DNA of 64,000 nucleotides, taken from the IMG/VR virus record IMGVR_UViG_3300025913_000026, positions 20,698-84,697 of that record. One strand, 5' to 3'. Source of the stretch: a virus. The notes beneath the pieces are model-generated. The model did not search any database, had not been told where the DNA came from, and worked only from the letters and a program-made list of their open reading frames with translations. Made by a program: the position numbers and the translations under genes. This document shows positions 1 through 64,000 of this stretch, piece by piece; position 1 is the stretch's first letter, and the number at the start of each line of letters is the position of its first letter.

Positions 1-493
1 ATAATCCCACGCTAGTTACAGTCCCTGAACCACCACCGCCACCCCCAGACGATCTACCTAATATTTGAAATGTTTGTTGCGTTCCATTATTAATTGTAAA
101 TCCAACTGTTGAATCATTTACACGATATACAGTATCTACCCATCTTTTGCCAACTCCCCACCACTTGCCAGTAGTATCTGTTATATTTAACTTTGTATTT
201 ATTCTATTGCTTAGTGAAATAGTATCCCGATCTAATAATGATCTAAACCATAAGTTTCCGCCTGCGCCAAAATAAAACGCCGTATCACCTCCTCCTATTT
301 TTACTAATTGAGTTCCAGGATAGCGAGCATTAAATAAGGATGTCCCCACAAAATTCACCAAAGGGCTATCTAATATCATCCATTGTGCTTCAGTATTCCC
401 GGTAAATATTCGCGATCTAAATGTATTAGCTGGCAACTGCGCTATAACGTTGTAGCTAACAAACAATAAAATAATTGACAATAATTTTTTCAT
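1..493 (-). CDS. secreted-type tail/fibre-like protein, 3' end cut by window edge
   Basis: The frame opens at ATG 493-491 and runs off the left edge, so only about 164 residues are seen. Residues 1-19 form a clear signal peptide (KKLLSIILLFVSYNVIAQ core, ending in Ala-Gln as is common in Bacteroidota). The body has short beta-type repeats with Asp/Thr/Asn (WWGVGKRW, DTVYRVNDSTVGF), then a Gly6 linker followed by SGTVTSVGL, a sequence style seen in phage tail-fibre and receptor-binding proteins. It lies one base after the stop of the upstream gene at the end of the virion operon. Tail adhesin is an inference from order and composition; the signal peptide is directly visible and unusual for a virion part. 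Confidence 0.6.
   Translation of the reverse strand, partial: MKKLLSIILLFVSYNVIAQLPANTFRSRIFTGNTEAQWMILDSPLVNFVGTSLFNARYPGTQLVKIGGGDTAFYFGAGGNLWFRSLLDRDTISLSNRINTKLNITDTTGKWWGVGKRWVDTVYRVNDSTVGFTINNGTQQTFQILGRSSGGGGGGSGTVTSVGL
441..456. promoter_or_regulatory. near-palindrome GCTAYAACGTTRTAGC, copy 1 (intragenic)
   Basis: Sixteen bases that match their own reverse complement except for one Y/R pair. It lies inside the signal-peptide coding part of the partial tail gene. The same element occurs at 21272, 25136 and 31996. This copy may be chance because it also encodes protein. Confidence 0.25.
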
Positions 494-494
494 A

Positions 495-1067
495 CTATAC
501 GTTAATAAGTTGTACAAAATGGATCATATAAAGTTGCCCATTTGATACCCCTTGATTAAAATCTATAACTATATTACTGGGATTATATGTTGCGGTAAAT
601 GCAACCCTATCACTACGACCATATGGGACTTCTACTCCATCTAAATCTACATTAATAGAGGGATTTACTACTCCTGAATAATTCAGAGTAAGCTGCGTAT
701 CCCCGGCATTCATTAATGACCCGGATTCTCCAATAACGAATTGGATAAAAGGTGTTGCTATTGTCACGTTTTGCCCAGTTGAAGGATTAACAATATTTCC
801 TGTTGCCCCACTTTCAATTATTCGTCTTGCATCCCGTACATATGGATCACACAGCGAATACATATAATTTGCCATTTGTGGCAAATTTAGATTGGCGGAA
901 TCAAGGTTATTCTGCCAATTAATTACTTTTCTGGTTATAAACAATAAGGTAGACTGCTGAAATCTACTATTATCATTTTTAAATAATAATTTCTCATTAT
1001 TCCCATCTGCTGCTAAATACATACAGACTCGTGCGTAATTTAAATATGTTGCAACTTGAACTGCCAT
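495..1067 (-). CDS. putative tail structural protein, 190 aa
   Basis: Family not recognised. The N-terminal half (residues 1-85) looks helical and mixed, with VCMYLAADGNN and TRKVINWQNN. The C-terminal half is Gly/Asn/Thr/Val-rich and likely all-beta (LTLNYSGVVNPSINVDLDG, YNPSNIVIDF), the composition of phage tail or collar proteins. It directly abuts the 176-aa gene upstream and leaves one base before the tail gene downstream, so the three form one translational unit at the end of the virion operon. Stop codon is TAG. Structural role is inferred from position only. Confidence 0.6.
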   Translation of the reverse strand: MAVQVATYLNYARVCMYLAADGNNEKLLFKNDNSRFQQSTLLFITRKVINWQNNLDSANLNLPQMANYMYSLCDPYVRDARRIIESGATGNIVNPSTGQNVTIATPFIQFVIGESGSLMNAGDTQLTLNYSGVVNPSINVDLDGVEVPYGRSDRVAFTATYNPSNIVIDFNQGVSNGQLYMIHFVQLINV

Positions 1068-1598
1068 TTAAAAAAAGAAGGATGAGTTATTTTTCAAATA
1101 AAGACCTCTATTTATAGCCGCCTGTGCTGAAAATTGCTGACCATCATTAGTCGATTGTTCTGCACAACTAATATCAACTATTAATTGAAGCATACTATTA
1201 TACCAGTTTGCATCTCTTAATATGTTTGGATTGTCAGATAAAGTACTTATTTGACCAGACAGAAATGTATATAAATAATTCAAAAACGTTTCAACTGACT
1301 GGGCCGAATAAACCGACCCTGGTTGAGGATTATTACTTAACCACACCACATTTACTAATAATGAATAATCTGTATTTAATACTCCGTTAATAGTAATAGA
1401 TGTTCCCGCAGAAAATGGGAAATCAATATATGATGTGATAGTTCCCGTAGGTACAAGGGTATTCCCATCAACTAAATAAACATAAATTCTTCGGCCAGAA
1501 AACGTCCCTTGATTTTCGCTAGAATAACTAGAAGTATCATTGACAATAAAACTAGTTATATCAGATGTTTGCGTTATTGAAAATTGACCAGTAAACAT
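1068..1598 (-). CDS. putative tail structural protein, 176 aa
   Basis: Family not recognised. Residues 1-85 are Thr/Ser/Asn-rich and beta-like (FTGQFSITQTSDITSFIV, TGTITSYIDFPF). Residues 100-176 look helical (VETFLNYLYTFLSGQISTL, NSMLQLIVDISCAEQ). It ends in Phe-Phe-Phe. Its start codon overlaps the stop of the GIY-YIG gene by one base (TAATG), and it abuts the 190-aa gene downstream. A tail or baseplate component is the best guess from location. Confidence 0.55.
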   Translation of the reverse strand: MFTGQFSITQTSDITSFIVNDTSSYSSENQGTFSGRRIYVYLVDGNTLVPTGTITSYIDFPFSAGTSITINGVLNTDYSLLVNVVWLSNNPQPGSVYSAQSVETFLNYLYTFLSGQISTLSDNPNILRDANWYNSMLQLIVDISCAEQSTNDGQQFSAQAAINRGLYLKNNSSFFF

Positions 1599-2275
1599 TA
1601 GTTTTTATATTTAAATATGAATCCTTTTGTTTGTTTTTGGTCGCCACATAATACCGAATAAATATATCTTTTATCAATACTCATTTCACTAGCCGCTTCA
1701 TGAACGGAAACATATTCTTTTATTATATTTAAATTCAAATCATACATTGTGACTGGTCTTCTCATTTTATTCCTAGCCTCTCTTCTTGCCATAATTGCTT
1801 TTGGGGTAGATTTAATCCCCAATGTATATTTTTTACCAGTATTTGCTTTCTTTATACTTTGAATATGCTCTTCAGATAGCTTTCTCCCCTTTCCTGCATT
1901 AGATATTTTAATTCTCGCCTCTGCTGTTATTGTCATCCCCTTACTACCTATCCCCCCATCAGTTAGATTCAGTCCATTCTTTTCTGGCCATTTATTATAA
2001 TTACACATATTTGTCCTAATCCAAAATATTTCCTTCCCCTCTGCATATAAATGTGTGTCCTCAAATTCCTCAATTACTTCTATTGAATGGTTGTTAAACC
2101 CATATGTAACCAAAGAATTATATAGTAATCTCTGCTTCTTTACAGAACTATTTAATGTTTTATATGCTTTAAATCGGCGCTGAAAATAAGCGGTACAACC
2201 TACATATACTTGGCCTATGGGATTGGTAATTTTATAGATAGTCCATTCTTTCATTTCAGAAGAAGGCAAACTCAT
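1598..2275 (-). CDS. GIY-YIG homing endonuclease with NUMOD domains
   Basis: A site-specific DNA endonuclease that spreads its own gene. Residues 10-25 give WTIYKITNPIGQVYVGCT, the GIY-YIG start (Y13...YVG), followed by R28/R29 for the catalytic arginine and E-rich helices. Residues about 130-150 (SEEHIQSIKKANTGKK) fit a NUMOD3 repeat, and residues 175-225 (VTMYDLNLNIIKEYVSVHEAA ... GFIFKYK) fit NUMOD1, the DNA-recognition helix-turn-helix of homing enzymes. The gene sits between the lysozyme-like gene and a tail gene and overlaps the latter by one base. It is therefore a free-standing selfish insertion in the virion operon. Identification is strong. Confidence 0.88.
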   Translation of the reverse strand: MSLPSSEMKEWTIYKITNPIGQVYVGCTAYFQRRFKAYKTLNSSVKKQRLLYNSLVTYGFNNHSIEVIEEFEDTHLYAEGKEIFWIRTNMCNYNKWPEKNGLNLTDGGIGSKGMTITAEARIKISNAGKGRKLSEEHIQSIKKANTGKKYTLGIKSTPKAIMARREARNKMRRPVTMYDLNLNIIKEYVSVHEAASEMSIDKRYIYSVLCGDQKQTKGFIFKYKN

Positions 2276-2307
2276 ACAAATCAGGTATTTATTTAATAAA
2301 AATACAT

Positions 2308-3018
2308 TTATTTTTTAACTTTTACCATCACTTTTGGAGCACTTGATGGGGATGTTTGCCCATAAGCTGGGACAGTATTTATCAATTCAGTAATTCTTGG
2401 ATTTTTACTAATCACCTCATCACGTAATTGCTTAACAATTTTCCCATAAGCTGGATTTTTCTTTAAATTTAATGGGTTGGCATGGGTAACTGGTATCCCA
2501 TAATAGCTTTCATTTACATGCGGCCCTGCTGTTTGACGAGGGGTAAGAATCCCAAGACCATTATATGTCTGAATATCATATTCTTCCCCATGAGGAAGAA
2601 CCCCCTTTTTTCTTAATTCTTGTGCATATGCTAATTTCTCCTTAAGGGCTTTCGCTAAAATGTTAGCATTTTTATCACGCTCTGTGGGCAATCCTTGATC
2701 TTCAAATGTCCCCCAAGCTGATCCATAATTAGGGTCTAATTGCCCCATATTAGTCTCTTGTAATGCAATCGCTAAGGCAGTGTGTGGACTTACCCCTTGG
2801 GCCTTTGCATGTGCAATGATGGCTTTTGCATCTTCTTCATTTATTTTTATTCCTTTCCCTCCTATATTTTTAAAAGGAGTACCTGTTGCCGGATTAATTT
2901 GTCTCTTATCCTCTAATTGGATCAATCGCGTGGCATCTGTCGGCTTATACAAGGTAATAGGATCGTCCGGGCCTGTTTCGGACATAGAATTTAAATTCTG
3001 AACTCTTACTTTAGCCAT
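2308..3018 (-). CDS. lysozyme-like / lytic transglycosylase-type virion protein, 236 aa
   Basis: Probably cleaves peptidoglycan during DNA entry. Residues 74-100 (VSPHTALAIALQETNMGQ) carry a Glu (E88) in the context of the lysozyme/SLT catalytic Glu, and residues 149-156 (IQTYNGLG) match the Q-x-YNG motif of transglycosylase-like domains. There is no signal peptide. The protein starts MAKVRVQ and ends KVMVKVKK, a basic beta-type tag shared with its neighbour and with an ORF nested in the 1748-aa gene. It lies one base from the 152-aa gene in the virion operon, which favours a virion-bound murein hydrolase over a lysis endolysin, though the latter is possible. Confidence 0.6.
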   Translation of the reverse strand: MAKVRVQNLNSMSETGPDDPITLYKPTDATRLIQLEDKRQINPATGTPFKNIGGKGIKINEEDAKAIIAHAKAQGVSPHTALAIALQETNMGQLDPNYGSAWGTFEDQGLPTERDKNANILAKALKEKLAYAQELRKKGVLPHGEEYDIQTYNGLGILTPRQTAGPHVNESYYGIPVTHANPLNLKKNPAYGKIVKQLRDEVISKNPRITELINTVPAYGQTSPSSAPKVMVKVKK

Positions 3019-3019
3019 A

Positions 3020-3478
3020 TTAATTATTTTTTACTTTTATGCGTATTGGATAGATAACTCTACCTGTTTTCTCTAATTTAACATTAGGGACATTATATGG
3101 AATACCTTGTGGATTAATCGCATTATTAACGCCTGTCCCTATTTTATACCCATTATTGGCAAACCAAGTTCCTTCTTGGACTGGCAGTTGTATTCCCGTA
3201 TTCGTTTCTCTGGCATAATCTTCTGCATTATCCCCTAAGTATTTTAACTGCCCATTTATTCTAACAATTTCTGGGAAAACATATCCCTTCCCGTCATCCC
3301 CCATAAAATGGGTCGATCTTTCTGGTTCCCCTTGAATCTGAATAGAGGGCGCATTTTTTTCATACAGCCTTTGCACCCAATCTAAATGTTTATTTGCATT
3401 TAAAACACTATCTACATAAGCTGTTTTGTTGGATAAAAACAAAGGATGCGGCTTAGGTTGTATTTTAACTTTAGCCAT
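3020..3478 (-). CDS. conserved phage protein of unknown function, 152 aa
   Basis: It contains a pattern that recurs in Bacteroidota phage proteins: STHFMGDDGKGYVFPEIV, then GQLKYLGDNAEDYARETN, then TWFANNGYKIGTG. In such phages this module often sits near virion hydrolase or internal proteins. It starts MAKVKIQ and ends IRIKVKNN, the same basic tag style as the lysozyme-like gene. It is placed between that gene and the 1748-aa gene, with 1- and 5-base gaps. The function is unknown; a virion-associated role is inferred. Confidence 0.6.
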   Translation of the reverse strand: MAKVKIQPKPHPLFLSNKTAYVDSVLNANKHLDWVQRLYEKNAPSIQIQGEPERSTHFMGDDGKGYVFPEIVRINGQLKYLGDNAEDYARETNTGIQLPVQEGTWFANNGYKIGTGVNNAINPQGIPYNVPNVKLEKTGRVIYPIRIKVKNN

Positions 3479-3483
3479 ATAAT

Positions 3484-6400
3484 TTAATGTTTAGTTGTTT
3501 TTGTTTGTTTGCCCAATTTAGTTGTTTTACTGAATTTACCGGTTGCACCTGCCCCTCCTCCACTTCCCCCTGACTTGGGTGTATATGTTTGCGCACCGAT
3601 CCCCAAGAATGATAAAACTCCAGCAACAGCCGCGCCATCTGCTCCTGAATCTTTTCTGGCATCATTAATATCATTCCACAGCATGGGTACTGTTAATTTC
3701 CATGCATCTTTTAATTTAACTTCTTCCCCAACTATATTTTTACCCAAAGTCACATCAACACCAAATCCAACCAATGGTGACAACTTGCTTCGTACTAAAT
3801 TTGCGCCTACTACTTCTTGATTTTTAGTATCAAGTTTCTGCATTCCTCCATTAGTTTTTCGTGTAGCTGTCAAGATTTGTGCAAATGCCCTGATGTATTG
3901 AGCACCACCACCCCAAATATCATATCTGCTGTTTCCTACTTTCAATTTACCAAAATCACTACTTCTTGGGTCGGATTCCACTTCGGCTCCCAGTCTATGC
4001 GCCATTGCCAAAAACGCGACTCCAGTAATCGTATATTGAGCCATATTTTTTAAAGCCATTATTCTTGCTGTTTTTGGCAATTTGTAATAGTAGTAAGGAT
4101 TCAATAAATTAATATTGGATGCTATAAGTCTTGGTGACCAGAAAGGGATGGCTAGTTGCCCGGCAACCGGCTCAAACGCACCTAATCCACCCCTGCCGGT
4201 CATGTTATTTACCGCGCTTGCCCATCCTTTATATTCATCTGCTGCATTTTCAAATGTTTTTCCTTGTTTTCTTAAAATATCAACCCCTTCCATAAACCAA
4301 TCCACCCTAGCCATGTTCGCAGCCGATGTAAATGCCCTTTCACTTGCCTTTGCAACTTGTCCAGCTACTGGTATTTTATGAATCAATTGTGAACGCCATT
4401 GTTCTTCTCGCATTGATGCATGAAGTGTATTAGGATCTAACACAGCCAATCCTGAATCCTCAATAAGTTTCCATGCAGGTGAATTATGAAGGTCGTATAA
4501 CCAACGATCATATCTAGCTTGTGAAAATGCTTGTTTGGCACTTTCCCAGAATAATTTAGCGCCTTTAATCGGATGAGTAACCATGAACTTTATTCCTTGC
4601 CTTCCAAAGAATGACATATCAGGATTTGTTTGTAAAGTTCTAACAACATCCAGCGATTCCGATGCTAAATCTTTTGCCTTTTGTAATTTGCTACGATTCT
4701 CATATTCTTGTTTAGCCAAACGAGCTTCCCGATCCAATTTTAATTTTATCATTTTATCTTTCAACTCAATAGCTTCCTGATCTAATTTAATTGGTTCTGG
4801 TTTTTCATCTGGGCCATAATCTCCTTTTGCTATTTTATTTTCCAGGTCGGCTATTTGAGATTTATAGCGCCCCTTTAATGCTTCTAATCTTTTTTCATCC
4901 GAAATCCCCATCTCATCTTCTAATCCCTTTATTTGTTTCTTCAATTCTTCTATCCTTTGATTCCTTGCTCTTACCTTTTTAGGATTAGAAGGAACTTGCC
5001 CATTAAGCAATTGATCTAATTCATTCATCAATTTTGCTTCTCTACGCAAATCATATAACTGTTGTGTTATTTGATTTCTGGTTTGTTTTTTATTATATTC
5101 TCCAGCTATTATATCATGAACATCGTTCTCTGTTATTTTGGGTATAATATCTTTTACCTGATTATGAACTGCTTTTATTACATCTGGCAATTTAGTAACT
5201 CCTTCTTCTACTAAGTTTTTAACCAGTTTCATTACATCAGGAGATATAGCGGCTAATTCTTTTGCATAAGGAAGTATAGATGCTCCTAAGTTCTCCTTAG
5301 AAGATTTCTTCCATTTTTCTACAATATTTTTTAATATCTCTTGACGTTCAGATTTATAATCTTTCCCAATTTGTTTCTTGGCTTCTTTTGCTTTTTGTTC
5401 TACTATTTTTTGCGCCTTTTCTTGATTACTTTTTTCTTTTTGTTCTGCTAATTTCTTTTCATATGCTTCTTTAGCGGCCTTTATTTCCTCATATTCTTTT
5501 TTAGATACCCTTATCTGTTCATCTGTTAATTGGGCCTTATTAGATTCCCTGTCTCTCATTAAAAAGTCTCCCAAAGTTTCCTCAACAGGAACAGAGCCTT
5601 TACGAGCTACTAAAGCCTTACCTTGAATCCTACCCGCCACATTAAACAAATCCTTTGTTCTTATTAATTGATCTTGTAATTGTCTGTTATATGGGTCTTT
5701 ATCTATTTTGGCTAATAAATCACCCATGTATTGTAGCATCATTCTAGTTTCAACATGATCTGGAGTAATTCCATTTCTTAGCTTTGTAAATAATTCATCT
5801 AATGCGCCTGGTTTTTGTAATTGTTTTGTCGCCTGTTCATCCCATTCGGCTACTTTCTCAGGAGATTTTTCATAGGTTGGCAATCCAAACTCTTCGGCCA
5901 TTGCATCCATTTGCCTATGAGTTATCCCTGCCATTGGCGGTTCACCTACTTTTTCTTCACTCGAACCTTGACCCGTTTCTTCTCTCCTTCCGGCTTGTTG
6001 CTCAGTTTCTCCGCGCTCGGATGTGTTTGGCGGTACTTGTTGTATGTCATTGCTGCCAGTGTCTTGGCTTCCTCCTCCGATTTCCCCGCCTTTAGGTATG
6101 AGTCCCTGATTTCCTCGTACATCTTTGGCATGTGTTAATTCTTTATTGTTTAAAAATATATTTGTTGTTTCATCAGTCCATTTACCATCTGTTTGCTTTA
6201 ACGCTTCTAATGCTCTCATTACTTTTGAATGGGTAACAACATGGGTATCTTCAGGTAATGATTTTATGTATTCATTAGCTTGTTCCATTCGTTTAGTGAA
6301 GTCATTGAAACTTTCACCACCAGGAACTAATTCATTATGCTTTTGCGCCCATTCTGATTCATTAAATGATCCTTCTGGCTTTCCATCAAATTCTCCAATA

Positions 6401-8730
6401 TCCCATGTATTTAATATTGGAGTTGATTCAACTGGTATTTCTTTGCCAGATATACTTTTAGCTTCCACCGCAGCTTCATTAGCAGTTTGTTTCGCTCTCT
6501 CTACTTCGCTGGTTACAATTTTATTCTTGTTATTATCGACTATGTATTTCCCTAATTCTTTAGCCTCACGAATACCTTGTTCAGATAATTTTGATGGCTC
6601 AATCCCATTTTCTTGCCTAGCAGCTGTTTTTGTATCCTCCCCATGTTCAGATACTACTATATGGCCAATTTGTTCTGATGGCACCTTCCCGGCCCCAGTT
6701 TCAGATGACTCAATTTCTTTTGGGTATAATTCTTTAGCTTTATTTACTATTTCTTCTCCAAATGCATCTATAGTTGCCTGAGCGGTAGCTGGATCATGAG
6801 CCTGTTCTGCTATGTCTTTCATATGAGTCCCCAACTCTTTTTCTGTTGCATTTTTTAATACATCAACAGCAAATCCTTTTATTCTACCATCTTTTATTTC
6901 TTTATCTATTAATTTTTGCAATTCTCCACGATCATTCCCCTTTGAAATATTTACAATTTCTTCATTTAAAATTTTAATACGTTCTTTTAATTCAGGATGA
7001 AAGGCCGGATCAACTTTTTCAAGTTGTCCTTCCAATATATCACGCTCTTTTATCTTCGCTTGAATTTTCAATCTTTCTGTTTCAGGAACACTTTCGGGAA
7101 TTGAAGCATTTATTTCTTTTTGTTGCCTAATAGCATTTTGTGCTGACCGTAATTCTTCAGGCGAAATGACTCCTACATCTTGAAGATGATTAAATTCCTG
7201 ATTCAATACTTCTTCTGGCATTTTAGATAATCCATGAAGTATTTTATTATAGGTTGATGGCTTCAATAAATTAGCAAACTTACCTACCATCGCGCTTCCA
7301 ACAGTTAAAATGAATCCCATTTTAGATTGATCCGCAACACCCTCATCTGTAGATACTGATATTCCTTGTTGTTGAGCTAATATATTTTTAATAGCTTGCC
7401 CACCTCCTGCGACGCCTCCTATAGCTATTCCTTCTAACCCTTTCTCAACACCAGCTTTGCCTAATTGCTTCAATGCACTAGCTACTGATTTAGTAAGAAG
7501 TGTATTAGTTCCGGCAGCAGCACCTGATAAATTTTTTATACCTACAAATCCCATTACTGCTCCAGTAATCGCATCAGTGGCTGCTTGATGTGCCGATAAT
7601 TCTTTTGCCTTTTTATATGCATCATAATCAGGCATATCTGGATGTTCTTTTTTTATGGATGCATAATTCTGTGGCAACGCTCCGGCATATCCTAATTTAT
7701 ACATTTCGTGGGATGTAATACCTCCCGCGGCAGCTGCTCCTCCTAATGGTGTTGTAAAATAACTTGCAACAGCTCCTCCCACTAAAGGCTTTATTGGCGT
7801 TCCTCCTAAAATAGAACCAGCTTCACCTAATGCACCATCAGGCACTTTTGTAGCTTCATCAGGATCATAATCCTTCATTTTGCTATTAAGTTCTTTTATG
7901 ATAGCTGCTTCATTCTCTGTTTTAGTATAAAATTCATAATCTTTAAAAAGTTGATTCTTCTGTTTGAATCCTGTAGCTAAACTTCCAAAAAATCCTTGTG
8001 GCTGTGTAAGGACACCTCTTTTTATATCATAATCAAAATCACCACTTTTAAGTTTAGCTACATTCTTTAAAACTTTATCTTCTTTATCAGATCGTTCTTG
8101 TGCATCTAATCTATATATATCTGCCTTAATTTGACTAGCTCTTGCTGGATCTGTATTTAATAAATCTTTTACTTTTTGTTGTAATGCTTCCCGGGCCATT
8201 GCCGGATTCGTAGCCATTTCATTTTTGTAACGCTCTATTTCATGTGGTTGCACATCTATAGGCTTCTCAAATTGCTTGTCTAATTGTTGAGCTTGAAAAT
8301 TTACCGGCCCTTCTTCTTTAGGATTAAATCCCAATTGCACATTTTTAATTTTCCCCTCCATATCCTTTTTACGATCATAGATAAGATTGCCTATATGTGG
8401 GTCTATATCTCCTAATTCATTTGATACTCGTGTAGCAGCTTGTCCAATACTTTTAGTGCGCTCGTCTATAGGAATAGCATTAGCTTCAACCATTGGCTGA
8501 TATCCTTCTTTTGGAATATCTAACCAATTGGTCATCGGCTTAAATTCTGGGGCCGACTGTTGTGGCTGTGATTGCTTCTGAATGGGTTGATAATTTATCC
8601 TCTCTTTATACTCTGGATATTTTTGAACCATTCTATCAACCAATTCGCTATCATTAACATCCTTATATTGAGGATATTTCTGCTTTATTCTTTGCGCAAA
8701 TTGCTCTATGGATAATTTATCTACTGGCAT
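3484..8730 (-). CDS. giant multidomain (polyvalent-like) virion protein with histidine-phosphatase domain, 1748 aa
   Basis: Probably packed in the capsid and delivered with the DNA. N-terminus (1-45) has FAQRIKQKYPQYKD and KYPEYKE repeats typical of large phage internal proteins. Residues about 300-460 are Gly/Ala-rich and hydrophobic, as in membrane-acting ejection proteins. Residues about 690-840 resemble the histidine-phosphatase fold: EHGEDT, then VTSEVERAKQTA, WDIGEFDGKPEG and a second His in THVVTHSKVMRA. The usual Arg-His-Gly is Glu-His-Gly here, so activity is uncertain. A Gln/Gly/Glu-rich linker follows (about 880-930), then coiled coil (about 1080-1140), then a conserved end (about 1540-1620, DPRSSDFGKLKVGNSRYDIW) shared by many large phage proteins. 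The start abuts the stop of the 474-aa gene. Exact role unproven. Confidence 0.72.
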   Translation of the reverse strand: MPVDKLSIEQFAQRIKQKYPQYKDVNDSELVDRMVQKYPEYKERINYQPIQKQSQPQQSAPEFKPMTNWLDIPKEGYQPMVEANAIPIDERTKSIGQAATRVSNELGDIDPHIGNLIYDRKKDMEGKIKNVQLGFNPKEEGPVNFQAQQLDKQFEKPIDVQPHEIERYKNEMATNPAMAREALQQKVKDLLNTDPARASQIKADIYRLDAQERSDKEDKVLKNVAKLKSGDFDYDIKRGVLTQPQGFFGSLATGFKQKNQLFKDYEFYTKTENEAAIIKELNSKMKDYDPDEATKVPDGALGEAGSILGGTPIKPLVGGAVASYFTTPLGGAAAAGGITSHEMYKLGYAGALPQNYASIKKEHPDMPDYDAYKKAKELSAHQAATDAITGAVMGFVGIKNLSGAAAGTNTLLTKSVASALKQLGKAGVEKGLEGIAIGGVAGGGQAIKNILAQQQGISVSTDEGVADQSKMGFILTVGSAMVGKFANLLKPSTYNKILHGLSKMPEEVLNQEFNHLQDVGVISPEELRSAQNAIRQQKEINASIPESVPETERLKIQAKIKERDILEGQLEKVDPAFHPELKERIKILNEEIVNISKGNDRGELQKLIDKEIKDGRIKGFAVDVLKNATEKELGTHMKDIAEQAHDPATAQATIDAFGEEIVNKAKELYPKEIESSETGAGKVPSEQIGHIVVSEHGEDTKTAARQENGIEPSKLSEQGIREAKELGKYIVDNNKNKIVTSEVERAKQTANEAAVEAKSISGKEIPVESTPILNTWDIGEFDGKPEGSFNESEWAQKHNELVPGGESFNDFTKRMEQANEYIKSLPEDTHVVTHSKVMRALEALKQTDGKWTDETTNIFLNNKELTHAKDVRGNQGLIPKGGEIGGGSQDTGSNDIQQVPPNTSERGETEQQAGRREETGQGSSEEKVGEPPMAGITHRQMDAMAEEFGLPTYEKSPEKVAEWDEQATKQLQKPGALDELFTKLRNGITPDHVETRMMLQYMGDLLAKIDKDPYNRQLQDQLIRTKDLFNVAGRIQGKALVARKGSVPVEETLGDFLMRDRESNKAQLTDEQIRVSKKEYEEIKAAKEAYEKKLAEQKEKSNQEKAQKIVEQKAKEAKKQIGKDYKSERQEILKNIVEKWKKSSKENLGASILPYAKELAAISPDVMKLVKNLVEEGVTKLPDVIKAVHNQVKDIIPKITENDVHDIIAGEYNKKQTRNQITQQLYDLRREAKLMNELDQLLNGQVPSNPKKVRARNQRIEELKKQIKGLEDEMGISDEKRLEALKGRYKSQIADLENKIAKGDYGPDEKPEPIKLDQEAIELKDKMIKLKLDREARLAKQEYENRSKLQKAKDLASESLDVVRTLQTNPDMSFFGRQGIKFMVTHPIKGAKLFWESAKQAFSQARYDRWLYDLHNSPAWKLIEDSGLAVLDPNTLHASMREEQWRSQLIHKIPVAGQVAKASERAFTSAANMARVDWFMEGVDILRKQGKTFENAADEYKGWASAVNNMTGRGGLGAFEPVAGQLAIPFWSPRLIASNINLLNPYYYYKLPKTARIMALKNMAQYTITGVAFLAMAHRLGAEVESDPRSSDFGKLKVGNSRYDIWGGGAQYIRAFAQILTATRKTNGGMQKLDTKNQEVVGANLVRSKLSPLVGFGVDVTLGKNIVGEEVKLKDAWKLTVPMLWNDINDARKDSGADGAAVAGVLSFLGIGAQTYTPKSGGSGGGAGATGKFSKTTKLGKQTKTTKH
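5946..6131 (-). CDS. candidate nested gene inside the 1748-aa gene (other frame), 61 aa
   Basis: Read in another frame of the same strand, through the low-complexity linker of the 1748-aa protein. The product has YEEIRDSYLKAGKSEEEAK followed by TLAAMTYNKYRQTHP, a motif I associate with small free-standing phage proteins. It ends RVKVRVKKK, matching the basic tail of the lysozyme-like protein (VMVKVKK). Chance ORFs rarely carry both. No good Shine-Dalgarno precedes ATG 6131-6129, but this group uses such sites weakly. Could still be a composition accident in an Arg/Gln/Glu-rich linker. Confidence 0.4.
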   Translation of the reverse strand: MPKMYEEIRDSYLKAGKSEEEAKTLAAMTYNKYRQTHPSAEKLSNKPEGEKKRVKVRVKKK

Positions 8731-10155
8731 TTAAAATAATCCTAATGGGTCTTGATGATTAGTTGATTCTTTTTTAGGGCGGCCTCCTGACATTGTTTTG
8801 CCTAATTCTTTTTTCGTTTGCCCTTTATACCCCAATGCTAATTTAGTTTGTTCTAGTGTCATTGGTTGGCTATAATCTTCATCAACTATGGGGTGTCCAT
8901 TTTCATTTTTTAAAACTACCGAAGTACCTTTTATTGGATTTTTATCCTTATCCTTTTCTGGGCCATATTTATAAAAAATAGGCCATATCCTACCCTCTTT
9001 TGTTACAAATATTTTATCAGGTTCACTTTTACCTCTGGTCAGAGCCTTACTTAATACAACATCTCCTTTAAGCTCATGAGCTAACGTTGTCGTATGTGGA
9101 GTATATATCTTCATTAAATTCCTGTCATCAGATTGAGCTTCTTGAACAGATTTTTCTAAATAATTGTCAATCCATGTATTGTTTAATTGGGTATCATTTG
9201 GATCAATTCTTTTTCTATAATCTATAAGTTCTTTTGCATTTTTTTGCCTCATTCCCATTAATGCTAACTCTCTGCCATATGTATCTTGCCCTTCCTTATA
9301 TTCCGTAGCCTTCATATTGTTATCTATGATAGATTTAACCGCCCACGCATCCCGTTCATTATCTATCGGCTTACCTAATATTTGTTGAGAAACTGCATCG
9401 TATTTTTTATGCATTAAAGGATCATTCATTACTTCAGAGAATGTTTTTACTGCTTCGCCTCTCCATCTCCTATCTGTATCATATGCATTAAATGCATGTT
9501 GAGCTATTACTTTTTGATTCTCTGGACTATATTGTTGATATATTGGTGTTCTTGTTTTATATCCAGGCAAATTCTCTACTTGGCCTGGAACTTTATCGAA
9601 TGGTACACCACCTGTTAAATACTTCTGAAGACCTTCTAAGTCTTTAGTTGTTATGGGTTGTGGTGGCATAGATAGCGTAGCTAAATTTATTCCTACTCTA
9701 TTAGGATTACCAATTGGTAAATCGTGTTTTTTAATTTGATCCATAAACGTCGGATCTTCAAAAACATATGACATTTGTGGATTTAATTTCATTTTACCTA
9801 TTTCATCCATCGATTTATGAGCATCTTTGCTTTCATTGATTAATGCTCGTTGTTCATTAAGAAGGCGCATGTAATCGGTATATGATTTACCGTTATCCAA
9901 CTTAGGATTTAAAATAGCAGCCTTATTTTGAGCATATGCATTACGCCATTCTTGTTGCTTTTGTAATAGCTGAGGTACATCTTGTGAACGCATTCCGGCA
10001 GATGTAATATCATTACCTAAATTCCTGAAATAATTATCTAAAGCATCTTCCTTGGCCTGCTTTTTTGCTGCTTGTCGTTCATAAAATGCTTCCCACGGTT
10101 GTTGGTTGAAAACAACTGCTCCAGCACTATAAGGGTTTGGTGAATATACAGCCAT
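8731..10155 (-). CDS. putative internal/ejected virion protein, 474 aa
   Basis: Family not recognised by name. Mostly helical and charged. The N-terminus (VYSPNPYSAGAVVFNQQPWE) is followed by Lys/Gln/Ala helices (ERQAAKKQAKEDALDNYF), and the C-terminus ends in a flexible GGRPKKES region and DPLGLF. It lies between a gp14-like protein and the giant polyvalent-like protein, with zero and one-base junctions. In podovirus-like gene orders this slot holds ejected internal proteins. Role is inferred from synteny and composition. Confidence 0.6.
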   Translation of the reverse strand: MAVYSPNPYSAGAVVFNQQPWEAFYERQAAKKQAKEDALDNYFRNLGNDITSAGMRSQDVPQLLQKQQEWRNAYAQNKAAILNPKLDNGKSYTDYMRLLNEQRALINESKDAHKSMDEIGKMKLNPQMSYVFEDPTFMDQIKKHDLPIGNPNRVGINLATLSMPPQPITTKDLEGLQKYLTGGVPFDKVPGQVENLPGYKTRTPIYQQYSPENQKVIAQHAFNAYDTDRRWRGEAVKTFSEVMNDPLMHKKYDAVSQQILGKPIDNERDAWAVKSIIDNNMKATEYKEGQDTYGRELALMGMRQKNAKELIDYRKRIDPNDTQLNNTWIDNYLEKSVQEAQSDDRNLMKIYTPHTTTLAHELKGDVVLSKALTRGKSEPDKIFVTKEGRIWPIFYKYGPEKDKDKNPIKGTSVVLKNENGHPIVDEDYSQPMTLEQTKLALGYKGQTKKELGKTMSGGRPKKESTNHQDPLGLF

Positions 10156-10811
10156 TATGAATATGGTAAAGTTTTAGTAGTAAATGGTTTTAATTCCTCC
10201 CCTTTCGTCAGTTCATATTGTGAATAATCAGGAGTTTTATTGCCAAATAGTTTACTTCCATAAGTCGCTCCCATTGTAGCTCCTGTCAATCCTCCATACA
10301 CATTCTGTAATCCTGCATTCATTAGTTGAGTATATCCGGCTGCTTTTTGGCCTAATAAATCTGCCTTCCGTTGATACGGGAGCATTTTATTTATATTGAA
10401 TGCCTGCCTTTCCTCTCCCGCCATTGCCTGGGAAGCTGATCCCAATTGAGCAAAGTTTTGAGATTGCTGTTGTTCAGCCGCCGCCGCCGCCTTTAAATAA
10501 GCGTCATTTTGTCCCTGTACTAATGCGGGAATACCAGCTAATGCACTTCTTCGATCTTGCAGCCCAGCTATTCCCTGCGCAGTCCCCCTTGCTATATTTT
10601 GCGCCTGCATTTTATACAAGTTACTTTGATATGGAGACTGCTGGTATCTACCCAACGCCTGATTATAATAATCAGTAATTGATCTTGACTTTTCATATTG
10701 CGGAGTCTGCAAGCCTTCTAATTCCCTTCTCGCTTTCCTTGCTTTGCTGCCGCCAATAATTGACTGTATCCCTCCTATTGCTGCGGTTGCGCCGCCAATG
10801 ATTACAGGCAT
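10155..10811 (-). CDS. internal virion (ejection) protein candidate, 218 aa
   Basis: Residues 1-22 (IIGGATAAIGGIQSIIGGSK) form a Gly/Ala/Ile-rich, weakly membrane-active start. The rest is Gln/Ala-rich helix (DAYLKAAAAAEQQQSQNFAQ) and ends with a second Gly-rich stretch (LQNVYGGLTGATMGATYG). This layout is like the small ejected internal proteins of T7-type phages (gp14-like). It overlaps the 474-aa gene by one base and lies 2 bases after the GNAT-like gene. The comparison rests on composition and position, not on sequence identity. Confidence 0.55.
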   Translation of the reverse strand: MPVIIGGATAAIGGIQSIIGGSKARKARRELEGLQTPQYEKSRSITDYYNQALGRYQQSPYQSNLYKMQAQNIARGTAQGIAGLQDRRSALAGIPALVQGQNDAYLKAAAAAEQQQSQNFAQLGSASQAMAGEERQAFNINKMLPYQRKADLLGQKAAGYTQLMNAGLQNVYGGLTGATMGATYGSKLFGNKTPDYSQYELTKGEELKPFTTKTLPYS

Positions 10812-10813
10812 GA

Positions 10814-11242
10814 CTAAAATATTAAATGAGTTATTAAATGATCCTGTGCTATAATCTTCATTCCATTCTTAACTAACCAGCTTATGCCTCTGCCATTTGC
10901 GCTCCATAGAAAAGCTTGGAAGCCACCTTTTAAATCCATTCTTATTTTGCTCCAAAATTCCTTTAAATATTTTCTAGTTCTGTACTTAACATTCAACGCG
11001 AAACTGATAAGAGTTTTACCTTCATATACATAGTACCCGATCAATTCTCCTTTTTCATACAACCCCTTCAATGTTGCATCCCCTTTACCTCTTTCGATTC
11101 TTAAAGATATATCATTTACAATATCATCCACCGTTTCTACTTTTACGTGAGGACAATACATGGGATATATCTTAGCGTCAGAATCGAATCCGACCCTTAT
11201 TGCCTCTTTAAATTGTTCTCTATTTATAGGTTTTACTATCAT
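10814..11242 (-). CDS. GNAT-like protein in virion operon, 142 aa
   Basis: Start chosen at ATG 11242-11240 (MIVKPINREQF), which removes a 29-base overlap and leaves one base after the 1304-aa gene. The strand pattern GELIGYYVYEGKTLISFAL and the ending NGRGISWLVKNGMKII resemble the last strand-helix of GNAT acetyltransferases, where an Asn-x-Arg-a-I...L...NGF motif binds the cofactor. The central acetyl-CoA P-loop is not obvious, so it may be a degenerate fold used structurally. Placement among internal proteins is shared with other podovirus-like phages. Confidence 0.45.
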   Translation of the reverse strand: MIVKPINREQFKEAIRVGFDSDAKIYPMYCPHVKVETVDDIVNDISLRIERGKGDATLKGLYEKGELIGYYVYEGKTLISFALNVKYRTRKYLKEFWSKIRMDLKGGFQAFLWSANGRGISWLVKNGMKIIAQDHLITHLIF

Positions 11243-11243
11243 A

Positions 11244-14200
11244 TTATCTATTTGTAAAGGGTGAATCCACAAAGTAAAGATTTATCGCGGAAAGCGTAGC
11301 CAAGTCATTAGGGCTTGAAGCTAAAAATTTAATCCCTATTAAATTCCCTTTTAAAACATCGCCATTCCCTATGCCGCCTATTGAATTAATATCATTTAAA
11401 AAACTGGCCGAAAATGTTGATTCAATATCTGCAAAATCACTTAAAATTAAATTGCTTTCTTGTGGAGTATTCCCATAAGACATATAGTTGGTGTATATGT
11501 AGGGGCAAATCCAAATTTGGTTGGCTATCTCTGTCAGACTCAGCCAGCTCTTTTTTTCAATAAGCCCCGCATTAAACACTCTGGTTATAGTAGAATCATA
11601 TGATACTCCATAGAATTTATTTCTTCCACCAGTACCAGTCTGATCGTGAATATACATACGCCCACCTACAAAACTATATAAAGTATTTTCCGCACAAACT
11701 ATACAATCAGGAGCAAAGGAATATAAACTTGTGAAGTAATTCCTAGTTTCATCAAAAGCCATCGTCTGCCCATTTTCTACCAAATCTCCTAATGTCCCAG
11801 GCTGCAACACGCATAAATACTCTCCTACATTATCCTTTCTTATGTTAAAAGTACCGGTAATCCTTGTTCTGCCACCATATATATAATTATAATCAGTAAG
11901 GTATTTTGATATATTGGCCGAGCTCCATGTTTGTGTTTTATAGGTTTCAGATAAATCAGTAATTCCGTCACGGCTTAACCTTAGTTGCTTTCCTTTTATT
12001 GGATCAACGAAATAGTATACAAATCCACTTTGAACTACTGAATCTGGCTGATTGCTTACCCCAAAATCACCTGCATAATATTGCACATTATTAGCAGTGA
12101 TTATATCGGTTGTGGTAATCAATTGCTGATTCCCAGCAGTATCAGTAATGAATTTCTTATATACACCGGTTTGGCCACATTTCCTTTCTTGAAAAAATGT
12201 AAGTACTTTATCCCAGAACATCATCCTTTTTATTGCTCCATATTCTCTAACTAATTCATCGAAGTTCTGCGAATAGAATCTATTAGTTTGGTTTATATTA
12301 GTATTTCTCTGATATGCCAAGCTCCATCTATGCATTACGGGGTATGTAACTCTATTAGCGTTTTCATCGTACACAAATGCCCTTCCGTTTGAGTTAACTG
12401 AACTTGCATAGAAATCTGAGAAGTTTGGATCAATACAATATTGATTTATTACCTTATCTGTTGTCAGAGTTATGCTACCAGCAAGGAATGTGCATTGCCT
12501 ATCGCTATTATTGTTAACGCATTCAAAAAGCAAAAATATATGGTCATTAGCCAAATTAACTGTTCTAGTTATACTACCGTCAGAGTTATAAAATAACGTT
12601 AGCGGGAATGTATATGTCCCAGCATTACTAGCATCAAATGCAGGCACAATCATAGATGAGTCACCGAATCTATTTTGAACCCTTAATCTCCATGAATCTC
12701 CACTTCTTGCGGTTGGGAATGTCACAGAAAATGAACCTCCTAATGTAAATGTTGTTAATAGGTTTGCTGATTGAAACCATCTAGTATCTGTATGTGGATC
12801 AAAGGAATTACCAACTCCAACATACGGGACGCTATGGGGTATTATATTAGGATCATTATATGTAGACCCTTGAAAGTTTAATGGGACTAAAAACCTAAAT
12901 CCATTAGCCACGGTGTCTGGTATATTCCACGTATAGATATTACCGGTTTGTATAGCCCTTAATTTTATATAGTCATCCCCTTTAAAGAAATTAAATGTTG
13001 CTGGCTGTACTAAATATTCCTGGTTTTGTGTTTTACCTTGATGGAATCTATTTGAAAGAGTTGGGTTGCCTATTAAATATCGTTCCCCAAATTCATAATA
13101 AAGATTTAGATTATTGGCAACTGGTTGTGCTGGCGTATATATTTCAATAAAATAATTATTAAACCCAGCACCAAAATCAAATGTTCCATCGGTAGATGGC
13201 AATATTATTTTTATAAATTGCCCGTCTTTTGTTTCTCCGTTTACAACCGGCCCTATTATGGATGCTATTATTTCAAAGTCTTTTGTATTGCCGTATAAAT
13301 TAGCTGTAGTCCCATCATCATTATATCTTTTAAAGAATCGTATACGATCCCCTGGAGTAAAGCTATAACCCAATGGGCTGCCCGGATTATTTGTAACAAA
13401 TGCCCTTAATGATTCTATACTCAGGTAAGCATACTTAGTAACTCCTGAAACCGCTACCAAATCTTTATATGTTCTATCGGATACCCATTGAATAAAATTA
13501 GACTTACTTAAGTTTTTAGTTCTTACCCATTGATAATAATATGCCCAATCTGGTGGTAAATTATAAATAGAGGCATTGAATACAGTAGTGTCAGCAGATG
13601 CCAAACTCTCTGCGTAAGGTTCAGATTGAACTGAAAAACCATTCGTATAAACGGCACCATTTGTTCTTCCCTTCTGGTCAAAATATACTAACCCAAAACC
13701 ATAATTACTCAACCAGTCATATGCATTAAATGATTGAAGTGCCAATGCATTATAACTAAAATTACCTGATGATGAAATATAGCTATTGGCTAATCCAGTT
13801 CCTAATTTAAAAATATACAAATCATTTGACCCAGATGAAATTATTGTAAACCCAGCAGCCAATGCAGCCACCCTAAGCCCCTCCATAATTGCAGCAGAAT
13901 CATCTCCTACCTGTACTGCGTAATTAATATTACTTCCATCTACAAAATTCACATAATAAGTATCCATTGCAACAGTAGACACAATAATACCTCTTACTAC
14001 AATATGGATATTACCTGTACTTAACCCGCTATCTCCAGCCTGATTAGTTACAAATGAGGCGGCATAATTACCATAATAATATGGAACGTATCCTACAGAT
14101 ATATTGCTTGTATTCGTACCATCGCTAAAATCAGTCAAATTAGCATACCCTTCGGTAATATTCCCATAATCCAATACATTCCCATTTGGCAATACTTGGG

Positions 14201-15158
14201 CACCGGCAACTTGTGGGACATAATCAAATATCTGCGTGCTTTCTTCTACATCAATGTATGTATATGCTTTATCGTTATAAAATAAAAATGTGGCTACATC
14301 ATTGTCAGGGATGCCAACAACTGATTTGTCTAACGATGCTACCAAATAGAAATCACTCATGGTTACACCTAATGAGTTAGCAGCTAATATCTCAATTTTT
14401 TTAACGTTTGACGGCCCAGTTTGATACGTAATAGCTATCCTGCAATTTTTAGTTGGGTCTGAATCAATAGCCTGATTAAATGCGCTATAAGGCAGAGGCA
14501 TTTCACTTTGGCTACTAGTTACTGATTTATCTTTGTCATCAAATACCCAACGTATTTTAAATCTAAAAAGTTTCTTTCTACAGTTATTCACCGTATTTGA
14601 AGGATCATTTTCATAGGCAACAGCTGGAGGTATATCTGCTGGTTGTTTTGCAACATCTAAATATTGTGGCTGAATAGTTCCATACCCACCAGCCAATGCT
14701 CTTTGTACATTTACTTTTTTAGGAACTCCATAGCTATCTAAGTAGCAAAGTAAGTCCCCTTGTTCAGCATCTCCATAAATCATGTTTACATGAATGATTG
14801 GAGAATTATCAAGAAATCCTAGAGTTCCGCTAACTGCATTAAAATTTTCATCAACTATTCTATAAAATTGCGCACCAAGCGTATCATACATATAGATAGC
14901 TTTCTTCGCGTCTCCACGATAATTGAAAAAGAATATTCTTTTATTTACAGAATCATAGAATCTTCCTATTGTTAAATTATTCCCTCCTGGAAGATATGGG
15001 TTTGTTTTTTCTCTTGTTCCAGGGACATTCTCAATACGCATATTGGGTGCAGTCCCTCTTGGGATGCAATTTAACGCGTCCCTATGATGCGAAGGATTGA
15101 TAACCTCATCTGGGTCATCATAATTTAAAAATCCACTAAAAGGGAATGCCTGAACCAT
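11244..15158 (-). CDS. large tail hub/nozzle-like structural protein, 1304 aa
   Basis: A huge, almost all-beta protein rich in Asn, Thr, Tyr and Gly. The first 330 residues carry blade-like repeats (GRFYDSVNKRIFFFNYRGD, KAIYMYDTLGAQFYRIV) and QVLPNGNVLDYGNITEGYAN, a pattern I associate with nozzle/stabilisation proteins of podoviruses (T7 gp12, P22 gp10 and crAss-like counterparts). It directly follows the 255-aa tail adaptor candidate and precedes internal proteins, as in those phages. Length is above T7 gp12 (about 790 aa), suggesting inserted domains. No enzymatic motif seen. Confidence 0.6.
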   Translation of the reverse strand: MVQAFPFSGFLNYDDPDEVINPSHHRDALNCIPRGTAPNMRIENVPGTREKTNPYLPGGNNLTIGRFYDSVNKRIFFFNYRGDAKKAIYMYDTLGAQFYRIVDENFNAVSGTLGFLDNSPIIHVNMIYGDAEQGDLLCYLDSYGVPKKVNVQRALAGGYGTIQPQYLDVAKQPADIPPAVAYENDPSNTVNNCRKKLFRFKIRWVFDDKDKSVTSSQSEMPLPYSAFNQAIDSDPTKNCRIAITYQTGPSNVKKIEILAANSLGVTMSDFYLVASLDKSVVGIPDNDVATFLFYNDKAYTYIDVEESTQIFDYVPQVAGAQVLPNGNVLDYGNITEGYANLTDFSDGTNTSNISVGYVPYYYGNYAASFVTNQAGDSGLSTGNIHIVVRGIIVSTVAMDTYYVNFVDGSNINYAVQVGDDSAAIMEGLRVAALAAGFTIISSGSNDLYIFKLGTGLANSYISSSGNFSYNALALQSFNAYDWLSNYGFGLVYFDQKGRTNGAVYTNGFSVQSEPYAESLASADTTVFNASIYNLPPDWAYYYQWVRTKNLSKSNFIQWVSDRTYKDLVAVSGVTKYAYLSIESLRAFVTNNPGSPLGYSFTPGDRIRFFKRYNDDGTTANLYGNTKDFEIIASIIGPVVNGETKDGQFIKIILPSTDGTFDFGAGFNNYFIEIYTPAQPVANNLNLYYEFGERYLIGNPTLSNRFHQGKTQNQEYLVQPATFNFFKGDDYIKLRAIQTGNIYTWNIPDTVANGFRFLVPLNFQGSTYNDPNIIPHSVPYVGVGNSFDPHTDTRWFQSANLLTTFTLGGSFSVTFPTARSGDSWRLRVQNRFGDSSMIVPAFDASNAGTYTFPLTLFYNSDGSITRTVNLANDHIFLLFECVNNNSDRQCTFLAGSITLTTDKVINQYCIDPNFSDFYASSVNSNGRAFVYDENANRVTYPVMHRWSLAYQRNTNINQTNRFYSQNFDELVREYGAIKRMMFWDKVLTFFQERKCGQTGVYKKFITDTAGNQQLITTTDIITANNVQYYAGDFGVSNQPDSVVQSGFVYYFVDPIKGKQLRLSRDGITDLSETYKTQTWSSANISKYLTDYNYIYGGRTRITGTFNIRKDNVGEYLCVLQPGTLGDLVENGQTMAFDETRNYFTSLYSFAPDCIVCAENTLYSFVGGRMYIHDQTGTGGRNKFYGVSYDSTITRVFNAGLIEKKSWLSLTEIANQIWICPYIYTNYMSYGNTPQESNLILSDFADIESTFSASFLNDINSIGGIGNGDVLKGNLIGIKFLASSPNDLATLSAINLYFVDSPFTNR

Positions 15159-15159
15159 A

Positions 15160-15927
15160 TTATGATTTCACAGTTAGGCGCATTGAGTTGAGCCACCATT
15201 GATATGCCTCTTCCAAGTGAAGTGGCCTATATCTTGCCCAGCCAAGTCTGCGCTGATTATAAAATTCGTGCCTTCTATCTCTTTTATCTCCTAAATTACC
15301 GCGTCTTGAAGATGGTATTGATCGAATATCCAACCATGCCAATCCCGCAATCATTGCCTCTTTAAACTGAACTGGGATATAGTATTGTTGCCCTTGTTCT
15401 GGTTGAGACAAATACTCTAACATTATATAGTCATAAGTAAATGTCTCATTCAGCAATATGATACCGGCTGCATTGTCTATCTTGAAACTACCAACGAATG
15501 GCGCACCACTTGGGAATCCATATAGAGTTGAAAAACTATTCCCCGTCCAGAAGTTATACCAGATAGGAGTATTGAATAAAAAGAAATTAAACAGAGTGTT
15601 ATCCTGCGTTTTCTGTAACCTATCAGCCGACAAATCTGCGTAGGTAGTAAGCTTATCATTATACCTTAAGGTTATAATTTCTCCAATATCATTTAATACA
15701 CCTACTTTGGAGTAGTTGAGATAATCAGATGGTAAGTCAACCGTGAAGTTTGGATTAACCGGCAGCTTTACAGACTTAATTTGATAGAAAAAATCCAAAC
15801 CAAGCTCGGTCATCACTCTAAAAGATAATTGCCATATCTTAAAGAATTTATGAATTGACTGCTCAGACTCATCCAAGTAGGCATTTATGCAATCATCCAC
15901 GGGGATCCAGGCTTGATGTTGACTCAT
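15160..15927 (-). CDS. tail adaptor / connector-like protein, 255 aa
   Basis: Likely a ring between portal and nozzle. Residues about 10-50 are helical. Then PNFTVDLPSDYLNYSKVGVL matches the 'DLPxDYxxxxKVGV' strand typical of podovirus head-tail adaptors and tail tubular A proteins. The C-terminal half has VQFKEAMIAGLAWLDIRSIP and a basic Arg-rich end (KRDRRHEFYNQRRLGW). It lies between GroES and the nozzle-like gene with one-base gaps. The assignment rests on motif style and order. Confidence 0.6.
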   Translation of the reverse strand: MSQHQAWIPVDDCINAYLDESEQSIHKFFKIWQLSFRVMTELGLDFFYQIKSVKLPVNPNFTVDLPSDYLNYSKVGVLNDIGEIITLRYNDKLTTYADLSADRLQKTQDNTLFNFFLFNTPIWYNFWTGNSFSTLYGFPSGAPFVGSFKIDNAAGIILLNETFTYDYIMLEYLSQPEQGQQYYIPVQFKEAMIAGLAWLDIRSIPSSRRGNLGDKRDRRHEFYNQRRLGWARYRPLHLEEAYQWWLNSMRLTVKS

Positions 15928-15928
15928 G

Positions 15929-16198
15929 TTAATTTAATTTGGCTATTAACCAAGATTGTTCAATCAAAAAATGCAACTCCCCATTAAATTCAATTGGATC
16001 ACCTAAATCCTTTACCCTAAAAACAGTATCCCCTTTCTTGAATTGCATTGGCGTCTGCTTTGTGCCGTTACCAACCTCAATCACTTCCAATTTATTACTT
16101 ATTGCTCTATGTGCTTCAGAAACAATGATGCCGCCTGCACTCCTCTCATCGGGAGGGAATGGCTTAACGAGTACTTTATTTTTTATTGGTCTTATCAT
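15929..16198 (-). CDS. groES: phage GroES-like co-chaperonin, 89 aa
   Basis: Caps a GroEL ring during folding. The start MIRPIKNKVLVKPF matches the Hsp10 first strand (MNIRPLHDRVIVK in E. coli). SAGGIIVSEAHR (residues 20-31) is the mobile loop that binds GroEL, and VIEVGNG (39-45) and FKKGDTVF are the conserved later strands. It is slightly shorter than the usual 94-97 aa. The stop-start overlap with the 213-aa gene (ATGA) and the one-base gap to the adaptor place it inside the capsid-assembly operon. That suggests it redirects host GroEL to fold a virion protein, as T4 gp31 does for gp23. Very clear family call. Confidence 0.88.
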   Translation of the reverse strand: MIRPIKNKVLVKPFPPDERSAGGIIVSEAHRAISNKLEVIEVGNGTKQTPMQFKKGDTVFRVKDLGDPIEFNGELHFLIEQSWLIAKLN

Positions 16199-16836
16199 AA
16201 TTGTTTTAAGTTATTATCTGTACCATCCGAAACCGTGTCCTGTGGAATTGATCTTTCTTTTAATAATTGATTATTAACATGCTCACGAATAACAGGAAGA
16301 TAGTCCGGTGGCACATTTAATTCTGAATTAAGATTGCTCACATCTCCACCGCTAATCATTTTCACCGTAGCGGTATAGTTGCTTAATATTATGGTTGATT
16401 TAGTTCTTACTACCTTCCCTTCTGGCAAAAACAGTAGCTTATTTGAAATAACAGGCATACTGTCAAAATAACCCCATTGATTCATGGATAAAGGAATCCC
16501 TGGTAGTGATGTTTGGTTATTCGCCTTAAACCTAACTTCTGCCACCCCCATATTAGCACTAATACCAACCGGTATTTCTGGGAGTGTAAATACCCAACAC
16601 AAATTATCTGTTGAATCTTGCGTTATTGTTAACCCTGAAAATGTTGTATAAAATCCATTATTCACATACCCCACTCCATCCATCTGAATAGCTCCTTTGT
16701 AAGCCGCTTGTGCTGCTAGGCCGATACCTTCTGCTATGTATAGGTTAACAAGATTATATGTTATTTCAGCATCATCTGATGGTTTGCCGCCATATATCTG
16801 CATTAATATCGACTCTGCAAATGCTCCTCTTGTCAT
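16195..16836 (-). CDS. neck/head-completion protein candidate, 213 aa
   Basis: Family not recognised. Residues 1-50 are helical (AESILMQIYGGKPSDDAEI, VNLYIAEGIGLAAQAAYKG). The middle is beta-rich (VGYVNNGFYTTFSGLTIT, VRTKSTIILSNYTATV). It is one base from the 223-aa gene and overlaps groES by 4 bases. Location between capsid and tail adaptor genes suggests a neck or head-completion part. Confidence 0.5.
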   Translation of the reverse strand: MTRGAFAESILMQIYGGKPSDDAEITYNLVNLYIAEGIGLAAQAAYKGAIQMDGVGYVNNGFYTTFSGLTITQDSTDNLCWVFTLPEIPVGISANMGVAEVRFKANNQTSLPGIPLSMNQWGYFDSMPVISNKLLFLPEGKVVRTKSTIILSNYTATVKMISGGDVSNLNSELNVPPDYLPVIREHVNNQLLKERSIPQDTVSDGTDNNLKQL

Positions 16837-16837
16837 G

Positions 16838-17509
16838 TTATTGTCCTTGTGTTTTTATGACCTGAGAATATTGTTCCACTACATTGAGTTGCAAATTAAC
16901 GCCAACTATCGCCAATGCACGCACGATAATTTCTAACATGTCCAAGTCCAGCCATTGGGGCTGTACGCTTGCCCCTGGATTGTAAACAGGCCTTCCTTGT
17001 GGGTCTAATGTAAACGCCCACACCAATTCATCTGGCTGTTTTATATATGATAAGTAAGCAGTCCCTAGATTAATTGGATAGAATTGAAACCCGTCTTTAT
17101 AAATTAGATAAAATGGATTTGTTGCAACTGGATCAATGTAACTATTCAAATGGCTGAACAACCTATCCTGCTGAATAAACTTAACTCGCTGCTTGTATAT
17201 TCCATAGGTCATTGCATCTGAATTAAGATACCCAGTAGGATATGGCGCAATCCCGCTACCATTAATAGTCAACGTTACTGGCGCAGGTATAAAAGGACTA
17301 AGCCGCTGACGAATGTCTTCATTTTGACTAAATTCGACAGCGGCAAATGGTCTTCCAGGTGTGTATTTTTGGAATTCCCCCAATAGATAACCCGTATAAC
17401 TCCATTGGGCCTGATTTATCACTAAGTTAAAGGAGGCAGGATTGAGATTACCATTCTGGTTTTTCCGAATGGCATACAACATGATATTATAAACGTCATT
17501 TATATCCAC
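16838..17509 (-). CDS. neck/connector protein candidate, 223 aa
   Basis: Family not recognised. The N-terminus (DINDVYNIMLYAIRKNQNG) then NLVINQAQWSYTGYLLGEFQKY looks helical. Residues 75-170 alternate strands and turns with many Tyr and Pro (GFQFYPINLGTAYLSYIKQP). It ends with a hydrophobic helix (DLDMLEIIVRALAIVGVNLQ). The arrangement helix-beta-helix and the slot after the capsid gene fit a head-tail connector. An AGGAGG-like sequence precedes the start. Confidence 0.5.
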   Translation of the reverse strand: MDINDVYNIMLYAIRKNQNGNLNPASFNLVINQAQWSYTGYLLGEFQKYTPGRPFAAVEFSQNEDIRQRLSPFIPAPVTLTINGSGIAPYPTGYLNSDAMTYGIYKQRVKFIQQDRLFSHLNSYIDPVATNPFYLIYKDGFQFYPINLGTAYLSYIKQPDELVWAFTLDPQGRPVYNPGASVQPQWLDLDMLEIIVRALAIVGVNLQLNVVEQYSQVIKTQGQ

Positions 17510-17531
17510 CTAAATCCTCCTTTTAAATAAT

Positions 17532-18443
17532 TTATGTTACTATTCTTTCAAGTTCTTGTTTAAATTCTTTTCCTTCTTTTGAATTAGTTAAAGCTAGTTG
17601 AGTTAAGTACTGAATGGCGTTTTCATTCTTTGGCATGTTACAAACTACACCACCATTTTTACCATAGTAGATTCTTCCATCTCCTCTTGAAATATCCAGC
17701 TTCCCATCAATAATAGCTTGTCTAATCTTATAATGTATATCTACTTCTTTTGCATCGAAGCTCTTTTCAAATTCATCTGGGTTTCGTTTTGCATAAAGCA
17801 AGTATTCTCCCCGTAATGCTTCTTCTGATTTAGGCGCACCTGTTATGTCATGCGTTAATTTAATCCCTAAATAGAAGGCATGTTTCTTCATCTTATCTTC
17901 TGGCTGTTTCTGTGCTTTCATCAACATTTCAATCTCCTTCATCTCAATTGCCAGTTTTTCTTTTGCTACTGCTTCTGGATCGTATTTAAAAAACTCGGTT
18001 TTGCTTATTTTAGTTCTGTTTGGGTTAAGCCGATTATGACAGCATAATTCCATGAACTCTAATTTAGCTTTATCCCATGCTGGCACGTACATAAATCTTG
18101 AACCTTTAGGCCATTCTAAGAATCTAATTTTACGAGATGCCTGACTATCTGGGATATCCTTCTGATCTTTTACCCAAATGGATGGAACTCCTTCCAGCAA
18201 TCTCATCATTTGTGGCCCCTTTTCTGGTTCTTCTGGATTAATCGCAAAATCAATTGGCTGAATATAAACACCGCTTGTGTTTTTCTTTACCAATTTAAAT
18301 ACTACCATCCCCTGCAAATCTTTATTAGCTTCATTTGTAGTAGAAACCCCTTTTGCGCTTGGAATATAATCTGTATCTGCTACTTTAATTACTTCATCTT
18401 GTTCACCTCTCATGGCGAACTCAATATCTTTAATACTTGACAT
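17532..18443 (-). CDS. conserved head-region protein, 303 aa
   Basis: Family not recognised. It has a globular N-terminal half with VVFKLVKKNTSGVYIQPIDF and FLEWPKGSRFMYVPAWDKAK, and a Lys/Glu-rich helix at about 150-185 (KEKLAIEMKEIEMLMKAQKQ). The C-terminus has IYYGKNGGVVCNMPKNENAI. It is the first gene after the capsid-gene terminator, so its expression may be set apart from the capsid gene. A head-associated or assembly role is only inferred from position. Confidence 0.5.
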   Translation of the reverse strand: MSSIKDIEFAMRGEQDEVIKVADTDYIPSAKGVSTTNEANKDLQGMVVFKLVKKNTSGVYIQPIDFAINPEEPEKGPQMMRLLEGVPSIWVKDQKDIPDSQASRKIRFLEWPKGSRFMYVPAWDKAKLEFMELCCHNRLNPNRTKISKTEFFKYDPEAVAKEKLAIEMKEIEMLMKAQKQPEDKMKKHAFYLGIKLTHDITGAPKSEEALRGEYLLYAKRNPDEFEKSFDAKEVDIHYKIRQAIIDGKLDISRGDGRIYYGKNGGVVCNMPKNENAIQYLTQLALTNSKEGKEFKQELERIVT

Positions 18444-18510
18444 TTTTTATTATTTTGATGTGACGCATAATTTAAGGGAGAACACCCACGTACACATTGA
18501 TTATTAAATA

Positions 18511-18532
18511 GAGCCTCCAATTAAGGAGGCTC
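18511..18532. terminator. hairpin terminator after capsid gene
   Basis: Perfect 8-bp stem gagcctcc / ggaggctc with a 6-base loop, with T-rich flanks on both sides. On the minus strand it follows the capsid gene stop by 12 bases. It could terminate or attenuate the highly expressed capsid transcript before the neck genes. Confidence 0.8.
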
Positions 18533-18543
18533 TTTATTACATA

Positions 18544-19983
18544 TTAGGCACTTACTATATTAATGAACTGATTGGCTGCCACTACTCTCGTCCCACGGTA
18601 TGTTGCCATTTCAATATTATCCCGCAGTGTACCATCTGTAGGATTGGTAGAACCACCACCCCAGTTCCATACACGAATACCATTACCTATTGAACCACCT
18701 TTAGGGGGCTGTTGGCTCATTACGGTAATGTTTTTGTAAACGCGTGAAGGAGTTTTAGCGTCTGGTGTTTCGCCCATCGGACACAAGAAGCCATAGTTGC
18801 GGTAGTAATCCGTTGCGGGAGTTACACCAGTATATGCTTCTGTGTTGAAGTTGCGATATTTACCGATTTGGAAACGGTAGCCGTCAATATCAATTACCTT
18901 GAAACCATACGCTACGCTGGCTTCTTCTGACTTTTCACCATATCCCCAAACGAATGCACCGGCAGGGAACTGAGCGAAAATACCATCCGAGAAGTCTTGG
19001 CGTTGGAAGATATCACTCATCCACATGTTCTGTTTAACACATCCGTTTACATCCATTACACGGGTAAGGGTATGCAGGAACGCGATATCCAAGTTACCTG
19101 GTGTATAGGTTACAGTTTCACCATCTGCTGCAATCTTAGGCAGTAAGCCTTGAGAACCCACAGATGTATCTGTTGTCAGGCCGGTGTTATTTACTGAATC
19201 ACCAAACATCAACTTACGCTCTACGTTATTCACGAAACGTTGAGATGCTTTTGTAAGACCCAGATAAGTGAAATAAGAAACCCCAGCTTGTGCTGCGCCA
19301 CCAATTGGAGAACCAGAAACACCAGTATCAATATACACATCGGTCATTTCTCCTAAGTCGGTAGCTGACCAAGTATCGTGAATTTCAGTGATATTGTTAT
19401 TGTACTGTTGAGTCAAGTACACTTGCGGAATGCTTGTTCCAGATGCCTCACCAACGTCAACACGGCCACCAAAGATCAATACGTCTGTAGCCAGCAAAGT
19501 TGATGCTTGCCCAGCAGAAGCTAGAGATTGAGTGCTTTGTTTTGGTCTGATTGTAAATTGGAATGCGCTAGGAGTAGTATCCGTAATTGCAAGAATTTCA
19601 CCGCCTACGCCAGTTGATGCGATATAAATAGTTTCACCGGGTCGTAATGGGGTTTGTGTTCCTGAATTGTAATGATAACCGGCAGCTAAGGTTGCTGTAA
19701 CTGTAGCGCCAGCAGTAGCACCTGTTGCATTAGACGCTAACTGGATACCTATTTGCAATTTCCCACGGCTTTCAAACCAGAAGTAGTTACGGTTCAAAAC
19801 TTGCTCCATGCCACCATAGGTAGCTAACCACCATGTCCAGTTTTCAGGGCCATATTTTTCAACGAATGTTTTATAATACTGAGGCGTTAATAATTGAAGT
19901 TGTGATACTAACGCCCGATTGGCACCACCGGAAACTGATATGTTGCCGGGCTGCAATATATTACTGGTAGGAATTCCTGCCAT
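18544..19983 (-). CDS. major capsid protein candidate, 479 aa
   Basis: Assigned from position and style: it follows the scaffold candidate, is bounded downstream by a strong terminator, and has a typical capsid size. Residues 28-75 (LLTPQYYKTFVEKYGPENWT, LNRNYFWFESRGK) look like an N-terminal arm. Next comes a beta-rich Gly/Ala/Thr region (residues 85-160), then an alpha/beta body (QVYLTQQYNNNITEIHDTWS, NNVERKLMFGDSVNNTG) and a C-terminal strand pair ending in GTRVVAANQFINIVSA. Codon use here is the least AT-biased in the virion block, as expected for the most abundant protein. HK97 fold not provable by eye. Confidence 0.72.
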   Translation of the reverse strand: MAGIPTSNILQPGNISVSGGANRALVSQLQLLTPQYYKTFVEKYGPENWTWWLATYGGMEQVLNRNYFWFESRGKLQIGIQLASNATGATAGATVTATLAAGYHYNSGTQTPLRPGETIYIASTGVGGEILAITDTTPSAFQFTIRPKQSTQSLASAGQASTLLATDVLIFGGRVDVGEASGTSIPQVYLTQQYNNNITEIHDTWSATDLGEMTDVYIDTGVSGSPIGGAAQAGVSYFTYLGLTKASQRFVNNVERKLMFGDSVNNTGLTTDTSVGSQGLLPKIAADGETVTYTPGNLDIAFLHTLTRVMDVNGCVKQNMWMSDIFQRQDFSDGIFAQFPAGAFVWGYGEKSEEASVAYGFKVIDIDGYRFQIGKYRNFNTEAYTGVTPATDYYRNYGFLCPMGETPDAKTPSRVYKNITVMSQQPPKGGSIGNGIRVWNWGGGSTNPTDGTLRDNIEMATYRGTRVVAANQFINIVSA

Positions 19984-20010
19984 TGTTTTAAAATTTAATT
20001 AGTGAAAGAA

Positions 20011-21252
20011 TTACATTGACCAAATACGATCTGCCACTAATTGAGAGTCATTTTTAGGAGCTTCCTGGCTTGTTGGAATTGGCCCAAGTTCTGGATTAAC
20101 TCCCTTCAAGTTAATATTGTTTCTTACTTTTGTATCGTGCAACATTCTTTTACTCCCAGCATCATTGATTAGATTCTGAGTAATGTTATTTTTATATTCC
20201 AGCCAATAGACATCTTCGGCCATTTGTCTAGTATTAAATGATCCATCCTTATTAACCCATCGGCCCGTCAAATAATCCCATTTAGAGTAAAGACTTTCCA
20301 CGATATTTTTAACATTTACCTTTTCTTCGCTTGTAACATCAAAAGATAGTGGCAACTCGACTTCCTTGTCTTTGTAGCTCATCTTAATGTCGTTAAAAGT
20401 TTTAAGGCTGTTTTCTAATGACTCATAATAAGCCTGTTGCTTTTTTTCAGCCGCCGCCAATTCCTCTGGGGTAGGCTCATTAAATTGCTGAGGCTTTTGT
20501 ATATCTGGGAGAACGATTTGACTTCTTAATTTGGAGAGTTCAGGTTTAGTCATCTTGGCCTCAATAATCATATCCATCTGCCTTTCCCTTACCTGATCTT
20601 CCCATGCTTTTACTTCAGCGGCATAATCATCTGCATCTTGATCCAGCGTTTGTGCTGGGTTAGATGGCAATGAATATTGCTTATTGTATAAGCGGTCTAT
20701 CTCTTGTGTAGTAAGAGTATCTTTATATTTGAATTGAAGATTAGCCCGAAGAATTTCACCGGCCTGTGTGGCATCGGCTACATCATACTTCTCTAATTTT
20801 TCAAGTTGTTTCTTTTGATTTAGAAAATTGTAAACATCATCCTCTTTACCTTCTTTCAAATAATCGAAGAAACGTTTACTATCTTCATTAGCCCATTGAA
20901 TTTCTTGTGGGGTTGGGGCTTCTTGCGGCTTATTGAATTGCTCCCATTTGGTTTTAAATTCATCCATGCCTAAGCCGCCTGTTACACGCCGAATAAAATC
21001 ATCTTCATCTAGGATTTCATCTGCATTTGCCGCTGGGACTTGCGCCGCTGGTTGCTGTTCTGTACTAGCTACGGGAGTTTCGTTTACAGCAGGAGTAACT
21101 TCTACATTTTGATATGGAGTGGTTTGCGCCCCCCATAAAGTATCGGCCACGACTTGGCTTACTTCAGGAGTTGCTTGTACAGCCTGATCTTGGCCTTGTG
21201 TCTCTGTTTGTGCTGTTGTGGGTGGTTCTAAAGTCGCTACATTATCAGACAT
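20011..21252 (-). CDS. scaffolding protein candidate, 413 aa
   Basis: Directly upstream of the capsid gene (27-base gap), acidic and Gln/Glu/Pro-rich, with long helices (KKQLEKLEKYDVADATQAGE, AAEKKQQAYYESLENSLKTF) as in capsid scaffolds. A motif occurs near both ends: SQVVADTLWG (about residues 32-41) and SQLVADRIWSM (last 11 residues). Paired short motifs could be capsid-binding elements. No serine-protease motif is seen, so a fused prohead protease is not supported. It begins the capsid transcription unit, just downstream of the 21272 palindrome. Confidence 0.6.
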   Translation of the reverse strand: MSDNVATLEPPTTAQTETQGQDQAVQATPEVSQVVADTLWGAQTTPYQNVEVTPAVNETPVASTEQQPAAQVPAANADEILDEDDFIRRVTGGLGMDEFKTKWEQFNKPQEAPTPQEIQWANEDSKRFFDYLKEGKEDDVYNFLNQKKQLEKLEKYDVADATQAGEILRANLQFKYKDTLTTQEIDRLYNKQYSLPSNPAQTLDQDADDYAAEVKAWEDQVRERQMDMIIEAKMTKPELSKLRSQIVLPDIQKPQQFNEPTPEELAAAEKKQQAYYESLENSLKTFNDIKMSYKDKEVELPLSFDVTSEEKVNVKNIVESLYSKWDYLTGRWVNKDGSFNTRQMAEDVYWLEYKNNITQNLINDAGSKRMLHDTKVRNNINLKGVNPELGPIPTSQEAPKNDSQLVADRIWSM

Positions 21253-21271
21253 AAATCTATGGGTTTTAATT

Positions 21272-21294
21272 GCTACAACGTTAAAGCAAATCTA
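21272..21294 (-). promoter_or_regulatory. candidate late promoter with overlapping palindrome (copy 2)
   Basis: On the minus strand an exact TAnnTTTG -7 element (TAGATTTG, 21294-21287) lies 34 bases before the scaffold ATG. The near-palindrome GCTTTAACGTTGTAGC (21287-21272) lies right where transcription would begin, as expected of an operator. No clear -33 TTTG is seen at the usual spacing. Confidence 0.45.
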
Positions 21295-21304
21295 TAAAAA
21301 AATA

Positions 21305-21664
21305 TCAATATGGTTTAGTACAATGAATCAAAACTTTTGTGGCCCCAAATGTGGAACCATCCCCCAATCGTAAATATTTGAACCCAATAGGAGATATTCG
21401 GAACAAAGTAGTCCCGGTAACTGCTGTTGCTGCCGCTCCAGTTGTTAAATTAGTAGCCTGTACAGCATTATAGTTGGTTGAATCTTTTGCCGTCCCATCA
21501 ATTACTCCAGTAACTTCACCGCCATCATTTGTTGCTGCAATTGTACAAGTACCGGCTAATCCAACTACTTGAATTGTAATAGTTTCCCATTCAGAAATAT
21601 CGGCTATAGCATAAAAATTAGTAGCGCTAAGTTGTGGAGCTAAGTCCATCAAACGAGAAATCAT
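21305..21664 (-). CDS. small head protein (decoration-like), 119 aa
   Basis: A Thr/Ala/Gly-rich, all-beta small protein (ETITIQVVGLAGTCTIAATN, GFKYLRLGDGSTFGATKVLI). Such proteins between portal and capsid genes are often head decoration or fibre-base proteins. It is 11 bases downstream of a second small beta-rich protein and 52 bases before the scaffold promoter region. Family not recognised; function is a position-based guess. Confidence 0.5.
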   Translation of the reverse strand: MISRLMDLAPQLSATNFYAIADISEWETITIQVVGLAGTCTIAATNDGGEVTGVIDGTAKDSTNYNAVQATNLTTGAAATAVTGTTLFRISPIGFKYLRLGDGSTFGATKVLIHCTKPY

Positions 21665-21675
21665 ATTATAATAAT

Positions 21676-21969
21676 TTATGTAGTTACGGTAATTGAATCA
21701 TTCACATCAAATGTGTTTTTGGTCGTATCTGGATGCGCTCCTGTTCCCAATGATAACTCTGGTTTATTTGGAATGGCTTTAAAGCTATGGCCATAATAAT
21801 CCACCGAATAAATAGTGCATGTATTAGTTGAGCTATCTAGGTTCCCTTGTTGACCTGGCACTAATTGCGGCAATATGGTTAATGCATCTGCCGCCGAAAG
21901 AGTACATGTTATTGCCGTCCCTTTAGCTGCCGGAGATACTTTTGTATTAGTACATGTTAATTCTGCCAT
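21676..21969 (-). CDS. small head-region protein, 97 aa
   Basis: Beta-rich with four Cys (TCTNTKVSP, AITCTLSAADALTILP, NTCTIYSVDYYGHSF). It ends in a Thr/Val strand (DVNDSITVTT). It lies between an AP2/HNH-type homing gene and the 119-aa small head protein. Probably structural by location; no family recognised. Confidence 0.5.
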   Translation of the reverse strand: MAELTCTNTKVSPAAKGTAITCTLSAADALTILPQLVPGQQGNLDSSTNTCTIYSVDYYGHSFKAIPNKPELSLGTGAHPDTTKNTFDVNDSITVTT

Positions 21970-21975
21970 AATAAG

Positions 21976-22659
21976 TTAATTTATATATCCAAATGAATAT
22001 TTTATATCGACACCTCTGGTATATCTTCTCTCTTTTATGCTTCCTCCTTTCGATCCCACTGGATAAGTTAAAGCATCTTTCAAATTCCATCCGTTTAATA
22101 TTCTTTTTCTTAATGTAGGGGCTGGTAGATTGTATTGATACGCCCATTCTCCATATGTTTTGCTTTCTCCATTATATGTAACGTATGTATTATTTATTTT
22201 TGAATTACAATTGCTTCTTGATGATACTAACGAACATCTTTGGGGAGAATATAAATCAGGCTTTACCCCTAGTCTTTTAGCTATTATATCTTTGTCAACC
22301 TGTAACCCTTTTTGCCATCCGGTTGCTATACACCAATTATAAAATGAGAGAAAATCATTCAGCCATTCGTCACATACTTTTACGCCTTTTGCTCCATAAT
22401 TTTTATATTGTTTATTATATGGTTTATAGCATCTTTCTATCATACTATTCCATACTCTAAATAAAGGATGATTAGATAATCCATGTGTCAATGTTGGTCT
22501 TAATGATTTATGATAACATCCGCAACTCTTTGTTTTACCAGAATTAACATTAGAATTCAATATTTCTTTTTCAACACCACACTTACAGATATATAACCCA
22601 ATAGTTTTACCACTTTTATCTTTGCCAACATTTTTTATGAAAGTCAAATAATTTTCCAT
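21976..22659 (-). CDS. AP2/HNH-type homing endonuclease-like protein, 227 aa
   Basis: Free-standing selfish DNA-binding protein. The N-terminal Zn-type patch (YICKCGVEKEI ... TKSCGCYH) is followed by the hallmark THGLSNHPLFRVWNSMIERC, YKNYGAKGVKVCDEWLNDF and FYNW, the pattern of the widespread phage AP2/HNH-associated family. The C-terminal part (KTYGEWAYQYNLPAPTLRKR) is a NUMOD-like helix-turn-helix. It separates portal from the small head genes with gaps of 8 and 6 bases, so it is a late insertion in the operon. Catalytic residues are not certain. Confidence 0.72.
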   Translation of the reverse strand: MENYLTFIKNVGKDKSGKTIGLYICKCGVEKEILNSNVNSGKTKSCGCYHKSLRPTLTHGLSNHPLFRVWNSMIERCYKPYNKQYKNYGAKGVKVCDEWLNDFLSFYNWCIATGWQKGLQVDKDIIAKRLGVKPDLYSPQRCSLVSSRSNCNSKINNTYVTYNGESKTYGEWAYQYNLPAPTLRKRILNGWNLKDALTYPVGSKGGSIKERRYTRGVDIKYSFGYIN

Positions 22660-22667
22660 TCTATTTT

Positions 22668-25094
22668 TTATTGCTGTTGAACTAATCCTTCTTGCTGCTC
22701 GTATTCTGGATTTTCTTGTTCTTGGCCCTCTTTCGGCTGTTGTTGTTGTGCCTGAGCCATTATATTCTGTGTTAGGATTTGGTTTTCTTGCGAAATCGGG
22801 ATTGCCATGTTGGGCACCAACTGATTAATAATCGGAGCAAGCCATTCAGGCATTTGCGGATTTTCGCTTTTAGCGGCAATTGCAAACGATCCAATAACAA
22901 TTTGCTTTTTAATTTCTTGTAAAGCAGTATACTCTGCCAACTGCTTATCCGTTTCTAATTTCTGCATCAAAAGCTGCATATCGCCCTGAGCCTTTTGTTG
23001 CGCTGCTTGTGCTTGAATTTGCGCGTTCTGTTCGCTCTGTTGCTGTGCTTTTTCGGATTCAGAACGAATCATTTTCTTCATACTGTTACGCAGGTATAGC
23101 TCACTCAATTTCACATTCTCTTTTGCTATTCTACGTAATTTAGCCGGGTCTAAATATTGGATTAAAGCAGGATTACTAGCCAATGCATTTTGCATATCGG
23201 CTTCCATCCTTTGTATCTCAAATTGATCTGGCAACAATTGAAACTTGGTGCTAAACTGCCTATCCTTCACATCTTCCTCCTGCATAATATGCCTATAAGT
23301 ATTGCTACCAAATCGAACAGAATTATTTAAGAGACAAGCAATTTTCTTAGCGGTCTGCTCCAACACGTTGGCCACGGCATCATACATATAGTCCGTAGCA
23401 AAGGCAGCGGCTTGTTGTGAGGCTTGTACATTCTCTGAGGTTACCCTTGGCTGAACTGCTTGGGTAATAAGGTTAGGATCTTCACCTAATTGATCTTTAA
23501 GTACGCGATATTGGAAATCATATTGCTGAATTAATCCCTGCATTGCCCCAATGAACCCGGCATTCTGTAATTCTTGAATAGGCAATGGTATTGGATTACC
23601 TTCTGCATCCCGCCCACGGTAATACAAGCGGCCAGTTTGCTCATATAGCTTTTGTACGTTAATGGAGCTTTCCCCGTCTGCCGCCAGCCCCAGATCCACT
23701 TCCTGCATGGCATCTACATTTATCGCGGCCCCTGGTGGAATCATGGTAGCGATTATCTGCTGCATCTTCATGTAGATAACCATCATCTGCTTCACGGGCG
23801 CTTCTATCTTTTCAGGTAATGCGATATTTCGCATATCCTGATTTTGATACATGTAAAAGCTGATTGGGAATTCTACATCCCCGCTTTCTTTAGGGTCTTG
23901 TGGCCGGATCATATTATTGTCCAATCCCCATTCCAGCATCTTTTGAGCGTACCGGACGTACACCCCCTTATATAAGTTCCACTTATCTTTCTTTACGTAT
24001 TCCTGATTATCTCCTAAGCTATTTGGGGATTGCTGCCTACGTTCTATGATAGTCCTTTGATTCTGCTTAGTTACTGTCATTAAATAACCATCTTCATCAA
24101 CTGATTTTATCCAGAAGTAAATACATTCAACATTCCATTCATCGTATGGCCGGATATACGCTAACAACCAATCATAATTCCATGTAAGCTTATCGAATCG
24201 TTGATACTCGAATGAGGTTTGAGCTATTTTGAATATTTCTTCTTCTGATAATGTGCCGCCAAATTCTTTACCGTACTTACGTCTGACTTCTGAAATCTTT
24301 AACGACTTTACAAACCCACGCATAGCCGTATCCCGTAAGTCATCAAATTCAGAATAGGAATACAAACTATTTAATGGTTTAACCCATTCTACATGAATTA
24401 CTCCATATTCATCCATCCAAACATAAGTACATACTAAACCACATTCAGCCGAATCATGCAGCAGCTTTTTCTTCATTTCACTGAAGAACCCTTCACTACT
24501 TAAGATGTCATTAGTCCCTACCTCATATTTTATTTCTTCTGGGAGTAGGTTACCTATCAAATTCCATTCTTCTAAATCATCTTTATCTTCTGCTACAAAT
24601 TGGTCAGGGGAAACCATTGGGACTCCCGATTGCTGTTGGAGTTGTTCTAGCTGCTTTTTATTGTAAAGGACAAATTCAGCCTGTTCGTACTGTTCTTTCT
24701 TTTGTTGAACCGACAATGGATCGGTAGCTGTCACCTGGATTTTCTCTATGCGCTGCATCCACCGGCCCACCAACCCGGTTATAATCCTATTTGTAATGAG
24801 CAACGGGCTCCAAATAAGATTCGCATAGTTAATCTTTCCATTAAAGTTCAATAAATCGGCAAACATTGCATAAACATTCGTCTTACCGGCTGACCATAAG
24901 ATGTTGGTTTTGAACCTGTCGTTACGAAGAAATGAGTAGCCATTTACGACCCCGGCCGAATATTTCTGCTCTATATCGAGAGCTAATTGGAGGCCATATT
25001 TAGGGCCAAGTTTATCTTGGATATTCTTTGTGAGTAAGAAATCCTTATACGATTGACCAGATACCCCTATACTATTTGACTGATTTTCAGACAT
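22668..25094 (-). CDS. portal protein, 808 aa
   Basis: Dodecameric ring through which DNA passes. Called from gene order (right after terminase), length (podovirus portals are 700-800 aa) and features: a mixed N-terminal wing (NILWSAGKTNVYAMFADLLN, SPLLITNRIITGLVGRWMQR), a central core with KQMMVIYMKMQQIIATMIPP, and a long Gln-rich helical C-terminal barrel (about residues 660-808, with AQQQSEQNAQIQAQAAQQKA). The barrel-like tail is typical of P22-type portals. Its own promoter and a palindrome lie just upstream. Confidence 0.75.
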   Translation of the reverse strand: MSENQSNSIGVSGQSYKDFLLTKNIQDKLGPKYGLQLALDIEQKYSAGVVNGYSFLRNDRFKTNILWSAGKTNVYAMFADLLNFNGKINYANLIWSPLLITNRIITGLVGRWMQRIEKIQVTATDPLSVQQKKEQYEQAEFVLYNKKQLEQLQQQSGVPMVSPDQFVAEDKDDLEEWNLIGNLLPEEIKYEVGTNDILSSEGFFSEMKKKLLHDSAECGLVCTYVWMDEYGVIHVEWVKPLNSLYSYSEFDDLRDTAMRGFVKSLKISEVRRKYGKEFGGTLSEEEIFKIAQTSFEYQRFDKLTWNYDWLLAYIRPYDEWNVECIYFWIKSVDEDGYLMTVTKQNQRTIIERRQQSPNSLGDNQEYVKKDKWNLYKGVYVRYAQKMLEWGLDNNMIRPQDPKESGDVEFPISFYMYQNQDMRNIALPEKIEAPVKQMMVIYMKMQQIIATMIPPGAAINVDAMQEVDLGLAADGESSINVQKLYEQTGRLYYRGRDAEGNPIPLPIQELQNAGFIGAMQGLIQQYDFQYRVLKDQLGEDPNLITQAVQPRVTSENVQASQQAAAFATDYMYDAVANVLEQTAKKIACLLNNSVRFGSNTYRHIMQEEDVKDRQFSTKFQLLPDQFEIQRMEADMQNALASNPALIQYLDPAKLRRIAKENVKLSELYLRNSMKKMIRSESEKAQQQSEQNAQIQAQAAQQKAQGDMQLLMQKLETDKQLAEYTALQEIKKQIVIGSFAIAAKSENPQMPEWLAPIINQLVPNMAIPISQENQILTQNIMAQAQQQQPKEGQEQENPEYEQQEGLVQQQ

Positions 25095-25111
25095 TATGAG
25101 AGAAAGTTATC

Positions 25112-25151
25112 CAAATGTAAGTTTTTTTTAAACACGCTACAACGTTTGAGC
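25112..25151 (-). promoter_or_regulatory. candidate promoter for portal operon with palindrome (copy 3)
   Basis: Minus strand: -7 TACATTTG (25119-25112) exactly matches TAnnTTTG. A TTG at 25142-25140 lies 20 bases upstream and lies within the near-palindrome GCTCAAACGTTGTAGC (25151-25136). The ATG is 17 bases after the -7 element. A regulator bound to the palindrome would cover the -33 region. Confidence 0.55.
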
Positions 25152-27226
25152 TAATTGGCATTAAAATTTTGCTGCCCATGGTTGTTAATATAGCTTTTTA
25201 CTAATGGCTCTGTCGGCTTTTTAGGCTGTCTTATTGGCTCCATTAAGCACACCAAAAGAATAAGAAATGACACAACAGTATCATAAGCTGTGCGGTCGTA
25301 CGGGTCGAATACTTTAGCATTTTCTAGCAATTCTTCAAAATCTATTAATTCACAATAGTTCTCAAAGTATGCAATCCCCGTATCCAGTTGCTTGGTTAGG
25401 CTGAATGGTGTTGTAGGGAACCCTTTGAATCTATCCGCATCGCTTCTTTTAGTTGGGTCTATGGTGCTTAGTGGATAGGTTCCTAAATAGCCTACCTTAC
25501 CTCTATCCCTAAAATATGATAGGTAGTCATCAGCATTATGCTCATACCATATTTTAAAACCAAAATATTCTCCGGCCAGCATCACTTGATCGTGTAGCGT
25601 TTCTTTTACCGCAGGCCGACCATACAAATGGCCTATCGCCTTCCCTGTATTATGAGGATTCATTATATCAGGTCTTAGCCCAATCCATGCAGACGCCTTT
25701 GATCCGTATTTTCGCCCACCCTGGCTATTGCTATAGCCATCTACCGCTATAGCTCCTATTGAAATTCGATCCGGGTATCTTAGTTTGTTTTCGTACTTAA
25801 ATTTATTTTCTTGTCCCTTTTCCGGGAAAGCTGTAATGGTCCAATGGAAGTTCTTTTCATTTTCTTGAATATCTCTCCATCTTACAACTTGATCTAAATC
25901 TCTGTAGAAAATGATCTTTCTTTTGTAGATGGGATTTTCTTCTAAATGCTTTAGCCGCTTGTTTATATTGAAAGAATTAAAGGCGCAATTTGTATTGGCC
26001 GCCTCAAACATTTCATCTACCGTACAAGGATTCATACGAATCTCTTCTTCCAATAAATCACCAGTAAGCCCTTCTCTTCTTTTAACCATCACATACTTTC
26101 TGGCCCCCATTTTAATATCATCCTCTGTTAATTCAGAAACTACTATGCCAGTTATCGGGTCTTTCTTAACCCATTTATCTACTAGATATTGGAATTGTTC
26201 ATGCGTAGGTTCGCCTATGACAGAAATACCATGCCTATCAATAAACCCTTCATATCCATCGTATGCAGAAGAAAAATATGTAACAAAACGATTAGGTGTT
26301 GGCTTATTGGGATATTTGAATTGATTGGCTCCATCCCATGCTTTTTTAAACGCGGCACCCCCGCCTTTGGTCATTTCGTTTACAGTAGACGGTGCCTCGC
26401 AAAATCCAACACGCTTCGCACCCTTAACCATCGTCTTACTGACAATGGCTATGAACTTTGAGAAATCAACTTCGGTCGGCCATTTGCCCCCCTCATCGGC
26501 CAGTAAGCGGGTAACACGACCGGAATCATACGCATTTAATACAGGCGCTCTATAGGTAACCTTTGATCTATTCCCAGCATCCTCCTCTTTGCCTTTCTCT
26601 ATTTTAGCAGCCAGAACTATTTCCGTTACACTGTCAGGTTTATTAAGTTGTCGCGGCTTTAAGAATACTGGCAATTGGTTATAACCATGCCGCACCATGT
26701 CTGTGAATGTATTACGGCTGTCATCTTTTGTTTTACTAACTAAGCCGCAGTTGCTGTTGATGTAAAAGATACATTCGTAAATCAAGTTAGAAGTAGCTTG
26801 AGACGATGCACCTTCTCGCCTTTTTTTGCCCCTGAAAATACCCAAACACCATAGTATATTTTCCCAATGGTTTAAAAATAAAAAATACCGCCGATCTGTA
26901 TCGCGGTATTCGGGGTATATATCGTCCTCAAGTTTCCACCATTGAAGATAAAAATAGTGTTTGCCAGTTACATAGGTTGGTACGCCATTGTTAAAGAACC
27001 AAAATCCGTCCCTACATTTTACAACCTCTTCTCTGGCAAATTGCTCTTGTTCTAGTGTTAATAGGGCCGCACCATTCGAATCATATTCTATTTTATTGAA
27101 TACGGATGGGAGCTCTCTTCTTCTCCATATTTGCTCATAATTCTCTTTCCCCCATCCAGGCATTAATGTTTCCAATGGATTATCGGGAGTATACACCAAT
27201 GAGCCATATACATCTACATAAAGCAT
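25151..27226 (-). CDS. terL: terminase large subunit, 691 aa
   Basis: ATP-driven DNA packaging motor and nuclease. Residues 133-145 (GKKRREGASSQAT) hold a deviant Walker A of the Arg/Lys-rich terminase type. Residues 237-249 (RVTRLLADEGGKW) are a textbook Walker B with catalytic Asp-Glu. The C-terminal nuclease part has ISIGAIAVDGYSNSQGGRKY with an acidic metal ligand, then HNADDYLSYFRDRGK and FEELLENAKVFDPYDRTAYD. It follows the 107-aa gene by one base and precedes the portal. Assignment is firm; it belongs to the Bacteroidota podovirus-like branch by style. Confidence 0.85.
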   Translation of the reverse strand: MLYVDVYGSLVYTPDNPLETLMPGWGKENYEQIWRRRELPSVFNKIEYDSNGAALLTLEQEQFAREEVVKCRDGFWFFNNGVPTYVTGKHYFYLQWWKLEDDIYPEYRDTDRRYFLFLNHWENILWCLGIFRGKKRREGASSQATSNLIYECIFYINSNCGLVSKTKDDSRNTFTDMVRHGYNQLPVFLKPRQLNKPDSVTEIVLAAKIEKGKEEDAGNRSKVTYRAPVLNAYDSGRVTRLLADEGGKWPTEVDFSKFIAIVSKTMVKGAKRVGFCEAPSTVNEMTKGGGAAFKKAWDGANQFKYPNKPTPNRFVTYFSSAYDGYEGFIDRHGISVIGEPTHEQFQYLVDKWVKKDPITGIVVSELTEDDIKMGARKYVMVKRREGLTGDLLEEEIRMNPCTVDEMFEAANTNCAFNSFNINKRLKHLEENPIYKRKIIFYRDLDQVVRWRDIQENEKNFHWTITAFPEKGQENKFKYENKLRYPDRISIGAIAVDGYSNSQGGRKYGSKASAWIGLRPDIMNPHNTGKAIGHLYGRPAVKETLHDQVMLAGEYFGFKIWYEHNADDYLSYFRDRGKVGYLGTYPLSTIDPTKRSDADRFKGFPTTPFSLTKQLDTGIAYFENYCELIDFEELLENAKVFDPYDRTAYDTVVSFLILLVCLMEPIRQPKKPTEPLVKSYINNHGQQNFNAN

Positions 27227-27549
27227 TAATCCCTCCTTGTTGCTATTGATTCAATAAATGGCTTTTTAGCTACATCCTTTTCTTCATCTTGCGTTACCCC
27301 AGCAATTGTACCTAACACCTTAGCTGAATTAGCTACTGTTTCACTTTTTTCAAGCAATTTAAATATACGGTCAAAACTTTTATCTTTAGGATCGTCTATA
27401 TTCATACCTTTTAATGAATTATCATTTAGCATATCTGCCATCTCATTCATCTTTCTATTAAGGGCATAATACAACTTCGCTAACCCATTTTGCTCATAAA
27501 TAGATAACCGCTGTTCAAGTTGCTGTATTTTTTTATTTAAATCATCCAT
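27226..27549 (-). CDS. terminase small subunit candidate, 107 aa
   Basis: Short coiled-coil protein (LNKKIQQLEQRLSIYEQNGL, YYALNRKMNEMADML), overlapping terL by one base. Small terminase subunits usually sit here and are helical oligomers. No helix-turn-helix is obvious, so it could instead be a terL-associated accessory. Upstream it overlaps an HNH homing gene by 8 bases. Confidence 0.45.
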   Translation of the reverse strand: MDDLNKKIQQLEQRLSIYEQNGLAKLYYALNRKMNEMADMLNDNSLKGMNIDDPKDKSFDRIFKLLEKSETVANSAKVLGTIAGVTQDEEKDVAKKPFIESIATRRD

Positions 27550-28450
27550 ACTTAGCTCCCTTTTTTAAGTTATCTAATTCCCATAAGGGTTGCAAATTTG
27601 AATAATGAAAACATTGCATTTGTTCTTCCGGATTGCTTAAATCGAATTTTGAACAGGGCTTTTTATGGTCGATATGAATATTGCCTGCCATAAACTCATT
27701 CCATGACATTCCATCTATAAAAAGGCTGCAAAAATAATCTTTAAATTCGGCTATTGTACACCCAAGCATTATCTCAGTAGAAGCGCATTTATGTGTATTC
27801 CATTGCTTTAGTGCCAATCTAGTTCTACTTCTTATATTTTTAGCGATCCGATATTCAATATCTGTTTCTGTTTTCATCTTAGACCACTCTCTATTCCTTA
27901 CCTTCCTATTTTCTTTGGCCCATTCAGATAATTGATAATTCTTATACCGGTCTGGATATTTAGCTTTAAAGGCTCTTTGTTTGGCTAAATATTCTTCCTT
28001 TTTACCTGTTCGTTCTAAGTATGCTTTTCTTCTTTGATAAGCCTTTTTACTATACTCAGGATCACTTGATCTTCTCCTTATCGCACCCTCTGCTGCTTTC
28101 TTTTTATATTTATCTAGTTTTCTATAGTTTCTATTCCTTTCATTTATTTTATCCTTGTATTTTTTGGCTTGTTGTTTATTTCTTTCTAAACTTTTTTCTC
28201 TATTTACTGCATACCATTTCTTGTGATAGTCAGGATCATTTTCAATTAATTTTTTATACCTCTCTTTGCCTTTTAATCTTTGCTTTTCCCTATTAGCTTC
28301 ATACCACTTCTTTTTTCTAATACTATCACATGGTTTACAATATGGCTGAGGCCATTTACCACCGCCAGCCTTGTTATAATCGCTAATATATTTTTCTTGA
28401 TTGCAATCCTTGCATATCTTCTTCTCTAGTTCTTTTATTTCATCAGGCAT
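27542..28450 (-). CDS. HNH homing endonuclease with zinc-ribbon, 302 aa
   Basis: Start placed at ATG 28450, the second Met, which reduces overlap with the 97-aa gene. N-terminus has a zinc-ribbon (CKDCNQEKYISDY ... YCKPCDSIRKK). The middle is a very Lys/Arg-rich helical DNA-binding stretch (residues 40-190). The C-terminus carries HNH: GNIHIDHKKPCSKF with His-Ile-Asp-His, then CFHYSNLQPLWELDNLKKG with the Asn/His ligands. Nested between terminase genes and small genes, it is a typical mobile endonuclease insertion. Strong call. Confidence 0.85.
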   Translation of the reverse strand: MPDEIKELEKKICKDCNQEKYISDYNKAGGGKWPQPYCKPCDSIRKKKWYEANREKQRLKGKERYKKLIENDPDYHKKWYAVNREKSLERNKQQAKKYKDKINERNRNYRKLDKYKKKAAEGAIRRRSSDPEYSKKAYQRRKAYLERTGKKEEYLAKQRAFKAKYPDRYKNYQLSEWAKENRKVRNREWSKMKTETDIEYRIAKNIRSRTRLALKQWNTHKCASTEIMLGCTIAEFKDYFCSLFIDGMSWNEFMAGNIHIDHKKPCSKFDLSNPEEQMQCFHYSNLQPLWELDNLKKGAKYG

Positions 28451-28736
28451 ACCCATGAATTTTTTTATTTAAAAACATACTACAAATAATAAATACAAGT
28501 GACATTCTAGCCCTGTCCTTTTCTTCTTCTGTAAATATTTCGCCACTTCTAAACCACACACCTGTATATTTAGATCCCATGGGCATTTTTATTTCGCACA
28601 TATAAGCCCCGTCTTTTACCTCAATAATTTCGCTGCCATCGCTCATTGACATTGCACCTTTATCTGCTATATATTCTCTATATTCTAATTTATATTCATC
28701 AACTAGTCTATTTATTATATCTAATACTATTGACAT
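28443..28736 (-). CDS. hypothetical protein, 97 aa
   Basis: Not recognised. It begins with an amphipathic helix (IVLDIINRLVDEYKLEYREY), followed by EVKDGAYMCEIKMPMGSKYT and a hydrophobic helix near the end (ARMSLVFIICSMFLNKKI) that could be a membrane segment. Overlaps the HNH gene and lies 5 bases after an 80-aa gene in the minus-strand operon. Confidence 0.55.
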   Translation of the reverse strand: MSIVLDIINRLVDEYKLEYREYIADKGAMSMSDGSEIIEVKDGAYMCEIKMPMGSKYTGVWFRSGEIFTEEEKDRARMSLVFIICSMFLNKKIHGYA

Positions 28737-28741
28737 ATTAT

Positions 28742-28984
28742 TTAATTTAGAATTTGTTCTTGTGGCACAACAGGAAGGTCATCAGCTTCACATGTACAAG
28801 GTCTTAAAACAAGGGTTGAAATGTACGAAAAGCCATCTTCGGCTTCTTCATCTTCAACCGGGAAGTCAACAAGTTCGGATTGTTCAAAACAGACAGTGAT
28901 ATAAGTTTCCTCACCGTGAGGCATTACTACTGTCATATCATCTGGTAGTTCTTGGATTAGTTCTTTTAGTTGTGCTACTGTCAT
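28742..28984 (-). CDS. hypothetical acidic protein, 80 aa
   Basis: The start (TVAQLKELIQELPDDMTVVM) matches the common small phage protein pattern in which a short helix is followed by 'lpdd..vv'. Then comes a strongly acidic middle (FPVEDEEAEDG). Two Cys near the end (CTCEADD). Abuts the 70-aa gene with no gap. Function unknown. Confidence 0.6.
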   Translation of the reverse strand: MTVAQLKELIQELPDDMTVVMPHGEETYITVCFEQSELVDFPVEDEEAEDGFSYISTLVLRPCTCEADDLPVVPQEQILN

Positions 28985-29197
28985 TTATTCTGGTATTGTG
29001 TTTAGAAAATTATTGCATTGTTCTACGTGTGTTGTCTCCTTAGATTTAAATTCACAATGCGTGTCATCCTCCATGATTATGCTTAAATAATCATCAAATG
29101 GGCCATTTACTGGGCCACCACCCCATTGCCATACTTTTTTCACCTTGGGATGAATACATTTAATGCCTTCGCTTGTTTGTTCAATGTACTGTTTCAT
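28985..29197 (-). CDS. hypothetical protein, 70 aa
   Basis: Not recognised. Short, mixed composition with KCIHPKVKKVWQWGGGPVNG and two Cys. Overlaps the upstream 262-aa gene by 17 bases and directly abuts the next gene, so it is probably translated by coupling. Confidence 0.5.
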   Translation of the reverse strand: MKQYIEQTSEGIKCIHPKVKKVWQWGGGPVNGPFDDYLSIIMEDDTHCEFKSKETTHVEQCNNFLNTIPE

Positions 29198-29969
29198 TTA
29201 TATATTCATTTATTGGTTTAGCATCGGATTTAGACAGGCCCACATGGACAAGTCCTTCTTTTACTTTTTTAGTAAGGCTATGATCTATGGCTATAACCTC
29301 TTCCTCTCTTTTTGTGCGTTCATCTCCATTAGGTCTGCATCTTATTATTCTGGCTTCTTGTCCTGTGCTGGGTTCTCTAAAGACGATTTCGTAATCACAA
29401 GCCTTAATGGTTCGTACCACGAAGCCTGCATATTCTCCTGTCCTCATATAAAGAGTATCTTTACATAGTGTTGGTTCTATTCCATGAATTGGGCCTTTGT
29501 ATGGGATAAAAACTCTGTATGCAAAATCAAATGTGGATGTTGGTTGCCATTCTCCATCTGGAACTTTCCAAGCAAAACAATCTTCCTCCAAGACAGAAAA
29601 TATCTTAATGTCGCTTGCTATTTGTTCGCCACTTAGTTGGCCGCTATTCAGAACCTCGTTCTCTTCTCTACACCCATTATGGTGAAAAAGCATAAGTACT
29701 CCTTTTGGCAAGCCACCTCCACTTATCACCTCTCCATGTACTGGCTCTGTGTATTTCCTGTCAAAATTTTCGTATTTACGTTGAAGCGAGATAGTCACTC
29801 CATTTGAGAAAGTATGGTTATTTTTATAATTTAAATCTACCTTTAAAAGAACCCGACCTTCTGTGTTAGTTAATCGGCCTTCATTAGGTGTCCATAATCT
29901 TTCCATAAATTCAGTTGTAATCTCCCCCTCAGTTGATAAATGTACATATCCTTTATTCTGTTTCTTCAT
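29181..29969 (-). CDS. hypothetical beta-rich protein, 262 aa
   Basis: Family not recognised. It alternates strands through the length (GRVLLKVDLNYKN, GVLMLFHHNGCREEN, FAYRVFIPYKGPIHGIEPT, VRTIKACDYEIVF) and ends with a charged helix and GLSKSDAKPINEYINE. The pattern 'GxVVRTIKACDYEIVF' suggests a small barrel. It overlaps neighbours on both sides (4 and 17 bases). Lies in a run of unknown genes between the sugar cassette and terminase. No function assigned. Confidence 0.55.
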   Translation of the reverse strand: MKKQNKGYVHLSTEGEITTEFMERLWTPNEGRLTNTEGRVLLKVDLNYKNNHTFSNGVTISLQRKYENFDRKYTEPVHGEVISGGGLPKGVLMLFHHNGCREENEVLNSGQLSGEQIASDIKIFSVLEEDCFAWKVPDGEWQPTSTFDFAYRVFIPYKGPIHGIEPTLCKDTLYMRTGEYAGFVVRTIKACDYEIVFREPSTGQEARIIRCRPNGDERTKREEEVIAIDHSLTKKVKEGLVHVGLSKSDAKPINEYINETVH

Positions 29970-30388
29970 TTAATATTCTGTTTATGCTTTTCTAATTCTT
30001 TCATAAATAACTCATAGTAAGCCTCAAACGTTTTGTGCTTTACTTCCGGGAAGTATATTTCAAATGACTTGAACCAACCTGGGTAATAGTTTTTATATAG
30101 TTCCACCAATCTCCTTTTATCGCCATAATCCAATTCACTTACTTCCCATACATTCTGCTTTTGCTTGACCCATCCTTTTTTAGTTTTAATATCTACATCC
30201 TTTAGTACTTCGTCAATGGTGGTATCTACGATTCTATTATTATCCTTATCATACACGGTAAATCGTTCATTTATTTGAACCTTTTTAGAGTGAACTACAT
30301 AAAGGCTATCTTCATCAACTAACCCATGCGTCTTTTGGGTATCTTCCTTAACCCATGATTCAACTTTTACTATTAAGTGTTCTTTCAT
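29966..30388 (-). CDS. hypothetical protein, 140 aa
   Basis: Not recognised. Charged, with DEDSLYVVHSKKVQINERFT and a C-terminal helical part (YYPGWFKSFEIYFPEVKHKT, YYELFMKELEKHKQNIK). Overlaps the next gene by 4 bases (ATGA) and the previous one by 29 bases. Confidence 0.5.
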   Translation of the reverse strand: MKEHLIVKVESWVKEDTQKTHGLVDEDSLYVVHSKKVQINERFTVYDKDNNRIVDTTIDEVLKDVDIKTKKGWVKQKQNVWEVSELDYGDKRRLVELYKNYYPGWFKSFEIYFPEVKHKTFEAYYELFMKELEKHKQNIK

Positions 30389-30626
30389 GTTGTTTAGCTT
30401 TTCTTAATTCTTGTTTTAAATAATCAATAGCGCGACTCCAATCAATATATTTGCCACCCATTGGGGTTGGTTTTCTAAAATTGATATAGCTTATTAGTTG
30501 ATTATAGTCGAAAACATTCATTAATTGACAATACCTTTTTACAATAGCTATCTCTTCTTTAGCGAAATCATTATAATCAGTCTTACTTACTTTATCAATT
30601 ATCCCTATGGCTTCCTCTTTGTTCAT
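30360..30626 (-). CDS. hypothetical protein, 88 aa
   Basis: Not recognised. Helical with NKEEAIGIIDKVSKTDYNDF and NFRKPTPMGGKYIDWSRAID. Start codon overlaps the stop of the 50-aa gene upstream (ATGA), a sign of coupled translation. Confidence 0.5.
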   Translation of the reverse strand: MNKEEAIGIIDKVSKTDYNDFAKEEIAIVKRYCQLMNVFDYNQLISYINFRKPTPMGGKYIDWSRAIDYLKQELRKAKQHERTLNSKS

Positions 30627-30775
30627 GAGCTTTTCTTATAATTGATCTTAGTTCCCGGCTTAAGGATAATTCTTCCTTCTTTTAATGAAGTCGTAAGCGT
30701 TTCTTTATATTTCCATACTCTTATAGTTCCTTCAACTATAAAACTTTTTTTCTCTGGATTTAATGGGCTTTTCAT
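30623..30775 (-). CDS. small basic protein, 50 aa
   Basis: Found by reading the gap between two longer genes. ATG 30775-30773 to TGA 30625-30623, with ATGA overlaps at both ends, which strongly supports it as real. The product starts MKSPLNPEKKSFIVEGTIRV and ends KINYKKSS; it is Lys-rich and probably a small beta domain. Function unknown. Confidence 0.65.
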   Translation of the reverse strand: MKSPLNPEKKSFIVEGTIRVWKYKETLTTSLKEGRIILKPGTKINYKKSS

Positions 30776-31014
30776 TTTTCTTTCTCCTTTTTACGTGGCA
30801 TCCACCAATCCGAACAATAATCATCCGGCTTTTCAGGTATTTCTCCACTTCCATTATTCCACTTTCGATAATAGGTATTTTCACAGTCCTCTCCGTCCCA
30901 GAAAAAGCAGTTAGCGCAGCAACTTCCACCATGCGCTACTTTCATGCCTGGCTGGTGATCTTTAGGGTATTCGATGGGGCCTTTTTTATTGGATAGTTTT
31001 ACTTTGGTAGCCAT
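30772..31014 (-). CDS. Cys-motif (metal-binding-like) small protein, 80 aa
   Basis: Cysteines in CCANCFFWDGEDCEN and later DDYCSDWW give a four-ligand layout similar to small HiPIP-like or zinc-binding phage proteins, with the recurring ending 'PDDYCSDWW'. The rest is charged. It overlaps both neighbours (4 and 29 bases). Could bind Fe-S or Zn; which one cannot be told by eye. Confidence 0.6.
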   Translation of the reverse strand: MATKVKLSNKKGPIEYPKDHQPGMKVAHGGSCCANCFFWDGEDCENTYYRKWNNGSGEIPEKPDDYCSDWWMPRKKEKEK

Positions 31015-31186
31015 TGTTAATTAGTTTACCAAATTTATCAAAATAAACCTGTGTACCAAGGTATCTTTCAGGGAAAGCATAATACAAGTCCATAATATTT
31101 AATGGGCGGCTTAACTCCATTTCAGATATAATCTTAGGAGCTACAGCCAGCATGGCTATTGACTTTAAAAATCCCTTTCTGTTCAT
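30986..31186 (-). CDS. small protein with twin-arginine-like leader, 66 aa
   Basis: The start NRKGFLKSIAMLAVAPKIIS looks like a Tat-type leader (R-K-x-F-L-K followed by a hydrophobic stretch). Tat needs Arg-Arg as a rule, and here it is Arg-Lys. The remaining 45 residues have DLYYAFPERYLGTQVYFDKF. Similar 'RxxFLK' starts occur on small proteins of Bacteroidota phages. Overlaps the GT9-like gene by 4 bases. Function unknown. Confidence 0.5.
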   Translation of the reverse strand: MNRKGFLKSIAMLAVAPKIISEMELSRPLNIMDLYYAFPERYLGTQVYFDKFGKLINNGYQSKTIQ

Positions 31187-31989
31187 TGGTTAAATAGTTT
31201 ATTCACGTAATATTCAAGATTAGGCTGCGTTAAAAACTTATAATGGTTAGGCCCGTACCCAATAACATTCGGGATGGATTTACACACTTCCAGTATACGC
31301 GGTATCTTTAGCCCCTCGCTTATCTGGTATACCGAACTTTGATTCCCAATGTACAATTTACAGTTATACAAAGCTATAGCTATTTCAAAGTAATCCTTTG
31401 CCTCTAATCTTGGAATAGATATGTTATTCTGTTTGCAAAACCATTCATGTTCACTTGGTAATCCTACAAACATTACATTCCCTTCATACTTTCTTAGAAA
31501 ATTGTAGCTTATGAACATGTTATTATATCTCTCCGTCCGATTGATTAAAATCTTGCCTATAACCTGCTGATTAATAAAATACGGGATATTTAACCACGGT
31601 TTACTTAAGTCACAGGCTGTTTGGGGCAACACAAAGTGGAGGTATTCATTGATTGATCCAAATGGCATAGGAGTGTCGTGCTGCCGGAGAATGTCGAGAT
31701 GATGATCTACCTCATGCCCATCCCAAATTTCAAAATCGTGAATGTAGTCTTGACTTAATAGTAAAGGTTTTACTGCATCAAAAACTGCCCTATTCATCGT
31801 TACTGGAGTATCATTTTCATCCTTTATTGAATATTTTGCTCCGGGATAGGCTCCTACTCCGTCGTAAGGGATATTCACTCTTTGGTAAATAGTACATTTA
31901 TGGCCAGTACTTTCGTAAATCTCTTTAAATGAAGGCATTAGGCTAAGAAGGTCGCCGCACGGCATCGAATGACTGAATCTAAGTACCAT
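31183..31989 (-). CDS. GT-B (family 9-like) glycosyltransferase, 268 aa
   Basis: Likely adds a sugar to a glycan. The first residues (LRFSHSMPCGDLLSLMPSFK) resemble the 'GD...PxL' start of heptosyltransferase-like enzymes. The C-terminal half has the donor-site signature ALYNCKLYIGNQSSVYQISE and GLKIPRILEV. At 268 aa it is shorter than standard GT9 enzymes (320-350 aa), so the N-terminal domain is reduced. First gene of the sugar cassette's distal part, 4-base overlap with the small leader protein. Acceptor unknown. Confidence 0.6.
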   Translation of the reverse strand: MVLRFSHSMPCGDLLSLMPSFKEIYESTGHKCTIYQRVNIPYDGVGAYPGAKYSIKDENDTPVTMNRAVFDAVKPLLLSQDYIHDFEIWDGHEVDHHLDILRQHDTPMPFGSINEYLHFVLPQTACDLSKPWLNIPYFINQQVIGKILINRTERYNNMFISYNFLRKYEGNVMFVGLPSEHEWFCKQNNISIPRLEAKDYFEIAIALYNCKLYIGNQSSVYQISEGLKIPRILEVCKSIPNVIGYGPNHYKFLTQPNLEYYVNKLFNQ

Positions 31990-31995
31990 AATTTT

Positions 31996-32011
31996 GCTAT
32001 AACGTTATAGT
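31996..32011. promoter_or_regulatory. near-palindrome, copy 4, in divergent intergenic region
   Basis: GCTATAACGTTATAGT, containing the perfect 14-bp palindrome CTATAACGTTATAG. It lies 6 bases before the start of the minus-strand GT9-like gene and 74 bases before the divergent plus-strand 90-aa gene. A protein bound here could control both. Confidence 0.5.
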
Positions 32012-32085
32012 TATTTAGTTTTACAAGGTCGCCGGGATTGTCTCCGGGTCAGGCTCTTTTTATTAACACTTAAAATTTTAAATCT

Positions 32086-32358
32086 ATGGCACTGACAGGC
32101 CGCGTTATCACATCGGCATACCGGAAAAACCAGTATGACCTTACCACTGCAAGAGGGATTCCCGCAACAATGGGCGTTCCCATCAATTTACCATCAGCAT
32201 TGTGTCAGCTTAGTCCAGCACCATCAGGCACAACAGCTAATGGAGTAACCATGAACTCTATCATTGAGCTTTTACCAAGTGGCTTGTACCATAATGGACA
32301 ATCTACTTTCTATTACAGCGCTGATTCTGTCGCTACCTTACAAACCAACGGAACCTAG
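32086..32358 (+). CDS. lone plus-strand structural-like protein, 90 aa
   Basis: Not recognised. Composition (Ala/Thr/Ser/Gly-rich, LTGRVITSAYRKNQYDLTTA, MNSIIELLPSGLYHNG) is like head decoration or fibre proteins. It is the only plus-strand gene in the first 44 kb. A 90-base leader with a GC-rich patch precedes it, and an AT-rich stretch comes just before ATG. It ends 20 bases before a convergent minus-strand gene. Independent regulation or recent insertion is likely. Confidence 0.55.
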   Translation: MALTGRVITSAYRKNQYDLTTARGIPATMGVPINLPSALCQLSPAPSGTTANGVTMNSIIELLPSGLYHNGQSTFYYSADSVATLQTNGT

Positions 32359-32377
32359 TTTCTTCAAGGTTAGATTC

Positions 32378-32578
32378 TCATGGGTTGGCCCTGGTACTTA
32401 CATTAGTATTGGGGCTTTTTCTTTGCTTTTTTCGCTCATGGCCATTCCATATCTTTTCAAGATTATGGGCTGCTTGTATGGTTCTTCTCTTTTTATGTAA
32501 TATTCGGATAAATCCCATCCCATCATCACAATAAACAACAGGAACCTTGTCTTTATATCCGGCAAAGTATCTATTCAT
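32378..32578 (-). CDS. small basic protein, 66 aa
   Basis: ATG overlaps the stop of the upstream glycosyltransferase gene (ATGA), which argues for a real gene. The product has YKDKVPVVYCDDGMGFIRIL followed by a Lys/Arg/His-rich half (HERKKQRKS). Not recognised. Converges with the plus-strand 90-aa gene. Confidence 0.45.
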   Translation of the reverse strand: MNRYFAGYKDKVPVVYCDDGMGFIRILHKKRRTIQAAHNLEKIWNGHERKKQRKSPNTNVSTRANP

Positions 32579-33339
32579 ATAATGTCATTAATTATATTCC
32601 TATTATTCGCCCATTCCTGAATATACATTGGTAGCGGCTCAATAATTGGTACTATATCTTCCTTCGAGAAATGCACCCACGGATCAAATTCACCTCCCAT
32701 GCTTTTTAATTTTTCATCCATCCCCCATCCGAAAGTATTGCACATCATGTCCTCTATCTTTGCCATGTGCTTTTTTTTATCCCTTACAAAACCTGTATGG
32801 TAGATTCTTATTTTATCTATGTAATCTGAGTTGGCCGGTGCATCTAAGGATTGGGCATCATCAACGGATTGATATTTAGATTTCGCTAGTCTAAGTATTA
32901 CTTCTCCGACAGGCATACGATCTTCAGGTACACTCAGATAATGCTGGCTGTCTCCCCATAAGTTATATCTCCTGCAAAGATAGGCTTCATTGTTTAGCTC
33001 TATTAGCTGTCTAATGTCATCAAAACAATCTTCATGGATACATTCATCAGCTTGTAGATTTATATTCCAATCAGTATTTAAAGCGTTAATTGCGACATTG
33101 GTAAAATAAGATAATTTTTGCTGGCCTTTTTGTCGATCCCATTCTTCAGGAGGCAGGAGTAATATTTTGACTTTTTTAAATTCCAATAAAGATTCAACCA
33201 GCCGTGTAGTACCATCTGTAGATCCCGCATCCACCACGACTACTTCATCACATAAATCATTCAAACACTTAACGGATTCTATTATGTGATAATCCAGAGC
33301 AATTGAATTTCTAATAAATATTGAGCCGCCTAATGTCAT
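32575..33339 (-). CDS. family 2 (GT-A) glycosyltransferase, 254 aa
   Basis: Transfers a sugar from a nucleotide donor. The N-terminal Rossmann part has DEVVVVDAGSTDGTTRLVES, the classic GT2 'D-x-S-x-D-x-T' site, and INLQADECIHEDCFDD supplies the metal-binding Asp-x-Asp/Glu position. The rest carries a His/Trp/Asp-rich acceptor region (RIYHTGFVRDKKKH). Overlaps the methyltransferase gene by 4 bases. Part of the sugar cassette; acceptor could be virion protein, DNA or host surface. Confidence 0.82.
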   Translation of the reverse strand: MTLGGSIFIRNSIALDYHIIESVKCLNDLCDEVVVVDAGSTDGTTRLVESLLEFKKVKILLLPPEEWDRQKGQQKLSYFTNVAINALNTDWNINLQADECIHEDCFDDIRQLIELNNEAYLCRRYNLWGDSQHYLSVPEDRMPVGEVILRLAKSKYQSVDDAQSLDAPANSDYIDKIRIYHTGFVRDKKKHMAKIEDMMCNTFGWGMDEKLKSMGGEFDPWVHFSKEDIVPIIEPLPMYIQEWANNRNIINDII

Positions 33340-33920
33340 AATTTTTGTGCTACTAAATAAAATGAATACCTGTCCTCGCCTACATCTAACCCACTTTCAA
33401 CTACTCTAAAATATGGTGGATAATAATTCCCTTCATAATCTTTTGCTTCCCCGCAAAATGCTCTTTGAAAGAAGAACAAAAAGCTATCATAGTTATAGTC
33501 CCGGAAGTGCTCTTCGTTTTCTTTGTTATTATAATAACGACCATCTGGTAAATACAGTATCAAATAGCCGCACTTTTTAATGAGCCGATACCAATTCTGT
33601 ATAGCGGCAAAATCATTCTCTAAATGTTCTAAGCAATGAGATGAAAAAACTGCGCTCGCGCCCACTAAAGCCGGATGATGTAAATAACCCAATCTGTAAA
33701 TATCATTTCTATCTTCTAAGACAACATCAACTCCATCTAAAGCGCGGCCATCTACTCCTATTGCGTCCGGTTTTATTTTATGATCTGCACAACCAATATC
33801 AATTACTTTCCCTTCTAAATATTTCGGGTTTAATAACTCTCTAATCTTGTCTGTTTCGGAACAGTATGCCATAAATCTTTTATTTTTTCTATAACTTGAT
33901 TTGATGTGTATTGTGTGCAT
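33336..33920 (-). CDS. SAM-dependent methyltransferase, 194 aa
   Basis: Class I methyltransferase. Motif I is GKVIDIGCADHKIKPD (residues about 38-53). The acidic strand end DVVLEDRNDIYRL and SSHCLEHLENDFAAIQNWYR (motif IV region), then KKCGYLILYLPDG, follow in the expected order. The annotated start overlaps the DUF5672-GT9 gene by 91 bases; a second Met (MAYCSETDK, 33872) would reduce this to 43. Grouped with glycosyltransferases, it may cap a sugar or methylate a glycan precursor. Confidence 0.75.
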   Translation of the reverse strand: MHTIHIKSSYRKNKRFMAYCSETDKIRELLNPKYLEGKVIDIGCADHKIKPDAIGVDGRALDGVDVVLEDRNDIYRLGYLHHPALVGASAVFSSHCLEHLENDFAAIQNWYRLIKKCGYLILYLPDGRYYNNKENEEHFRDYNYDSFLFFFQRAFCGEAKDYEGNYYPPYFRVVESGLDVGEDRYSFYLVAQKL

Positions 33921-35272
33921 GGCGGGTATTCTTGACTATAGATACAATCATTGCCCACCACATCTACTTTATTATGATAGCAGTTTTTTGTTTCTTCTTT
34001 ACAGCATGGAGACTGAACCACTCGCATGTTTGTCATATCCGCATATCTGTATTCAGGATTTACGCTGCCAAAGAATATTACCGATGGCACATTTAACCCT
34101 ACAGCTACTTGCGCTGGCCCCGAATCTGCGCCTATAAACAAATCTGCTCCTTTTAATATGAACATCATAAATTCCAGGTTCATCGTATTCAAATAGGTAG
34201 CTATTTCGTATTCGATTCGTTTCCCTATCTGAAACACCTTATATCCATTAGCCTCTAAATACTTAACCACAGTTCCCCATTCTATTCCATGAATATCTCT
34301 ATATGGCATTCCTGTACTGTCTATGTGGATGACAGCATATTTATTGAACATCTTTTGATCTTCCCCGGCATAAAGGTTCAGTCTTGCATTTCTTATTTCC
34401 CCGTCTTTTACCCCTGCTATGTCATAATAAGACTTCAGAGTTAGCTGTTTTGGATTTATCTCGTAGGCCATATCAAGATTAACCTCAGTGTATGGCGTAT
34501 CGGGGCTTAAGGCATATTTGGGAAGAACTTGGAAGTAATGCTGAAAAAACACTTTATAAAACTCTGGCTGCGTATCCAAGACCACTCTATACCCTTTTTT
34601 GTGAAAGTAATGAAGTAATGGTTCAGCCATAACACAATCCCCCAAAGCGCCTGATCGCTTAATTACGATAGTTTCCTTAAAAGGTTCCACGTGGAAAGCG
34701 TGAAACCCAAATGTAGGTTGTTTAGGCGCGGTTAATTCATATGCAAACCTTGCGGCTACTTCATCAGTTGGGTATTTAAAATAATAATGCTTTTCTAAAT
34801 AGTATCTATATAATCGACACAGCACCTCATCTTCAGGTGAAGTAATTTCAATCATCTTATCTTTGGCAATCCTCTCTTGAAAGTGCCTTGATCTAACCGA
34901 AAACCCCCCATTTAAGTTATTACGACCATCTGTATATAATCCAGGAGCGCCTATAATATCATAATCGTAAAATTCATCTGACCATTGATCGGCATCTAAG
35001 ACCCAACTATCCCATTGACATATTAAGCAATAATCAGTAACAAAATATTTATACAACTCTTTTATAATAAATCTATTATATTGATGCCAATCTTCTAAGC
35101 CACCAACATTTATTACATCTATTCCACTAGCTTTCAAATCTATATTTGTGATTAATACACAGGCTCCAAAATCAACTTTAGCCATTGATTTATACATGGA
35201 AGCAACCGTTTCGGCTTGCTTATTTCCCGCAACTGCAATTAGCGTAACATTCGGTAATTTTAGTTTATTCAT
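33830..35272 (-). CDS. two-domain glycosyltransferase (DUF5672 + GT9), 480 aa
   Basis: Residues 1-200 match the DUF5672 GT-A-like family: LPNVTLIAVAGNKQAETVAS, DYCLICQWDSWVLDAD, YDYDIIGAPG, NGGFSVRSRHFQER and TSPEDEVLCRLYRYYLEK. Residues about 205-480 match GT9 heptosyltransferases: IVIKRSGALGDCVMAEPLLH, then FIGADSGPAQVAVGLNVPSV with IFFGSVNPEYRY. So two transferase folds are fused in one chain and might act in sequence. Overlaps the epimerase by 4 bases. Both domain calls are good; substrates are unknown. Confidence 0.8.
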   Translation of the reverse strand: MNKLKLPNVTLIAVAGNKQAETVASMYKSMAKVDFGACVLITNIDLKASGIDVINVGGLEDWHQYNRFIIKELYKYFVTDYCLICQWDSWVLDADQWSDEFYDYDIIGAPGLYTDGRNNLNGGFSVRSRHFQERIAKDKMIEITSPEDEVLCRLYRYYLEKHYYFKYPTDEVAARFAYELTAPKQPTFGFHAFHVEPFKETIVIKRSGALGDCVMAEPLLHYFHKKGYRVVLDTQPEFYKVFFQHYFQVLPKYALSPDTPYTEVNLDMAYEINPKQLTLKSYYDIAGVKDGEIRNARLNLYAGEDQKMFNKYAVIHIDSTGMPYRDIHGIEWGTVVKYLEANGYKVFQIGKRIEYEIATYLNTMNLEFMMFILKGADLFIGADSGPAQVAVGLNVPSVIFFGSVNPEYRYADMTNMRVVQSPCCKEETKNCYHNKVDVVGNDCIYSQEYPPCTQYTSNQVIEKIKDLWHTVPKQTRLESY

Positions 35273-36243
35273 TTAATAGAGCTATGATTTGTTTTAAATA
35301 CTTCCAATGTAGGTGGTTCTTGTAATGGTCTGTCTGGTTGCTGTTGTGCCCAATGCCACATTTTAGCAAGCCCATCAACCAGTCTGGTTTCTTTGTTATA
35401 TCCTAAAAGTTTTTGTGACTTTTCTATGGTGCACCATGCTTCTTTTACTTCATGCCTTTCTTCAAGAAATTCTACTTTGTCATACCCAGTTATTTTTTGT
35501 AAAAGTTGATTGGCTTCAATAATAGAATACGTAGTGTAACTTCCCAGATTAATTATCTCATTACTTACGTCTTTAGCTCGATATAATGGCTCTAAAATAT
35601 CTTCAATATAAGTAAATGCCCGACTATTACTCCCATCTCCAAATATCGTCATTGGCTTATCGTGTAGTATTTGATACATCCAGATGCCGAAAACATTTCG
35701 TGCCTGATCCCATAGATTTTGCCCAGGGCCATAAACATTTCTTGGCCGAATAATGCACCAATCCAATCCTTGTGTTTCACCTGCTATTCTTATGTCCATT
35801 TCTGAGCAATACTTTGAAACTCCATAACTATCTATCGGATTAGGTGTCATTTCTTCTGTAAATGGAGGCGCACCAGAGTAAACCGCAACTGAACTAGTAA
35901 AAACTAATTTACAATTATGATTAACACAAGCGTTTATAATATTTGAAGTCCCGACAGTGTTATTAGTATGATTAAATGCTCTAATATAATTAGACCTGCC
36001 TTCTGCCGCATAAGCAGCAAAGTGATAGCATATATCGAATTTAAATGTATCAAATAAAAAATCTAATTCATTTTTATTTAAAATATCTAAAGAAGTAGTT
36101 ACTAAATTTTCGTATTGTAAAAAGTTTACAGGACTACCACTAAAATTATCAACTCCTATTATAGTATGATCTGTGTTGATTGTTAACCACATCCCTAAGT
36201 TACTTCCTATCAAACCAGCGCATCCAGTAATTAATATTTTCAT
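35269..36243 (-). CDS. NAD-dependent sugar epimerase/dehydratase, 324 aa
   Basis: Extended SDR fold, making or isomerising a nucleotide sugar for the neighbouring transferases. Residues 1-20 (KILITGCAGLIGSNLGMWLT) carry the GxxGxxG NAD site. FTSSVAVYSG and SYGVSKYCSEM carry the catalytic Ser/Tyr-x3-Lys. PRNVYGPGQ and GSNSRAFTYIEDI are substrate-side motifs of the UDP-glucose 4-epimerase group. Length is normal. It is translationally coupled to the DUF5672-GT9 gene. Precise substrate undetermined. Confidence 0.85.
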   Translation of the reverse strand: MKILITGCAGLIGSNLGMWLTINTDHTIIGVDNFSGSPVNFLQYENLVTTSLDILNKNELDFLFDTFKFDICYHFAAYAAEGRSNYIRAFNHTNNTVGTSNIINACVNHNCKLVFTSSVAVYSGAPPFTEEMTPNPIDSYGVSKYCSEMDIRIAGETQGLDWCIIRPRNVYGPGQNLWDQARNVFGIWMYQILHDKPMTIFGDGSNSRAFTYIEDILEPLYRAKDVSNEIINLGSYTTYSIIEANQLLQKITGYDKVEFLEERHEVKEAWCTIEKSQKLLGYNKETRLVDGLAKMWHWAQQQPDRPLQEPPTLEVFKTNHSSIK

Positions 36244-36449
36244 TGAGTAGGTAGTTTTATTCCTTGATTCATTAATATGGCATCTTTTACTTTTTCAGGC
36301 AACTGATCGAAACTTATCCTATCATACTCTCCCGCACCAAGATGATGAAGATAATAAGGGCTATACAAGTAAATATGACCATCTACGATGATTGTTTTTT
36401 GAAAATTCCACAGGGTTGATTCTTGGTCCCGGGTTAGTAATATTTTCAT
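36240..36449 (-). CDS. hypothetical protein, 69 aa
   Basis: Not recognised. Short, with YYLHHLGAGEYDRISFDQLP and a proline-rich end. Overlaps the epimerase start by 4 bases (ATGA), so it is the gene just upstream in the same transcript. Confidence 0.5.
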   Translation of the reverse strand: MKILLTRDQESTLWNFQKTIIVDGHIYLYSPYYLHHLGAGEYDRISFDQLPEKVKDAILMNQGIKLPTQ

Positions 36450-36459
36450 TTAGGTTGTT

Positions 36460-36666
36460 TTAATCGGCACTAAGATATGATTTAGTTCTATCACAGTTTT
36501 CACCATTATTCAGAACTAGGCTGGCGGGTGTTGGATATTTTTGCCTGAACTCTTCTCGGGTATATAATTTATTATCTTCTATAAAGAAGCCTTTACCTGT
36601 TTCGCTAATGATAAATCTTGTATTTATTAATTTGTCCTTTCGGATTAAATATGTTTTAATATCCAT
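36460..36666 (-). CDS. hypothetical protein, 68 aa
   Basis: Not recognised. Mixed alpha/beta, with NTRFIISETGKGFFIEDNKL and YTREEFRQKYP. Overlaps the 78-aa gene by 11 bases. One of a run of tiny genes between the sugar cassette and SSB. Confidence 0.5.
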   Translation of the reverse strand: MDIKTYLIRKDKLINTRFIISETGKGFFIEDNKLYTREEFRQKYPTPASLVLNNGENCDRTKSYLSAD

Positions 36667-36892
36667 CTTCTTTTTGTTTTAATCCAAGTATGATATGTTC
36701 TTTTTTTAAACCTGGTATTTCACATTCCAAATATGCAATCTCCATTTTTACTTCCTTTCTTTCAGAAGTAACTTGAAATGCAATCGTATCACCAACAATA
36801 TAATTCCTATCATCCTTTAGGCATATAAACGTTTTTCTGCCAGTATTAAGTAATTCAAACAATCCGTCTACTACATCTAATGTATGAGTCAT
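36656..36892 (-). CDS. DUF3850/ASCH-like small protein candidate, 78 aa
   Basis: The pattern NTGRKTFICLKDDRNYIVGD then TIAFQVTSERKEVKMEIAYL resembles the small barrel of DUF3850/ASCH-type RNA-binding-like domains, in which 'lksGrKtfelr..dr.y.vGD.l' is conserved. It is 2 bases after the membrane protein gene and close to another ASCH-like gene. A tentative family call. Confidence 0.45.
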   Translation of the reverse strand: MTHTLDVVDGLFELLNTGRKTFICLKDDRNYIVGDTIAFQVTSERKEVKMEIAYLECEIPGLKKEHIILGLKQKEDGY

Positions 36893-36894
36893 TA

Positions 36895-37191
36895 TTAATT
36901 CTTTTTAGGTTTAGTCGTATCTTTTTTTTGTTCTGCATTTATTTGCGCTTGCACTTGTCTTGAAATTTCAGCTTGGAGAGGGGTAAGTAAGGAGTCATTG
37001 ATAAGGGTTACTGTTTTAGATGGTAGGTCTGAGTTTTTTAGATTATTCTTTGTGAACTCTAATCCGTTTGTAGCCTGTACCCAGAAGTTAATATCTCCTT
37101 CTACGTGATACATTTTCTTTGCTTGATGAGACTGAAAAGCTAATAGACCGATAAATACTAATACCATTGATGCAAATTGCCAATTTTTCAT
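36895..37191 (-). CDS. small membrane-anchored protein, 98 aa
   Basis: A single N-terminal membrane segment (FASMVLVFIGLLAFQSH, residues 6-22) is followed by a hydrophilic region of about 75 aa with a helical, Gln-rich part (LLTPLQAEISRQVQAQINAE) and a Lys/Thr-rich end. The layout is like an inner-membrane spanin or another periplasm-facing accessory, but no partner outer spanin is next to it. Overlaps the ASCH gene by 4 bases. Confidence 0.5.
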   Translation of the reverse strand: MKNWQFASMVLVFIGLLAFQSHQAKKMYHVEGDINFWVQATNGLEFTKNNLKNSDLPSKTVTLINDSLLTPLQAEISRQVQAQINAEQKKDTTKPKKN

Positions 37192-37562
37192 GTTGTTGTT
37201 TTAATTGTATAATTTTTAATTGAAATTATTTTGCCTAATTCTATACAGAAATACCAGTTTTGTGTTAAGAATCCTATCCAATCCTCATTAGCCATTCCAT
37301 AATGAATACCATTACAAACCACATCTATCTCTGGATCTTTCTTAGCATACCCATTCCTAAACCTCACAACATCATACTTCTCAAACGATTGCTTATGCAT
37401 TAGAGCCTTTATTAAATCTAATTGACCTAATTGGTGACAACTTTTAACAGTAAGTCTTTTAATCCAATAAGGTTTTACTTCTCTGTACTCTTCTAGCTTT
37501 ATGCCAGACGCTATCATTTCAAACGGCTCTCGCTTTAGACTTAAATGCAATATTCTATCCAT
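37188..37562 (-). CDS. ASCH domain protein, 124 aa
   Basis: The start ILHLSLKREPFEMIASGIK followed by LEEYREVKPYWIKR is the typical phage ASCH (RNA-binding-like barrel) pattern, and DVVRFRNGYAKKDP continues it. Such proteins are common near phage replication genes, and some relatives act on modified nucleosides. It lies 26 bases after SSB. The domain call is good, the role unknown. Confidence 0.75.
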   Translation of the reverse strand: MDRILHLSLKREPFEMIASGIKLEEYREVKPYWIKRLTVKSCHQLGQLDLIKALMHKQSFEKYDVVRFRNGYAKKDPEIDVVCNGIHYGMANEDWIGFLTQNWYFCIELGKIISIKNYTIKTTT

Positions 37563-37588
37563 TTGTATTTATCTTTAATAACTGTTAG

Positions 37589-37981
37589 TTAAAAAGGCAA
37601 GTCATCGTCGCCAGATGTATCAGAGGATACCGGATTAGTGGCTGGACTTCCTGTTTGTTCCTCTCGTTTACCACCCAACAACTCAACTCTCATTACACGC
37701 ATATTCAAAAAGGCTTTTGATTCCCCTTGCTTATCTTTCCAGTTCTTTGCCTCTGGCACTCCTTCAGCCCATATTAACGTCCCCTTTTTAAGATACTGAG
37801 CTATGTTAGTGTTTTCAACCCACCAGGAACAACTAACCCAGGTTGCCTTTTCGTATTTCTGCCCGCTGGCGTCTTTATATTTATCCGTATGGCATAACGA
37901 GAAATTAATAACGCTTTCTGTCCCATGTTGCTGAACAACAGCGTCTCGTCCACAGTAGCCTATCATTTGAATTTTCAACAT
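37589..37981 (-). CDS. ssb: single-stranded DNA-binding protein, 130 aa
   Basis: OB-fold ssDNA binder. KIQMIGYCGRDAVVQQHGTE then SVINFSLCHTDKYKD is the SSB start (IGrlgkDpev...v..fsla). TWVSCSWWVENTNIAQYLKK and GTLIWAEGVPEAKNW give the later strands. The C-terminus ends GDDDLPF, the acidic tip used to recruit partners. It lies next to the helicase genes, as expected in a replication block. Firm call. Confidence 0.9.
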   Translation of the reverse strand: MLKIQMIGYCGRDAVVQQHGTESVINFSLCHTDKYKDASGQKYEKATWVSCSWWVENTNIAQYLKKGTLIWAEGVPEAKNWKDKQGESKAFLNMRVMRVELLGGKREEQTGSPATNPVSSDTSGDDDLPF

Positions 37982-38021
37982 AATTTTTCATTTAAAAAAT
38001 AATCAACTGTATTTAATTAAA

Positions 38022-38960
38022 TTAAAACGGGTTATCATCTTGACAATTACTTTCCTCCGGCTTCCAATACTTCAAGCTTTTGTCTGCCTCAGAGAACATC
38101 ATTTTTCTTGGATTAAAATCCAATTCGATATTTAAGTTAGCGGCCCCGTTTCTCCATTTTCTCACAATAAGATTTGCTTTAAATTCCGTGCTATTACCAT
38201 TTTCATCTACCTGATATGATTCCCCCATCATCCAATCTCTATGAATAAACATTACAACATCTGCATCTTGTTCAATACTTCCACTTTCACGTAAGTCAGA
38301 TAATTGAGGATACCGGTCAATCCCCTTCCTTCCTGTTACCGCTCTATTCAATTGACACAACACAATAACAGGGATTTCTAAATCCTTTGCCAAAAGTTTA
38401 CAAGCTCGACTCAATTGGCTTACTTCGTTCTCACGCGTTCTGTTTCTTGTGTCATTTTCGCTATTCACCAATTGCAAGTAATCAATCATCAAAACATCCA
38501 AGCCATCTGAGTGTTTTAATTTTACAGCTTTAGCCTTAATGCTTGTAGGCGAAACATCTGTCTTGTCGGTTATGTAAATAGGCAATTCTATCAACTCTTG
38601 GATTCTCCTATACCATTGCGCCTTATGATCTTCATCCCTATATAAATTCCTAAATATGGTTTTGAAGTCATCATCAGACCCCAAAGAAGATAACCTAGCC
38701 CCTATTTCATTATTATTCATCTCCAATGAAATAATTCCAACTTTTTTCCCAGTCCTGGCTATCGACATGGCCATTTGGCCCATATAAGCCGATTTGCCGA
38801 CACTTGGCCTAGCGCCTATCACAATCATCTGCCCAGGGTAGAAGCCGCCATTTTCGCGATCTAATAGCGAATTACCGGTAGTTATTCCCATGCCGCCAGT
38901 TTTACTAATCTCTTCCTGATGTACTACGAGATTGTACATCACCTCGCTCATGTCAATCAA
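38022..38960 (-). CDS. DnaB-type replicative helicase, ATPase domain only, 312 aa
   Basis: Hexameric 5'-3' helicase motor. GQMIVIGARPSVGKSAYMGQ gives Walker A (residues 49-57) and GLDVLMIDYLQLV gives Walker B with D160. VIVLCQLNRAVTGR and SDLRESGSIEQDADVVMFIH are the later DnaB motifs. It lacks the N-terminal domain, which is coded by the preceding gene with a 4-base overlap (ATGA). Its C-terminus ends CQDDNPF, similar to the SSB acidic tip. Together the two proteins equal one DnaB of about 469 aa. Confidence 0.88.
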   Translation of the reverse strand: MIDMSEVMYNLVVHQEEISKTGGMGITTGNSLLDRENGGFYPGQMIVIGARPSVGKSAYMGQMAMSIARTGKKVGIISLEMNNNEIGARLSSLGSDDDFKTIFRNLYRDEDHKAQWYRRIQELIELPIYITDKTDVSPTSIKAKAVKLKHSDGLDVLMIDYLQLVNSENDTRNRTRENEVSQLSRACKLLAKDLEIPVIVLCQLNRAVTGRKGIDRYPQLSDLRESGSIEQDADVVMFIHRDWMMGESYQVDENGNSTEFKANLIVRKWRNGAANLNIELDFNPRKMMFSEADKSLKYWKPEESNCQDDNPF

Positions 38961-39430
38961 TCTTTAGCATAAGCCCCTTGATTTATCTGCTGGATGGCTC
39001 TGTTTAACTGGCTAATTTGCTCTCCTACCGCCCCCTCTAGCTTAATCCCGCCATGAGTGAGGGTTATTAGCTCTCGCTCCATCCACATCCGTTTTACGAT
39101 ATGGCAATGATATTCCAAATGAGCAGAAGTGCATACGGAGTTAGTAGTTCGCATTAAGTAATACGGTGTTGCGTATTGCATATCACCATCATTCAAATGA
39201 GTTTTATTCTCTTTATTGAACATATAATCCGCAACTGTAAGTAAATCAATTGGTAATGAAGTTTTATACATTTCAGTCATGGCTTTATAGGTGACCCTGT
39301 TTGATTCCCTGTAAAAGTTCTTTTCTTCCACAAGGCCGTATGTTCTCCCAAAAGCAGACTTCTCTAACAAGCATATGCCAATGATAGCCGTTTCTAATTC
39401 TTCGTTGTAATGAATATTTGCTTGAAACAT
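38957..39430 (-). CDS. DnaB N-terminal domain protein, 157 aa
   Basis: Matches the DnaB N-terminal helical domain: NEELETAIIGICLLEKSAFG, FYRESNRVTYKAMTEMYKT, SLPIDLLTVADYM, then ATPYYLMRTTNSVCTSAHLE and CHIVKRMWMERELI. In ordinary DnaB this is fused to the ATPase. Here it stops with a TGA that overlaps the start of the ATPase gene, so the two halves are separate but coupled. The stop-start arrangement is clean (ATGA) and not a homopolymer error. Functions in ring assembly and primase contact are known for the family. Confidence 0.85.
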   Translation of the reverse strand: MFQANIHYNEELETAIIGICLLEKSAFGRTYGLVEEKNFYRESNRVTYKAMTEMYKTSLPIDLLTVADYMFNKENKTHLNDGDMQYATPYYLMRTTNSVCTSAHLEYHCHIVKRMWMERELITLTHGGIKLEGAVGEQISQLNRAIQQINQGAYAKD

Positions 39431-40218
39431 TATAAATCAGGTGTTAAGGTTCTTAATCCATTTGAAGGCGCTCGTGGCTTTTCAGGTAGCTTATAGCCAC
39501 TTTTTATTTTTGCCTGTAACCAACCGTTAAACATCCGTTTGTATTTGGATGCAGTAAAATCCCTAATATCTGTTGTTCCGGTCAAAGATGCGTTGTACAT
39601 GTACATCCATTGCTTCAGGTCATCGACTTTGAAATAATTAGCCATGCAAATCTGTTCCCTCCATTTCTGATCTTCCCAAGCCTGCTTTGCGGCAGACAAA
39701 ACAACTTCACTTCCGATTTCAGGATTTTCTACGTTGTTGTTGTTATTCTCTTTCTCTCTTTCTTTCTCTCTTTCTTTCTCTGCTTGATTTTGTTCAGCAT
39801 TTGCTTCGGTTTGCTTAACATTTGATTCAGCTTGTTGGTCTGCCGACTTTTCTTGCTTTACAATTGCTCCATTTTTGCCAGCCTCTGAACGTGCTTTGCT
39901 GATCCTTTTCCGTTTTGTAAGATTCTTTTCTACCCTATTAGAACTCAGGTAATTATCATCTACTTTGGTAAAAAGTTTAAAAGCTATACACTTTAGAAGA
40001 ATTGATTTTACTAAGTCTAAATCTTCATTGAGATCGTGCGCTATGGCCGAAAAAGTTAGTTCATCAATTTCCAACGTCCCTCCTTCTTCATGCATCATCT
40101 CGACCGCGCACCAATAAATACCGTAACCAGCGGATTTAAATTCCCGGACTAATGCTGCTATCTTTTTATCATTCCTGGCATTTAAATCATGGCTGAAAAA
40201 AAGTGCATCTTTAGCCAT
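39430..40218 (-). CDS. DUF4373 (Lin1244/Lin1753-type) replication protein, 262 aa
   Basis: Start placed at the tenth Met (MAKDALFFSHDLNARNDKKI), the usual start of this family. The N-terminal winged-helix part continues with LVREFKSAGYGIYWCAVEMM. A charged linker follows, coded by a 12-base repeat (EKEREKEREKE). The C-terminal part has WREQICMANYFKVDDLKQWM, a DnaD-like helical module. In phages such proteins load the helicase at the origin; it overlaps the DnaB N-terminal gene by one base, which fits that job. Confidence 0.78.
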   Translation of the reverse strand: MAKDALFFSHDLNARNDKKIAALVREFKSAGYGIYWCAVEMMHEEGGTLEIDELTFSAIAHDLNEDLDLVKSILLKCIAFKLFTKVDDNYLSSNRVEKNLTKRKRISKARSEAGKNGAIVKQEKSADQQAESNVKQTEANAEQNQAEKEREKEREKENNNNNVENPEIGSEVVLSAAKQAWEDQKWREQICMANYFKVDDLKQWMYMYNASLTGTTDIRDFTASKYKRMFNGWLQAKIKSGYKLPEKPRAPSNGLRTLTPDL

Positions 40219-40558
40219 TTTGCTTTGATTTTGCCAGTTTTTCAAGCTGGGTATTTACGATATTGTTTAATGCATCTCGTATTTCCGAATTAAACATACC
40301 CAGCATATGGAGAGTATGGTATATGCTATCCCCATCTTGTTTAATATCCTCTTCCTCTTTGTGGCATTTATAGCAAAGTGTTACGAGTAATGTATCTGGA
40401 TAGTCCAAAGGCTTTCTTCCGTTAATATAATGCCGGTGGTGGATATGAAGTGTGTCTTTTTTGTTCCCGCACTTTTGACAAGAAAAGTTATCTCTATTAA
40501 GTATCTCTAATCGTTTACGTTGCCAAATAGGGTCTTTTAGCATGTCTTGATATGTCAT
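40211..40558 (-). CDS. HNH endonuclease, 115 aa
   Basis: ILNRDNFSCQKCGNKKDTLH, then IHHRHYINGRKPLDYPDTLL and VTLCYKCHKEEE, give the zinc-bound HNH fold with Cys-x2-Cys / Cys-x2-Cys and the catalytic His-His. The protein is compact, with no NUMOD tail, so it may be a genome-processing nuclease and not a homing enzyme. It lies beside replication genes and overlaps the DUF4373 gene by 8 bases. Confidence 0.85.
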   Translation of the reverse strand: MTYQDMLKDPIWQRKRLEILNRDNFSCQKCGNKKDTLHIHHRHYINGRKPLDYPDTLLVTLCYKCHKEEEDIKQDGDSIYHTLHMLGMFNSEIRDALNNIVNTQLEKLAKSKQNG

Positions 40559-40571
40559 TGGATGCCAGGAT

Positions 40572-40781
40572 TTAATAGGTTCCAGAAATAGATTTCTCGT
40601 TAGCTATCTTCTTTTTAGCTAAATATTGCTCGTATTCTTCGATTCTGTTGTAGAGAGTTTTTCGATCTATCTGGAGAAGTTCAGCGGCCTTGCGCTTGTT
40701 GAATTTTGTTTTTTTTAGGGCATCTACAATAATTTCATATTCCGCCAGCAAGGCGGCTTCACTTAGGGGTGTAAGATTCAT
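40572..40781 (-). CDS. Fis-type helix-turn-helix protein, 69 aa
   Basis: Residues 26-48 (FNKRKAAELLQIDRKTLYNR) are a Fis/NtrC-type DNA-binding helix-turn-helix (nk..AAelL.I.RktLy.ri). Nothing but this domain and short tails is present. As the first gene of the SSB-helicase unit it may activate replication or late transcription. A 152-base gap upstream probably holds its promoter; on the minus strand that gap contains two TATATTCG sequences, one mismatch from TAnnTTTG. Confidence 0.8.
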   Translation of the reverse strand: MNLTPLSEAALLAEYEIIVDALKKTKFNKRKAAELLQIDRKTLYNRIEEYEQYLAKKKIANEKSISGTY

Positions 40782-40933
40782 ATTTTATAGGAATTGTTTT
40801 ACGAATATAGGTGGAATAGAAATTGCAGAAAAATAAATCTTTTGCATATGCGAATATATTTCCACATATTTTGAAGGATTATAGAACATTGGAGTGGTAC
40901 GAGTTTTTAAAGGCGCTGGTGGTTTTTCAAAAA

Positions 40934-41248
40934 TTATTTTGTGGTATTATACCATTTTATTGCCATTACTAAGTTATGAAAAGCGGCCTCTTTATTGTCA
41001 TAGCAAATTGCCCCAGCAACTAAACCTTTAAGATCGCTATGCCTGAACTGATGCAGTTCTTTCTTGAATTTCAAGTCTCTAAACTTAAACCATGCATCCA
41101 TTAGCCAGTTCCAATCTGTATGATATTTCATTGGCGGAAGCGATTCATCTGGACATCCTTTATAATCACTTATATGAGAAAGCTGAAATGATTTACCAAC
41201 AAATTCACCTATGACCCTATTCCCGGATAAACGTTCTTCTTTTGTCAT
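40934..41248 (-). CDS. conserved small phage protein, 104 aa
   Basis: Contains KYHTDWNWLMDAWFKFRDLK and EAAFHNLVMAIKWYN, matching a recurrent Bacteroidota phage family with the pattern 'YH.DWNWLM...' and an end 'fi.WYN'. Function of that family is unknown. It leads a run of small genes upstream of the replication block. Confidence 0.6.
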   Translation of the reverse strand: MTKEERLSGNRVIGEFVGKSFQLSHISDYKGCPDESLPPMKYHTDWNWLMDAWFKFRDLKFKKELHQFRHSDLKGLVAGAICYDNKEAAFHNLVMAIKWYNTTK

Positions 41249-41257
41249 ATTTAATAA

Positions 41258-41500
41258 TTATTTTTTACGTTTCTTTTTATTCGTCTTTTTATTAAGTGAT
41301 GCAACTATGCCTTGCAGGCCATGTGAAATATACCGTAAAGTCTTCCCGGTACCTACAGTCGTTAAATGCCACCCATTGCCTTCTGGGCATCTATATGGAG
41401 TCATTTTTATCCTATCATCATCCCATATTCCAATAGCAGAAGTTCTTGCTTGGGTTTTTGTTTCAAAAGAATTTTTATAACAATTGCATTTAGTCTCCAT
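41258..41500 (-). CDS. hypothetical basic protein, 80 aa
   Basis: Contains FETKTQARTSAIGIWDDDRI, MTPYRCPEGNGWHLT and a Lys-rich end. The 'Y.CP.C/G..WHLT' pattern recalls short zinc-ribbon-like phage proteins, with only three Cys here. Separated from neighbours by 3-9 bases. Function unknown. Confidence 0.5.
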   Translation of the reverse strand: METKCNCYKNSFETKTQARTSAIGIWDDDRIKMTPYRCPEGNGWHLTTVGTGKTLRYISHGLQGIVASLNKKTNKKKRKK

Positions 41501-41503
41501 TTT

Positions 41504-41728
41504 TCAATAATTAGTTACAGGAGTTTTGTTATTAGGCCAATTAACTTTAATTGGACACCATGCAGGTATTGGAGGCTTTTCATGCCATTCTACAAATGGT
41601 TCAATTTCTTTTTCAGCTTTCTTGCAAAACCAATCTTCACCTCTATCAAATCCATCTGTACTTGATACTCCGGTTATTTTAAAGAATGGGCATTCTTTAC
41701 AGGATTGTATATCTATTATTATTTTCAT
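41504..41728 (-). CDS. Cys-rich conserved phage protein, 74 aa
   Basis: Pattern SCKECPFFKITGVSSTDGFD, EDWFCKKAEKEIEPFVEWHE and IPAWCPIKV matches a common small Cys protein of Bacteroidota phages (CxxCP...DWFC...WCPI). Four Cys probably bind a metal. Stop lies 3 bases before the next gene start. Function unknown. Confidence 0.65.
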   Translation of the reverse strand: MKIIIDIQSCKECPFFKITGVSSTDGFDRGEDWFCKKAEKEIEPFVEWHEKPPIPAWCPIKVNWPNNKTPVTNY

Positions 41729-41785
41729 TACTGTAGGTTACTATTATTGGTTTCATAGTGGTTCATTGTTATTATCAAAGACTAT

Positions 41786-42043
41786 TTAATTTTTAAAATA
41801 ATCAGGCTTGGGGAAACGATTTGTAAATTCAATAGCCTCATGCTCTGTATATTCAATATTAAAGGCATCGTTCCAGTAATGATGTAAGTTTTCATTAATA
41901 GGTAGCCATGCTATAATGGTAGCACTTGTTTCTCCTTCCCATGAACACCACCAAGGATATTTAGGATTAAATATTAATGGGCGATAATCATCAGTAGAAT
42001 TGGTTTTAAACCGGTATCTACGCCATTTAACTTCTTTCATCAT
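41786..42043 (-). CDS. hypothetical protein, 85 aa
   Basis: Trp-rich (VKWRRYRFKTNSTDDYRPL, YPWWCSWEGETSATIIAWLP), ending in an acidic helix and FTNRFPKPDYF. Resembles small phage proteins that start with 'kwRrYrf...ddyrPl' and contain 'WW.sg...s.iiaylP'. Function unknown. 6 bases from the next gene. Confidence 0.55.
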   Translation of the reverse strand: MMKEVKWRRYRFKTNSTDDYRPLIFNPKYPWWCSWEGETSATIIAWLPINENLHHYWNDAFNIEYTEHEAIEFTNRFPKPDYFKN

Positions 42044-42049
42044 AATTAT

Positions 42050-42523
42050 TTATTTGGATAGTAGCCTTTGGTTTACTTCTTCAATGGTGGTCAAATCATT
42101 TTCAAGCAAATGGATTAATATATAGCCCATTGCTTCTGCTAGGTTTTTATGGTCACCCAATTGAACATACGGGCGGCTAAATGTTTGGTGATATTCTACA
42201 CTCCATTCGTTTTCTCCACGGTATATTCTTAAATGTGGGTTTTCGTTTTTTTCTGCGTCTCGCAATCGATATGGAAGCATTTCTCCTAATTCTGATACCG
42301 TGAAGGCAGAAAACTCAAAATGAATATTAGCGCCGGATAATATACTTTGTTGCCCATGTGTTATTCTGAATTGCATTTTAGCCTGCTGACAACCGTAGTG
42401 ATGTAAATTTGGGTTGGTTGGTGTTTTATCTTGAATATGATAGAATAGACTCTTTTGAATTATACCTAATTTATTTAGGCGCATACCCTGCTCGATAGTA
42501 ATTACCTGATCTTCTAATTTCAT
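42050..42523 (-). CDS. conserved small phage protein, 157 aa
   Basis: The start LEDQVITIEQGMRLNKLGII, then AFTVSELGEMLPYRL and NLAEAMGYILIHLLENDLTT, fit a frequent Bacteroidota phage/prophage family ('...QA..Lk.lG........AfTv.ELGemLP....EA.a.mliyLleN'). Biochemical role is unknown. Lies in the small-gene run upstream of replication genes. Confidence 0.65.
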   Translation of the reverse strand: MKLEDQVITIEQGMRLNKLGIIQKSLFYHIQDKTPTNPNLHHYGCQQAKMQFRITHGQQSILSGANIHFEFSAFTVSELGEMLPYRLRDAEKNENPHLRIYRGENEWSVEYHQTFSRPYVQLGDHKNLAEAMGYILIHLLENDLTTIEEVNQRLLSK

Positions 42524-42560
42524 GGTTTATTTTATTTAGTTAGTGTGGATGCATCTATGG

Positions 42561-42968
42561 CTAATCCTGAAAATATTCCAAATCTATTTGCCAATTGAGT
42601 ATTTGACCTTCTTCGTTTACTTTCATGATAATATAATCACCAAACCCGTTTTCTTCTGGGCACATGATTGCCGGGACATAACCTTCTTTTGTTACTACTA
42701 TTTCGCCATCCTTGTCTTTTAATTGATACTCGCCTTCATCACATACTTTATAATGAATATCAGCAGTTACTCCTTTTATCCAATTAATTATTATTCCAGA
42801 ATTAACATTTATTAAAGGGCACCAATCATTACCGATCCGACAAGGGATTCTATCACCATCGACATCTTCAATGTCATTAACGGTAGCATCCTTCCAATAT
42901 CTAACTTTAGCTTTTACTTTCAAAATCTGAATATCAAATCCCTTTTCTATTTTTAATGTTAATTTCAT
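42561..42968 (-). CDS. hypothetical protein, 135 aa
   Basis: Not recognised. Beta-rich, with KIEKGFDIQILKVKAKVRYW, RIGNDWCPLINVNSGIIINW and YIIMKVNEEGQILNWQIDLE. Strongly suggests a small barrel. Overlaps the winged-helix gene by 4 bases. Confidence 0.55.
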   Translation of the reverse strand: MKLTLKIEKGFDIQILKVKAKVRYWKDATVNDIEDVDGDRIPCRIGNDWCPLINVNSGIIINWIKGVTADIHYKVCDEGEYQLKDKDGEIVVTKEGYVPAIMCPEENGFGDYIIMKVNEEGQILNWQIDLEYFQD

Positions 42969-43348
42969 AATAAATCAAGTTGTTTATAAGTTGGGGGAAT
43001 AAGTTTACGAGGATAATCTACTATTGCTTCTCCTTTTAATGCCTTTTCTGAGGCTTCTGTTTTTGGGATATAATTAGAAGTCAAAGCCCATTCATAGCCT
43101 TGTCTTCCTGATTTTAATACTTTCTTTGATCCTGGTCGGAAGATTAATCCCATGCGTTCCATTTCACTAAGCCTCTTCCATATTCTAGACTTATCTTCTC
43201 CTAAATAGGCTGAAATATCTTCAAATGTACCCTTTATAAGGACAGATAAGGCAATCATTATATCCCGGTATGCGCCTCTTATTTCGTCAGGATTTAAAGA
43301 TTTGTATGCCTCTTTGGATGTATCTGGAATATTTTTCTTTTTAGCCAT
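42965..43348 (-). CDS. winged-helix DNA-binding protein, 127 aa
   Basis: Residues 28-75 (ALSVLIKGTFEDISAYLGED, KSRIWKRLSEMERMGLIFRP) form a winged helix-turn-helix of the type where a recognition helix is followed by 'L...G.i...g'. Then RQGYEWALTSNY gives the wing. No other domain. Could act as a regulator or a replication accessory; position is one base after the 76-aa gene. Confidence 0.65.
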   Translation of the reverse strand: MAKKKNIPDTSKEAYKSLNPDEIRGAYRDIMIALSVLIKGTFEDISAYLGEDKSRIWKRLSEMERMGLIFRPGSKKVLKSGRQGYEWALTSNYIPKTEASEKALKGEAIVDYPRKLIPPTYKQLDLL

Positions 43349-43349
43349 G

Positions 43350-43580
43350 CTATATCATTTCAGGATTTTTTAAATACTCCCAGTACTTACTAGCAAGGAA
43401 GCGTATATTTCTTGTTTTCTGGTCATCATTCCAGTTGGAGAAAATTGATATGATCTGTGTTAATTCCGCTACTTCCATATCTCTTTTTTCTGGCTTTGGT
43501 TCTGGCGGTAATAACTGAATCGGGGAGGCGCTTTTCTTATAGGTTCTTTTCTTCGCAGGTTTGTTTTTTGATTTGTTCAT
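43350..43580 (-). CDS. hypothetical protein with basic N-terminus, 76 aa
   Basis: Residues 1-40 are Lys/Pro-rich and likely disordered (NKSKNKPAKKRTYKKSASPI). Residues 42-76 form a short domain (QIISIFSNWNDDQKTRNIRF, LASKYWEYLKNP). This pattern, with 'i..w..eqR.R.l.yl.skY', occurs in many Bacteroidota phage proteins. Start overlaps the stop of a 38-aa membrane protein gene (ATGA). Confidence 0.55.
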   Translation of the reverse strand: MNKSKNKPAKKRTYKKSASPIQLLPPEPKPEKRDMEVAELTQIISIFSNWNDDQKTRNIRFLASKYWEYLKNPEMI

Positions 43581-43693
43581 TTTTTATTTCTTTTATATGG
43601 ATAAAACAATAAGGATATAGCAGCCACTATACATAGTATAAGCCATACTGTTTCTGATATTGTAAGGTCGGGCCAGTCTGGTAATAAGTTCAT
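43577..43693 (-). CDS. single-pass membrane microprotein, 38 aa
   Basis: Found in the 124-base gap between two longer genes. ATG 43693 to TGA 43577, with an ATGA overlap onto the next start. Sequence NLLPDWPDLTISETVWLILC then a hydrophobic run to YPYKRNKK: one transmembrane helix with a positive cytoplasmic end. Function unknown; small phage membrane proteins often inhibit host functions or aid lysis. Confidence 0.6.
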   Translation of the reverse strand: MNLLPDWPDLTISETVWLILCIVAAISLLFYPYKRNKK

Positions 43694-43704
43694 GTAATAT
43701 TATA

Positions 43705-43923
43705 TTATAGTGATCGCAATAGAGCTTCTTTTGTTTCATATAAATCATTGTCATGATAATATTTGCCATGCTCTTCTAGCCGATACCTTATTATTGTTGT
43801 AATACCTCGATCATGACTGACACAAACAATAGGTTCACATGACCATATACTTCGTTTAATGGCCTTATTATCATGCATAAGCCAAACTTCTTTAGTTATG
43901 TGATGCGTAGCCTCTATTTTCAT
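43705..43923 (-). CDS. hypothetical protein, 72 aa
   Basis: Not recognised. Beta-rich, with ATHHITKEVWLMHDNKAIKR, PIVCVSHDRGITTIIRY and an acidic end. Lies 3 bases after the next upstream gene and 11 bases before the membrane microprotein. Confidence 0.5.
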   Translation of the reverse strand: MKIEATHHITKEVWLMHDNKAIKRSIWSCEPIVCVSHDRGITTIIRYRLEEHGKYYHDNDLYETKEALLRSL

Positions 43924-43926
43924 ATA

Positions 43927-44202
43927 TTATATAGCATTAGTTGTTTTTGATTTATTTATTGATTTAATCAATTTGTACTTTTCCGCACTTCTTCTGTTTC
44001 TTCTTTGCCGTTGGTATATTGTTTTAGGAGGATGATGACGCTTAATAAACACCGCCCATTCCCAAGGTTGAGTTTTACCATATGCAATAAACAAATTAAG
44101 TATACGTTGGTAGTCCTTGTGTTGAACGAACCTAACATCAGTCACTTTACCAAGTATCTCCAGCTCTATTCTTATGTACTTCCATTTGCTTATTTTGCTC
44201 AT
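43927..44202 (-). CDS. hypothetical basic protein, 91 aa
   Basis: Not recognised. KYIRIELEILGKVTDVRFVQ and YGKTQPWEWAVFIKRHH are followed by a strongly basic tail (YQRQRRNRRSAEKYK). Probably nucleic-acid-binding by charge. One base separates it from the XRE-like gene upstream. Confidence 0.5.
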   Translation of the reverse strand: MSKISKWKYIRIELEILGKVTDVRFVQHKDYQRILNLFIAYGKTQPWEWAVFIKRHHPPKTIYQRQRRNRRSAEKYKLIKSINKSKTTNAI

Positions 44203-44203
44203 G

Positions 44204-44410
44204 TTACAGTTTGAAATCAGTCCCTAGCACTTTATTTATAGTATCCAATTCGTCCTGAGTCCAATCCCTCCTTCCATTGATCTTCTCGGACAATAATGGC
44301 TCCCTCATACATATCTTATCAGAAAGCCAGCGCTGATTCCTGCTTAGAATTAATTTAATTTCGGAACCTATTTGCTTGCTTTTATTCTTTTCTTTTGTTG
44401 CCATTTTCAT
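44204..44410 (-). CDS. small XRE/Cro-like regulator, 68 aa
   Basis: A longer reading frame goes up to 44596 but overlaps the divergent gene; the start is placed at ATG 44410 (MKMATKEKNK), just after an exact -7 element. GSEIKLILSRNQRWLSDKIC then MREPLLSEKINGRRDWTQDE fits a lambda-repressor-type helix-turn-helix (q.wLa.ki...e..ls.kinGrr.wt..El..i). It sits at the strand switch and is the natural candidate to control both divergent units. Confidence 0.65.
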   Translation of the reverse strand: MKMATKEKNKSKQIGSEIKLILSRNQRWLSDKICMREPLLSEKINGRRDWTQDELDTINKVLGTDFKL

Positions 44411-44471
44411 TTGTTTCAACAAACGTATAAAAAGATTTGGATAATAAAAAATATTTTTCTTCCTTTGCTTT
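44411..44471. promoter_or_regulatory. divergent promoter region at early/late strand switch
   Basis: Minus: TACGTTTG (44427-44420), an exact TAnnTTTG, lies 9 bases before the regulator ATG. Plus: TTTG (44410-44413), 18-base spacer, then AAGATTTG (44432-44439), one mismatch from consensus, 32 bases before the ATG at 44472. The inverted repeat GTTTcaacAAAC (44413-44424) overlaps both and could be the operator. Confidence 0.55.
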
Positions 44472-44975
44472 ATGGATGCAGCGGATAATATTAGACGAAT
44501 AAAAGAGGAAGCGAAACTTCCTAAATCTAAGGTCAAGAAGCCTATACCTAAAAAAAGCAAAAAGAAGCTACAGCAGGAAGCTGGAGATGGTGTCATAAAG
44601 AAGATGGGCAGCGCTGAGTTAGATAGATGGTTTCAGGATAGGAGAAAAGAAATGACTGGGCGTTGTTGGCATTGCCAGGGAGTTTCCTGCAAAAACTCGC
44701 ATGAGTATTATAAGTTCTCTATTGCGCATTTGCTTCCGAAACGATTATTTAAAAGCATAGCTACACACCCTTTAAATTGGATTGAGCTTTGTTTCTGGGA
44801 ACAATCCTGCCATACAAACTTTGATAATAATACTCTGGATATTACAGAATTAAATTGTTACGATATGGTTATTGAGCGTTTTGTAGCTATATACCCCGCT
44901 ATTGCGCCTAAAGAACGTAGATACATTCCAGATGTTCTTCTTCAATATGTTAAAAACGAAACAGATATAAAATGA
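44472..44975 (+). CDS. HNH-like nuclease, 167 aa
   Basis: Lys-rich N-terminus (KSKVKKPIPKKSKKK), then ELDRWFQDRRKEMTGRCWHC, KFSIAHLLPKRLFKS, IELCFWEQSCHTNFDNN. The Cys-x2-Cys, Ala-His-Leu-x-Pro-Lys and Ser-Cys-His-x-Asn-Asp-Asn pattern is an HNH fold typical of Bacteroidota phages and phage-like elements; NinG-like recombination roles are known for related forms. First gene of the plus-strand early-type block. Overlaps the membrane protein gene by 4 bases. Confidence 0.75.
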   Translation: MDAADNIRRIKEEAKLPKSKVKKPIPKKSKKKLQQEAGDGVIKKMGSAELDRWFQDRRKEMTGRCWHCQGVSCKNSHEYYKFSIAHLLPKRLFKSIATHPLNWIELCFWEQSCHTNFDNNTLDITELNCYDMVIERFVAIYPAIAPKERRYIPDVLLQYVKNETDIK

Positions 44976-45541
44976 TGTACAAAAAGAAAACGATCAAGAT
45001 TTTAGAGGATATTATCTTTAATACGAAATGGCTCCTGATCCCATTCTATTTAATCCTGGCGATGGCGCTTGCTGTGTATACCTATTTCGATGTAAAGGAG
45101 TTTATTGAGTATATATTCCGGCTGGGTCACATTGATAAAGAATCTGCGATGTTGACATTTGTAGAATTGATTGATATTACCATGATCGCCAACCTGGGGA
45201 AGATGATAATTACCGGCTCCTATAATTCATTTATAAGCAAAGCGCATGGCGTAGAGGGGGAGAATGTTAGTAGCGGCATGTTGAAGGTTAAAATGGCAAC
45301 CTCGTTGGTTGGCGTTACAGCAATCGGGTTATTGTCTAAGTCAATTGACATTCATAAGGTAGAATGGGATACACTTTATAAATTGGCATTCGTACACGGC
45401 GTATTCCTCCTTTCAGCTATAGTTCTTTCAGTAGTAGATTTCTTACATTTAAAATCAGAAACATATGAAGTTCATGAAAGTATTTCTCATGCAAACGGGA
45501 AACAATTACAGAGTGAGCATGGAGAAAAAGCAGGGGTATGA
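44972..45541 (+). CDS. YqhA/UPF0114-family membrane protein, 189 aa
   Basis: NTKWLLIPFYLILAMALAVY (first helix), ESAMLTFVELIDITMIANLG then KMIITGSYNSFISK (second helix and family core), MLKVKMATSLVGVTAIGLLS (third) and FVHGVFLLSAIVLSVVDFLH (fourth). This matches the YqhA/UPF0114 family ('ES.wLl.PlYlgL...l...lID.vmvaNLl.mviisGYenFVS'). The family's role is unclear and it is rare in phages. Overlaps HNH by 4 bases and the next gene by about 23 bases. Confidence 0.8.
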   Translation: MMYKKKTIKILEDIIFNTKWLLIPFYLILAMALAVYTYFDVKEFIEYIFRLGHIDKESAMLTFVELIDITMIANLGKMIITGSYNSFISKAHGVEGENVSSGMLKVKMATSLVGVTAIGLLSKSIDIHKVEWDTLYKLAFVHGVFLLSAIVLSVVDFLHLKSETYEVHESISHANGKQLQSEHGEKAGV

Positions 45542-45647
45542 TGTATATTTTACAGATGAAAATGGCCATTCTTTTTTAATCAAAAAAGATGGCATTACTT
45601 TAAATTTCAGTGAATTGCCTAAACCACTTTTAAAGCAAATAAAATGA
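45519..45647 (+). CDS. hypothetical protein, 42 aa
   Basis: Start placed at ATG 45519 (MEKKQGYDVYFTDENG), which follows the membrane gene closely; a longer form from 45465 would overlap it by 77 bases. Product has HSFLIKKDGITLNFSELPKP. It ends with an ATGA overlap onto the lipoprotein gene, which supports translation. Function unknown. Confidence 0.5.
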   Translation: MEKKQGYDVYFTDENGHSFLIKKDGITLNFSELPKPLLKQIK

Positions 45648-46084
45648 AACACATTATCTTGATTCTCCTGACTACTTTCTTATTCTCATGCGAATACAAA
45701 CATCATGAGCGACATTGCAAAATCCATTGTTATCAAACAGGCTCCGGGGATGATCTTCTTTTTTGGTATTTACTTTATGGTAACAATAATTCATATTACG
45801 TATACCAATCAAGTTCGCCGGTAAGTAGCTTCAGCGGAGTTACTTGGTCACAACAAACATCCATGCCGCAGGAACTTTCTAATGCTCAGGAATTAGAACA
45901 AATAGAGGAACCTTTAACCGAATTGCCTGACGAAATAGAAGTTGAAATGGAAGCGGAACCAGACCAAGGGCAAACAGAATCAACTGAATCAAGCGAGTCA
46001 AGCTCTGAAAGTAGCGGCGAATCTAGTGGTGGAGATTCTGGAGGAGGTAGCGATGGAGGAGGAGATGGCGGCGGTGGTGAATGA
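45644..46084 (+). CDS. lipoprotein with acidic, Gly/Ser-rich tail, 146 aa
   Basis: Signal peptide IILILLTTFLFSC with a lipobox Cys at residue 16. A short Tyr/His/Cys-rich part (HERHCKIHCYQTGSG, YGNNNSYYVYQSSSP) is followed by Glu/Pro and then a Ser/Glu and Gly/Asp-repeat tail. The Lol-type rule in Bacteroidota (Cys followed by acidic residues for surface export) is partly met (C-E-Y). A cell-surface lipoprotein made early in infection could block superinfection; that is inference. Confidence 0.6.
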   Translation: MKHIILILLTTFLFSCEYKHHERHCKIHCYQTGSGDDLLFWYLLYGNNNSYYVYQSSSPVSSFSGVTWSQQTSMPQELSNAQELEQIEEPLTELPDEIEVEMEAEPDQGQTESTESSESSSESSGESSGGDSGGGSDGGGDGGGGE

Positions 46085-46112
46085 AATAACTAACCTTTAA
46101 TTATAACAAACA

Positions 46113-46502
46113 ATGAATATATATAAAATAACATTTGGTCACGCGGCTCCAAAGGATTGGGCGATATCAATATTGGGATTTGTTTTGGCAGAAAATGACG
46201 AGCAGGTTTATGAATATATAAAATCAGAACCAGAAATAAATGGGCATAAATCCTTCAATAGCTGGGAGGATAAGGAAAAAGAAAAAGAGGATTTTGAGAT
46301 ATTTGATAGTAAATACGAGGTAATAGGGAAGGAAACATTCAAAGAAAAAATTATTAGATTAAAAGGCGAGATAAATGATGAAGGCTATGATTTCACAGAT
46401 TCTTATTATGGCATCTCTCTTTATGGATGGGATATTGTAAAGGAGAATGTTACAAATTATGAATCATCATTAGAGCTTGGCATTTTAATTAAAATTCTAT
46501 GA
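46113..46502 (+). CDS. hypothetical acidic protein, 129 aa
   Basis: Not recognised. Helical and acidic, with DWAISILGFVLAENDEQVYE, SWEDKEKEKEDFEIFDSKYE and YYGISLYGWDIVKE. Lies in the early-type block with 28 bases from the lipoprotein gene. After it a 63-base gap contains only a small AT-rich hairpin (aactttcaaagtt). Confidence 0.5.
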   Translation: MNIYKITFGHAAPKDWAISILGFVLAENDEQVYEYIKSEPEINGHKSFNSWEDKEKEKEDFEIFDSKYEVIGKETFKEKIIRLKGEINDEGYDFTDSYYGISLYGWDIVKENVTNYESSLELGILIKIL

Positions 46503-46565
46503 GTGAACTAGGAGAATAATACCAAGAATATAAAACCCGGACTGTAACTTTCAAAGTTATCTATA

Positions 46566-46889
46566 ATGAGCAATAAGCTAGAAGATTTAGGCAAGTCAAT
46601 GGAGCTTGCCGGCCAAATAGAAATAATAAAGTCAATTTTATTTGGAGTAGATGAAGAACATCTTAAAAATTCAATCGAACAATTTAGAAGCCAAGCGTCT
46701 TTTCAGGATGCCGCATTTGTTCTTAACCCACGCCATGATTCTACTAAAACTGAACTGTTACGTGTTATGGCTGATTCTCTTCAGCATTTACTTGGTTTTT
46801 GGGATGGCCTGAAGAAATGTGAAGAACTAAAAAGACAGATTGCAGGCAACGAAGCTATGCGATCTCAAATTGAGTCAATGTTCTTTTAA
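46566..46889 (+). CDS. hypothetical helical protein, 107 aa
   Basis: Not recognised. Mostly alpha-helical (LEDLGKSMELAGQIEIIKSI, TELLRVMADSLQHLLGFWDG, CEELKRQIAGNEAMRSQIES). No known motif. Part of the plus-strand run of small genes. Confidence 0.5.
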   Translation: MSNKLEDLGKSMELAGQIEIIKSILFGVDEEHLKNSIEQFRSQASFQDAAFVLNPRHDSTKTELLRVMADSLQHLLGFWDGLKKCEELKRQIAGNEAMRSQIESMFF

Positions 46890-46906
46890 AAAATCAACCA
46901 CCACCA

Positions 46907-47209
46907 ATGAGCAATCCAACACAGAAAAATAAAATAACGGCGCTTAAAGATTATTTGGGCGATCTGGTTTTATTTAAATATAAAGGCAAATTGCGTAAGT
47001 TTTGGCTTGCTGCAATCACCTTGCCTTCTGGGACATTTAAAGCCGAAGCGTTTAAGGATATAGAATATGAAGGGTTGCAATATCACTTCAGACTTAACCA
47101 CGAGGATTATGCTACCAATACAAAAAGGGATTGGGAAGGTTTCTGGACAGATCAAATTGATAAATTAATAATACCCACCACCAATGACACTACCACAAGA
47201 AACGATTGA
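46907..47209 (+). CDS. hypothetical protein, 100 aa
   Basis: Not recognised. Contains KDYLGDLVLFKYKGKLRKFW and LNHEDYATNTKRDWEGFWTD. Ends Thr/Asp-rich. Overlaps the 88-aa gene by 26 bases. Confidence 0.45.
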   Translation: MSNPTQKNKITALKDYLGDLVLFKYKGKLRKFWLAAITLPSGTFKAEAFKDIEYEGLQYHFRLNHEDYATNTKRDWEGFWTDQIDKLIIPTTNDTTTRND

Positions 47210-47450
47210 TAAAATAAAGAAGGAATCAGTTCAAGCTGATGTAAAAAATCAAAATAAGTCATGGGAATATCGTGCTGGCTATAGATCTGGAAACGAGGAT
47301 GGCGCTACCGAATGGGCAGAGAAGGCTGAAAAACATCTGATTGCTGCACTGGAAGCAATAATAGGCAAAACGATGCCTGTCCCAAATAAGGCCGACATGA
47401 TAGATATAGCAAAAACCGCCCTCGCCAAATACAAGGAGGTAAGTAAATGA
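47184..47450 (+). CDS. conserved small phage protein, 88 aa
   Basis: The central pattern WEYRAGYRSGNEDGATEWAE then KAEKHLIAALEAIIGK is a frequent small phage motif (YxxGYxxGaxEWA..a..L..AL). A similar 'GYxxGxExG' stretch occurs in the 239-aa protein at 48528. The last codons (K-E-V-S-K) form an AAGGAGG ribosome site for the next gene, which starts 4 bases before this stop. Confidence 0.6.
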   Translation: MTLPQETIDKIKKESVQADVKNQNKSWEYRAGYRSGNEDGATEWAEKAEKHLIAALEAIIGKTMPVPNKADMIDIAKTALAKYKEVSK

Positions 47451-47845
47451 ACAGAGAAAGAAAATACCGGGCATGGGATGGGATAAGTATGTTTATCAGC
47501 CCGGCGCTTTCAGAAGGTGCGCATCACTTAGCAAGCTGGTTTGAAGCCCATTCATCTTTTGGGTTCACTGGCAAAGACAGCCTGTTTATGGATTGGGCAG
47601 GGTTGGTAGACAAAAATGGGAAAGATATATACGAGGGAGATATAATTCAATTTGCAGAAAAATATTTTTACCTCGTAAAGTACGAAGATGGGAAGTTCGT
47701 CGGATATCATGCAAATAACAATTGGGGTAAGTGGGGCGATCTGTATAAGTTGGCAGAACCGGGCTTTGATAAATACAACTATATTGTCATTGGCAATATC
47801 TATGAAAACCCTGAATTAGTAATAAAGGAGGTAAGTAATGGATAA
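47447..47845 (+). CDS. YopX family protein, 132 aa
   Basis: Matches the YopX pattern: RERKYRAWDGISMFI at the start, DWAGLVDKNGKDIYEGDIIQ in the middle and YIVIGNIYENPELV at the end. YopX proteins are common in phages; structure known, function not. A strong AAGGAGGTAAG precedes the start. Its own end (K-E-V-S-N-G) again encodes AAAGGAGG for the next gene. Confidence 0.85.
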   Translation: MNRERKYRAWDGISMFISPALSEGAHHLASWFEAHSSFGFTGKDSLFMDWAGLVDKNGKDIYEGDIIQFAEKYFYLVKYEDGKFVGYHANNNWGKWGDLYKLAEPGFDKYNYIVIGNIYENPELVIKEVSNG

Positions 47846-48035
47846 CACACTGCCATACATCGATGCAACTCAATTCAATGAGAAGGTAGCAGAGTTCGCA
47901 AAGACGAATCGTGTACTTACAGCCGTTTTCAATCATCCTAAAAGCAAGTATAAAACATGGGAGGATTTGCCATCACATTTAATTCAAGACCTTTTTAATA
48001 AACTTGGTTGTAAACCTGATATTAAAAAATATTAA
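47838..48035 (+). CDS. hypothetical protein, 65 aa
   Basis: Not recognised. Short helical protein (NEKVAEFAKTNRVLTAVFNH, WEDLPSHLIQDLFNKLG). Start is served by AAAGGAGG inside the YopX gene end; the two genes overlap by 8 bases. Confidence 0.5.
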   Translation: MDNTLPYIDATQFNEKVAEFAKTNRVLTAVFNHPKSKYKTWEDLPSHLIQDLFNKLGCKPDIKKY

Positions 48036-48037
48036 TC

Positions 48038-48541
48038 ATGGATAAAGACACACAATTACCGGCTGAGCGGTTTAATCGGGGCGATTATGTCGCTGGCGAA
48101 GATATAATTATCCTTGTCACCGGTTGGGGGTATGATGAAAATCATTTTTGCGGTGTAGTAGTCGAAACCTTGCCAGACGCTCAATTCCCAAAAAGATTGG
48201 GTGAACATAGTAATACATGGTATACGAGGTATTTCAAAAAGATCGAATACGCTACCAAGCTGCACCAGGCTGAGCAGGAGATTGAAGAACTAAAACGCTG
48301 GAAGATGGATGCCATCGAAACCCAATTGGTGCCTATCGGGGCCTACTGCCATGAGTATCTGGAAGTAGGTCTGGATGACAACCATTCTCTTTTAGTTATA
48401 GCCGAACTGGAACGGTTTAAACAGGAGAATGAAAAAGCCGGCGGCCTACTTCGCGAAGTTTTAATCATGAATGAAATGTGGGGTGATTTGCCCAGCGAAT
48501 TTATTACCAAAGTAAAAACCTTTTTAGATGGAACAAAATGA
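48038..48541 (+). CDS. hypothetical protein with coiled coil, 167 aa
   Basis: N-terminal half beta-like (FNRGDYVAGEDIIILVTGWG, WYTRYFKKIEYATKLH), then a coiled coil (QAEQEIEELKRWK, IAELERFKQENEKAGGLLRE). Not recognised. Its last 14 bases overlap the 239-aa gene. Confidence 0.5.
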   Translation: MDKDTQLPAERFNRGDYVAGEDIIILVTGWGYDENHFCGVVVETLPDAQFPKRLGEHSNTWYTRYFKKIEYATKLHQAEQEIEELKRWKMDAIETQLVPIGAYCHEYLEVGLDDNHSLLVIAELERFKQENEKAGGLLREVLIMNEMWGDLPSEFITKVKTFLDGTK

Positions 48542-49247
48542 TATAGTAATGGAATTTTCAATGGTTAAAAAAAACCTGAAAGAAATCCGGGATGGATACG
48601 AAAAACTGGAAAGCGACTATAAGTACCTCCGAACCAAATACGACAATATCCTTGCCACTGAATCGGGGCATGAAAGCAAAACTGAAAACGTTTGGCAAAG
48701 TGGTTATGCGGCTGGGCATGAAGCCGGAACAGAAAAGCTCCAAAAGGCATTAACCGAGTGCGAAAACCAGAATAGAGAGAACTGGCGTTTATCAATTGAA
48801 AATAGAGAGTTTCGAGAAAAGTTAAAAGATCTGTGTGATAAACTTCCTACTGGTGAATCATTGAACTACTATTTTGCCAAACAAGAATTAAAAGCTGCCC
48901 GTGAAGTCGTCGAACAGGAAGGAGAAAAGAACCTAGAAGACTGGAAAACATTCACCATAGAACAGGTGCGGCCTAAGGTTAATGTAATTCAAACCTGGGA
49001 ATCCGAAAAGGAACCAATACCCCAGCATACGATGGTATGGGTTAAGGCGAGTGAGCGGTTGCCTGATAATGATATGTTCAATGATTACCCCCGAGAATAT
49101 TGTTTAAAATGCAAGTGTGATGGAAGTCGCGGTGCTGTGGAATATAAGCAAGGGAATTATGATGAAATTAAGGATATGTGGCAAAGTGGCCCATACGATG
49201 TGATATGGTGGCTCGATGAAAGCGGAAAGGAGGTATCCAATGGATAA
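48528..49247 (+). CDS. coiled-coil protein with C-terminal DUF551 domain, 239 aa
   Basis: Residues 8-140 form long coiled coil (MVKKNLKEIRDGYEKLESDY, REKLKDLCDKLPTG). Residues about 165-235 fit DUF551 (MVWVKASERLPDND, then YDVIWWLDES), a small beta domain common in phages. Function is unknown. The end K-E-V-S-N-G encodes AAAGGAGG for the next gene, as in YopX. A second start at 48549 is possible. Confidence 0.65.
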   Translation: MEQNDIVMEFSMVKKNLKEIRDGYEKLESDYKYLRTKYDNILATESGHESKTENVWQSGYAAGHEAGTEKLQKALTECENQNRENWRLSIENREFREKLKDLCDKLPTGESLNYYFAKQELKAAREVVEQEGEKNLEDWKTFTIEQVRPKVNVIQTWESEKEPIPQHTMVWVKASERLPDNDMFNDYPREYCLKCKCDGSRGAVEYKQGNYDEIKDMWQSGPYDVIWWLDESGKEVSNG

Positions 49248-49563
49248 GAAAGATATTGGAAAATCATTTGAAAAACTAGTAGACGATACTTTTATAAATG
49301 TAGATGGTATTCTTGTTCAAAGAGCGGTTCATCCATATACTGGACTAGAAGGGTATCTTTGGGACGATCATTGGTGTGCTAGTACCGAAGAAGTAAGAGC
49401 AGCTAAAGAATATGCAGCTAATGCAATTAAAATGTCAATTGTAAATCCTAATGGAGATGAAACTATTCTGTCAAAAAGATATACTGAAAAATATAAACAT
49501 GGCGAGAGCGGCTATGTGGAATGGAAACGGGATCAAATAAAAAAAACAGAGCAAGATGATTAA
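49240..49563 (+). CDS. hypothetical protein, 107 aa
   Basis: Start placed at ATG 49240, just after AAAGGAGGTATCC; the longer frame from 49216 would lie upstream of that site. Contains GKSFEKLVDDTFINVDGILV, YTGLEGYLWDDHWCASTEEV and a charged end. Not recognised. Last gene of the plus-strand block; followed by a terminator. Confidence 0.55.
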   Translation: MDKKDIGKSFEKLVDDTFINVDGILVQRAVHPYTGLEGYLWDDHWCASTEEVRAAKEYAANAIKMSIVNPNGDETILSKRYTEKYKHGESGYVEWKRDQIKKTEQDD

Positions 49564-49672
49564 TCCTGCCCTGTCCCCATTATTTTTAAACAACCTGATT
49601 TAATCACATTTAAGTTTTAAATCATTTTATCGAGACAAAAATAGTTTTTTTTCATTATAGTAGTATAAAAAC

Positions 49673-49697
49673 GGGGCCAGATTTCTATCTTAGCCCC
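49673..49697. terminator. bidirectional terminator between convergent units
   Basis: Stem ggggc..agat / atct..gcccc around loop ttct with a few mismatches. It is followed by taatttttt on the plus strand and by gtttttat on the minus strand. It lies between the convergent 107-aa gene and the sigma-factor gene. Related in sequence to the terminator at 59031. Confidence 0.7.
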
Positions 49698-49704
49698 TAA
49701 TTTT

Positions 49705-50271
49705 TTATATGATAATAATGAATACTTTAAGCCCTCTATTAATTAGGGTCAACGCCCTAGCATATCTCTTTTTAATGGTTGAAATATCAGCTTGTAACGT
49801 AGCTGCGATATCTTTAAATTTCATCTCATTCAACCGCATCTTAAAAACATCTTTAACCATAGGAGGTAATGCTTCTATTTGTTTTCTTATTCTTTCAACT
49901 ATGATAGCTTCTTTATCGCTTAATTCAAATGCATGATTTTGATGCTCTATGAAGTATTGCGTTTTAATAATATCTTCTTTTGAGAGACGAATAGCTATCA
50001 TCCTTAAGTGGTCAATGCAGCTATTAGCAGTAATCTTTCGTAACCATCCATATATAGCTCTCATTGAATCGAAATGAAGTGTATCATGCATCTCCCATAA
50101 TTTAAGGAAGCTATTAGCACGTATATCTTTAGCATCATCTGCACTTAAATACTTTTGAGCTACAAAGTAGATTTGTGTATGATATTTGTTGTAGATGTGC
50201 TCAAAGGCTGAAGCATCACCTTTAGAAAAAGCAACTATCGTTTCTTCTTCATTTAGGATAAATGTTGACAT
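49705..50271 (-). CDS. RNA polymerase sigma factor, ECF-type, 188 aa
   Basis: Redirects host RNA polymerase. Region 2: ASAFEHIYNKYHTQIYFVAQ, KYLSADDAKDIRANSFLKLW, then a DNA-binding helix with GWLRKITANSCIDHLR. Region 4: LPPMVKDVFKMRLNEMKFKD, IAATLQADISTIKKRYARAL, a helix-turn-helix. No region 1.1 or 3. Size is standard for ECF sigma factors of Bacteroidota. Its own separate gene in a phage suggests control of late promoters. No anti-sigma gene is next to it. Confidence 0.85.
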   Translation of the reverse strand: MSTFILNEEETIVAFSKGDASAFEHIYNKYHTQIYFVAQKYLSADDAKDIRANSFLKLWEMHDTLHFDSMRAIYGWLRKITANSCIDHLRMIAIRLSKEDIIKTQYFIEHQNHAFELSDKEAIIVERIRKQIEALPPMVKDVFKMRLNEMKFKDIAATLQADISTIKKRYARALTLINRGLKVFIIII

Positions 50272-50282
50272 ATGATTGTATA

Positions 50283-50531
50283 TTATTTATTTTGATTCTC
50301 AAAGTCTAATGCCTCTTGTCTACTATCAAAATATCGCATTGGTATCCCATCAGCAGTATAACATAATTCCATATCATATAAATAGGAGGCATGATTTTTA
50401 TCTACTATTATTAGTCCATGCAGATATATATTTTTACAAACTCCACAAGTACATTTATTATCAGGTCGGTAAACTACTTTACCAATTCTATGCTGAAACC
50501 ATTGTTCTCGTTCGGTTAATTCTCTTTTCAT
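50283..50531 (-). CDS. conserved phage protein, 82 aa
   Basis: Pattern EQWFQHRIGKVVYRPDNKCT, CGVCKNIYLHGLIIVDKNHA and GIPMRYFDSRQEALDFE fits a common Bacteroidota phage family ('w...riGk.vyr....c.C..C..v...Gl.i.D..HA.Yl.d......g.plrYfdt..Ea..fe'). Three Cys in C-x-C-x2-C. Function unknown. Confidence 0.7.
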   Translation of the reverse strand: MKRELTEREQWFQHRIGKVVYRPDNKCTCGVCKNIYLHGLIIVDKNHASYLYDMELCYTADGIPMRYFDSRQEALDFENQNK

Positions 50532-50533
50532 AT

Positions 50534-50740
50534 TTAATGGGATAAAATATATAATATGGATTCGATTTCATCATAATTGTATTTGATACATTCATTTAAT
50601 TCTAGTTGATCGTTTATTTCCTGAAGTAATCGAATATCACTCATGTATTTAATATTCCCATGAACTTTAAATTCACTTTGGCTAGTTATATTTCTTAATA
50701 ACTGTTCATAACCTTGTCTTGTATGGTATTTACTTGTCAT
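50534..50740 (-). CDS. hypothetical protein, 68 aa
   Basis: Not recognised. Helical (QGYEQLLRNITSQSEFKVHG, RLLQEINDQLELNECIKYNY). Start overlaps the stop of the transposon-interrupted gene (ATGA), so it may have lost its translational coupling through the insertion. Confidence 0.5.
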   Translation of the reverse strand: MTSKYHTRQGYEQLLRNITSQSEFKVHGNIKYMSDIRLLQEINDQLELNECIKYNYDEIESILYILSH

Positions 50741-50983
50741 TGAGACTCATTTATCAGTTCAAAGCAATCTCGCAAAGAAGTGCAATAAGAGAGTTCCTTA
50801 GTCCCAAAATAAACTTTATAATGCCCTTCTGCGAATAGCCTTATTTTAAAAAGATTGCCTTTAAAATACGGAGTAAACTCTACATATTTACTTAACCCAG
50901 CTTTAGTTGTTGTAAAAAATCCCGCTTGATCTTTTAAATAGCAATGGGTATTTAAATCCCAAATAAAATCAAACTGAATTTTC
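50737..50983 (-). pseudogene. 3' part of phage gene interrupted by transposon
   Basis: Joining this part (to 50975) with 54455..54488 and one target-site copy gives one open frame of 90 aa from ATG 54488: it begins MYFLMGVDQKI and continues QFDFIWDLNTHCYLKDQAGF with the end SYCTSLRDCFELINESQ. Codons match exactly across the junction. The protein is not recognised. The clean restoration shows the insertion is recent. Confidence 0.8.
50976..50983. repeat. target site duplication, left copy (GAATTTTC)
   Basis: Eight bases directly repeated at 54455-54462 on the other side of the element. Eight bp is the usual duplication of the IS1595 family. Confidence 0.9.
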
Positions 50984-51008
50984 GGTAATAACTACCATTT
51001 AGGGACAA
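50984..51008 (+). repeat. left terminal inverted repeat, 25 bp
   Basis: Identical to the reverse complement of 54430-54454. Starts GGTAATAACTACC and ends GGGACAA. Confidence 0.93.
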
Positions 51009-51019
51009 AAGCTTTAAAA

Positions 51020-51049
51020 GAAATAGCCTCCAAAGTTGGAGGCTATTTC
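51020..51049. terminator. hairpin terminator inside left transposon end
   Basis: Twelve-bp perfect stem gaaatagcctcc / ggaggctatttc with loop aaagtt, T-rich on both sides. It ends the minus-strand transposase transcript, and overlaps the stop of the 43-aa gene. Confidence 0.88.
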
Positions 51050-51174
51050 TTTTTCTTTACCGGTTTCTTTTTTATGGGAGTGTTAGCCGCTATTTTCATT
51101 GCTTCTCCAAATGTCATATCTAGTTTGACAGTGATATTAGGACTTTTATTTTTAGCTTTTTTACTGGACTTCAT
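51043..51174 (-). CDS. IS1595-associated small basic protein, 43 aa
   Basis: Found 9 bases downstream of the transposase gene. Product: KSSKKAKNKSP, then NITVKLDMTFGEAMKIAANT and a Lys-rich tail. The core 'vkLdmtFgeAmkiaanTP' resembles short proteins that accompany IS1595-type transposases in Bacteroidota. May aid transposition. Its stop lies inside the terminator stem. Confidence 0.65.
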   Translation of the reverse strand: MKSSKKAKNKSPNITVKLDMTFGEAMKIAANTPIKKKPVKKKK

Positions 51175-51183
51175 GCCTTAAAT

Positions 51184-52341
51184 CTACGCATATTTCCATT
51201 CATAGCCTCCACAACTGCTCCTAAGACCAGTTACCACTCTTCTAATTCCTACAGGATGTAAGTTAGTAGCCTTTGCGGCAGCGGATATAGAAGGATATGT
51301 GGCTATAACTTCTCCATTTTTTATTTGAGATATTGCTACCTTCTTGCCTTTCGTTCCCTCATATTTTATATTGGGTGTTGGAATAGTAATTTCTATTTTA
51401 GGATCAGGACTTAATATCAACTCCTTATATCTTAATCTTCCAGGAGCTTTCTTTAAAGCCCATATAAACCGTTCTGCATCTTTCATTTTTCTAAGGTTAT
51501 ACCTAAATGCTATTTCCTCACAATACCGGGTTAAATGCTTTACAGTTATTTTATGGTAGGTGCCTATAATGGTTCTTTTTAAATGGCTAAAGGCTCCCTC
51601 TATTGTGTTGGTATAGATAACCTGATCTCTTACATATTCATCTAATCCATGATTAACAGTTTCATGGCCTGCATATTCCCTCTTCAAACCTATATAATTA
51701 CATGATTCATCAGTCATTAGTACTGCATCTGTATCCACATTACGCTGAATTAATTGATGAATTAAAGGAGGGGCAACCCCGAAAGTACCAGTTGAAATTA
51801 GCTTTAATTCGCCGCCTCTTTCAACCATCCCCATTACCATAGTTTTGGTTTGATGGACGGTATTAGAATCTCGAAGTTCCTTTCTTTTCTGTTTATTCAT
51901 ATTAGGGACGCGACCACCGATATAAATCTCATCAATTTCTACAATGTTATCCAGCTTTACAGGCTCTTTAGGACGCATTATTTCCCGAATCCTATGAAGC
52001 ATAAACCAGGAGCATTTTTGAGAAACCCCTATATGCTTGGCTAATTGATAGGAAGAAATGCCCTTTTTGTTAGCTGTAGCTAGATACATGGCTATAAACC
52101 ACTTATTTAGAGGAATATTGCTGGCCTCAAATATAGTCCCAACCTTAACGGAGAACTTCTTAAAGCATTCTTTTTTACCGCATTTATATCTAGTTCCCTT
52201 TTCTATTACATAGCATTTATCATGGTCGCAATAAGGGCACACAACCTTACCATCAGGCCAACGCTGTTTTGCCAAATAGTTTCGGCAATCCTGTTCGTTT
52301 GATAGTTTTTGTATTAATTCCTGAAGATTTTTAAATTCCAT
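51184..52341 (-). CDS. IS1595-family transposase with C-terminal NUMOD1-like domain, 385 aa
   Basis: Cuts and pastes the element. N-terminal zinc-ribbon (VVCPYCDHDKCYVIEKG ... KCGKKECFKKFSV), then a helix-turn-helix (ISSYQLAKHIGVSQKCSWFM). Catalytic core: VEIDEIYIGG (first Asp), VLMTDESCNY (second Asp), then NTIEGAFSHLKRTIIG (Asn/Glu in the family's third place). Residues about 335-385 (GEVIATYPSISAAAKATNLH, GGYEWKYA) match NUMOD1, a DNA-recognition module of homing endonucleases and not a usual part of IS1595 transposases. Length is above the family norm (about 300 aa) by that module. Confidence 0.88.
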   Translation of the reverse strand: MEFKNLQELIQKLSNEQDCRNYLAKQRWPDGKVVCPYCDHDKCYVIEKGTRYKCGKKECFKKFSVKVGTIFEASNIPLNKWFIAMYLATANKKGISSYQLAKHIGVSQKCSWFMLHRIREIMRPKEPVKLDNIVEIDEIYIGGRVPNMNKQKRKELRDSNTVHQTKTMVMGMVERGGELKLISTGTFGVAPPLIHQLIQRNVDTDAVLMTDESCNYIGLKREYAGHETVNHGLDEYVRDQVIYTNTIEGAFSHLKRTIIGTYHKITVKHLTRYCEEIAFRYNLRKMKDAERFIWALKKAPGRLRYKELILSPDPKIEITIPTPNIKYEGTKGKKVAISQIKNGEVIATYPSISAAAKATNLHPVGIRRVVTGLRSSCGGYEWKYA

Positions 52342-52509
52342 AAAAAAGAACTAGGAAAGGAGGCGTTTTATTGGGAGAAAAGGGGCTTTTTGATTATCTT
52401 CACATAGATAATATCTATTTGTTTTTATTTATAATAAATGTGTTTAATGTTATGTTAAACAAGCTTGCAATAAGGTTCTTGGTGGTATAATTTTTTCTAC
52501 TACTATTTC

Positions 52510-52740
52510 ATGGCACAATCACAGGAATATTTAAAGCGAGAATTTATTCATCACATAAGCAGTGCATTGGCGCTTCTTGGTGCTTCAGAGGAGTTTGTAA
52601 AAAAAATAAGGGAGGTTGAAGAATTACCCCTAACCTCCCAAATAATTGAAGAAATTAAAAATTTCAATGTTCAAGAAATAGATAAGGTAAAGACTCGCTT
52701 AGACCTTATCTACACATCTGAAATTACTCCAAAAGGCTAG
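52510..52740 (+). CDS. transposon passenger, hypothetical protein, 76 aa
   Basis: Not recognised. All-helical (QEYLKREFIHHISSALALLG, SEEFVKKIREVEELPL). Runs opposite to the transposase; a 168-base AT-rich divergent region separates them. Converges with the HNH-like gene, overlapping it by 4 bases. Confidence 0.5.
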   Translation: MAQSQEYLKREFIHHISSALALLGASEEFVKKIREVEELPLTSQIIEEIKNFNVQEIDKVKTRLDLIYTSEITPKG

Positions 52741-53027
52741 TGTTTATCACATGTAATTGCCCTATTCGCAGAAACTAAATTAACAGCATCAGATATCGCC
52801 AAAGAATTTGTTTGTTGATTGTGTTTGGCACATAGCGGAACTATATACCAACTTCTATCAAAAATATCATCTCTTTGTACATGAGCACCTAATACTTCTT
52901 TTTCTCGACAACCTACTTCTACACAATAATTCACTGTCTGACCGCTAAATCTCTTCCAATGGTCTAACCAAGAACCACATTTACATTTTAAACCAGAAGT
53001 TCCATTTACGTTTTTAACAATAGCCAT
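52737..53027 (-). CDS. transposon passenger, HNH-like zinc protein, 96 aa
   Basis: LKCKCGSWLDHWKRFSGQTV, CVEVGCREKEVLGAHVQRDD, WYIVPLCAKHNQQTNSLAIS: Cys pairs plus GAHV...IVPLC..HN fit a small family of HNH-like zinc domains. Whether it cleaves DNA is open. A nuclease passenger could favour element homing. Family call is moderate. Confidence 0.6.
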   Translation of the reverse strand: MAIVKNVNGTSGLKCKCGSWLDHWKRFSGQTVNYCVEVGCREKEVLGAHVQRDDIFDRSWYIVPLCAKHNQQTNSLAISDAVNLVSANRAITCDKH

Positions 53028-53173
53028 TTTCTTGACTTTTTAAATAATGATATAATACCAGCCATCAGCGTATAACTGGCGAATGATTAAAAAGCCTATA
53101 AAAAGAGTGGAAATTATTGTGGGTGCGAGAATCCGGGCGTATCTTGTGGCCCTATCTGAAAATTAATTTCCTC

Positions 53174-53206
53174 GTAGGGCTACTGACCACTAATCGGTAG
53201 CCCTAC
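53174..53206 (+). terminator. hairpin terminator in passenger region
   Basis: Perfect 9-bp stem gtagggcta / tagccctac with a 15-base loop, followed by atcttttt. No plus-strand ORF of note ends just before it, so it may close a small RNA from 53040-53173 or belong to an eroded cassette. Confidence 0.65.
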
Positions 53207-53340
53207 ATCTTTTTAAGGACTGGCAAAAATATCTAAAATTTGTAAATACTAACATAGGTTAGTTAAAAATATCAAATAAACCTATTCTTATTTGCATATA
53301 TCGGTGCTTCTTCTAATATTTGGCCCGATATAAAATAATT

Positions 53341-53496
53341 GCGTTAGCTCTCCCAGCTTTCCAAAACGACCAAATTTTAAAAGTATACGGGGGCAAGCGA
53401 AGCGTCACGCCTATGGCGTGGGCTTACGTCTGCACGTATACAAGGCGCTTGGTCGTGCCTGGAAAGCGGTGGATGCTATAGTCCCACGCTTTTTTT
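53341..53496. ncRNA. nested-hairpin element in transposon (structured RNA or folded recombination site)
   Basis: Four nested helices: 53356-53362/53461-53467 (gctttcc/ggaaagc), 53366-53373/53449-53456 (acgaccaa/ttggtcgt), 53383-53389/53435-53441 (gtatacg/cgtatac), 53406-53411/53415-53420 (cacgcc/ggcgtg). Outer ends gcgt/acgc pair as well. GC-rich against AT-rich surroundings, ending in a T7 run. The form resembles integron attC sites (long folded single strand), but the conserved GTTRRRY/RYYYAAC core boxes are not clear. Could equally be a structured RNA leader of the lipoprotein gene. The rest of 53028-53540 shows no gene. Confidence 0.5.
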
Positions 53497-53540
53497 ATTC
53501 CTACAATTGCCCTAGGGATTTAGGCACCTAAAATTTCTTC

Positions 53541-53927
53541 ATGAAAAAGATTGCTTTTGCTGTGATAGGTTGTATTGGCCTATCGTCCTGCGCTGTTATG
53601 TTTCAAGGCTCAAAGAAAGATGTAACAATTAAATCAATGACTCCAAACGCCACTATCCATGTAGATGGAGAAGAAGTAGGCAAAGATGCTGTAACCGTTC
53701 GGTTAGAAAGAAAATCAAACCACACTGTAGTAGTAAAAAAAGATGAATGCGAAAGCAAAACAGTGGAGATCAAAAAGCACACGCAAGTAGGTTGGGTTAT
53801 TTTTGATGCACTATTCAACTGGTTGGCATTCGCTACTGACGCCCCAACAGGAGCTTGGAATACTTTCGACAAAGATCATGTTACCGTAGATCTGGAATGC
53901 AAAAAGACTCCAGAAAGCACACACTAA
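53541..53927 (+). CDS. transposon passenger lipoprotein, PEGA-like, 128 aa
   Basis: Signal peptide with lipobox (FAVIGCIGLSSC, Cys17). Then DVTIKSMTPNATIHVDGEEV, GKDAVTVRLERKSNHTVVVK, DECESKTVEIKK, a PEGA-type surface beta domain. The end (GWVIFDALFNWLAFATDAPT) is hydrophobic and ends GAWNTFDKDHVTVDLEC. Such lipoproteins are common in Bacteroidota and are not phage proteins. So the passenger genes look host-derived. Confidence 0.7.
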   Translation: MKKIAFAVIGCIGLSSCAVMFQGSKKDVTIKSMTPNATIHVDGEEVGKDAVTVRLERKSNHTVVVKKDECESKTVEIKKHTQVGWVIFDALFNWLAFATDAPTGAWNTFDKDHVTVDLECKKTPESTH

Positions 53928-53967
53928 TCAAATAAGGCGCATGAGATTCCCATTTAAAGCATAGGCT

Positions 53968-54387
53968 ATGAATTCAAAATATTTAATCATATTCTTTCTA
54001 CTTATAGTTACAAATTATCTGTCGCTTGCCCAAGATGGGCAGGCTATAAAAATAAGGGCATTTGAAGCCGCATGTTGTTTGGAGGGGCAAAACTGTGATA
54101 AGGTAGAATGGCATAGAACAAACATATTAATAGTTATAACTTATTCTAATGAAAAAATAAAGATATATTCTGAAGGTATACAAGATTTTGATATACTTAA
54201 AGACTATGATAAAACAACCGATAATGATGGAGACTCTTGGTATCGTTATGAGGTAGTGGATCAGGATGGGAAAAAATGTGATATTTATCTCTATATGTAC
54301 AAAAAGTTCAACCCAGATTATAGAGGTGGTGTTTTAGTCAAATACAAGGATCATACATTTATGTATAAATATAAAATCATAGAATAA
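53968..54387 (+). CDS. transposon passenger, secreted protein, 139 aa
   Basis: Signal peptide (YLIIFFLLIVTNYLSLAQ, cut after Ala-Gln as in Bacteroidota). Mature part has paired Cys (EAACCLEGQNCDKVEWH, KKCDIYLYMYKK) and ends in a beta hairpin (RGGVLVKYKDHTFMYKYKII). Not recognised. Followed directly by a terminator. Same strand as the lipoprotein, 40 bases after it. Confidence 0.6.
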   Translation: MNSKYLIIFFLLIVTNYLSLAQDGQAIKIRAFEAACCLEGQNCDKVEWHRTNILIVITYSNEKIKIYSEGIQDFDILKDYDKTTDNDGDSWYRYEVVDQDGKKCDIYLYMYKKFNPDYRGGVLVKYKDHTFMYKYKIIE

Positions 54388-54419
54388 AAAAAGAAGCATT
54401 TTTACATGCTTCTTTTTTT
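54386..54419 (+). terminator. hairpin terminator inside right transposon end
   Basis: Thirteen-bp stem aaaaaaagaagca / tgcttcttttttt with loop tttttaca, U-rich 3' side. It overlaps the stop of the secreted passenger gene and shields the phage from passenger transcription. Confidence 0.88.
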
Positions 54420-54429
54420 ATTAAACCTC

Positions 54430-54454
54430 TTGTCCCTAAATGGTAGTTATTACC
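54430..54454 (-). repeat. right terminal inverted repeat, 25 bp
   Basis: Perfect reverse complement of 50984-51008. Confidence 0.93.
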
Positions 54455-54488
54455 GAATTTTCTGATCTACGCCCATTAAAAAATACAT
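54455..54488 (-). pseudogene. 5' part of phage gene interrupted by transposon
   Basis: ATG 54488 through the first 11 codons; the next codon is completed by the sequence at 50975. Includes the right copy of the 8-bp target duplication (54455-54462, GAATTTTC). See the 3' part at 50737. Confidence 0.8.
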
Positions 54489-54510
54489 GTGCTACTATTT
54501 AATAGGTTTA

Positions 54511-54792
54511 TTAAAATATTACTGGATTGTATTCAACTTTAAAGCAGGATAATATAACATACAATTCAGCTAGTTTAGTTATATCGAGTAAATTATTATT
54601 AGTCCCCGATCCATTATTATTTCGCATATACCATTTGAATGGAGCATTTTCTACATTATATAGAAATTCACCATTAAAAAATGGGATTGAATACCATACC
54701 CTTGATCCTTCATAACGCTCAGGTGGTGCATAATGTCCTTTAAAACCAATAGCCTCCAATTCATGTTGACTCAATTCTAACTGATTACTCAT
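54511..54792 (-). CDS. hypothetical protein, 93 aa
   Basis: Contains LELSQHELEAIGFKGHYAPP then RVWYSIPFFNGEFLYNVENA and LLDITKLAELYVILSCF. The order 'e..GF.......Y.ip..ng...l.Y........lyv....l..Ly.l' repeats parts of the C-terminal pattern of the 148-aa gene upstream, as in paralogous small phage proteins. Overlaps that gene by 8 bases. Function unknown. Confidence 0.55.
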   Translation of the reverse strand: MSNQLELSQHELEAIGFKGHYAPPERYEGSRVWYSIPFFNGEFLYNVENAPFKWYMRNNNGSGTNNNLLDITKLAELYVILSCFKVEYNPVIF

Positions 54793-55231
54793 TGATAGGT
54801 TCTTTAATTGTTAGTTCTTCGCCACTAAGGCAGTAGAAAAGGTTTTGAAGAGAATGTATATGTTCTGGTTTATTCCAGAAATCATTTTGGAAGTGGTTGT
54901 TATTATCAAATACAGATAGATACCATTGCTTATCACCATGATCTTTGTCGTAATATAAAGACGTATTATTAGCTACCTGGATTGACCAAATTACACGTTC
55001 TTCAATATCACTACTTTCTTCCTTTATAAACCCTAATCTTTCCAACCATTCATCTGATAGTTCTATAGGCATTAAATCTTTATACATGACATATTCATCA
55101 TATTTTGCTGTCAAAGGCATAGCGCAAACGCAAGATGTTTTTATTTCAGTTATAGCTGCCACAGGAAATTTACTTTCATGGGCTAATACTACTAGATTGC
55201 CTATTCTGAGTTCCGATTTATTTATTGACAT
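54785..55231 (-). CDS. conserved Bacteroidota phage protein, 148 aa
   Basis: Matches a recognisable family: SELRIGNLVVLAHESKFPVA at the start, LMPIELSDEWLERLGFIKEE in the middle, HIHSLQNLFYCLSGEELTIK at the end. The family is common in prophages and phages of Bacteroidota; function not known. Overlaps the membrane protein gene by 14 bases. Confidence 0.7.
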   Translation of the reverse strand: MSINKSELRIGNLVVLAHESKFPVAAITEIKTSCVCAMPLTAKYDEYVMYKDLMPIELSDEWLERLGFIKEESSDIEERVIWSIQVANNTSLYYDKDHGDKQWYLSVFDNNNHFQNDFWNKPEHIHSLQNLFYCLSGEELTIKEPINE

Positions 55232-55442
55232 TTTTAATTTTTTCGGTTATTTTTTCTTTGTACGTTTTAAAAAAATTAATCACAAACAAAACAAGGATCG
55301 GCCCGAATAAACTAAGTAATAAAGGCAGTTTATACCACATGGGCATTATCCAATTACCACCATGTTTTATACCGCCCCATGTTATCCAAAAAGCAAAGAA
55401 TGGCCAGCAAAGAATGGCAGTTATTCTAAATAAAAGATTCAT
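55218..55442 (-). CDS. small membrane protein, two helices, 74 aa
   Basis: Two hydrophobic segments, FRITAILCWPFFAFWITWGG (residues 5-24) and LPLLLSLFGPILVLFVINFF (39-58), then a Lys-rich cytoplasmic end. A holin-like layout, but no lysis genes are next to it. Function unknown. Confidence 0.55.
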   Translation of the reverse strand: MNLLFRITAILCWPFFAFWITWGGIKHGGNWIMPMWYKLPLLLSLFGPILVLFVINFFKTYKEKITEKIKNVNK

Positions 55443-55463
55443 TATTAATAGGTATTTATATAG

Positions 55464-55655
55464 TTAATAATATTCTGTCCAACATTCAAGGCAATCAGTA
55501 CAATTAAAAAGAAATGATTGAACTCCGCTTGGGCTTACAGATTCATGAAGAATATAACATTCTCCATTGCATTTTGGGCATTCAATGATTTCTTTCGCCT
55601 CTCGAATCTTCCCTTTGGCATCAACATGGGTTTGAAATACTATCTTTTCATCCAT
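55464..55655 (-). CDS. small zinc-ribbon protein, 63 aa
   Basis: CPKCNGECYILHESVSPSGV then FLFNCTDCLECWTEYY: Cys-x2-Cys and Cys-x2-Cys spaced as in zinc ribbons. Upstream 103 bases hold a possible 28-aa frame (MTEIQKK ... FQIATEK) that is only open if one A is added to an A6 run, so it is not called as a gene. Confidence 0.55.
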   Translation of the reverse strand: MDEKIVFQTHVDAKGKIREAKEIIECPKCNGECYILHESVSPSGVQSFLFNCTDCLECWTEYY

Positions 55656-55758
55656 TAATAGCTATTTTTCAGTTGCAATTTGAAATATTAATGATTTGAT
55701 GGTTGGGAATAGTTTGTCAAGATTACTTTTTTCTGAATTTCTGTCATTTTAGTTGTTT

Positions 55759-56010
55759 TTATGGTGAGTTATACTTTCTGTATTCCTTTTTACCTTTTTG
55801 GGTGGCCCAATAGCGCAAATCATTATTCTTATCGCTTCTGCATGAAACATACCGTTTATTTTCTGCTTCTGTTAGAATGCGATCTACACTGAACACGGCC
55901 ATGCTATTTAACCAGCAATCTGGCATTGATTGAAGTTCTTTTGAGGTCTTTCCAGGGAAGCCAGAAACGGTAGCGGTTATCATAAGTGCATATTCATGCA
56001 TCTGGGTCAT
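55759..56010 (-). CDS. hypothetical protein, 83 aa
   Basis: Not recognised. Contains ALMITATVSGFPGKTSKELQ, SVDRILTEAENKRYVSCRSD and RYWATQKGKKEYRKY, resembling short winged-helix-like phage proteins with the ending 'YWaTqkGr.eyr'. Start overlaps the stop of the HTH gene (ATGA). Confidence 0.55.
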   Translation of the reverse strand: MTQMHEYALMITATVSGFPGKTSKELQSMPDCWLNSMAVFSVDRILTEAENKRYVSCRSDKNNDLRYWATQKGKKEYRKYNSP

Positions 56011-56396
56011 ATACCATATTTTTGACGTTCTTGCCTAATCCATTCGCTCCGATCCAGACCAGTTAGATCAGGAGGGCATAATAGCTTCAATTCTTCCAGA
56101 TTTTTTGGTTTTAAGATATTTACCGGCAGAGCAGACTTCGGCTCCTCTTTGGGCTTTAAAACAGGCACAGGTTCGAATTTAGCTCCATAAACCTCTTGAA
56201 GTTTAATGGCCCATTTTTTAGGTAGCTTTCTTTTGCCCGATATCGCTTTTTGTAAAGTTGTTTTTGGCATGCCAAGATCGGCCTCAATTTGATAAACAGG
56301 TGTTATTACCCGATTAAGAAGTGCAATGATTTCGCTTCTATCCATGTAGACAAATTTAGACAACAATAGATACCCATCCAAATTTATTTTAGACAT
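56007..56396 (-). CDS. XRE-like helix-turn-helix regulator, 129 aa
   Basis: Residues 31-70 (TPVYQIEADLGMPKTTLQKA, ISGKRKLPKKWAIKLQEVYG) form a lambda-repressor-type HTH with the 'sGkRklPkkw...l' ending frequent in Bacteroidota phages. The C-terminal part is Pro/Lys-rich then helical (LDRSEWIRQERQKYG). A tandem of exact -7 elements TAAATTTG lies at its 5' end (56358-56351, 56386-56379), so the real start may be Met18 (56345). Candidate controller of the second strand switch. Confidence 0.72.
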   Translation of the reverse strand: MSKINLDGYLLLSKFVYMDRSEIIALLNRVITPVYQIEADLGMPKTTLQKAISGKRKLPKKWAIKLQEVYGAKFEPVPVLKPKEEPKSALPVNILKPKNLEELKLLCPPDLTGLDRSEWIRQERQKYGI

Positions 56397-56414
56397 ATTT
56401 GTACGTATTTAGAC
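56346..56414. promoter_or_regulatory. promoter with repeated TGTCTAAA operator-like sites
   Basis: Minus strand: TAAATTTG twice with a 20-base gap (56386-56379 and 56358-56351); the first supplies a TTTG at about -33 for the second. The octamer TGTCTAAA occurs at 56395-56388 and 56362-56355, with shorter forms at 56414-56408 and 56352-56346. Repeats across a promoter suggest autoregulation by the adjacent HTH protein. Confidence 0.4.
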
Positions 56415-56801
56415 GCGCCCCACCCCCCCCCACAAGTTATCACCTCTTCCAAATAAATCTATCTCCCAATCCCCCCCATCCCCCAATCCAACCCACCACA
56501 CTCTAACCACAAAGCAATCTAACCTAAACGCCAATTAGTCAAAGCCATAGACCATCACAACCACAACAGCGCAGATTACATAACTACCTGGAAAGCAAAA
56601 TGGGAAACGCCGCCCACCCCATTACAGATAAACGTTTGCCCATTGACCGACCATCGATCTAAACGTAGGGGGTGTACTCAGTGAGTGTAAATCGAGGGGT
56701 ACCCAGTTTTATTAGCGAGGGTGGGGTGGTTTACGGGAAAGTACCTAGATTTGTGGGTACTTGGTATTCAATGTCGTTGAATTAAGAATAAATAATATAT
56801 T
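56415..56801. promoter_or_regulatory. strand-asymmetric control region (possible origin/operator)
   Basis: No gene is seen here. Plus strand is C-rich at first, with C8-C9 runs (about 56418-56431) and a 77-base stretch without G (56437-56513). The minus strand there has G-runs able to form G-quadruplexes. It then turns G-rich (56666-56760). An exact -7 element TAGATTTG (56746-56753) sits inside a perfect inverted repeat AAGTACC-N10-GGTACTT (56739-56762); GGGTACCC lies 35 bases upstream. That would be a repressor-controlled promoter for the plus-strand 57-aa gene. Skew switches are also seen at replication origins. Confidence 0.4.
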
Positions 56802-56975
56802 ATGAGTAATAAAGAAGAGCATTCACAACAATATGAAAGATTACCAGAAGATGATAAAACAGTGGCCGATACAATATTGGGATATTTGAATGGTTGTAAT
56901 AATAAAAAAGCAGAGCGTATATTGTATGCTCTGCTTGAAGAAATTAGTTATCATTCTACTATTCACAGTGAGTGA
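56802..56975 (+). CDS. small acidic protein, 57 aa
   Basis: ATG 56802 to TGA 56975, downstream of the promoter at 56746. Product: SNKEEHSQQYERLPEDDKTV, ADTILGYLNGCNNKKAERIL, YALLEEISYHSTIHSE. Not recognised. Helical. It converges with and overlaps (13 bases) the 46-aa gene. Confidence 0.5.
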   Translation: MSNKEEHSQQYERLPEDDKTVADTILGYLNGCNNKKAERILYALLEEISYHSTIHSE

Positions 56976-57103
56976 AAATCTGTATTTTCTTTAACAGCTT
57001 TTTTCAAATCTCTTATTTCTTCTTTTAAATCTTTAATCTCTCTTTTTAATTGATTAAGGCTATCCATTAACTCGTAAATAATTCTATCATCAATATTTGA
57101 CAT
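56963..57103 (-). CDS. small coiled-coil protein, 46 aa
   Basis: ATG 57103 to TGA 56963. Sequence MSNIDDRIIYELMDSLNQLK then a heptad-type coiled coil with EIKDLKEEIRDLKKAV. Not recognised. Could be a small dimeric protein. Low-complexity Lys/Glu composition lowers certainty. Confidence 0.4.
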   Translation of the reverse strand: MSNIDDRIIYELMDSLNQLKREIKDLKEEIRDLKKAVKENTDFHSL

Positions 57104-57122
57104 AGACAAAGTTTTTGTTTTG

Positions 57123-57605
57123 TTATAATTGTTTATAATTCATGGATGGCGGCTTTTTAGGGCTTTTCTTTCTAGCTTCTTTTCTTCCTGGTCTTACTAT
57201 TTCTACTGTTGCTCTTGCTATTTTATCAAAAGCATCTATGGCTGAAGAAATGGCTTTATGGATAAACATTTTTGGCGCAGATTCCTTTACCATTGACAGG
57301 GCATTTGTTCTGTTTACCTTGTAATTGTGCTTAGTGGTCTTTTCTGCCTCCTGTTCTTTTCTTAGTTGTTCATCTATTGGAAATGCTAAAACAGCAGTAG
57401 TGGTCATAATGAATACCTTTGCATAGAAATCCTGTTTTACAGCCAGTGAAGTTTTTCCAGACCATGCTTCTAGTTGTAGGCGGCATTTATATAGCTTATA
57501 TGCTTCTTCTATATTCCAACGCTTTTCGTATAAGGACACGAACTCATTATATGAAACTTGCTTTTGATCCATTAAGGAGGTTATCAGAATTTCAATACCT
57601 CCACC
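57123..57605 (-). pseudogene. C-terminal remnant of an IS4-family transposase
   Basis: The frame reads GGGIEILITSL (upstream of the first ATG at 57572) then NEFVSLYEKRWNIEEAYKLY, KCRLQLEAWSGKT. This contains the IS4 signature Y-x2-R-x3-E-x6-K and the strand before it. An IS4 transposase is about 400 aa; only about 160 remain, and the first two catalytic Asp are missing. Homology starts abruptly at about 57605. The end has a Lys/Arg-rich tail (RPGRKEARKKSPKKPPS). A short ORF of 149 aa could still be translated. Confidence 0.75.
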
Positions 57606-57699
57606 GTTATCAAAAAATATCGAATAACTGAAATTAGAATAGTTGGGTTATATTTATGGCCTTAATGCAGGAACCGGCAAAGCGGTTTATTCAATTCGT

Positions 57700-58092
57700 A
57701 TGTTTACTTCATTTCTTTTTAACAAGCTATCTCATCTACGCCAATTTTATTCAACCGAAACAGAATTTACACAGCACTTATTGAGCGGGGAGGTTAAGGT
57801 TTCTATCCCAGATTTAATTACATTCCAGGAAGAATACGAAAAACAAAAACCAATCAGTAATTCATCCGGATGTATTTTGCCTTCTCAGTTTCAAATAGGA
57901 GATAAGGCATCATTGAAATTGACTGGATTATCTTCAAAAGGTGATGGGTCGTTAGCTACCGTAGATTGTATAGCCGAAATATTAACGGTTCATTTCTATG
58001 AAGGAAAAGTGAAATATGATTTAGAACTCCCATTAGACTTTGGGAACACTAGAGTTTATAATATTGATTCTGTTTTTGTTTCGCCTGTATAG
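57700..58092 (+). CDS. hypothetical protein, 130 aa
   Basis: Start placed at ATG 57700 (MFTSFLFNKLSHLRQF); the frame is open further up, but only with a TTG at 57643. Contains TEFTQHLLSGEVKVSIPDLI, FQIGDKASLKLTGLSSKGDG and EGKVKYDLELPLDFGNTRVY. The second half looks like a small beta barrel for binding. Not recognised. Followed by a terminator. Confidence 0.55.
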   Translation: MFTSFLFNKLSHLRQFYSTETEFTQHLLSGEVKVSIPDLITFQEEYEKQKPISNSSGCILPSQFQIGDKASLKLTGLSSKGDGSLATVDCIAEILTVHFYEGKVKYDLELPLDFGNTRVYNIDSVFVSPV

Positions 58093-58113
58093 TTTTTGCC
58101 TTCATTTATTCCT

Positions 58114-58145
58114 AAGCCCAGATTCTTAATTGAATCTTGGGCTTT
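58114..58145 (+). terminator. hairpin terminator
   Basis: Stem aagcccagattc / gaatcttgggctt with one bulged base, loop ttaatt, then ttttgattttt. Lies 22 bases after the 130-aa gene. Confidence 0.88.
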
Positions 58146-58167
58146 TTGATTTTTATTTCAAAAATAT

Positions 58168-58197
58168 TTGGCAGTGTAATAAAAAGTAGTAATTTAG
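58168..58197 (+). promoter_or_regulatory. candidate promoter for RHH-like gene and structured RNA
   Basis: TTTG, then 19 bases, then TAATTTAG (one mismatch from TAnnTTTG). Predicted start of transcription near 58203, just upstream of AAAGGAAG and ATG 58223. Confidence 0.45.
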
Positions 58198-58222
58198 CTA
58201 CATGAAAGGAAGCGATGAAATA

Positions 58223-58396
58223 ATGGAAACATCTCCTGTGAGAATAGATAACGGAGTATTAGATATAGTTAGGAATATTAAGGCAATTACTGGATGCCCA
58301 ATTCAGCGTTTCGTTGAAGAGGCTATTGCTCTAAAGATTAGTAAGCTGCCTAAAAGCGTAAAAGATAAACTGGGACTTAAAGAAAAAACTAAATAA
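58223..58396 (+). CDS. ribbon-helix-helix-like small regulator, 57 aa
   Basis: METSPVRIDNGVLDIVRNIK, AITGCPIQRFVEEAIALKIS then KLPKSVKDKLGLKE. A beta strand (VRID), then two helices fits an Arc/MetJ-type fold. An ATG 21 bases upstream (58202) is possible, but it lies at the predicted -7/start site, and AAAGGAAG sits well for 58223. Directly followed by the structured RNA region. Confidence 0.55.
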   Translation: METSPVRIDNGVLDIVRNIKAITGCPIQRFVEEAIALKISKLPKSVKDKLGLKEKTK

Positions 58397-58857
58397 TTAG
58401 CTATGCCACCTACATCTAGGATTAGTGTTGCAAAAAAGGGTGCTATCTGAAACTAGTAATCAGATCATAGCTAAGTTCTTTGAATTTTATTTATTGGTTG
58501 CTAAAAGCCGCGGGATTCCTAACGGAATTATTGTCTAACATTCGACCAGCTAAGGATGGCGGTTTAATAGTGGTGTAACCAATAAACTTCTTTCTACTGT
58601 GTGATGTGGCTGGAATAACGCTGATGCAGATAAGTTCCGATAGGCAGCACTCGGGTAGTGGTAACATTATCGACTACATCTTCGGAGATATGCAAGGGTG
58701 CATAGTGGATTTAAAATCCATGAAATAGGCGGCCCTCTGTCAACTGGAACATAAGCAGGTAACCAATCCTGCCATCATATAGTAGATACTTACTTAAGGT
58801 CGGGCAAATGGAATCCGGCGGTACACGTCCCATCATAAGACCCGATCATTTTTTTAA
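58397..58857 (+). ncRNA. candidate large structured non-coding RNA, about 460 nt
   Basis: No ORF of note on either strand. Higher GC and many helices: closing stem ttagctatg / catagctaa (about 58397-58405 with 58468-58477), inside it atctga / tcagat; ATCT-tcgg-AGAT; atgca-aggg-tgcat; tggat / atcca; gcagg / cctgc; and a terminal helix ggtcggg / cccgatc (58798-58804/58841-58847) followed by T7-8. The latter is a terminator, so a discrete RNA ends near 58857. Place (phage, just before a tRNA) and size recall the GOLLD and ROOL 'ornate' RNAs. Family not verified. Confidence 0.6.
58798..58855 (+). terminator. terminator helix of the structured RNA
   Basis: Seven-bp helix (one G-U) closing a 36-base loop, followed by cattttttt. 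It separates the structured RNA from the tRNA. Confidence 0.65.
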
Positions 58858-58919
58858 CAGGATACAGCAAGAACTCAAAAGGCCACATCTATTCTATTCA
58901 TGGTTAAGATGTGGCACAT

Positions 58920-58992
58920 AGCTACATAGACCAACGGTAGAGTCAACAGACTTAAAATCTGTACAGTCCGGGTTCAAATCCCGGTGTAGCTA
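58920..58992 (+). tRNA. tRNA, anticodon UAA (Leu), atypically short variable loop
   Basis: 73 nt. Acceptor agctaca / tgtagct, D-stem gac / gtc with GG in the loop, anticodon stem acaga / tctgt with loop cttaaaa (anticodon taa, reads UUA), variable loop of 5 nt, T-arm ccggg-ttcaaat-cccgg, discriminator a. CCA not encoded. Bacterial tRNA-Leu has a long variable arm, so this is an unusual Leu-type tRNA or one with changed identity. Followed by a terminator at 59031. Confidence 0.88.
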
Positions 58993-59030
58993 CAGGATAA
59001 GGTTTAATGGTTAATGGTATTTGATAATAC

Positions 59031-59052
59031 GGGGCCAATTTCTACTGGCCCC
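59031..59052 (+). terminator. hairpin terminator after tRNA
   Basis: Perfect 7-bp stem ggggcca / tggcccc with loop atttctac, then ttctttt. It lies upstream of ATG 59072, showing that the longer frame starting at 59021 is not the real start. Confidence 0.85.
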
Positions 59053-59071
59053 TTCTTTTAAACTCCCACAA

Positions 59072-59428
59072 ATGAAAACAGTATATAACAACCCAGAAAC
59101 AGTAGATGCAATTAAATTAATGGTATTAGGTTGTATGCTGGCCGATTACGGTGCTAGGTTAATAGTTGATGATACCAAGCAAAATCTTAAATACCGTGTG
59201 AAGTGTGTGCTGAACGCAGTTAAAAATGTAGAATTGTATTTCATAAACCACAATAACACAACCGAAGAACATCGTAAGGCATTCAAACGCAGCTTTCTTA
59301 AAAACGAAACAGTACTGCTTGCTGATCTTAATTTAATGTGCTGGGAAATACAGGATGAAGGATTGGAACAAATAATAAGTGCAATCAGGCAAGTACTGGA
59401 TACGCCAGAAGAAATTAATAACCAATAA
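59072..59428 (+). CDS. hypothetical protein, 118 aa
   Basis: MKTVYNNPETVDAIKLMVLG, CMLADYGARLIVDDTKQNLK, YRVKCVLNAVKNVELYFINH. All-helical, ending DEGLEQIISAIRQVLDT. Not recognised. Lies 13 bases before the Acb2/Tad1-like gene in the same unit. Confidence 0.55.
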   Translation: MKTVYNNPETVDAIKLMVLGCMLADYGARLIVDDTKQNLKYRVKCVLNAVKNVELYFINHNNTTEEHRKAFKRSFLKNETVLLADLNLMCWEIQDEGLEQIISAIRQVLDTPEEINNQ

Positions 59429-59441
59429 ATACAAATCAATT

Positions 59442-59694
59442 ATGTCAGAAGTTCCTCAGAAGGATACGAGAGAATTAACATTTGGCGAAAAAGCCGTAGG
59501 CTTAACTTTCAATCCAGGTGGTCATGAAAAGGTGAATGCTATCAAGCAGGCTCAGGCTATGTATATTGATATGCTTAATCAGTTTTCGTGATGAAACGAC
59601 TAATGGTGAAGTAAAACGCCAACTCTCCGTGGCTATTACAGAAGCACAAACAAGTCAAATGTGGGCTGTAAAAGCCGTGACTTGGCAATACTAA
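59442..59694 (+). pseudogene. Acb2/Tad1-like anti-defence protein split by a +1 frameshift, 83 aa if joined
   Basis: Frame 1 (59442-59591) reads MSEVPQKDTRELTFGEKAVG, LTFNPGGHEKVNAIKQAQAM, YIDMLNQF and stops. Skipping one T of TTTT at 59583-59586 continues as RDETTNGEVKRQLSVAITEA, QTSQMWAVKAVTWQY to a stop at 59694. The joined pattern (FGEKAVGLTFNPsG...IK...a..ID.LN..R..T...EVKR..s.AIT.AQ..QMWAVKA.TW) matches the Acb2/Tad1 hairpin family, whose known members sponge cyclic-nucleotide signals of CBASS and Thoeris defence. Could be mutation, sequencing error or programmed frameshifting (two TGA codons follow the site). Confidence 0.65.
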
Positions 59695-59715
59695 CCCAAC
59701 CAATATTTAATAACC

Positions 59716-59786
59716 AAGCCCCTTATAAGTAGTTCATAAATTAAAACCAGCTCCCTTTATGATATATGGACTATGGAAAGGGGCTT
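59716..59786 (+). promoter_or_regulatory. paired leader/terminator-like structure
   Basis: aagcccctt (59716-59724) pairs with aaggggctt (59778-59786) around a 53-base loop that itself has cataaa / tttatg. It lies between the Acb2/Tad1-like gene and ATG 59800. Could be a terminator with a long loop or a structured leader. Confidence 0.4.
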
Positions 59787-59799
59787 AAATTTTAATTAA

Positions 59800-60033
59800 A
59801 TGGCAAAAACAAAAGAGATATCATTTACTTGTGAAGAAATTACTTCAAAGCCGGATGGATATAGAAAAATGAAATTGATAGTGGATTCGCCAGATATAGA
59901 TGAGCTTTTAACCGAAATTGATGATGAAGATTTAATAGGTCATCTTCAAGGTAATTTCAATCCAGAAGATGTATTTACTGAAAAAGATCTCAAAAAATGG
60001 GCTGAAGAAAACGGGTACTTAAAAATACAATAA
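59800..60033 (+). CDS. conserved small acidic phage protein, 77 aa
   Basis: KEISFTCEEITSKPDGYRKM, KLIVDSPDIDELLTEIDDED, HLQGNFNPEDVFTEKDLKKW. Short strand then acidic helices. I recognise the style from Bacteroidota phages, but not a named family. First of a row of small early-type genes. Confidence 0.55.
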   Translation: MAKTKEISFTCEEITSKPDGYRKMKLIVDSPDIDELLTEIDDEDLIGHLQGNFNPEDVFTEKDLKKWAEENGYLKIQ

Positions 60034-60041
60034 ATAATTAT

Positions 60042-60299
60042 ATGCAAGGAACAGTAAAATATAGCGAAGAGTTTATGACCATGACAGGTCTAAAGCGCTG
60101 GGTGGGAATTGAACTCCCCTTTGAAGATACAATCCATAGCCCAATTGATAAATTAGAAGAAGCCATGTCTAAAGTACAGTCATTTGCTGCTCGTTCAGGA
60201 ATTATTCATCCTCCTGTTACTAATGCAAATTATGGTTATCCCAATCTTCTAAACCCAGACGAACAACTACCTGTAATTCAAGTAAGAGAACAATACTAA
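60042..60299 (+). CDS. hypothetical protein, 85 aa
   Basis: Contains VKYSEEFMTMTGLKRWVGIE, LPFEDTIHSPIDKLEEAMSK and a Pro/Asn-rich end. The pattern 'G.v.ysee......l..W.gie...ed....ald.l...v' is frequent in small phage proteins. Function unknown. 8 bases after the previous gene. Confidence 0.5.
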   Translation: MQGTVKYSEEFMTMTGLKRWVGIELPFEDTIHSPIDKLEEAMSKVQSFAARSGIIHPPVTNANYGYPNLLNPDEQLPVIQVREQY

Positions 60300-60311
60300 A
60301 ACAATAAATAC

Positions 60312-60500
60312 ATGGAATGGATACCAGTAAGCGAAAGAAATCCAGAACATAGCGGCAAATATTTGACATATGCCTTGGACTATCATAAGGTAGGTCACGC
60401 ATGGTATAACACAAAGTACCGGCTTGGATGGGAAGATGACAAAGAAGAATGGCTTCCCGTGACTCATTGGTGTGAACTTCCTGAACCACCTAAACAATAA
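60312..60500 (+). CDS. DUF551 protein, 62 aa
   Basis: MEWIPVSERNPEHSGKYLTY then LGWEDDKEEWLPVTHWCELP and EPPKQ match the short DUF551 family (W.pvseR.Pe..g.Ylty....g....vtHW..LPepP). Function of the family is unknown. Similar to the C-terminal domain of the 239-aa protein at 48528. Confidence 0.8.
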   Translation: MEWIPVSERNPEHSGKYLTYALDYHKVGHAWYNTKYRLGWEDDKEEWLPVTHWCELPEPPKQ

Positions 60501-60510
60501 AACAACATAT

Positions 60511-60717
60511 ATGACAGACAGAATAAAAGGGCTTACAGTTATCCTTGAAAAGGATGTTCGAGAAGATGATTTAGAGGTATTCATTCAGGCAATATCGCTT
60601 ATGAAGGGAGTTCAGCAGGTTATTCCCCGAGAAGCCAATCATGAAGATATTATTCAGGAAATGAGAACTAAATCCGACATGAAGTCTAAAATATATGAGT
60701 TTATAAAAAACCTATAA
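60511..60717 (+). CDS. conserved small phage protein, 68 aa
   Basis: Start placed at ATG 60511 (MTDRIKGLTVILEKDVREDD), not at the overlapping 60472. Continues LEVFIQAISLMKGVQQVIPR and SDMKSKIYEFIKNL. This matches a common small phage protein with 'drIkgltVtLekDiReDD.e.ii.AI.mikGV..V.p' pattern; function unknown. Confidence 0.7.
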   Translation: MTDRIKGLTVILEKDVREDDLEVFIQAISLMKGVQQVIPREANHEDIIQEMRTKSDMKSKIYEFIKNL

Positions 60718-60720
60718 CAA

Positions 60721-60840
60721 ATGACTAAAGAAACAATCTTAGGCGATAAACGAGCCCGGCCAAAGCATTTGAAGGAATATTACGGGCCATGTTATCAATT
60801 GCAAGAACTGATGAAGAAAACCAAAAACAGGACAAAATAG
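60721..60840 (+). CDS. small basic protein, 39 aa
   Basis: ATG 60721, 3 bases after the previous stop, to TAG 60840. Reads TKETILGDKRARPKHLKEYY then GPCYQLQELMKKTKNRTK. Not recognised. Kept because of tight spacing. Confidence 0.4.
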   Translation: MTKETILGDKRARPKHLKEYYGPCYQLQELMKKTKNRTK

Positions 60841-60857
60841 ATTCAATGTGTTAAAGA

Positions 60858-61019
60858 ATGGGACGCAGGCGCAGACTACTTTATGTATACTGGGATAACG
60901 TTTATCAGCGGCAATATTCCACTACAACCTTTCCGGTAATGCAGGATAAACATTCAAAAGGCCGCTACAAAATACTTTGGTGCTGGAAACTAAAATACCC
61001 TTGGAGAAATGATAAATAA
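60858..61019 (+). CDS. small Arg/Trp-rich protein, 53 aa
   Basis: ATG 60858 to TAA 61019. Reads MGRRRRLLYVYWDNVYQRQY, then SKGRYKILWCWKLKYPWR. Overlaps the next gene by 11 bases. Basic and aromatic. Not recognised. Confidence 0.45.
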   Translation: MGRRRRLLYVYWDNVYQRQYSTTTFPVMQDKHSKGRYKILWCWKLKYPWRNDK

Positions 61020-61341
61020 AGAGCCTGGAAACGAACATTTATGGAGACAATTCATCCGGCTGGGGGAAATGATGGGAGATGGTTTGCATCATGAGGAGCC
61101 GTGGATTGCAAAGGAATACAAGCGCTTGATGATGATCTTGTGCCCACCAACAGTAGAAGAAAAGGCCGCGATTAGAGAACATAAAAACAAATCCATTAAC
61201 GCTCAAATGGCTGAATTATTGAAGGATAGGCATTGTTCATGTGGTGGCAGTATAAAACAATCAAGATCAGGTAGTAAAACCGCATATTGTGATAGATGTA
61301 GAGCGAAATTTAAAGCAAAACCTAAAAAACAATCAGAATAA
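61009..61341 (+). CDS. protein with C-terminal zinc ribbon, 110 aa
   Basis: N-terminal part helical (NEHLWRQFIRLGEMMGDGLH, WIAKEYKRLMMILCPPT). C-terminal zinc ribbon CSCGGSIKQSRSGSKTAYCD followed by RCRAKFKAK. Such ribbons bind nucleic acids in small phage proteins. It abuts the next gene. Confidence 0.6.
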   Translation: MINKEPGNEHLWRQFIRLGEMMGDGLHHEEPWIAKEYKRLMMILCPPTVEEKAAIREHKNKSINAQMAELLKDRHCSCGGSIKQSRSGSKTAYCDRCRAKFKAKPKKQSE

Positions 61342-61607
61342 ATGGATAAACCAGAAGAACTAATAACAGATGAACAGATAGAGAAGGCCTGGGGGAATGG
61401 GAACTTTGGAGAGTATCTGAATAACAACAAGCGAGAACTAATCAACAATACAGTCCTGAAATGCGCAAGTGGATTAAGGACTGGCGCTACGGCTACAAGC
61501 ATATGTGCAGAACTTGGGCTTACAGTAAGCAAAAAAATAAATGGAAGCTAACTGAGCAAGGCCAGTGGTATTTATATTGCGTTTATTCACAGGGTAAAAG
61601 TTATTAA
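61342..61607 (+). pseudogene. conserved phage protein broken by a -1 frameshift at A7, about 88 aa if joined
   Basis: Frame 1 (to 61551) reads EELITDEQIEKAWGNGNFGE, YLNNNKRELINNTVLKCASG, LRTGATATSICAELGLTVS. This matches a common small family ('itDeqI..AWGnaNFG....r..v....LKcAsGy.tG.ta..I..eLGL...'), which normally ends in a 'LT..G..yL' wing. Adding one A to the A7 run (about 61530-61536) continues as KWKLTEQGQWYLYCVYSQGK to a stop at 61607, two bases before the next gene. So a one-base change, real or artefact, truncates it. Confidence 0.6.
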
Positions 61608-61609
61608 TT

Positions 61610-61876
61610 ATGGACATGCAGGAAATATTAAATAAGTGGTATTTAACGCCAAAATACTTCTCAAATGACCACATTACTGAGCCGTTGGTTTTTGATTGCA
61701 TGGTTGATTATGCGCGACAAACTTCTCTTCATTTCGCTAAATGGGTCAATGAAAACTATCTCTATCACCAAGATGGACTATGGTATAAAAGTGAAATCCC
61801 TGAATGGGGATCCAAAACGGACGAAGAAGTCTGGGCGCTTTATTTAAATAGACATAATAATTCAAATCCTTGGTAA
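61610..61876 (+). CDS. hypothetical protein, 88 aa
   Basis: Contains QEILNKWYLTPKYFSNDHIT, FHFAKWVNENYLYHQD style aromatic motifs and KTDEEVWALYLNRHNN. Resembles short phage proteins that end 'fa.Wv.....'. Function unknown. 64 bases follow before the next gene, with only a 13-codon frame. Confidence 0.5.
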   Translation: MDMQEILNKWYLTPKYFSNDHITEPLVFDCMVDYARQTSLHFAKWVNENYLYHQDGLWYKSEIPEWGSKTDEEVWALYLNRHNNSNPW

Positions 61877-61940
61877 ATAACAATTTATATATTGTATTGA
61901 ACATGGGAATAGACTTCAGTAATATAAATCAAAGCATAAA

Positions 61941-62285
61941 ATGAGCAATCACAACAGAAGATTATTGGATAAGATTCGGTATAACCGACAGATGGATCAG
62001 CTTTTATCATTAATACGGAAATCTATTATAGCCTCTGAAAAATATACTATCTATGAAGTAGACATGAGCTATACTAGTTCCTCGTTTTACGAGTTTAGAG
62101 TATACCGACAAGGAGAAACATCTGAAATATTAATGTGGCAAACGGTACAAATAGGCACAGATGAGTTTGACGATCAATTCAAAGCGCTAGATAATGTCCT
62201 TAACAACTTGCTTACTCATGGTGTAATGCCAGACATATACCCAATGTACATTTCTGAAGAAAAGGAGGGTGAAGATGGTCGATAA
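61941..62285 (+). CDS. hypothetical protein, 114 aa
   Basis: Basic start (SNHNRRLLDKIRYNRQMDQL) then an alternating beta/helix body (YTIYEVDMSYTSSSFYEFRV, FDDQFKALDNVLNNLLTHG). Not recognised. Its last codons contain AAAGGAGGG, the ribosome site of the nuclease gene. Confidence 0.5.
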   Translation: MSNHNRRLLDKIRYNRQMDQLLSLIRKSIIASEKYTIYEVDMSYTSSSFYEFRVYRQGETSEILMWQTVQIGTDEFDDQFKALDNVLNNLLTHGVMPDIYPMYISEEKEGEDGR

Positions 62286-63162
62286 AGTGATAAGCTTCGA
62301 TAGTTTCAAGGTTAGGTGTTCCCAGATTGTAGCTGCCTTATCAAATAGCCGGTCAAATCCTATTCTAACAGAGAATCAGGAAGCTAGGATAAAGGAATTG
62401 AACGATAAGCTGCAAGAAAAAGGCAAAATAACCGAAAAACAGCAGGCTGAATTAGCCGAATTACAAGTAAAGGAAGAAAATAGCAAGAAAGTAGTCCTCT
62501 CAGATACCTATATAGCATATCTAATGGCTGAATATGCCTGGATAACCGAAGGCATGATAGCCGTAAACAAGGAATCTATGGAGTTATTGGCTATTCAGAA
62601 GGGCAGAGAAGGCGAAAATGAGGCTGTAACGCTTCTAATGAGAGTTGATAAGCAACCATACCAAATCCACAAAGAAAGGATTTATAACGATTATCTGAGT
62701 GGAGAGATAGATATTTACCTGGGGGAGCATGTTTATGCTGCAACCAATATAACTGACATAAAAAATTCATGGGATTATCCTACGTTTCTAAAGAAGATCA
62801 ATACAGGGCTGGAAAATGGTCAGAAAGAGCAGGTCCAAGGATACTGTGACATTACCGGAGCCGGGGAAGGATATATTGCCAACACTTTAATCAGCAATCC
62901 AGAGCACATTATAGAGGAAATGAGATGGCGTGTGACTAAAAAGATCGGTGCTACCACTCCAGAATCTCCTGAAATGCTAAAAGAATGGCCTAAATGGGAA
63001 CGATCAATGAGGTTCGATCACATTCCACCAAATAAACGTGTGCATAAGATCAAAGTAGAGCCGTTCACGGAGTTTGAGAAACAAAAGCTGTATGATAGGG
63101 TAAAATTTGGCCGGGATTGGTTGAATCAATTCCACGAAAAGTATCAGGTATTGAATAAATAA
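62275..63162 (+). CDS. PD-(D/E)XK-like phage nuclease, 295 aa
   Basis: Start placed at ATG 62275 after AAAGGAGGG; a GTG at 62269 is the longer option. The core YNDYLSGEIDIYLGEHVYAA, TNITDIKNSWDYPTFLKKI then VQGYCDITGAGEGYIANTLI fits the Cas4/RecB-type fold: an acidic ligand in GEID, Asp-x-Lys in TDIKNSW, and a helix with Q-x-x-GY. N-terminal third is coiled-coil (EARIKELNDKLQEKGKITEK). Related proteins serve recombination or replication in crAss-like and other Bacteroidota phages. The RusA gene close by fits a recombination unit. Confidence 0.72.
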   Translation: MVDKVISFDSFKVRCSQIVAALSNSRSNPILTENQEARIKELNDKLQEKGKITEKQQAELAELQVKEENSKKVVLSDTYIAYLMAEYAWITEGMIAVNKESMELLAIQKGREGENEAVTLLMRVDKQPYQIHKERIYNDYLSGEIDIYLGEHVYAATNITDIKNSWDYPTFLKKINTGLENGQKEQVQGYCDITGAGEGYIANTLISNPEHIIEEMRWRVTKKIGATTPESPEMLKEWPKWERSMRFDHIPPNKRVHKIKVEPFTEFEKQKLYDRVKFGRDWLNQFHEKYQVLNK

Positions 63163-63182
63163 TTAAAATAAGTACTTAAATT

Positions 63183-63374
63183 ATGATAAGTAATGAGCAT
63201 GATGGGAAGAATCCGCAAATCAGTACCACGGTAAGCTGGGGATTGTATCAAGAAATAGATGAAATGGCTAAGAAAAATGACAGAACTTTGTCAAACATGG
63301 CTGCTATTTTATTGGAACGAGCGGTAAAAGAATCTAAAAGAAAGCGCACTAATGCAAAAGAAAATAATACTTGA
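63183..63374 (+). CDS. ribbon-helix-helix (Arc-like) protein, 63 aa
   Basis: PQISTTVSWGLYQEIDEMAK, KNDRTLSNMAAILLERAVKE: a strand then two helices with 'sr..sn.aa.ll..al', the RHH fold. Tail is Lys/Arg-rich. Overlaps RusA by 23 bases. Probably a DNA-binding regulator. Confidence 0.75.
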   Translation: MISNEHDGKNPQISTTVSWGLYQEIDEMAKKNDRTLSNMAAILLERAVKESKRKRTNAKENNT

Positions 63375-63810
63375 AATAACCCCGCAGACATATGTTCGGG
63401 CGACGCAGAATGATAGAATATTCTTCAGAATACCAAGAGATAAATTACGCCCAGCCAGTTTGAAAAGACTGGAAAGATTGGAGCAGTATAATAAATATAA
63501 AATAGCTGTATTAGCATTAGCCAAGCAGCAACATTTCATGCTTCCAGAGCAAGGGGCTGAAATAATATTCTATATCCCGGTGTCAAAAAGCTGGAAAAAA
63601 TATCAAAAAGAAGCCCAACATATGAAGCTTCACAGAAATAAGCCGGACTTGTCGAACTTACTAAAGGCCCTGGAAGATGGGCTTATGACCGAAGATAAAG
63701 GGATAGCTCACTATGCAGGACTTGCAAAGATTTGGATCAATGAACCTACGGGGAGAATAGAGATAAATATCCATACTCCAAGTCTTAGTTCCATGGATGT
63801 TTTATCGTAG
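63352..63810 (+). CDS. rusA: RusA-type Holliday junction resolvase, 152 aa
   Basis: Resolves branched DNA during phage recombination/packaging. The hallmark KLHRNKPDLSNLLKALEDGL holds the catalytic Asp (K-P-D-x-x-N-x-x-K) and the later TEDKGIAHYAGLAKIWIN gives the second acidic Asp. The N-terminal half has EIIFYIPVSKSWKKYQKEAQ, the RusA strand and loop. Length above the 120-aa E. coli form by about 30. It lies downstream of the nuclease and RHH genes. Strong call. Confidence 0.85.
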   Translation: MQKKIILEITPQTYVRATQNDRIFFRIPRDKLRPASLKRLERLEQYNKYKIAVLALAKQQHFMLPEQGAEIIFYIPVSKSWKKYQKEAQHMKLHRNKPDLSNLLKALEDGLMTEDKGIAHYAGLAKIWINEPTGRIEINIHTPSLSSMDVLS

Positions 63811-63850
63811 TTTTTCGAAGTGAGTACCGTCATCGGTGAGTATTAGACAC

Positions 63851-64000
63851 TCATATGTAACAAATCAGTTACATTATTGATATAACTAATTGTTAATCAA
63901 AATGTTGATAAAGAAACTTACAAGCAAAGCTTGAAAACTTTATCAACATTTTGATTAACAATTAGTTATATCAATAATGTAACTGATTTGTTACATATGA
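63851..64000. repeat. perfect inverted repeat, arms of at least 63 bp, at window end
   Basis: 63851-63913 and 63938-64000 are exact reverse complements around a 24-base spacer that itself contains caagc-aaa-gcttg. Pairing is still perfect at the last base, so the arms may be longer. Just before it are direct repeats gtgagta. It could be a terminal hairpin, a transcription or replication control site, or a fold-back of the assembly. Confidence 0.93.

What the first reader, a model, noticed from the sequence alone, without database searches (positions are those of the whole stretch)
58397..58992. Candidate large structured phage RNA placed next to a tRNA
About 460 nt without an ORF, richer in GC than its surroundings, with many nested helices and its own terminator (ggtcggg/cccgatc then T-run). 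It lies 60 bases before a tRNA and after an RHH-like gene with a candidate promoter. Large ornate RNAs such as GOLLD and ROOL are known from phages near tRNAs; this may be a member or a new class.
Basis: partly seen in the sequence, partly recalled or inferred. Interest (0 to 1): 0.75.

Follow-up and report, generated by a model that had tools for sequence, protein, structure and literature searches.

The report
Structured phage RNA with rRNA-like modules
A phage of Chitinophaga-like bacteria carries a long folded RNA, matched by no known RNA family, that is built from helix-closed and partly tRNA-like pieces, bears signals also seen in the host's ribosomal-RNA leaders, and runs into a tRNA and a copy of a host small-RNA element; four other phages have counterparts whose base pairs change together.

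Summary
58397-58855 has no credible ORF, is GC-richer than its flanks, folds better than shuffles on the + strand, and lies 60 nt before tRNA-Leu(UAA). No Rfam family matches it even at E<=10, so GOLLD, ROOL, OLE, tmRNA and group I/II introns are not supported.

Homologues exist in four other phages at the same place in the early operon (G001, G002, L088, L137), mostly below BLAST detection. They share a host-type promoter (TTTG-N19/20-TAnnTTTG) at the first gene; AAGUUCUU elements (8 seen, 0.19 expected) that also recur in a Chitinophagales rRNA leader and resemble boxA; and, in four modules, a 12-bp helix behind them that covaries (47/48 cells paired, 11/12 pairs with double changes). Some modules look tRNA-derived (one scores 33.4 bits to Rfam tRNA). 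In the window, G001 and L088 the RNA ends in a tRNA or tRNA-like fold, then a 31-nt element plus terminator that is a stand-alone small-RNA-like gene in Chitinophagales chromosomes.

Best reading: a phage stable-RNA operon using rRNA-type antitermination. Structure is shown; boxA function, processing and the target of the tRNA-like domains are inferred. It is a new class beside GOLLD/ROOL, not a member.

The parts
58167..58197 (+). Bacteroidota-type promoter TTTG-N19-TAATTTAG
   Evidence: same arrangement 3-6 nt before a small first gene in all five phages; background 0.048 per kb per strand
58202..58396 (+). small gene, 64 aa, weakly RHH/Arc-like; first gene of the RNA operon
58397..58474 (+). 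P1 domain closed by the 9-bp stem TTAGCTATG/CATAGCTAA; a tRNA-like fold stands at this place in G001
58473..58485 (+). boxA-like element AAGTTCTTTGAAT
   Evidence: 8 AAGTTCTT in five phage RNAs against 0.19 expected; five in a host rRNA leader and spacer
58490..58586 (+). P2 domain, 12-bp closing helix TTTATTGGTTGC/GTAACCAATAAA
   Evidence: same helix in G002, other helices at this place in another G002 module and in L088
58593..58786 (+). P3 domain, 14-bp closing helix 58593-58606/58773-58786, probably an enlarged tRNA-like domain
   Evidence: covariation over four modules and in a second comparison
58705..58722 (+). arm GTGGATTTAAAATCCATG inside P3, like a Leu(UAA) anticodon arm
   Evidence: repeat D4; for coordinates
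58755..58772 (+). T-arm-like hairpin GCAGG-TAACCAAT-CCTGC
   Evidence: counterparts in L137 and G002
58798..58855 (+). P4, stem with a structured loop followed by a U-run (terminator-like)
   Evidence: counterparts of unlike sequence with a U-run in G001 and G002
58881..58915 (+). hairpin GCCACATCT/AGATGTGGC before the tRNA
   Evidence: related hairpin before the 3' tRNA-like fold of G001
58920..58993 (+). tRNA-Leu(UAA), without a long variable arm
   Evidence: ARAGORN, Rfam 62.2 bits
58995..59060 (+). element X (GGATAAGGTTTAATGGTTAATGGTATTTGAT) and terminator 59031-59060

Best explanation
The region is the structured core of a phage stable-RNA operon. Host RNA polymerase starts at the promoter 58167-58197, transcribes the small RHH-like gene and then more than 600 nt of untranslated RNA. 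The boxA-like element AAGUUCUUU, also found in the host rRNA leader and spacer, recruits the NusB/S10 antitermination machinery, so that polymerase is not stopped by Rho or by the internal U-run hairpin. The RNA folds into helix-closed modules, some derived from tRNAs. RNase P and RNase Z cut out tRNA-Leu, which frees the 5' end of element X, a copy of a host small-RNA gene that ends at the terminator 59031-59060. The modules most likely persist as stable tRNA mimics acting on the host's tRNA or translation machinery. Shown: homologous modules, a covarying helix, enriched elements, a shared promoter arrangement, a shared 3' element. Inferred: boxA function, processing, and the target.
For: P3 closing helix: 47/48 cells paired and 11/12 pairs with double changes over four modules, swapped strands pair in 3-8 of 12; recovered by free folding of each module; second comparison 6 double-change pairs, 0/500 shuffles reach it. 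AAGTTCTT 8 against 0.19 expected, five in a host rRNA leader and spacer; boxA consensus GYTCTTTAANA from PMC5725501. Promoter at the first gene in all five phages. One G002 module matches Rfam tRNA. Element X directly behind a tRNA or tRNA-like fold in the window, G001 and L088, and a stand-alone gene with its own promoter box in host chromosomes.
Against: No expression data. The element differs from the E. coli boxA consensus at one or more places in most copies, and boxA activity in Bacteroidota was not found in the papers searched. The five phages are related, so element counts are not independent. Folding z of the G001 RNA is 0.12. Window P3 is not recognised by any tRNA model. The strands for the pair counts were cut out by hand. 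L137 lacks element X and G002 has no clear tRNA before it.
Confidence: 0.45

Rival explanations
1. A decaying tRNA array: the modules are broken tRNA genes without a function of their own, and the conserved words are leftovers of a tRNA operon.
For: tRNA-like remnants of all grades, one recognised by Rfam, others not; sequence is lost fast between relatives; close relatives G004-G007 show no such RNA by BLAST or model.
Against: Perfect 12-bp helices with double changes in 11 of 12 pairs need selection on pairing; boxA-like elements, promoter and place in the operon are kept.
Confidence: 0.2
2. A cage-forming ornate RNA that works like GOLLD or ROOL: many copies assemble into an RNA shell that encloses tRNAs or other molecules; the varied modules are its arms.
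For: Size, phage origin, tRNA neighbourhood, unknown function; GOLLD may carry tRNAs in its linker (PMC12286853).
Against: No match to those models at E<=10; length varies about threefold, unlike a shell of fixed parts.
Confidence: 0.12
3. A boxA sponge: the repeated elements titrate NusB/S10 away from host rRNA operons, so that the phage lowers host ribosome synthesis.
For: Up to three exact elements per RNA (L137), the same 8-mer as in a host rRNA leader.
Against: The window, G001 and L088 have only one, which suits a cis role better.
Confidence: 0.1
4. Chance: an ordinary non-coding gap with unremarkable folding.
For: Window-scale folding energies alone are only modestly unusual.
Against: Covariation and element enrichment in the homologues.
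Confidence: 0.03

Closest known systems
GOLLD RNA
   Same: large, ornate, phage-encoded, near tRNAs, tRNAs sometimes inside (PMC12286853)
   Different: no Rfam match at E<=10; modular with boxA-like elements and tRNA-derived domains; element X at the 3' end
ROOL RNA
   Same: large phage RNA near tRNA islands, function unknown
   Different: no Rfam match; no shared layout recognised
rRNA operon leaders and spacers (boxA antitermination)
   Same: AAGTTCTT after promoters and next to tRNAs, then helix-closed untranslated RNA
   Different: no rRNA in it; phage-borne
tmRNA
   Same: P3 resembles a tRNA acceptor stem and T arm with a large domain in place of the anticodon arm
   Different: no credible tmRNA match (ARAGORN, Rfam), no tag frame identified

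Membership tests
GOLLD | match to the Rfam covariance model | tested here: not met
   cmscan E<=10 on the window and four homologues
GOLLD | universally conserved 3' region, homo-oligomeric nanocage | not testable with these tools
   needs biochemistry; the 3' element here has another sequence
ROOL | match to the Rfam covariance model | tested here: not met
tmRNA | tmRNA call or Rfam match | tested here: not met
   ARAGORN on the window finds one tRNA only; Rfam; in L088 only an 11-nt fragment at E 8.1
boxA antitermination RNA | boxA-like sequence, enriched and placed in the leader | tested here: met
   GTTCTTTGAAT against GYTCTTTAANA has two departures
boxA antitermination RNA | NusB/S10 binding and resistance to Rho | not testable with these tools
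   needs binding and reporter assays
tRNA (P3-type module) | match to Rfam tRNA | tested here: inconclusive
   G002 module 33.4 bits, above gathering; window P3 itself no match

The most novel reading that the evidence does not exclude
A phage rRNA-operon mimic: a new class of modular RNA that takes over the host's ribosomal antitermination machinery, displays enlarged tRNA-like domains as decoys, and uses tRNA processing instead of a promoter to release a copy of a host small RNA.
Probability: 0.3. Interest if true: 0.88.

Novelty: new variant of a known kind. Interest (0 to 1): 0.72.

Why it matters
Large phage RNAs near tRNA islands are widespread and mostly without known function. This one comes with homologues, a covariation-supported helix, a candidate host factor complex (NusB/S10) and a candidate host small RNA that it copies, so its function becomes directly testable. 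It also suggests how phages can make long untranslated RNA without being stopped by Rho.

Tried and rejected
Rfam at E<=10 on all five RNAs: no credible family except tRNA. Plain DNA similarity in phage and plasmid collections: nothing beyond the tRNA. Exact 33-mer and 16-mers from the RNA in viral contigs: none, or isolated chance 16-mers. BLAST and a single-sequence model of the P3 core in 399 Chitinophagales genomes: only chance-level hits. RHH gene as anchor: no relatives. Portal in genome contigs: none. Element X was first taken as the 3' end of the big RNA; host chromosomes showed that it is an independent small-RNA-like gene. MAFFT of whole P3 domains misaligned them, and of four short modules put in gaps, so anchored strands were compared instead. 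A leader-peptide reading of X (MVNGI) was dropped: the 31 nt hardly vary at third positions and the length variants shift frame.

Full report
1. The observation. The stretch 58397-58860 has no frame longer than 58 aa, is GC-richer than its surroundings, folds better than dinucleotide shuffles (longer unit), and precedes tRNA-Leu(UAA) at 58920-58993. The described stem and T-run exist at 58798-58855. Rfam finds only the tRNA, and at E<=10 nothing else credible. In 220-nt windows the folding signal is not outstanding, so comparative evidence was needed.

2. Finding homologues. The record is an 84.7-kb virus contig. Its portal and terminase are distantly related to those of Cellulophaga and Flavobacterium phages. 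Seven portal relatives were fetched; BLAST with the RNA gave nothing convincing in them. A single-sequence model of P2 gave a weak hit in G002, where the same helix lies in a 1.5-kb ORF-free region upstream of the gene that follows the RNA in the window. G001 has a 0.75-kb ORF-free region at the same place. All three share a motif behind the tRNA. A scan of viral contigs with that motif brought in L088 among others, and the conserved exonuclease gene downstream brought in L137.

3. Shared anatomy. In all five phages a promoter TTTG-N19/20-TAnnTTTG (TAnnTTAG in the window) stands 3-6 nt before a small first gene. Each RNA holds one to three AAGTTCTT elements, 8 in 4,312 nt against 0.19 expected from the same genomes. 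The phages are related, so these are not eight independent events; but the sequence between them is mostly beyond alignment, so their survival points to constraint. The 8-mer occurs five times in the leader and spacer of one Chitinophagales rRNA operon, after promoters and next to tRNAs. The boxA consensus derived from E. coli is GYTCTTTAANA (PMC5725501).

4. Covariation. Behind the element lies a helix of 11-14 bp that ends just before a conserved ACUU-like flank. In the window (58593-58606/58773-58786), L137 (4586-4597/4744-4755), G002 (from 7195 and 7062, minus strand) and G001 (from 67495 and 67644) the twelve outer pairs form in 47 of 48 cells, and 11 of 12 pairs show changes on both sides; strands swapped between phages pair in only 3-8 of 12. 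The helix is in the minimum-energy fold of each module. A second comparison, of the window, L137 and a further G002 module, anchored at the inner end, gives 6 of 12 double-change pairs, with 0 of 500 shuffles and no slid version reaching that. The strands were cut out by hand, which favours the structure; the size of the effect and the flanking anchors are the safeguard. P4, with a U-run, has counterparts of unlike sequence in G001 and G002.

5. tRNA-derived modules. The G002 module at 7580-7648 is a tRNA by Rfam (33.4 bits, gathering score 29). The window P3 and the L137 module share its AUG-UGG and GCAGG...AAUCC parts; L137 reads AUGUGGUGGAAUAGACA, like the D-arm region of a tRNA-Leu (own knowledge), and the window P3 holds an arm UGGAUUUAAAAUCCA like a Leu(UAA) anticodon arm. 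Window P3 is therefore probably an enlarged tRNA-like domain; this is inference, since no tRNA model recognises it.

6. The 3' end. Directly behind the tRNA the window has GGATAAGGTTTAATGGTTAATGGTATTTGAT and a terminator. In Chitinophagales chromosomes the same 31 nt is a stand-alone gene, mostly with a TATATTTG box, ending in its own terminator, often beside the same chromosomal neighbours: 12 of 299 genomes of the order, 0 of 198 drawn from the class, reversed-pattern control 0. In several other phage contigs it also stands alone, often beside an opposed gene, in some an HTH repressor-like one. In the window, G001 and L088 it follows a tRNA or tRNA-like fold instead of a promoter, so tRNA 3' processing could make its 5' end; in G002 the fold before it is unclear, and L137 lacks the element. 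The element also suggests a Chitinophagales host.

7. Mechanism and novelty. The sum is an operon of untranslated RNA that looks like a small rRNA operon: promoter, boxA-like elements, helix-closed structured RNA, tRNA, terminator. That boxA acts here, that tRNA processing frees X, and that the modules act as tRNA mimics are inferences. GOLLD and ROOL are the nearest known kind (PMC12286853), but membership was tested and not met. Searches of the paper library for phage permuted tRNAs, tRNA-like decoys and such RNAs in crAss-like phages turned up nothing that describes this RNA by title and abstract.

Noticed in passing
58995-59060; L105-L124: Element X: a 31-nt invariant sequence plus terminator that is a stand-alone small-RNA-like gene in Chitinophagales chromosomes (12 of 299, up to three per genome) and in several phages; not in Rfam.
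   Followed up: partly
56460-64000 and record G611 (L137/L138): Two separate virus records of this group end in long perfect inverted repeats (7,541 bp here; at least 11.4 kb in G611) that both contain the RNA locus and the exonuclease gene: real terminal repeats or an assembly effect.
   Followed up: partly
L088, 374 to 290 nt upstream of element X: A circularly permuted tRNA-like sequence: 3' half with T-loop TTCGAAT, then TGCAC, then a 5' half; seen by eye, not called by tRNA tools, and the MFE fold prefers other hairpins.
   Followed up: partly
58705-58722 and 58949-58959: The big RNA and the tRNA share a Leu(UAA)-type anticodon arm core (GATTTAAAATC / GACTTAAAATC); a common origin or a decoy for an anticodon nuclease are both possible.
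   Followed up: no
51184-52341: IS1595-type transposase whose C-terminal end matches an I-HmuI/NUMOD-like homing-endonuclease DNA-binding domain weakly, below the curated cut-off.
   Followed up: no
53241-53460: Strongest folding signal of the sampled 220-nt windows on both strands (z -5.3 and -4.1), near the IS1595-type element.
   Followed up: no
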